Source of the DNA: Bodo saltans
Taxonomy: Eukaryota > Euglenozoa > Kinetoplastea > Eubodonida > Bodonidae
NCBI GenBank assembly: GCA_001460835.1
Contig: CYKH01000266.1
Coordinates: forward strand, 1 to 22,577
Length of the DNA stretch: 22,577 bases
Reading direction: 5' to 3'
Position numbers and translations under genes: made by a program. Positions 1 through 22,577 of this stretch are shown here, in pieces (positions within the stretch are counted from its first letter, which is position 1; every line of letters begins with the position of its first letter). Below the pieces are notes generated by a model. That model made no database searches. It was not told the origin of the DNA and saw only the letters and a program-made list of their open reading frames with translations.

Positions 1-1
1 G

Positions 2-283
2 ATCCTAACCTCCATCCATTCTGTACGCCTCAATGGATCACGGTGGCAAAATGTGACCACGGAGGCCCAGGCAGAGGTGCTCACCGAGCTGCAAGTCGAT
101 ATTGCTAGGATTCTATTTCTTCCTCTGTCTCGTGTCACCATCAACAACATCCGCGTTGGATCGCTGATTGTAACGTACACTGTTCAGCGCAATGCCTCCC
201 AATTCTTAGCCGACGACGTTATCAACTTTCTCATCTCTGCTGCCGAATTTGTCAACACTGCGGAATTGTACTACAGCATCACC
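2..283 (+). other. SEA-like membrane-proximal domain of gene 1 (partial left edge possible)
   Basis: The order is: a strand with SVRLNG and a following Trp, a long amphipathic segment, LPLSRVTINNIRV, then GSLIV (158-172), then a strand, a helix and a final strand ending near YYSI. In cleaved SEA domains of animal mucins the chain breaks between G and S of a GSVVV-type motif at this position. The fold assignment is inference from layout and motif. Confidence 0.55.
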
Positions 284-1687
284 CGTGCGTCGCCTGTGGC
301 TGACCCGGTGAATGTCATCAGCACCACGACGATTGCACGATCAGGTGCAGAAGGAACGGAAGAGTCTTCGTGCAGCGGTACGTGTATTATTGCGATCGCT
401 GCGGCGTGCGGTGGAGGTGGCCTGTTGATCGTCGTGGTTTTAATCCTTCTCATTCGGCGTCGAAGACAACAAGCCGCAGAAAAAGAAGCGACAGGCGGAA
501 GCCCTGACAAGAAGGAGAAGAAGAAGAAAGACAGGAAGAAGAATGTCAACCCACGTGAAGGAACCGACGGTGCTGTTGTTGAGAACCCAATCCGGCACGA
601 GCCGTTCATCCTCCCCTCCACCTCAACAATCTTCCCGCCACTGCCTCTGGACAAAAAGAATGAGGGCGTTGGACAGTGGGGTGGTTCGGACTACGGCGAC
701 GACGACGCAGCGGCATACATCATCGATGTAGACGAGGAGCAGGAAGAGGAACGCAGCCCAGGCGGCATCGACATATTCGGTGACGCAGCGGCACGAGGCA
801 AATCAATGCCACGGTCCGACTACGAACCTTCTCAAGGTGGAGCGATGGAGCATGTTATTGTTGACATCGACGACGGGGAGGAGGATGGGGAAGGACTCGA
901 GACCGTCGCCAGCAGCAGCTACTCGGCGAATAAGCGTGTCCCACGTACGCGCGCTCCGGGGTACTACCCGTTTGTCCCTGACTACGACGACGACGATCCA
1001 CGAAACAGTTCTTCGCATTCCCCATTTGGTCAATACCCAAGAAAACCCTCCCAACGCAGCACTGCTCGCAGTGACGATGACTCATCGTCCCCAGTAGGCA
1101 TAAAGGCATCGATGCGACATTCACCAACCGCATCTGTGACGTCAGCCTCGCTGGTGTTTGAGAAGCCGCCCACGATTGTAGATCGCCGCTCGATGATCGC
1201 ACCGTTGAGACTTCCAGGAAACCCAGGACGGTACGCCCCTCCCCCAGCTGCAGCGTTTGACGGAGATCATTCGTTCCTCGTTCGAACGGCAGGTGATGTC
1301 GACACACCACGTCCTCGCCCTGCTGCTAACGATGGAGGTGAAGACACATCACGAACCACGCGGAATGTTGCGCTTCCCCATTACGCCGCGCCGATGGGCT
1401 CGTTAGCCTCGCAGTCAGCAACAACGAATCGGCCACCCACCCCACGCCGCCACACAAGCGTTTTCAATGAAAACCTTGAGGAGGTTCACGACGAGGATGA
1501 TGGCGAAGAGTATGAATGGGTGTATGAAGAATGCCCCGCGGAAGAATTCGGAGATGCGTATTTTCCGCCAGCAGCACCATCGCAGCAACAGCAACAGCAG
1601 CCGCCGACGATGAGTCAGACACAGTCGTCCTTGATACGAGGAGGGCATCCGTCAAATACAGTGCAGCGAAATCCTCTGCAGTTTTGA
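2..1687 (+). CDS. Mucin-like type I surface protein, 3' part (5' end outside window)
   Basis: The frame is open from base 2 to TGA at 1685-1687 (561 residues). The GTG at 53 is not the start, because codons 2-52 already encode conserved sequence (SVRLNG then W) found in the next gene. Visible in order: a SEA-like extracellular domain (2-283) with GSLIV at 158-172; a CSGTC element (371-385); one transmembrane helix (386-454) containing AAACGGGG; a stop-transfer of four Arg; and a Lys-rich stretch (about 500-545). The cytoplasmic tail of roughly 400 residues holds VVENPIRH (575-598), acidic runs, a poly-Gln run, Pro-rich segments and YEWVYEEC (1511-1534) near the C-terminus. The missing 5' part is expected to be a Ser/Thr-rich stalk and signal peptide, by comparison with the downstream paralogue. 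A surface receptor or adhesin role is inference. I know no named family for it. Confidence 0.85.
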   Translation: MLTSIHSVRLNGSRWQNVTTEAQAEVLTELQVDIARILFLPLSRVTINNIRVGSLIVTYTVQRNASQFLADDVINFLISAAEFVNTAELYYSITRASPVADPVNVISTTTIARSGAEGTEESSCSGTCIIAIAAACGGGGLLIVVVLILLIRRRRQQAAEKEATGGSPDKKEKKKKDRKKNVNPREGTDGAVVENPIRHEPFILPSTSTIFPPLPLDKKNEGVGQWGGSDYGDDDAAAYIIDVDEEQEEERSPGGIDIFGDAAARGKSMPRSDYEPSQGGAMEHVIVDIDDGEEDGEGLETVASSSYSANKRVPRTRAPGYYPFVPDYDDDDPRNSSSHSPFGQYPRKPSQRSTARSDDDSSSPVGIKASMRHSPTASVTSASLVFEKPPTIVDRRSMIAPLRLPGNPGRYAPPPAAAFDGDHSFLVRTAGDVDTPRPRPAANDGGEDTSRTTRNVALPHYAAPMGSLASQSATTNRPPTPRRHTSVFNENLEEVHDEDDGEEYEWVYEECPAEEFGDAYFPPAAPSQQQQQQPPTMSQTQSSLIRGGHPSNTVQRNPLQF

Positions 1688-2629
1688 TCATTTTACGTAT
1701 TTTTTTTTTTGTGAGTCCGCAGTGACTTTTGATTTTCATAGAATACGCAGAACGTAGCACTTTTTCCCCCTTTCCCGTTTTTCCCTATCCTCGACCGTTA
1801 CGTTTCCCCCTTCGCCCTCTCCCTTCCCGCTCAAACACTACACCTTTGGTTGAGAAGAGGTTTGCAATTCTTGATGAAGGAGTATTTTGCTTTTCCTGTG
1901 TGTGGTGTTTGTCGAATCGTTGTCATGCTCACCTTTCTTTCGTTGAGGAGTAAGTTTTTCGGGGTTCGGCACTGTTGTGCATTGATACCCATTGTGTGTG
2001 CCCTGTCCGCCCAACGAATGCTGGAAATGTTGTTCTTAGAACAAAAGAAGAAGGTTTCCAAGCGCGTTAGTGTTTTTTGGCGCCCCGTGACGCTCCTCAA
2101 GGAAATGGTGTTCTGACTCAACATCTGTTGTATTTTCCTTTTCATTTTTTTGTTTTCCTGCTCGATCCGCCCTTTTCTTGTCCATCGCGCGTTGGATGAT
2201 TCTTCGGGATCTTGTCGTTTTCAAATACGGCAGTACGACGAGCAATTAATGCGTGAGCTGGAATAAGAAATTTTCGCGTTCGACTCCTGTTGTGCCTTGA
2301 ATCAGAGTTTATTGTTCAATTTTAGTGAATTTGAGTTTTCACTCGGCGCTTCAGGGAAAAGGTCGGTGACCACCGGAGGGGCAATTTAGGTAAGGTTTTA
2401 AAGCTTGTTTAGGTTTCTGTACGTCATTTACCTTGATCCTAACGAACACACTCCGAAGTGGGTATCGTTCGATCCGTTCGATTTTCTATTTTCCTTTTGC
2501 TCATTTTCGATTTTTTAAGAGAAGTGGAAGAAGAGCACAATTTAGTTTTCACGCCTTCTACTTACATGGATCGTCGCTAGGAACTGATCAAATCTAACAT
2601 CATCAGACTGCACGCACGCACAAACGATC
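1688..2629 (+). promoter_or_regulatory. Spacer with polypyrimidine tracts and candidate trans-splice acceptor
   Basis: No convincing gene lies in these 942 bases; the short open frames have no biased composition. A T-run lies at 1701-1711. A strong C/T tract covers about 1760-1832, shortly after the gene 1 stop. Further T/C-rich tracts lie at about 2121-2165 and 2473-2516. The last is followed directly by AG at 2518-2519, 111 bases before the ATG of gene 2, which is a plausible spliced-leader acceptor if this is a kinetoplastid. I saw no tRNA or other RNA gene. The acceptor call rests on pattern only. Confidence 0.45.
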
Positions 2630-5600
2630 ATGGCGCAGTGCATTCACTTTCACACCGTGATCGTTGTGTTGATCATGCTCTTGTTCATTGCGGAAGAAGT
2701 ACATTCCGTTGGCGCGCACACAAAAACAGTCAGCAGAACGGAAGAACAAAGCAAGAGTGTATCATCTTCAAGCAGCTTCTCTTTTGAGCCTTCTGTTGAA
2801 GTCACCCCTTCGCGCAGTAGAAGTCAGGCATCACGCTCGAGTAGCAGAAACGCAACCATCACTCAAAGCTCTTCTCAACCAATGAAAAGTTCGTCTGTTT
2901 CTGGCACTCCACCCCCTGGAAGCTGGAGCGTTTCTTCCTCTAGTTCTAACATCAGAGCGTCCGTCACCGCAAGCTCGTCTGGAGGCGGTCTAAGCGTCAC
3001 CGACACAGCGTCTCAGCATCACACACACTCAACACGAAGTCCATCGTCCACGGAAAGTCGCGACGCCTCTAAGAGTATCTCAGGGAGCAACTCTCTTTCC
3101 ATCCGCATCCCCACATCAACGGCCTCGAATGTTGCGTCTCAGACGGTCAGCAGTTCGAATCTTCCCGCCTCGGCAACACGATCCGTCACCATCTCTAGCA
3201 GTACCTCCACGTCGCAGTCGAGCACCCGGCCAAGTGTTAGTATTTCCCGTTCCAGAGACGTGTCTATGAGCGATAGCATGACGACAACACGATCGCAAGT
3301 ATCCCGCACCGGTTCTCGAACCCTTCGATTGACGCCAACGTCATCGATTAGTGCTCCATGGTCGATGACGATCAGCAAGTCGAGGAACTCGATGACCGCC
3401 TCTGTGTCGCAAGCGCTGTCGCTCACCCGCACCACTTCAGTCTCGCGCTCCTACCCGACGCAAAGCAAAACAGATGCCACCGCCAGTGGTGGAGGGAGTT
3501 CAGTTTCTGCGACCGCCTCCGCGGGAGGTATGAGCACTAGTCATACTTCTAGCAGTACCACTTCGTTCAGCCCCTCGTTTACGATCTACCACCCGTACGT
3601 TACCCCCACCCGGTCCATCGTGCCTAGCTTCACGGAATCTTCCACCCAGAGTGCCACCGACTTCGGCTCCTCTACATTCAGTATCTCAGAATCTAAGGTA
3701 GCAAGCAACAGTTTCTCGTCGACCGCGACCGCGTCCCTCACGTTCGCCTCACCCTCTCATGATGACTCTGCCAGTCGTTCGCCTTCCAACAGCAGCTCTC
3801 CCTCTGAGTCGGATTCGCTTCTCATCACGATGTCCTACATCACTGCAACGACCACAATCTCAGACAGCAAAGAGATCACCGTCACCATCGCAAGTGGGAC
3901 TCTCTCGCACATCACCGCATCGCGTGATGCATCTTCCTCAGAAACATCGACCCCATCCCAGACCGCCTCACTTACCTACACGGGAGAGTTGACAGAATCA
4001 ACCTCCATTTCACGAACAGTTGCGTCGCCATCCATTTCGTTCTCTCCAGAAGCACGATCCATGTCAAGAACAGTGTCTGCTAACGACACTTCGTTATCGA
4101 CATCATACAGTCTATCACCTTCATCGTCGGTGTCCTCCAACATCTCGCGCACGCTCGCCACTGTGTCGGTGTCCGCATCACCGTCACCCTCCAGCGACGC
4201 TTCTAGGACCCGTAGTGCTGGAACACCAACATTCGGTAGTGTCACGCTGCTTGCAAGCGTCACGAGGCAATCGGCAACCCCTACGCTCACCGACGACAGG
4301 ACGTTTTCTTCGACGCCAACAAGGACTATTTTCGCCAAGACGCCGACGTTTTCTCTGTCGAGGGATGGGCGGACGTATTCTTTCAGCAACTCATTTCAGC
4401 AATCCGTCACGTATCGCACGCTGTCGCCAACGGCTGCCATGAGAACCGGCACCCACACCGCCTCTGTCACCCCAACAACAACGACCTCAACCACGCCAAC
4501 GGCCTCCGTACCGCCGATACCCACTCCCACGTCAACACGCACGCAAACTCCGAGCAACGACATCACAGCGACACCAGGTACTAGCAGTCCATCGTTGTCT
4601 TCTACGCAGACCATCTCAATGGCAGCGTCAAAGACGATGACCAATTCCATCCCAACGCCAACAATCTCAATCGGTACCCCCACCACTAACCTGACGGGAT
4701 CTCGGAGGAGCGCGACATTGTCTGTATCCTCAACAACCTCGGACTCCTCCACAGCATTTCCCTCGTCGAGCAGGAGCTTCACACAAGGACATTCCAATTC
4801 TGTGTCCGCCTCGCCTGCTCTATCGGCTACGGTTAAGACGTCGTCCTTTACCTTCAAACTCTCGAACTCCCTTTTCATATCCGTCACGCTGCACTCCATG
4901 TCTCCTACATCGTCGTGGTCTAACACACCAACGTTATCAGGAAATCCTTCGGATTCCGTTTCTATCAATACGACAGACTCGGAGTCCCAAGCGGTCTCGT
5001 TCACTGCGACGGCACCGTCTCCAACACGAGATGTATCTTCTTCAGCTTCGGCGGCGTCGTGGACAGGCGAGCTTTCGCAATCTGTTACGATCACGTCGCA
5101 GTTGACGCAGACCATTGAATCCAAAAGCACTTCGTACTCAATCACTAAAACTGTTACGAAAGAGTCTTCAGTGAGCACAAGCCGATCTCGAGCAACACAA
5201 AGCACCACCCGCACATGCTCTGAAGGGCACCCGTCGAGCTCAATCACGGCGTCCTCGAGTACTTCACTGACACGCAGCGCCTCTTCGACAAACTCACTCA
5301 GCGTTAGCAGGTCATCATCGTCTACTTTATCCCGCAGTGACTCTGCCGGATCGCTTACGGATGCTGCCTCTCAGTCGGAATCGAATACGCCAACGATTAC
5401 GTTAAGTGCGTCGAGGATGAGCATCACCTTCGAGGTCACATCCACAAAGTCTGCTTCGAGAACCATCGGTTCACAGACAACTTCTGCTAGTGGCGGGTAC
5501 CAAACAAAGACGGATTCGATCACATCGACGTTATCCTCATCGTTCTCGTCCGAGCCCTCACTGACTGAGCCATCGTCGAGCATAGAGCCTACTTCAACAG

Positions 5601-8479
5601 GTACAGTGACGCCCACCATCACGCCCCCTCCGACACCGACCTTTACGAATGCATCATCTGACACAATGACGTTGTCACTGACCACAGACCGTACCAAAGC
5701 GACATGGTCGGTGGCAGTATCCCCAACCCATCCATCGGTCTCAACGTCAACGACACTTGTTGTGTCTCAATCAGCAGGCAGCCTGAGCATCCCATTGACC
5801 TCAAGCAAAACGGGTTCTCTCACAACAACGATCAATTTTACAGACTCTCAGCTGGACAATAGCACGTCATCCACCTGGACGATTCATCCAACCGTTTCAT
5901 ACATGTCCCAGACAATCACGACAACATTGTCAGAGAACTCACAGACTAGTGAGATCTCCGCGTCAGACTCTAGATCACTCACGCTATCAGCGCAGTATGC
6001 CTCTGTTTCGTCGACGCATTCGCCCACGCAACAGTCATCGACAACACGTACCATCACGCCGCCACCAACCCCGTCACCCTCTTCGCAGCTGTCGATGTCT
6101 AGCACGCTGGTTCCCTCGCGAACTGCGACAATTACCCCACCGCCAACACCAACGCCAACGTTAGCGTACACCGTCTCACTGTCCGCCAGCGCTCACATCA
6201 CGCAGGCCTCAGTGTCGCTTTCACATTCCGCTAACGGCTCATCTGTGACACAGTCACATTCACCTTCCTTTGTCGCACTTTCCTCCACCGTTACGATCTC
6301 ACAGAATGGGACAGAGACAGTCATGAATTCAGAGTCGCGTGAAGGTCCCACTTTCTCGCATAGCGTCGTCGGCACCAACACATCGACACGATCCCAGCCA
6401 AGTCGCTCTGAGACGCCCTCTCAACTGGTGAACACAGGCACTGTTAGCGTGAGTCTTGTGGAGACTGTTACGGTCTCTCGGCAACTGACGTCGGCACCAT
6501 TTGCGACTCGAAGTGTGACGCCAACTCCGCATCATACAAAATCGATTGGCAGTATGTCGCTGACCCCATCGCCCACTCCATCCACGTCGGTGTTTGCCAC
6601 AAACACACAATCTCGACAGACACACACGCGCCCCTCGGCGACGTGGAGCGGTAATGGTGATGCCGGCGCCAACCATCAGCGCATATCTCAAACGATCACT
6701 GCAGATAAGACGTTGGCAACCGAAACCATCTCCGCCACCATAGCAGCCTCCGCAACGAATCCCTATCTCTCCCAATCCTCTTCAGTCACACCAACGTACG
6801 GCACAATCACCGAAACGGCCCCAACGTTCACGATCCCCTTCTACGGCACTGATGGAGACTCGACGGTAACCTCGGTCCATTCAGTTCGCCTCAATGGTAC
6901 CATGTGGAGCGACGTGACCACCGCCGCATTGCGTCCCACACTGATGGTGGAAGTGCAGTCAGACCTCGCAGATGCGTTACACTTACCATTAGATCGTATC
7001 GTTGTGAACTCCCTTCGTGTCGGTTCTCTTATTGTGGAGTTCACTGTGACACGCAACTCCTCGCAGTACCTTGCCGACAATTCGATCAATCTGCTGGTTG
7101 GTGCAAGCACGTTTGCCAGTACCGCTGTTCTGTACCACGTGGTAACAAACACGACAGACCAGATAGAAAGAATTCGTCCAGCTCCCGGAGTGACGTTAGC
7201 ATCCTCCACGCCTCCCGCAGATCCTGCGGGGGGCTGCCATGGGTCTTGCCTTGTCATTGTGGCCGCGGCATGTGGTGGAGGAGTGGCACTGTTTCTTATC
7301 GCGCTCATTATCGTCATTGCGCGTTACCGGCGACGACGACAAGCGCAAACATCATCAAACGGGGCGCCAACACGATGGTGGTGTCTCTGCTGTCCTTGTT
7401 GTTGTGGTTCACAAGAACCTGAGCGAACTGCAGAGAAAAAACGCTCTGTGACCTTTGTCGAAAACCCAATCCGACAACATAGCCCGTTCACAACAAACAA
7501 CAAAAACAGCTCTTCACCCAAGAAGCTCGCCCCCAATAAAAATACTGCCGTTGTCCCTCCCCCGACATTTCGATTCCCAGGAGCAAACCGAAACCGCTAT
7601 GTCAACGGAGTTGTCATGAAAGATTACTACTATGACCCTGAGGACTACGAAGAAAAGGATGACAAGTGCGCAGAAGATCCCTACGACTACGACGCAGGGC
7701 ACAATGGGGGCTACGATGATGCAGATTATCCCCACGCGTACATCGTTGAAAAAAAAAATCGAAACCGGTATGTAAACGCAGTTGTCATGAAAGATTACTA
7801 CTATGACCCTGAAGACTACGAAGAAAAGGATGACAAGTGTGCAGAAGATCCGTACTACGAGGAGGACACTGGGCACAATGGAGGCTACGATGATGCAGAT
7901 TATCCCCACGCGTACATCGTTGAAATCGGCGGCCACTCTATGGAAGAACAGGATGTTAGCTGGGATCGACCGCACGAAGCTTCACCGACAAAACAACACA
8001 CAAAAAGAAAACACACACGTAAGCAGCAGCACTCGCAGCGTGAGGCTCTTTATCATCATTTGCCACGTCGTCGAGCAGCTCACTACGAACCTGCAGAGCA
8101 ATACTTCGAATCGGTTTCGTCAGAGAATGAATTGGGAGACGATGATTATGAGTGGGTGTACGACGAGTGCATCCCAGCTGGCGCCTCAGCAACTATCGTC
8201 CTTGGAGAGGAATCGTTCAATACGCCGCACCTCCCACCGCCGCCACCTGCGCCTCCACGCATCGAAGGTTCGCCGACAACACTAGTAACAGCACCAGCAC
8301 GTCACCCAAGTGCTGACGTGGGACCTCCTCGACCGCAGCTAGAGTCGCTTCTGCTGCCACCGACTGGAATGCAGCCACCGAAACCGACAAAAGATGCTTC
8401 AGTCATCATGAGGATGGCGTCGTCAAGTGGCGGAGAAACGACACAACATGTTTCAGATATCGAACCGGTCTTTGAGTGA
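2630..8479 (+). CDS. Mucin-like type I transmembrane surface protein with SEA-like domain
   Basis: Complete frame of 1949 residues. The ATG at 2630 starts a clear signal peptide: hydrophobic core VIVVLIMLLFIAEEV, cleavage likely near residues 26-30. Residues from about 30 to 1410 form a Ser/Thr-rich stalk, almost free of Cys, with three copies of a TITPPPTP motif (near 5620, 6055 and 6130). The SEA-like domain (6866-7143) has GSLIV at residues 1465-1469. CHGSC follows, then a transmembrane helix (about 7250-7318) with AAACGGG and an Arg-rich stop-transfer. A CLCCPCCC cluster (7382-7405) is a likely S-acylation site. The tail carries VENPIR (7457-7474), an internal 57-residue duplication, YEWVYDEC (8147-8170) and a Pro-rich end. 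Heavy O-glycosylation is expected but inferred. It is a paralogue of the genes on either side. A specific function is not recognisable. Confidence 0.92.
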   Translation: MAQCIHFHTVIVVLIMLLFIAEEVHSVGAHTKTVSRTEEQSKSVSSSSSFSFEPSVEVTPSRSRSQASRSSSRNATITQSSSQPMKSSSVSGTPPPGSWSVSSSSSNIRASVTASSSGGGLSVTDTASQHHTHSTRSPSSTESRDASKSISGSNSLSIRIPTSTASNVASQTVSSSNLPASATRSVTISSSTSTSQSSTRPSVSISRSRDVSMSDSMTTTRSQVSRTGSRTLRLTPTSSISAPWSMTISKSRNSMTASVSQALSLTRTTSVSRSYPTQSKTDATASGGGSSVSATASAGGMSTSHTSSSTTSFSPSFTIYHPYVTPTRSIVPSFTESSTQSATDFGSSTFSISESKVASNSFSSTATASLTFASPSHDDSASRSPSNSSSPSESDSLLITMSYITATTTISDSKEITVTIASGTLSHITASRDASSSETSTPSQTASLTYTGELTESTSISRTVASPSISFSPEARSMSRTVSANDTSLSTSYSLSPSSSVSSNISRTLATVSVSASPSPSSDASRTRSAGTPTFGSVTLLASVTRQSATPTLTDDRTFSSTPTRTIFAKTPTFSLSRDGRTYSFSNSFQQSVTYRTLSPTAAMRTGTHTASVTPTTTTSTTPTASVPPIPTPTSTRTQTPSNDITATPGTSSPSLSSTQTISMAASKTMTNSIPTPTISIGTPTTNLTGSRRSATLSVSSTTSDSSTAFPSSSRSFTQGHSNSVSASPALSATVKTSSFTFKLSNSLFISVTLHSMSPTSSWSNTPTLSGNPSDSVSINTTDSESQAVSFTATAPSPTRDVSSSASAASWTGELSQSVTITSQLTQTIESKSTSYSITKTVTKESSVSTSRSRATQSTTRTCSEGHPSSSITASSSTSLTRSASSTNSLSVSRSSSSTLSRSDSAGSLTDAASQSESNTPTITLSASRMSITFEVTSTKSASRTIGSQTTSASGGYQTKTDSITSTLSSSFSSEPSLTEPSSSIEPTSTGTVTPTITPPPTPTFTNASSDTMTLSLTTDRTKATWSVAVSPTHPSVSTSTTLVVSQSAGSLSIPLTSSKTGSLTTTINFTDSQLDNSTSSTWTIHPTVSYMSQTITTTLSENSQTSEISASDSRSLTLSAQYASVSSTHSPTQQSSTTRTITPPPTPSPSSQLSMSSTLVPSRTATITPPPTPTPTLAYTVSLSASAHITQASVSLSHSANGSSVTQSHSPSFVALSSTVTISQNGTETVMNSESREGPTFSHSVVGTNTSTRSQPSRSETPSQLVNTGTVSVSLVETVTVSRQLTSAPFATRSVTPTPHHTKSIGSMSLTPSPTPSTSVFATNTQSRQTHTRPSATWSGNGDAGANHQRISQTITADKTLATETISATIAASATNPYLSQSSSVTPTYGTITETAPTFTIPFYGTDGDSTVTSVHSVRLNGTMWSDVTTAALRPTLMVEVQSDLADALHLPLDRIVVNSLRVGSLIVEFTVTRNSSQYLADNSINLLVGASTFASTAVLYHVVTNTTDQIERIRPAPGVTLASSTPPADPAGGCHGSCLVIVAAACGGGVALFLIALIIVIARYRRRRQAQTSSNGAPTRWWCLCCPCCCGSQEPERTAEKKRSVTFVENPIRQHSPFTTNNKNSSSPKKLAPNKNTAVVPPPTFRFPGANRNRYVNGVVMKDYYYDPEDYEEKDDKCAEDPYDYDAGHNGGYDDADYPHAYIVEKKNRNRYVNAVVMKDYYYDPEDYEEKDDKCAEDPYYEEDTGHNGGYDDADYPHAYIVEIGGHSMEEQDVSWDRPHEASPTKQHTKRKHTRKQQHSQREALYHHLPRRRAAHYEPAEQYFESVSSENELGDDDYEWVYDECIPAGASATIVLGEESFNTPHLPPPPPAPPRIEGSPTTLVTAPARHPSADVGPPRPQLESLLLPPTGMQPPKPTKDASVIMRMASSSGGETTQHVSDIEPVFE
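6866..7143 (+). other. SEA-like domain of gene 2 with GSLIV motif
   Basis: This segment aligns by eye over its whole length with the gene 1 domain: SVRLNG, Trp, an amphipathic segment ending LHLPLDRI, SLRVGSLIV (GSLIV at 7022-7036), TVTRNSSQ-LADN, and a final strand near VLYHVV. The strand-helix-strand-strand-helix-strand pattern and the G-S in the turn before strand three match the SEA plan. Autoproteolysis is predicted, not shown. Confidence 0.6.
7583..7926 (+). repeat. In-frame tandem duplication in the gene 2 cytoplasmic tail
   Basis: Two adjacent copies (about 7583-7753 and 7754-7926) encode a Tyr/Asp-rich module with NRNRYVN, VVMKDYYYDPEDYEEKDD and YPHAYIVE. The offset is 171 bases at the start and 174 at the end, because copy 2 carries one extra codon, so the frame is kept. 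Differences are few and partly synonymous. The tyrosines in acidic context could be phosphorylation or sorting signals, which is inference. Confidence 0.9.
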
Positions 8480-9422
8480 AAGGCGCAATACAAAACATCA
8501 AAGGCAAATATCGCTCGCTTGATTTCTTTTTTACCCTCTTCCTTCTTTTTATATGGGCTTGGAATAAAATGAGAAGCACTTTTATTGCTTCCCTCCGGCA
8601 AACTATTTTGCCGTGCATGCCCTGCATCACCTCTTCCGTGTTTTGTTGTTGTTGTTTTTTTTCCACGTAACGCATTTATCTTCCCAAATCCTTCTTCCCT
8701 TCACATCATTCCCACGTTGGCATCACCACATGTTTTGTTGTTTTCCCTTCCATGGTATCTTTTTATCGTGTCCCTTTTTTTCTTCATTACCGGCAACAGA
8801 AACGCTGGGCTTCACCCTTTTTGCGGGAATTGAGTTCTTCTTTACCATGTCGTGTTGTATCACTCTTGCGACGTTGCAATTGACTTTGGGTTTTTTTTCC
8901 CCTCGATCTGTCATGTGATGCACACATCTCAAACACTGTTCGCTGTTCTGCCAATACTCGCAAAACGCAATCTTTTGGGAATGTAAAACAAAGGCAGATT
9001 CGTATTTGTTGTTCGTTCCACACATCATTCTTCCACCACCATTAATTTACACACTTCAAAGCCTAGCAACAATGAGACTGACAAGGGTGATCTTCTTTTT
9101 TTAAAAGTTCCTGTACGCACAAGAATCCATTCGCGTGCACTGTGAAACGCTTTTCCTTTTCCCTGAACGTATCGTGTACAACACAAATACCAAAGATGTG
9201 ATGCTTGATTTCTCCATACTTACGTATGCTTTCAACTGCTCCTCGTTTCTTGATCTTTCCCTTCTTAGGCGGGGTTGACTTCTTCATAAAATACGACTTC
9301 AAGAAGCTCACCCTCCCGCTACAGGTTTAGAAGTATCACCCCTCAAGAACAGATAGTAAACATCTTCTCGACTCGCGCAGCCAAGCACACTCTTTTTTCG
9401 ATCAAACCGGGAGACTATAAAA
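8480..9422 (+). promoter_or_regulatory. Spacer with pyrimidine tracts and candidate trans-splice acceptors for gene 3
   Basis: No supported gene in 943 bases. T/C-rich tracts lie at about 8521-8550, 8635-8668, 8730-8790 and 8887-8905 in the 3' half-spacer. Near the gene 3 start there are three tract-plus-AG candidates: a tract at 9241-9266 with AG at 9267-9268; AG at 9379-9380 after a short C/T stretch; and a T-run (about 9390-9398) with AG at 9412-9413. The last would leave a 5' leader of only 9 bases before the ATG at 9423, so one of the upstream sites seems likelier. I saw no sequence similarity to the first spacer despite the near-equal length. Confidence 0.4.
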
Positions 9423-12400
9423 ATGCCGCACCTGGCGCCTGCAAGAGCTGCGAGCAAAACGTTCGTTCATGCGTTATTATTCTCCTTCGTTTGCATTGTT
9501 GAGTTGAACGTACTCTTTTGTGCAAGTTCAACCACCACTATTCTTCCATCACCGAGCAGGAGCATCACACCTTCCTCAGCATCCAAAACTGCATCCACTT
9601 CACGTTCGACTTCTAGCTCCAACGATAGAACGCATTCGGTAACGTGGACAAGTGAAAGCGGTACGAGAACGCATTCCGTCACGCGTTCTTCAAGCAACAC
9701 AGCCGCCTCCAACACCAAAAGTATCACTGGATCAACGAGCCAAAGCACGACACGGTTGGTGAGTTCATCGAAGTCACTCTCAACCTCACGCACATCAAGC
9801 GGACCTTCGCAAAGCGGAAGCGTCACATCGTCAGTGTCTACGAGTACAACCTCCACGGGAAGCCCTTCGTTCTCCGAGTCCCAGAGTTTTCCAGTGACGC
9901 CTTCGCTATCACTCTCAAGCAGCGGCTCACCTTCACAATCGACTTCACTCTCCATCACCAAATCATTGAGCTCGACGACTTCTGCTAGTGCCTCCACCAC
10001 CTCCTCCGCGAGCAAGAGTGCCTCGCTCTCACAATCCTCGTCGCTCACCCTTTCCCTCAATGCTTCCACTAGCACTATATCTATTCACGTCAGTGTATCG
10101 GTGACACATTCAAGCAGCAGCAGCAGCTCTCAAACAGTCTCCCTGAAATCATCGCATAGCCTTTCGAACTCAGTGAGTTCCTCCATGTCTCACAGAGGCT
10201 CATGGACGGCCTCTACAAGTATCAGTCAGTCGCCCACAAGGAGTGGATCGGTGACATCTTCATTGTCCCAAAGTACGTCAACATCAAATACGGTAAGTAC
10301 GACAGAAACAAACAGTAAGACAACGACTAGCTCTGCATCCGAGAGTCGAACCCTCTCACTGACGTCAACGCAAAGTATCAGTCAAAGCCCAACCACTTCA
10401 TCCTCACGATCAAGGACAATATCGCCGAGTGATAGCGATGCGCACACAATCTCTCGAAGCGTCAGCTCCAGTTTGTCGAAGAGCGGATCGCAATCGACTA
10501 GCGTCTCATTCAGCGCAAGTGCGTCGCCGAGTGCGTCGTCCACCATGACGGTTTCGGCTTCGGTCTCGCATTCTGAGACTGAGAGTTTTTCCACTTCTAC
10601 GTCGATGTCCTCCAGCCCTACCAGTAGTGCCTCAGCAACAGCAACTCAAACCTACTCGCTCAGCCCTTCCGAATCCCGCACGCTCACTGTTTCTCCAACT
10701 CTGTCCGACTCGTCGAGCAGTTCTCGATCACTCTCGCTCAGCTCATCGGCCACGAGAAGCTCCACATACTCCACCAGCCAGAGCGCATCATCTAGCCTCT
10801 CACTATCAGCATCATCTTCTGTAAGTGGCGGTACCGCGAGTACATCTCAAACAGCATCATTGTCACAGACAGTATCTTCCTCGTTGAGTACCTCAATTAC
10901 ATTCAGCAACTCTATGTCTTGGACGGTCAGCGCTAGTGTGTCGAAGAGCCTGAGTACAACCGGGACTATGTCAACCTCAACCTCCTTGACTTCGTCAGTA
11001 TCCACGTCGCTTTCATTGTCGAGATCCTTCAGCAGCTCAGCCTCGTTGACCTCCTCGTGGAGCTTGACAACGAGCCCCTCGTTCACGTTGAGCTCTAGTT
11101 CAACAACATCAGTCTCACAATCGCTCAGTGCATCAAAAACATACTTAGACTCGTCGAGTGCATCTTCTTCGGTCACAGATTCATCAAGTGCTACATTGTC
11201 AGCGTCGGTAAGTGTGACCTTCACGTGGAGTGTCAGCTCATCGTTCAGTCCTTCCCAGTCAACATCCAAAACAATGAGCAATACTATGAGCGATTCGCAA
11301 ACGCAATCTCAATCGTGGAGCTTGAGCGCAACTCGGACAGCAAGCATCACCGAATCGTCCTCTTCTTCCATTTCGTTCAGCTCCTCCGCATCGATGTCGG
11401 CTTCACTTTCGAGCAGCGGAAGCCCTAGTGTCTCGTTGACTTCATCGGACAGTGCAAGTCGCTCCCTATCGGCTACCTTTAGCTCAACCAACACGTATTC
11501 CACTTCCTTCAGCGAGAGCATGTCGCTTTCTGATAGTAGAAGCTCAACCCTGTCATTTAGTATCTCCAGTTCAACTTCAGTGAGTCGCACTATCTCGTCG
11601 ACGCTCTCACTCTCGATGAGCACCTCGCTCAGTGAAAGCGGGTCGCCTTCCGCATCGCAAACAAGCAGCTCAAGCAACAGCCATAGCAGTAGCACCACAG
11701 CGTCTGCGTCTCTTACGACGAGCGTGTCCTCGTCAGTCACATGGTCTCTTTCCAACACAGCAAGCAGCACACGGTCATTGACTGCATCTGAGACTACAAC
11801 CAGCAGCATCACCAGAACACACAGCCTGAGCGATACCGTTTCGTTGACCGCATCGGCCTCAAGAAGCAATTCCCTGACCCTTACCGATTCGATTAGCGCA
11901 AGCGCATCGATCTCAGGCACGAGCACTGCGTCCATGTCGTTGAGTCACACCACGTCATTATCCCTGTCATCGTCGATTAGCCACTCTCTTTCCATCAGCA
12001 GCAGTGGCAGTGATAGCCTCACGGCCTCATTCTCCTCGACCTCATCGTACTCCTGGACAACATCTCCAAGCAGATCGGAAAGCGCTACAGATTCGTTCAG
12101 CATAAGCCTCTCTGCGTCATCGACTCCAACGGCAACTGTATCCCGTACACTTTCCACGAGTGAAACATCTTCTGGGACAATCACGCCGACGGTCTCCAGT
12201 TCTGAATCGTCCACGCTTTCACGAAGCGCAACTGTTACGTTGAGCCCCACTACCAGTGCCTCTACTTCCTCCTCGGCTTCAAGCTCCTCAACTGGCACGT
12301 CATCGAGCTCATTCACCCTCACTTCATCGGCAACGCAGACTGGCTCGTCGAGTGAGACCAAAGCAAGTTCGGCAAGTCCATCACTTTCGCTGACCTTCTC

Positions 12401-15400
12401 TGAATCATCTAGTCACAGTGCTTCTGTCTCCTTTTCCTTCAGTGGGAGTGCCTCAGGATCGAGCACAGCATCAGCAACGCATTCACAATCGACGAGTGAT
12501 ACACTCAGCGCGTCAGGTAGCGTTTCTCGCTCAGCAACGCAGACAACATCTCTCACTTCCTCGCTCACCATCAGCAGGAGTTTCACAAGTTCGTTAAGCT
12601 TGAGTTCATCTTGGAGCGGCACCACGAGTGGCACTGCGTCACTCTCGGTGACCTTCTCTGAATCGACTAGTCGCAGCGCTTCTGTGTCCTCCTCCCTCAG
12701 CGGGAGTGGTTCGGGATCGAGCACAGCAACGACATCGCATTCACTGTCGACGAGTGATACACTCAGCACGTCAGGTAGCGTTTCTCGCTCCGCAACGTTG
12801 ACCACATCCCTTACTTCATCACCAAGCGTCAGCAGGAGTGTCAGTAGCTCGTCCAGCTTGAGTTCATCTTGGAGCAGCACCATAAGTGGCTCTGCGTCTT
12901 TTTCGATGACCTCAACTTCGTCATTAAGTCAAAGCTCGTCTGGGTCCCACTCCTTCAGCGGGAGTATTTCAGACTCTGGCACAGCGTCTGCGTCAAATAC
13001 ATTGTCTGTGAGCTATTCACCGAGCGCGTCAACGAGCGCGTCTCGCACCGCAACGTTGACGCAATCTCTCACTTCATCGCTCACCATCAGCAGGAGTTTC
13101 ACAAGCTCGTTAAGCGTGAGTTCATCTTGGAGCGGCACCGCGAGTGGCACCGTGACTCTCTCGGCGACCTTCTCTACATCGTCAAGTCATAGCGCGTCTG
13201 TTTCCTATTCCCTCAGTGGGAGTATTTCAGACTCTGGCACAGCGTCTGCGTCAAATACATTGTCTGTGAGCTATTCACCGAGCGCGTCAACGAGCGCGTC
13301 TCGCACCGCAACGTTGACGCAATCTCTCACTTCATCGCTCACCATCAGCAGGAGTTTCACAAGCTCGTTAAGCGTGAGTTCATCTTGGAGCGGCACCACA
13401 AGTGGTTCGGCATCGAGCTCACCCTCACCAACATCGTCGTTGTCATCTTCCTTCACAGCATCGGCTTCATGCACCACAACTCCGTCTCAAAGTGGCACAA
13501 TGACAAGCACCAACTCTGACACAGCAACAGGAAGTAGTAGCAGTAGCATCTCCTCCTCGATGAGCAGAAGTGATTCCACATCGGCTTCCAGTACAACGTC
13601 CCCCAGCGTCACGAGCTCCGCGACGACAACTTATTCCACGACGGTGTCCACTACTCCTTCGATGAGTCGCTCCGCTTCCTTCACCGATTCAACCTCGCTC
13701 TCCCATACTTCGTCCTCCACAGCTTCTTTTTCCAAAAGTGCAAGTGTGTCGTCATCTTTGACATTTTCGGGAAGCAGAACGTCTACTGCCAGTGAATCTC
13801 CATCTGAAACGAACACCGTGTCTTTCAGCGGCAGTGCCACAATGTCAATATCACTAAGCAGGTCGTTATCGTCCTCATGGACGACCACGACAACTAGCTC
13901 AGTCTCAACGAGCGTGAGCGGGACATTCAGTCCTACAGCGTCGGCGTCCAGTACGACGTCCGTGTCTTTCAGTCCTTCCGTCACCAAAAGCACGAGCGCA
14001 ACAACAACTCAATCTCCCTCCGAATCGTTTTCACGCTCGAGTTCTGAAACTTCGTCAGCATCTGCAACGTCAACTCCGTCGACGAGTGACTCAATGTCGT
14101 CAAGTATTTCGAGGAGCACGTCAACGTCATTGAGCATGTCCGTCTCATTCTCTCCGTCGGCTTCGAGCAGCTTCACAGCATCGCAATCCACCAGTGCCTC
14201 AATCTCCACGTCACCTTCGTCAAGTTTGAGTGTGAGCTACAGTCATTCCGGATCGAATTCAGAGTCCTTCAGCTCATCGTGGAGTATCACCTGGAGCAAC
14301 TCAGAATCTGCTTCCAATACAAACAGCTTCTCTCCATCGGCGTCAGAATCTTTGTCAAGCTCCACAAGCAACAGTCACACGACAACCGCATCCCTCAGCA
14401 ATTCCGGAACCACAACGTCGACGATGAGCGTAAGCGCTTCACTTTCTGACTCCGTCAGTGCAACCTCCTCGGCTTCAGCAACAGCATCGTCAACATTATC
14501 TGCTTCCACCTCAGGCACATCGACCTCAAGCGCCACAAAAACAGCGTCGCTGACTCCCACAACGAGTTTGTCTCTGTCTACAAGCTCAAGCAGGACAATT
14601 AGTGAGAGTGGCAGCGTGACAGGAACAAGCTCCCTAAGCGAAACAATGTCAACCTCCCGAACTGGTTCATTGACTACTTCAGCAAGTGACACCACTTCCT
14701 TTTCTTCATCACTGAGCGCAAGTGTCTCCTCGAGTCTCTCCCGTAGCGCCAGTAGCACAATCACTTCGTCTGCTAGTACCACCTCCTCAAAATCGACGTC
14801 GATCACCAATTCATTGAGCGATTCGAGTACCTGGAGCAGCACCACTTCTGTAACCTTGAGCAACACAGTTTCCACATCCATCTCTGCGTCCCCTTCGTTG
14901 ACAGCCTCGCCCAGTGTGAGCAGCTCCAGCAGTGCATCGACGAGCAGAAGTGACACCTCGTCCGACTCACCGACGACAACTTCATCTGGCACAAGTACCT
15001 CGAGCAAATCGTTGTCGTCGACAGACTCCGCCTCGGTCTCCTCAACCTTGTCAATATCTTCGTCAGGCACCACTTCAGCAACCGTCTCGCTCTCTAGCAC
15101 GTCAAGTGTTTCACTATCCGCTACCAACAGCATCTCTGCAAGTTTCTCTCCGACAACAAGTGCCACAGCTACCAAGAGCACATCTCTCTCCATCAGTAGC
15201 ACAACCTCAGCAACGCGCACCGCATCCCTTAGCAGCACTGCGTCGCCCAGTGCGTCATTCAGCAGCAGCAGTACCAGCTCAGAGTCAATGTCGCTATCAT
15301 TTTCAGTCTCCATGAGCGCTTCTCGAAGTGCATCGGCCACGGAAAGTGCGTCTTCGTCCCACTCGGCATCTTTAAGCACATCTCTCAGCTCGTCGAACAC

Positions 15401-17822
15401 GTTCTCACAATCAACGAGCAGCAGTGCAACTGAAACAGCATCGCACAGCGACACCATCTCCACCTCCCAATCATTCAGCGAAACGGCAACACACTCACAC
15501 TCCCAAAGCGAGTCGTCATCGCTCACAACAACTGTGTCCCTTACTCCCACATCGTCGAGCTCACCGAGTCTCACCTTCACAGAGAGTCGCACCTCCTCGG
15601 CAAGCACGTCACTCTCACACTCAGCATCAGCTAGCGCCACCGCTAGTTCCACAAGTACTGCGTCATATTCAACAAGTAGGAGTAGGACTGACACAACGAG
15701 CAACACCGAATCGATGTCTTTCTCACTATCGCAGTCATTTTCAGCTACGACAACGAGCTCGTTATCCCTCACAGCGAGCAACTCAGTCACTTCGACGGTC
15801 TCCCCAAGTGCAACGAGAAGTGTCACCGTCACCTTCAGTTCAAGCAGCACGTGGACTACTTCCCAAAGCACAACTTCGTCTCCATCCTTGACTACGAGTG
15901 GCTCAGCAACAATCACAGCATCCCCAAGTGACAGCGCCTCGATGACGCAAAGCAAGTCTACCTCCAGCTCCTGGAGCCTCACTGCCTCAACTACGGTTTC
16001 CGCATCGTCTAGTACCTCAGCAACTTCGACAGCATCATCGTCGCCTTCACAGTCAGAAAGTCCCACGCTGAGCGCGAGCAGCAGCGCTACGACCTCTGAG
16101 TCACAATCTTCAACGTCTTCGATGTCGTACTCAACGACTCTCTCAGCGTCTCGAAGCAGTTCGTTGTCGTTCACTGGGTCTGATAGCATCAGTGACAGTG
16201 GCTCAGTGACCTTCAGTGCGAGCACTTCAGTTTCACTTTCGAAGAGCGTCAGCTTCTCTGCATCTTTGAGTGCTAGCAACTCTGAATCAAGTTCGAACTC
16301 TCTCAGCTGGAGTGCCTCCCCCACAACGTCCACCTCGGACTCCAATAGCGCCACGGTATCCAACACAGGTACTCTCTCGCCCACCACCAGTGGCACGCCG
16401 TCAACGACATTCACACACAGCACGACCGCGTCGACTTCGCGCAGCATCACATTCTCACCGTCACTTTCAGCAACGAATTCCGCGTCAAGCTCAACCTCTA
16501 TGTCGATGACCAGCAGCCCTTCCGTTTCTACCTCAAGTTCTCTCAGTGCATCTCATTCGCTTTCCGTCACTGCGAGCGCTTCGAAGACCGACACTGAAAG
16601 TGTATCAGAAAGTTTCTCACCAACAGTTTCTGAATCACCTTCAACAACTACATCTTGGAGTTCCACTGCTACGTTTTCTCTTACGTCGTCGTACTCTGCT
16701 ACATCATCGTTCAGCGAGTCCGCAACACTCAGCGTGAGTGCCACAAACTCCGATTCAATCAGTCAGTCTGCGAGCATGTCTCAAAGCGCGACAGCGTCAG
16801 GGACAGTGTCAACTTCAGTCAGTGCAACTCAATCGGTGAGCATTTCATACAGCACAAGTGGCTCCCTTTCCGCAAGCAGCTCCATCTCCGAAACAAACTC
16901 TCAAAGCGGTAGTGTGTCAACCTCACCCTCTGCATCTGGATCACCGACCTTCACGAAAGTTGCTACGCCGACGTCTTCCATATCGTTTAGCACCACACTG
17001 TCGAGTTCTGGTAGCGAAAGCACTTCCAGCACAGGGAGTTCATCTTTCTCTGGGTCGATTTCCGCATCTCACTCAGAAAGTGATTCCCAAACGACGTCCA
17101 CTTCAATCTCTATGTCGAACAGCGCGACCTATTCATGGAGTGTGTCGGCTTCCTCGACTTTCAGCATGTCGTTTTCACTGTCTCCAACCTCTTCCGCTAC
17201 GCCAACCTCAAGCGGCTCTCCCACTGGCACTGAAACGCCGTCGACCTCCAACTCCGCATCACCGTCAACCTCCTCAAGTCCAAGTGCAACTGCGTCTGCT
17301 TCTCCGACTGTGTCTCTGAGCCCATCAGAATCCTCTTCCCCGTCGGTCACCGTATCCCCATCACCGAGCGCATCCGCATCACCAACCGTAAGCAAGAGCC
17401 CCACCATCACGAACTCCCCATCTCCTTCCAGAAGCCTCTCACCGTCATCGTCCGACAGCGTCAGCATCACCATCAGCCTCACCGACATGGTGACGTATTC
17501 TGGTGAAACGTTTACGCCTACCAACACCAGCAGTCCGATGAATACCACGACAGTCACCGTCTCACCCGACACGATCACCGATGCACGAAGTGCCAGCGAG
17601 TCTTCATCGATCTCTCAAACTGCTTCTTGCACCACGAGTCACTCTTCATCCATTTCGTTGTCCCTTTCGATCTCACCGTCTCACCGGACACGATCACCGA
17701 TGCACGAAGCGCCAGCGAGTCTTCATCGATCTCTCAAACTGCTTCGTTTACCACGAGTCACTCTTCATCCATTTCTTTGTCCCTTTCGAATTCTAGCTCT
17801 TCCAGTACGAGTGAGTCTGTGA
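9423..17822 (+). CDS. Gene 3 N-terminal segment: signal peptide and Ser/Thr stalk
   Basis: Open frame of 2799 residues from ATG 9423. The N-terminus has a hydrophobic core (VHALLFSFVCIVELNVLFCA, about residues 15-34) typical of a signal peptide. Nearly everything after residue 35 is Ser/Thr-rich, by eye about half or more Ser, with stretches alternating S-x-S-x. Only rare Cys and occasional Trp (often S-W-S or S-W-T) break the pattern. From about 17673 the frame is wrong: the last 50 or so residues lose the Ser bias (Arg/Leu/Pro/His appear) and stop at 17820-17822, while the Ser/Thr reading continues in another frame. The true end is therefore not 17822. Extensive O-glycosylation and a rod-like shape are inferred from composition. 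Confidence 0.85.
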   Translation: MPHLAPARAASKTFVHALLFSFVCIVELNVLFCASSTTTILPSPSRSITPSSASKTASTSRSTSSSNDRTHSVTWTSESGTRTHSVTRSSSNTAASNTKSITGSTSQSTTRLVSSSKSLSTSRTSSGPSQSGSVTSSVSTSTTSTGSPSFSESQSFPVTPSLSLSSSGSPSQSTSLSITKSLSSTTSASASTTSSASKSASLSQSSSLTLSLNASTSTISIHVSVSVTHSSSSSSSQTVSLKSSHSLSNSVSSSMSHRGSWTASTSISQSPTRSGSVTSSLSQSTSTSNTVSTTETNSKTTTSSASESRTLSLTSTQSISQSPTTSSSRSRTISPSDSDAHTISRSVSSSLSKSGSQSTSVSFSASASPSASSTMTVSASVSHSETESFSTSTSMSSSPTSSASATATQTYSLSPSESRTLTVSPTLSDSSSSSRSLSLSSSATRSSTYSTSQSASSSLSLSASSSVSGGTASTSQTASLSQTVSSSLSTSITFSNSMSWTVSASVSKSLSTTGTMSTSTSLTSSVSTSLSLSRSFSSSASLTSSWSLTTSPSFTLSSSSTTSVSQSLSASKTYLDSSSASSSVTDSSSATLSASVSVTFTWSVSSSFSPSQSTSKTMSNTMSDSQTQSQSWSLSATRTASITESSSSSISFSSSASMSASLSSSGSPSVSLTSSDSASRSLSATFSSTNTYSTSFSESMSLSDSRSSTLSFSISSSTSVSRTISSTLSLSMSTSLSESGSPSASQTSSSSNSHSSSTTASASLTTSVSSSVTWSLSNTASSTRSLTASETTTSSITRTHSLSDTVSLTASASRSNSLTLTDSISASASISGTSTASMSLSHTTSLSLSSSISHSLSISSSGSDSLTASFSSTSSYSWTTSPSRSESATDSFSISLSASSTPTATVSRTLSTSETSSGTITPTVSSSESSTLSRSATVTLSPTTSASTSSSASSSSTGTSSSSFTLTSSATQTGSSSETKASSASPSLSLTFSESSSHSASVSFSFSGSASGSSTASATHSQSTSDTLSASGSVSRSATQTTSLTSSLTISRSFTSSLSLSSSWSGTTSGTASLSVTFSESTSRSASVSSSLSGSGSGSSTATTSHSLSTSDTLSTSGSVSRSATLTTSLTSSPSVSRSVSSSSSLSSSWSSTISGSASFSMTSTSSLSQSSSGSHSFSGSISDSGTASASNTLSVSYSPSASTSASRTATLTQSLTSSLTISRSFTSSLSVSSSWSGTASGTVTLSATFSTSSSHSASVSYSLSGSISDSGTASASNTLSVSYSPSASTSASRTATLTQSLTSSLTISRSFTSSLSVSSSWSGTTSGSASSSPSPTSSLSSSFTASASCTTTPSQSGTMTSTNSDTATGSSSSSISSSMSRSDSTSASSTTSPSVTSSATTTYSTTVSTTPSMSRSASFTDSTSLSHTSSSTASFSKSASVSSSLTFSGSRTSTASESPSETNTVSFSGSATMSISLSRSLSSSWTTTTTSSVSTSVSGTFSPTASASSTTSVSFSPSVTKSTSATTTQSPSESFSRSSSETSSASATSTPSTSDSMSSSISRSTSTSLSMSVSFSPSASSSFTASQSTSASISTSPSSSLSVSYSHSGSNSESFSSSWSITWSNSESASNTNSFSPSASESLSSSTSNSHTTTASLSNSGTTTSTMSVSASLSDSVSATSSASATASSTLSASTSGTSTSSATKTASLTPTTSLSLSTSSSRTISESGSVTGTSSLSETMSTSRTGSLTTSASDTTSFSSSLSASVSSSLSRSASSTITSSASTTSSKSTSITNSLSDSSTWSSTTSVTLSNTVSTSISASPSLTASPSVSSSSSASTSRSDTSSDSPTTTSSGTSTSSKSLSSTDSASVSSTLSISSSGTTSATVSLSSTSSVSLSATNSISASFSPTTSATATKSTSLSISSTTSATRTASLSSTASPSASFSSSSTSSESMSLSFSVSMSASRSASATESASSSHSASLSTSLSSSNTFSQSTSSSATETASHSDTISTSQSFSETATHSHSQSESSSLTTTVSLTPTSSSSPSLTFTESRTSSASTSLSHSASASATASSTSTASYSTSRSRTDTTSNTESMSFSLSQSFSATTTSSLSLTASNSVTSTVSPSATRSVTVTFSSSSTWTTSQSTTSSPSLTTSGSATITASPSDSASMTQSKSTSSSWSLTASTTVSASSSTSATSTASSSPSQSESPTLSASSSATTSESQSSTSSMSYSTTLSASRSSSLSFTGSDSISDSGSVTFSASTSVSLSKSVSFSASLSASNSESSSNSLSWSASPTTSTSDSNSATVSNTGTLSPTTSGTPSTTFTHSTTASTSRSITFSPSLSATNSASSSTSMSMTSSPSVSTSSSLSASHSLSVTASASKTDTESVSESFSPTVSESPSTTTSWSSTATFSLTSSYSATSSFSESATLSVSATNSDSISQSASMSQSATASGTVSTSVSATQSVSISYSTSGSLSASSSISETNSQSGSVSTSPSASGSPTFTKVATPTSSISFSTTLSSSGSESTSSTGSSSFSGSISASHSESDSQTTSTSISMSNSATYSWSVSASSTFSMSFSLSPTSSATPTSSGSPTGTETPSTSNSASPSTSSSPSATASASPTVSLSPSESSSPSVTVSPSPSASASPTVSKSPTITNSPSPSRSLSPSSSDSVSITISLTDMVTYSGETFTPTNTSSPMNTTTVTVSPDTITDARSASESSSISQTASCTTSHSSSISLSLSISPSHRTRSPMHEAPASLHRSLKLLRLPRVTLHPFLCPFRILALPVRVSL
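12376..13407 (+). repeat. Four tandem 258-bp (86-residue) stalk repeats
   Basis: The anchor TTCATCTTGGAGC recurs at 12605, 12863, 13121 and 13379, each exactly 258 bases apart, and other landmarks keep the same spacing (for example 12381 and 12639). Each unit encodes a Ser/Thr segment ending in a Trp motif such as SSSWSGT. The third and fourth copies are identical over 180 bases (12960-13139 and 13218-13397), which points to recent duplication or conversion, while the first two are more diverged. Confidence 0.93.
17554..17791 (+). repeat. Frame-breaking 119-bp tandem duplication
   Basis: Copy 1 is 17554-17672 and copy 2 is 17673-17791. They match except for about six bases, for example CCCGAC/CCGGAC, and a Cys codon in copy 1 where copy 2 has Phe. 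The unit is not a multiple of three, so the stalk frame moves by two bases. With one copy collapsed, the frame from 9423 continues into the Ser/Thr frame that runs on to 18400. The cause may be a real duplication, or two alleles or overlapping contigs placed in series. Confidence 0.93.
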
Positions 17823-18400
17823 CATTGACCTTCAGTGTGAGCGACTCCGATTCGAATTCGGTGACTGCGTCTCTTTCCAAAACGTCTTCGCTATCCTCAT
17901 CCGAAAGTTTCTCGTTCTCCGTTTCCCATAGCAGTTCACAGTCAGCATCGGGATCTCCAACGGCAACATGGACGCCATCGACAACGTTTTCATCCACTGT
18001 ATCTTTTAGCGCCACGCGCTCAAGCAGCTGGACGTCGTCAGAAACTCTGACTGCGACTTCAACGCGCTCAGTATCACTCTCCACCAGTACCAGTGGCTCG
18101 GAAAGTTTCTCAACGAGTAAGTCCGACACAACAAGCGACTCTCAGTCAAACTCTGTTTCGCTCACATCCAGTGATTCTGTCACGCAGAGTAGTTCTCGTT
18201 CGTCATCGGGATCTATAACGGCATCATGGACGCCATCGCTGTCGTTGACTACAACTTTATCTTACAGTGCAACACGCTCAAATAGTTGGACAACGTCGGA
18301 AACTCTGACTGGGACCTCAACACGCTCAGAATCGCTTACCAGCAGTGCCAGTGGCTCGGAAAGTTTCTCGAAGAGTGACTCCGACACAACAAGCGACTCA
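17673..18400 (+). CDS. Gene 3 stalk continuation after the first frameshift
   Basis: In the frame of 17627 the sequence is strongly Ser/Thr-rich from copy 2 of the 119-bp duplication to about 18400. It then becomes Arg/Cys-rich and meets TAA at 18497. The ATG at 17627 is out of the coding register of copy 1 and gives 15 or so non-stalk residues, so it is not a real start. This segment is the continuation of the 9423 frame and lies in the same frame as the SEA-like domain downstream. It contains two copies of a 258-bp repeat. Confidence 0.8.
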
Positions 18401-18451
18401 GTCAGTTTGAGACGAAGGAAGTGTAGGTCACTAAGACACTGCGTCTCGTCG
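17885..18451 (+). repeat. Second 258-bp-period stalk repeat; third copy begins as non-reversed complement
   Basis: Anchors CATCGGGATCT (17946 and 18204) and GGCTCGGAAAGTTTCTC (18095 and 18353) are each 258 bases apart, giving copies at about 17885-18142 and 18143-18400. A third copy starts in exact register at 18401 but only after base-by-base complementing; similarity then holds for about 51 bases. The unit length equals that of the array at 12376-13407, although the sequences differ. Confidence 0.85.
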
Positions 18452-18850
18452 AGTCAAAGCTGGAGCCGCAGCGGAAGATACAGTCCTTGTGACAGGTAAA
18501 GGCGGTGGGGCAGCGTCAGCAAGTCACAGTGCGGCAGTTCATCAAACTGCGATGACGAGTGTGTTAGGTCGTGCAGCAGTAAGAGACGTAGGTGTAGTTG
18601 GTGGCTGTCAAGGAGTCTCTCAGAGAGTCCGTCACACAGGCTCAGGTCGTCGTTGAGAATAAGGCTATGACTTAGCTGAAGCCGCTCACGGAGAATATCT
18701 CAGAGTTCATCTGAGACGTTCTCGGTGTCGCTGAGCGAAAGTGCGACCTCAATTATCTCCCAATCGTTCTCAGGATCATCATCGGCCTGGTAGTCGTGTT
18801 GTAGCAGCGAGAGAAAAAGCCTTAGTCTTTAAGAAAGAGCAAGGGACAGA
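18401..18850 (+). other. Corrupted stalk segment with two complemented, non-reversed blocks
   Basis: Read as given, the frame shared by both flanks contains five stops, no Thr codon in its first 290 or so bases, and many AGA, AGG, TGT, TGC and TGG codons. If 18401 to about 18697 and about 18788 to 18850 are complemented in place without reversal, both become stop-free Ser/Thr-rich sequence. The middle part (about 18698-18787) is normal as written and becomes nonsense when complemented. Block 1 as complemented, CAGTCAAACTCTGCT, matches CAGTCAAACTCTGTT at 18143 one repeat period upstream. A hand count over 18421-18720 gives about 63 C and 96 G, while nearby stalk has similar or more C than G. 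Confidence 0.85.
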
Positions 18851-20665
18851 GTCTCTAGCTCCTCCTCCGTCATAGCCTCGTCAACAATGAGTACCACCGC
18901 CACCAACGATGTGAGCGCAACGGTATCTATCTCGAAGAGCGGATCTCAGACTCAAAAATCCGCCACGATGGACTTGACGAACACTAACTCTCCCATTCCT
19001 ACTGACACCGTGTCGAACGGGGTCTCAAACTCCGAGACCATGTCATCGTCGCTGACAGCCTCGCCCACAACAAGTGGTTCGTCTACTGTAGACCTATCAC
19101 GATCACAATCACTGAGTTCGACAGTAGATCTGTCGCGTAGTCGCACCATCACAGATGAATACTCCGTCACCAACTCTCAAACAGTCACCCTTAGTGACTC
19201 TCTGGGAACCACGACACAAGAACAAACGGAGACGGTGACGCTCAACCAAACCACCTCCATTGCCGTGTCAGCGACGCCCCGCAATCACACTTCTACCGTC
19301 TCACTGAAAATTTCAGACTCCTTGACGGAAACGTTTAGCCAAAGCATTGCGACGAGGACAAAAACGCAACAACTCTTCTCGCCTGAAGACTCCGTTATCA
19401 TCAGCTCGGAATTTATGCTTCGTATTAACGGGACGAAGTGGGAAGTGGCGGTCCAACGGAACGTGACGTACGTACTTGCCATCATTCGTTCCATCATTGC
19501 CGTGCGTTTAGGATTGCCAACGTTTTTTGTGGTCGTTCAGAATCCTCGAATTGGCAGTCTCATTGTAGATGTGATCGTCTACCGCAACGGCTCGTACTCC
19601 ATGTCTGACAGTGTCATCCTTGCCGCATTTCACATCGGCCCATATCGCGACGCGAACTCGTCCTTAACGCCACCCTTGAATCTCACAGATCTGCAGATTG
19701 TTTACACAAACCTCACCAACTCAACAGAGTATGTTGAGCTTGTTGGGTCGGCATTACTTCGAGGCGCACCAACATCGATCTCGTTGGAGTCCTGGTCGTG
19801 CGATACGTCTACGTGCATCCCTGCGATCATTGCAGGTGTGTCCGTTGGTATTATCGTGATAGGGGGTGTTGTTGGTATTTTTCTCGTGCGGCGCCGACGA
19901 CGCCTGGCCAAGCGCGAAAAGGCTTTGAAGTCCCTCCGTCGCTGGTACGACCCAACAACAACGACAATGACACCCAATGGCACTCCGCGAGCAGGTACAC
20001 CGCATCTTCAGAGGTCATCGACGCCTCGTCGCTCTACGCAACGCCGTGCAACTCCCCTAGGCGGAGCCAAACGTAACGGCCCCCTTCCTCCAACGCATGC
20101 CGATCTTGTCGATCCCTTCGAGTCCGATGCGTTCTGGTTTGGTAACCAAGTTCACCGTGGCACATCGCCAACGGCAGAAGACGTCGAGGAGCCGAGTGCT
20201 TGGCCAGTGGGCAGAGCAACATCTCCGATAACCTCTTTTGCTGGTGGTAGCGACGCTTCTGAAGTTCAAATTGCAACGTCCACTCACCTCGCATCTCAAC
20301 GCAATTATCTCAGCTCTGCAGTTGACAACACATCAGTTCAAGAAGACGAGGATGAGGCCATTAACAAGCATCACCATGAGCGGTATCACCGCGATCCTTT
20401 TTCAGACGCCCCAGCTGAGGCGATGAAGTCACTTCCCTGGTACCTCCAGCAGCCCACCAACACCACCAGTCGAAGCAGCCGTGAGCGCCACCATCCATTT
20501 TCATCCAGAAGCAACGCCACCAACATTCCTGTAGTCGATGATGTGCTGACGGATGAAGGACTGCCGGCCATCGGCGGTCACTGGTGGGAATCCAGCAGCA
20601 GCGGAAGCAGCAACAGCAATGGCAGCAATAATGCCTCCAAGCCACATTCTCAGCTCTGCAGTTGA
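18851..20665 (+). CDS. Gene 3 distal stalk, SEA-like domain, transmembrane helix and first part of tail
   Basis: This is the same frame as 17673-18400. The ATG at 18887 is an internal Met inside Ser/Thr-rich sequence without a signal peptide, so it is probably not a start. Features in order: distal stalk; SEA-like domain (about 19391-19713) with LRINGTKW and GSLIV (19553-19567); many N-glycosylation sequons (NGT, NVT, NGS, NSS, NLT, NST); a C-x4-C element (19799-19816); transmembrane helix (19817-19888); five Arg; then a basic tail with Thr/Pro and Arg, a DPFESDAFWF segment and DPFSDAPAEAMKSLPWY. It stops at 20663-20665 only because the adjacent duplication shifts the frame; the last residues (QLCS) are out-of-frame reading of copy 2. 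Confidence 0.82.
   Translation, partial: VSSSSSVIASSTMSTTATNDVSATVSISKSGSQTQKSATMDLTNTNSPIPTDTVSNGVSNSETMSSSLTASPTTSGSSTVDLSRSQSLSSTVDLSRSRTITDEYSVTNSQTVTLSDSLGTTTQEQTETVTLNQTTSIAVSATPRNHTSTVSLKISDSLTETFSQSIATRTKTQQLFSPEDSVIISSEFMLRINGTKWEVAVQRNVTYVLAIIRSIIAVRLGLPTFFVVVQNPRIGSLIVDVIVYRNGSYSMSDSVILAAFHIGPYRDANSSLTPPLNLTDLQIVYTNLTNSTEYVELVGSALLRGAPTSISLESWSCDTSTCIPAIIAGVSVGIIVIGGVVGIFLVRRRRRLAKREKALKSLRRWYDPTTTTMTPNGTPRAGTPHLQRSSTPRRSTQRRATPLGGAKRNGPLPPTHADLVDPFESDAFWFGNQVHRGTSPTAEDVEEPSAWPVGRATSPITSFAGGSDASEVQIATSTHLASQRNYLSSAVDNTSVQEDEDEAINKHHHERYHRDPFSDAPAEAMKSLPWYLQQPTNTTSRSSRERHHPFSSRSNATNIPVVDDVLTDEGLPAIGGHWWESSSSGSSNSNGSNNASKPHSQLCS
19391..19713 (+). other. SEA-like domain of gene 3
   Basis: It aligns by eye with the domains of genes 1 and 2: LRINGTKW for VRLNGTMW, LGLP for LHLP, PRIGSLIVDVIVYRNGS for LRVGSLIVEFTVTRNSS, and SMSDSVI for LADNSIN. 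It is more diverged and carries an extra stretch (about 25 residues, with NSS and NLT) before the last strand. Conservation of GSLIV in all three paralogues while much else varies suggests a functional constraint. Confidence 0.55.
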
Positions 20666-20975
20666 CAACACATCAGTTCAAGAAGACGAGGATGAGGCCA
20701 TTAACAAACATCACCATGAGCGATATCACCGCGATCCTTTTTCAGACGCCCCTGCTGAGGCGATGAAGTCACTTCCCTGGTACCTCCAGCAGGCCACCAA
20801 CGCCACCAGTCGTAGCAGCCGTGAGCGCCACCATCCATTTTCATCCAGAAGCAACGCCAACAACATTCCTGTAGTGGATGATGTACTAACGGATGAAGGA
20901 TTGCCGGCCATCAGCGGCCACTGGTGGGAATCCAGCAGCAGCAGCAGTGGCAGCAATAATGCCTCCAAACCACAA
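20308..20975 (+). repeat. Frame-breaking 340/328-bp tandem duplication in gene 3 tail
   Basis: Copy 1 is 20308-20647 and copy 2 is 20648 to about 20975. Both begin TCTCAGCTCTGCAGTTGAC. The offset is 340 at the start and 328 at the end because copy 2 lacks 12 bases in an AGC-rich stretch (about 20590-20625). Several substitutions separate them, many synonymous. Each copy encodes HHHERYHRDPFSDAPAEAMK and WYLQQ in its own frame, but copy 2 is shifted by one base relative to copy 1. Synonymous divergence means both copies have been under selection, as alleles or as paralogous exon copies. Confidence 0.93.
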
Positions 20976-22577
20976 AAAGAAGACCACTCACCTTACTACG
21001 AAGAAGGAGTCGAAGCACAAGGCAAGAGAAAGCCACCCCCGCCGCCTCCCCCTCCTCCAGCAGCACCTGCGGCGGTGCTGGAGCAGTATCATGCACCTTT
21101 CGGTAGAAGTGCTGCAATTCGTAGGCCTTCACCTTCGCCACCTCCACGCCGAACCCAACCACAACAGTCACCATTGCCACCGCCCCCAACAGCCAGAAAG
21201 TCGGCTCCATTGCAAACCACCTTAAAGTCGTCCTCAGTCATTGCTGCACCCATGAAGAAGAGCACGGCAGCTCCATCTCCACCCGTACAGTGCAGCTCTG
21301 GAAGCTCCTCTCGTGTCCTTGCACCATCGATTGCAAAGAAAGTCCTGCAGTATGAGCAACGCCAAGATGTGCCTTGGTATGCCCGCCCGACATCCCCTAC
21401 ATCGGCTGTTGTAGTGGCGTCAGCCCCTCCAGCTGCGAAAAAGAAACCCCAACAACAACCCTTGTCAAAGGCTTCTGCTAGTCTTGTAGGGCCTCGTGAA
21501 GCTCCTGTTGCACAGCCGCTCCTGCCATCGGAGGCTGCTGCTCCTCTTTCACATCGCAACGGTATTCCTGCTACAGGAACGAAACCGCTAAAGCTCAGAG
21601 TTGTGATTCCACCCAGCCACTTCGATGACGACGATTACGGCGGTCATCACAGCAAACAAGGCAAAACTGTCTTTGAGCGGCGAGATTCTTCGTCTACGAT
21701 GTCGTCTGCGGCCTCCTGGGGCTCTCGCGGTGACTTCGATGCAATGGGCCTTGACGATGACATTCCCTTGTACAAACCACCGAAGGCAGTTGCAGTCGCA
21801 CGACGATCTCCACCGAAATCGGCTCCACTTGCGCAGCAGCACCGGCGCTCTGGAATAAAATCCATAGCGTCTTCGGTGTTACCACGCGTGTCAACGACGA
21901 CAGACACAACCACGCATCATCAGCATGCCAAGTACGACAAGAACGATGGGCAGTGGTTTCACTCTGCAATGGGCTTCGATGACCCAATCGAGCTTAGTGC
22001 CGATCCCTCGTTTCTCTTCTCGTCAGGAAGTGGCGAAGATTTTGCAAAGGATGCAGGACCTCTCAGCAAACATCACTCCGATGAATTGTTGTTGTCACCA
22101 AGGAAGGAAGCACCACCGCTTGCGTTAGCATCGAACTCTTCCTCCTTTTTAGGTATGCTGCCTTCGAGATCCCGAAGAGTGGTGCTGCCGGCTGACGATG
22201 TAGACGTCAGGGTCGTCACAGCTAGTGCAGAACGAGAAGACGATGATGATGAGTCCTCCTCATCTCACGCCTCATGGGGCTCTATTCCGATTCTTCTTTC
22301 ACCGTACGGCTCCCAGCACGCCCCGCAACTATTTCCTGCTATGAGTGGGTACAGTGTGCAGCTGCCCCCTGCGCTAGCCGCAGCACAATTGTCAGGGAGA
22401 GGCCACGGCCATGAAGAACCCAGTCCCATTCGGCACGCGGTCGTTGAATTTGGTGATGCTGCAACTGAATTCCTAGACAATGATCCGTGGAACTCAGCGC
22501 TGTTTGATTCACTGGGCAACCAGCGTCGCGCAAATGACGGCGACGATGGCGGTGGGTTCGGTGATGCTTCGTTGTGG
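20649..22577 (+). CDS. Gene 3 cytoplasmic tail continuation, open at window end
   Basis: This frame starts inside copy 2 of the duplication and stays open for 643 codons to the last base with no stop. An ATG at 20631 exists in this frame, but the segment is best read as the tail of the protein encoded upstream. It begins with the same histidine-rich DPFSDAP module. A run of nine Pro (about 21035-21061) and further Pro-rich stretches follow (about 21130-21190). Then come basic segments with Ala/Pro and acidic clusters (DDDDYGG near 21625, EDDDDES near 22240), a repeated S-x-A-SWGS motif (near 21711 and 22270) and SPIRH near 22424. Pro-rich stretches may bind SH3, WW or profilin-type partners (inference). 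The YEWVY-E-C motif of the paralogues is not reached before the edge. Confidence 0.85.

Follow-up and report, generated by a model that had tools for sequence, protein, structure and literature searches.

In a Ser/Thr-rich gene of Bodo saltans, a stretch of about 300 bases reads as the base-by-base complement of the expected gene strand but in the same 5'-3' order, which raises the question of whether the DNA itself or the sequence record has been changed. Copying and recombination join DNA strands antiparallel, and an inverted piece accordingly reads as the reverse complement. We know of no rearrangement that gives a complement in place, because polymerases copy antiparallel. Here, we asked whether the in-place complement holds, where it begins and ends, and which explanation accounts for it. 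The window, i.e., the whole stretch of DNA analyzed, is 22,577 bases long and corresponds exactly to one contig of a genome of which 29,294,288 bases in 934 contigs were searched (G+C content about 52%). The features relevant to the affected gene and to the first complemented block (block 1) are as follows.

9423 to 17822, plus strand: Ser/Thr-rich open frame of 2799 amino acids, the upstream part of the affected gene
18142 to 18209, plus strand: repeat copy in normal writing, 258 bases upstream of block 1, which the complemented block 1 matches
18284 to 18399, plus strand: left flank of block 1, in the 258-base register as written (23 to 26 of 29 bases per segment), with 26 of 29 matching complemented from 18400
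18400 to 18697, plus strand: block 1, 298 bases within the Ser/Thr-rich coding region, complemented in place and not reversed
18887 to 20665, plus strand: downstream open frame, in frame with both complemented blocks (block 2 is described below) once these are complemented

Comparison of positions 18401-18451 with 18143-18193 gave 2 of 51 identical positions as written, 45 of 51 after complementing, 20 of 51 after reverse-complementing, and 13 of 51 after reversal. The first two counts are exactly those of the original prediction, and the third, set against 45 of 51, bears out its claim of an in-place complement rather than an inversion. Extended without gaps, the alignment of 18400-18467 with 18142-18209 contains 57 of 68 identities complemented and 5 of 68 as written. 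Moving from 18284 in steps of 29 bases at an offset of 258 bases, the as-written identities were 24, 23, 26, and 26 up to 18399 and then 1 and 3, while the complemented identities were 2, 2, 1, and 1 and then 26 and 23. Block 1 is therefore contiguous with regular sequence, with 26 of 29 identities as written in the last segment before 18400 and 26 of 29 complemented in the next, and the switch falls on one base boundary, 18399/18400, without insertion or deletion. This alignment places the left edge at 18400 and not at 18401 as originally proposed. The as-written identity left of the junction (86%; 18300-18404 versus 18042-18148) and the complemented identity to its right (84%; 18400-18467 versus 18142-18209) are about equal, and block 1 therefore looks like a continuation of the repeat copy in its left flank. 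Deeper in block 1, the complemented identity to the repeat drops to 6 to 19 of 29 bases because the repeat copies diverge, and at 18661-18689 the as-written count exceeds the complemented one (14 versus 6 per 29 bases). Past the repeat match, the complement assignment rests on codons and not on the repeat.

The complement match of block 1 reached an extended score of 40.5, compared to 13.5 for the next best in the window (exact seeds of 12). In the sample of 225,014 non-N bases, which includes the window, the best complement match besides that of block 1 scored 21.5 (exact seeds of 14, low-complexity words excluded), and blocks drawn at random from the codons of the same gene scored at most 19.5 in 300 trials. 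A better alignment of the block as written to another locus had been named as grounds for giving up the complement reading; block 1 as written had a match only to itself in 29.3 Mb of the genome at E values up to 10, in a search that skipped very common words and scored only the best candidates, and it had no match in a plasmid collection.

Based on codons, the complement reading extends through the whole of block 1. As originally described, 18401-18697 contains in-frame stops at 18497, 18668, and 18677 as written, all three of which are lost on complementing, and Ser/Thr-rich coding in the flanking frame is regained in the form of 99 stop-free codons. As written, the frame of block 1 is still Ser-rich, with Arg and Cys. 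A single frame runs from 17627 across both blocks into the open frame at 18887-20665; length is thus conserved, as an in-place change requires. The codon log-likelihood gain for the complement of block 1 was +110.4 over 99 codons. In the same gene upstream, the corresponding gain had a mean of −119.4 (standard deviation 16.0, maximum −77.6), and the complement lost in all 2612 windows of 98 codons; these control windows, like those of the relabelling comparison, come from the training stretch 9423-17550, outside of which both blocks lie. Flanks not used in training also favored the sequence as written, i.e., 18143-18400 (−85.2 over 86 codons), 18698-18784 (−23.8), and 18872-18960 (−34.5 over 29 codons).

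We compared all 24 relabellings of the four bases. The complement was the best of the 24 for the repeat match, for 18470-18697, and for block 2, so that one base-exchange rule, which is one criterion for so-called swinger DNA, describes each block. For the repeat match, the complement had 57 of 68 identities and the runner-up (A->T, C->A, G->C, T->G), which was also second on the other two tests, 33 of 68. In 18470-18697, i.e., beyond the repeat match, the complement scored −271 and the sequence as written −359, while genuine pieces of this gene scored −265 ± 7. Finally, with each of three switch costs, a two-state path from 17807 to 19400 contained two complemented segments, 18410-18697 and 18788-18850; at the one switch cost applied to the upstream control region, there were no complemented segments in 2709 codons.

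The second of these segments went unnoticed in the original prediction. Two further features are therefore added.

18698 to 18786, plus strand: normally written stretch between blocks 1 and 2, in the same frame and Ser/Thr-rich as written (codon score over 18698-18784 given above)
about 18787 to 18852, plus strand: block 2, about 63 to 67 bases, also complemented in place, with edges uncertain by a few bases (18788-18850 in the two-state path)

Block 2 contains two in-frame stops as written, and the gain in the two-state path was +26.4 over 21 codons. Complemented, it scored −77 and as written −103.5, with genuine pieces at −73 ± 3.8. No repeat copy supports block 2. It was the third-lowest 60-base window in one of two Markov models and outside the 14 lowest in the other, that of the Ser-rich gene alone; it ranked about 21st of 92 and was not singled out in the coding-filtered scan of the whole sample; and a search of the genome with its complement returned no match and was uninformative. 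Block 2 thus behaves like block 1 with weaker support, which comes from one Markov model, the codon path, and the relabelling test. The complement in place, its exact register where block 1 begins, and the kept frame are observed features of this locus, as is, less strongly, block 2.

To look for recurrence, we scanned the window and 27 other stretches, comprising 225,014 non-N bases or about 0.8% of the genome searched. Two stretches (L007 and L015) consist entirely of N; L004 (121 bases), L001, L002, and L022 were left out of the scans, except that L004 was used in one scan for training only. One composition scan (z scores at 60, 150, and 290 bases) covered only stretches longer than 800 letters, and an earlier scan covered fewer stretches. 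Among the 28 stretches, the match in the window was the only complement match scoring at least 24, and no further clear case of an in-place complement was found in the 225,014 non-N bases. With a filter for coding-like sequence, which reduced 684 segments to 92, block 1 ranked first, and no other segment had a comparable score without also having a normal frame as written.

The composition and codon scans by themselves would not prove the block, because several had deeper minima elsewhere. In the scan of the window, for which the first of two Markov models was trained on 9423-18300 alone, five other places lay below the block with the model of the Ser-rich gene alone (the lowest, 21207-21266, at −20.8 versus −16.6 for the block). 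In the z-score scan, the block was eighth at 60 bases (z = −3.4, with L008 6196-6255 at −4.3), seventh at 150 bases, and at 290 bases the deepest of all (z = −4.6, followed by −3.5). A model trained without the window placed L008 (−7.3) and L020 (−7.6) lower than the block (−6.6), and in another scan L010 8573-8692 was lower (−16.8 versus −13.8). In the window and z-score scans, the models were trained without 18350-18900 but with the other places, and the as-written score of the block is therefore somewhat lower than under equal treatment. The codon scan gave L021 (76.2) and L026 (61.5) higher scores than the block (56.2) among places with stop-free flanks, and L010, L019, L020, and L029 (92.7 to 56.9) among those with a stop in one flank. 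The complement readings and flanks of L021 and L026 are not coding-like. Of the deep-scoring places inspected, those in L008 fall between long open frames, and those in L020 and L003 are within open frames that are intact. Proof of the complement rests on the repeat match, the comparison of 24 relabellings, and the codon control from the same gene.

Several explanations can be weighed against these data. An ordinary inversion would, like the event seen here, involve the bases of the other strand, but it would leave a reverse complement, which does not match: the identity was 20 of 51 and the best local score in 15001-18300 was 25 versus 81 for the complement. A copy pasted from another locus should match that locus as written, and block 1 as written matches only itself in the 29.3 Mb searched. 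Inversion, plain reversal (13 of 51), and as-written homology were thus rejected within the limits of that search, and we regard an inversion or a pasted copy as extremely improbable. Chance or codon coincidence has to be considered because complementing turns the Ser codons TCA/TCG into AGT/AGC and vice versa. Ser-rich genes therefore stay Ser-rich on complementing, and this property of the genetic code is visible in the as-written frame of block 1. Such a coincidence would nevertheless have to produce a score of 40.5 when none of the 300 random blocks from the same gene exceeded 19.5, and would have to do so in a gene in which the complement loses in every upstream window as well as in the untrained flanks on either side (18143-18400 and 18872-18960). 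We give this explanation next to no weight.

A real exchange of strands in vivo, with complementary bases in the same 5'-3' order, would require that strands be copied in parallel or that a polymerase exchange all four bases, and to our knowledge neither process is established. DNA complemented in place and contiguous with regular sequence has already been published under the name swinger DNA, with the rule A<->T+C<->G (PMC4942731), and the suggestion that the block, if real, would be an undescribed kind of rearrangement is therefore not quite right. The bijective exchange and the abrupt switch agree with that description, and in Seligmann's reports (PMC4942731 and PMC7027195), swinger DNA shares with block 1 the identical relabelling, the chimera of regular and transformed sequence, and the sharp junction. 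It differs in being claimed as a polymerase product made in vivo, whereas the blocks here are known from one draft contig and are fully explained by a handling error. According to the author's own account, swinger DNA up to 2016 had been detected only under A<->T+C<->G (PMC4942731). This is the sole rule that a forgotten reversal or a forgotten complement yields; because a half-done reverse complement can give no other, we would treat cases of this type, and the present block among them, as handling errors until they are shown to be real in reads. That the block is heritable nuclear DNA with strands exchanged without reversal, whether by parallel-stranded copying or by a base-swapping mode of a polymerase, seems to us hardly credible.

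The complemented blocks are almost certainly an artefact, so that the original ranking of a record or assembly error as the leading explanation is also ours. Specifically, we propose, with a probability of roughly 0.93, that the record is wrong in two pieces of a Ser/Thr-rich, surface-protein-like gene, each inserted with half of a reverse-complement step missing. The exact base-wise complement, the unchanged length, the abrupt edge without indel, and the kept frame are all shared with what an orientation-handling error in assembly or gap filling would leave. Such an error probably occurred during gap filling or scaffolding: a piece from the minus strand, likely gap-filled, would have been reversed but not complemented when the piece or the whole contig was flipped, and the outcome of this slip on the plus strand would be a complement in place with unchanged length. 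Routines for complementing can be case-sensitive. A possible route, which we hold to be somewhat less than an even bet, is that lower-case bases, either gap-filled or soft-masked, passed through a reverse-complement routine translating only upper-case letters, which would leave several in-register blocks with exact edges per flipped contig in surroundings that were flipped correctly.

The published B. saltans draft comprises 39.9 Mb in 2,402 scaffolds with an N50 of 31.5 kb and was built from short-read data in Velvet; SSPACE was used for joining, GapFiller and IMAGE for closing gaps, iCORN for correction, and REAPR for splitting (PMC4728078). IMAGE is described as written in Perl (PMC2884544), and a term search of the GapFiller and IMAGE papers (PMC3446322 and PMC2884544) found nothing on the proposed orientation step. 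Likewise, among the matches listed in a literature search, at the level of titles and the beginnings of abstracts, there was no precedent for an assembly block that is complemented and not reversed. Runs of N, which may be gaps, were present in 8 of the 18 10-kb stretches sampled first. If a software fault were systematic, one might expect it to show elsewhere; the sample, about 0.8% of the genome, yielded no further affected contig. An isolated error from outside the assembly, i.e., during manual editing, during submission, or in the copy of the record analyzed, would agree with the one affected place in the sample, as a manual edit would be isolated. Two blocks that differ in length and are separated by normal sequence look more like the automatic handling of separate pieces, and we consider an outside error rather unlikely.

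As an artefact of orientation handling, the blocks break the model of a very long surface-protein-like gene and add false stops to it. They also escape ordinary searches, which try only a sequence and its reverse complement. The locus illustrates cleanly how DNA complemented in place can get into databases and has a bearing on reports of swinger DNA; if found to be true in reads, it would contradict the rule that DNA is copied antiparallel.

The affected gene also contains two direct duplications. One of 119 bases at 17554-17789 (111 of 117 compared bases identical) lies near the end of the open frame 9423-17822 and is possibly an unmerged contig overlap. A 340-base direct duplication at 20308-20961 (294 of 314 identical) lies where the open frame 18887-20665 ends and is overlapped by the open frame 20553-22577; in a search of the same genome, no other place was listed for it, and the match of the two copies to each other was unlisted as well. 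Neither length is a multiple of three, and the position of each duplication near a break in an open frame suggests that the assembly is poor in this part of the contig, although real duplications are possible. Within the same gene, 12381-13499 contains a tandem repeat array of four 258-base copies with 81% matches, and this period equals the distance between the repeat copies close to block 1. An open frame of 691 codons on the minus strand at 14375-16450, antisense to the Ser/Thr-rich gene, is probably a by-product of codon bias. Two of the four neighboring proteins tested each contain a FAZ1 conserved domain (PF23398), a sign of a kinetoplastid source; they are encoded at 2-1687 (cut by the contig start) and 2630-8476.
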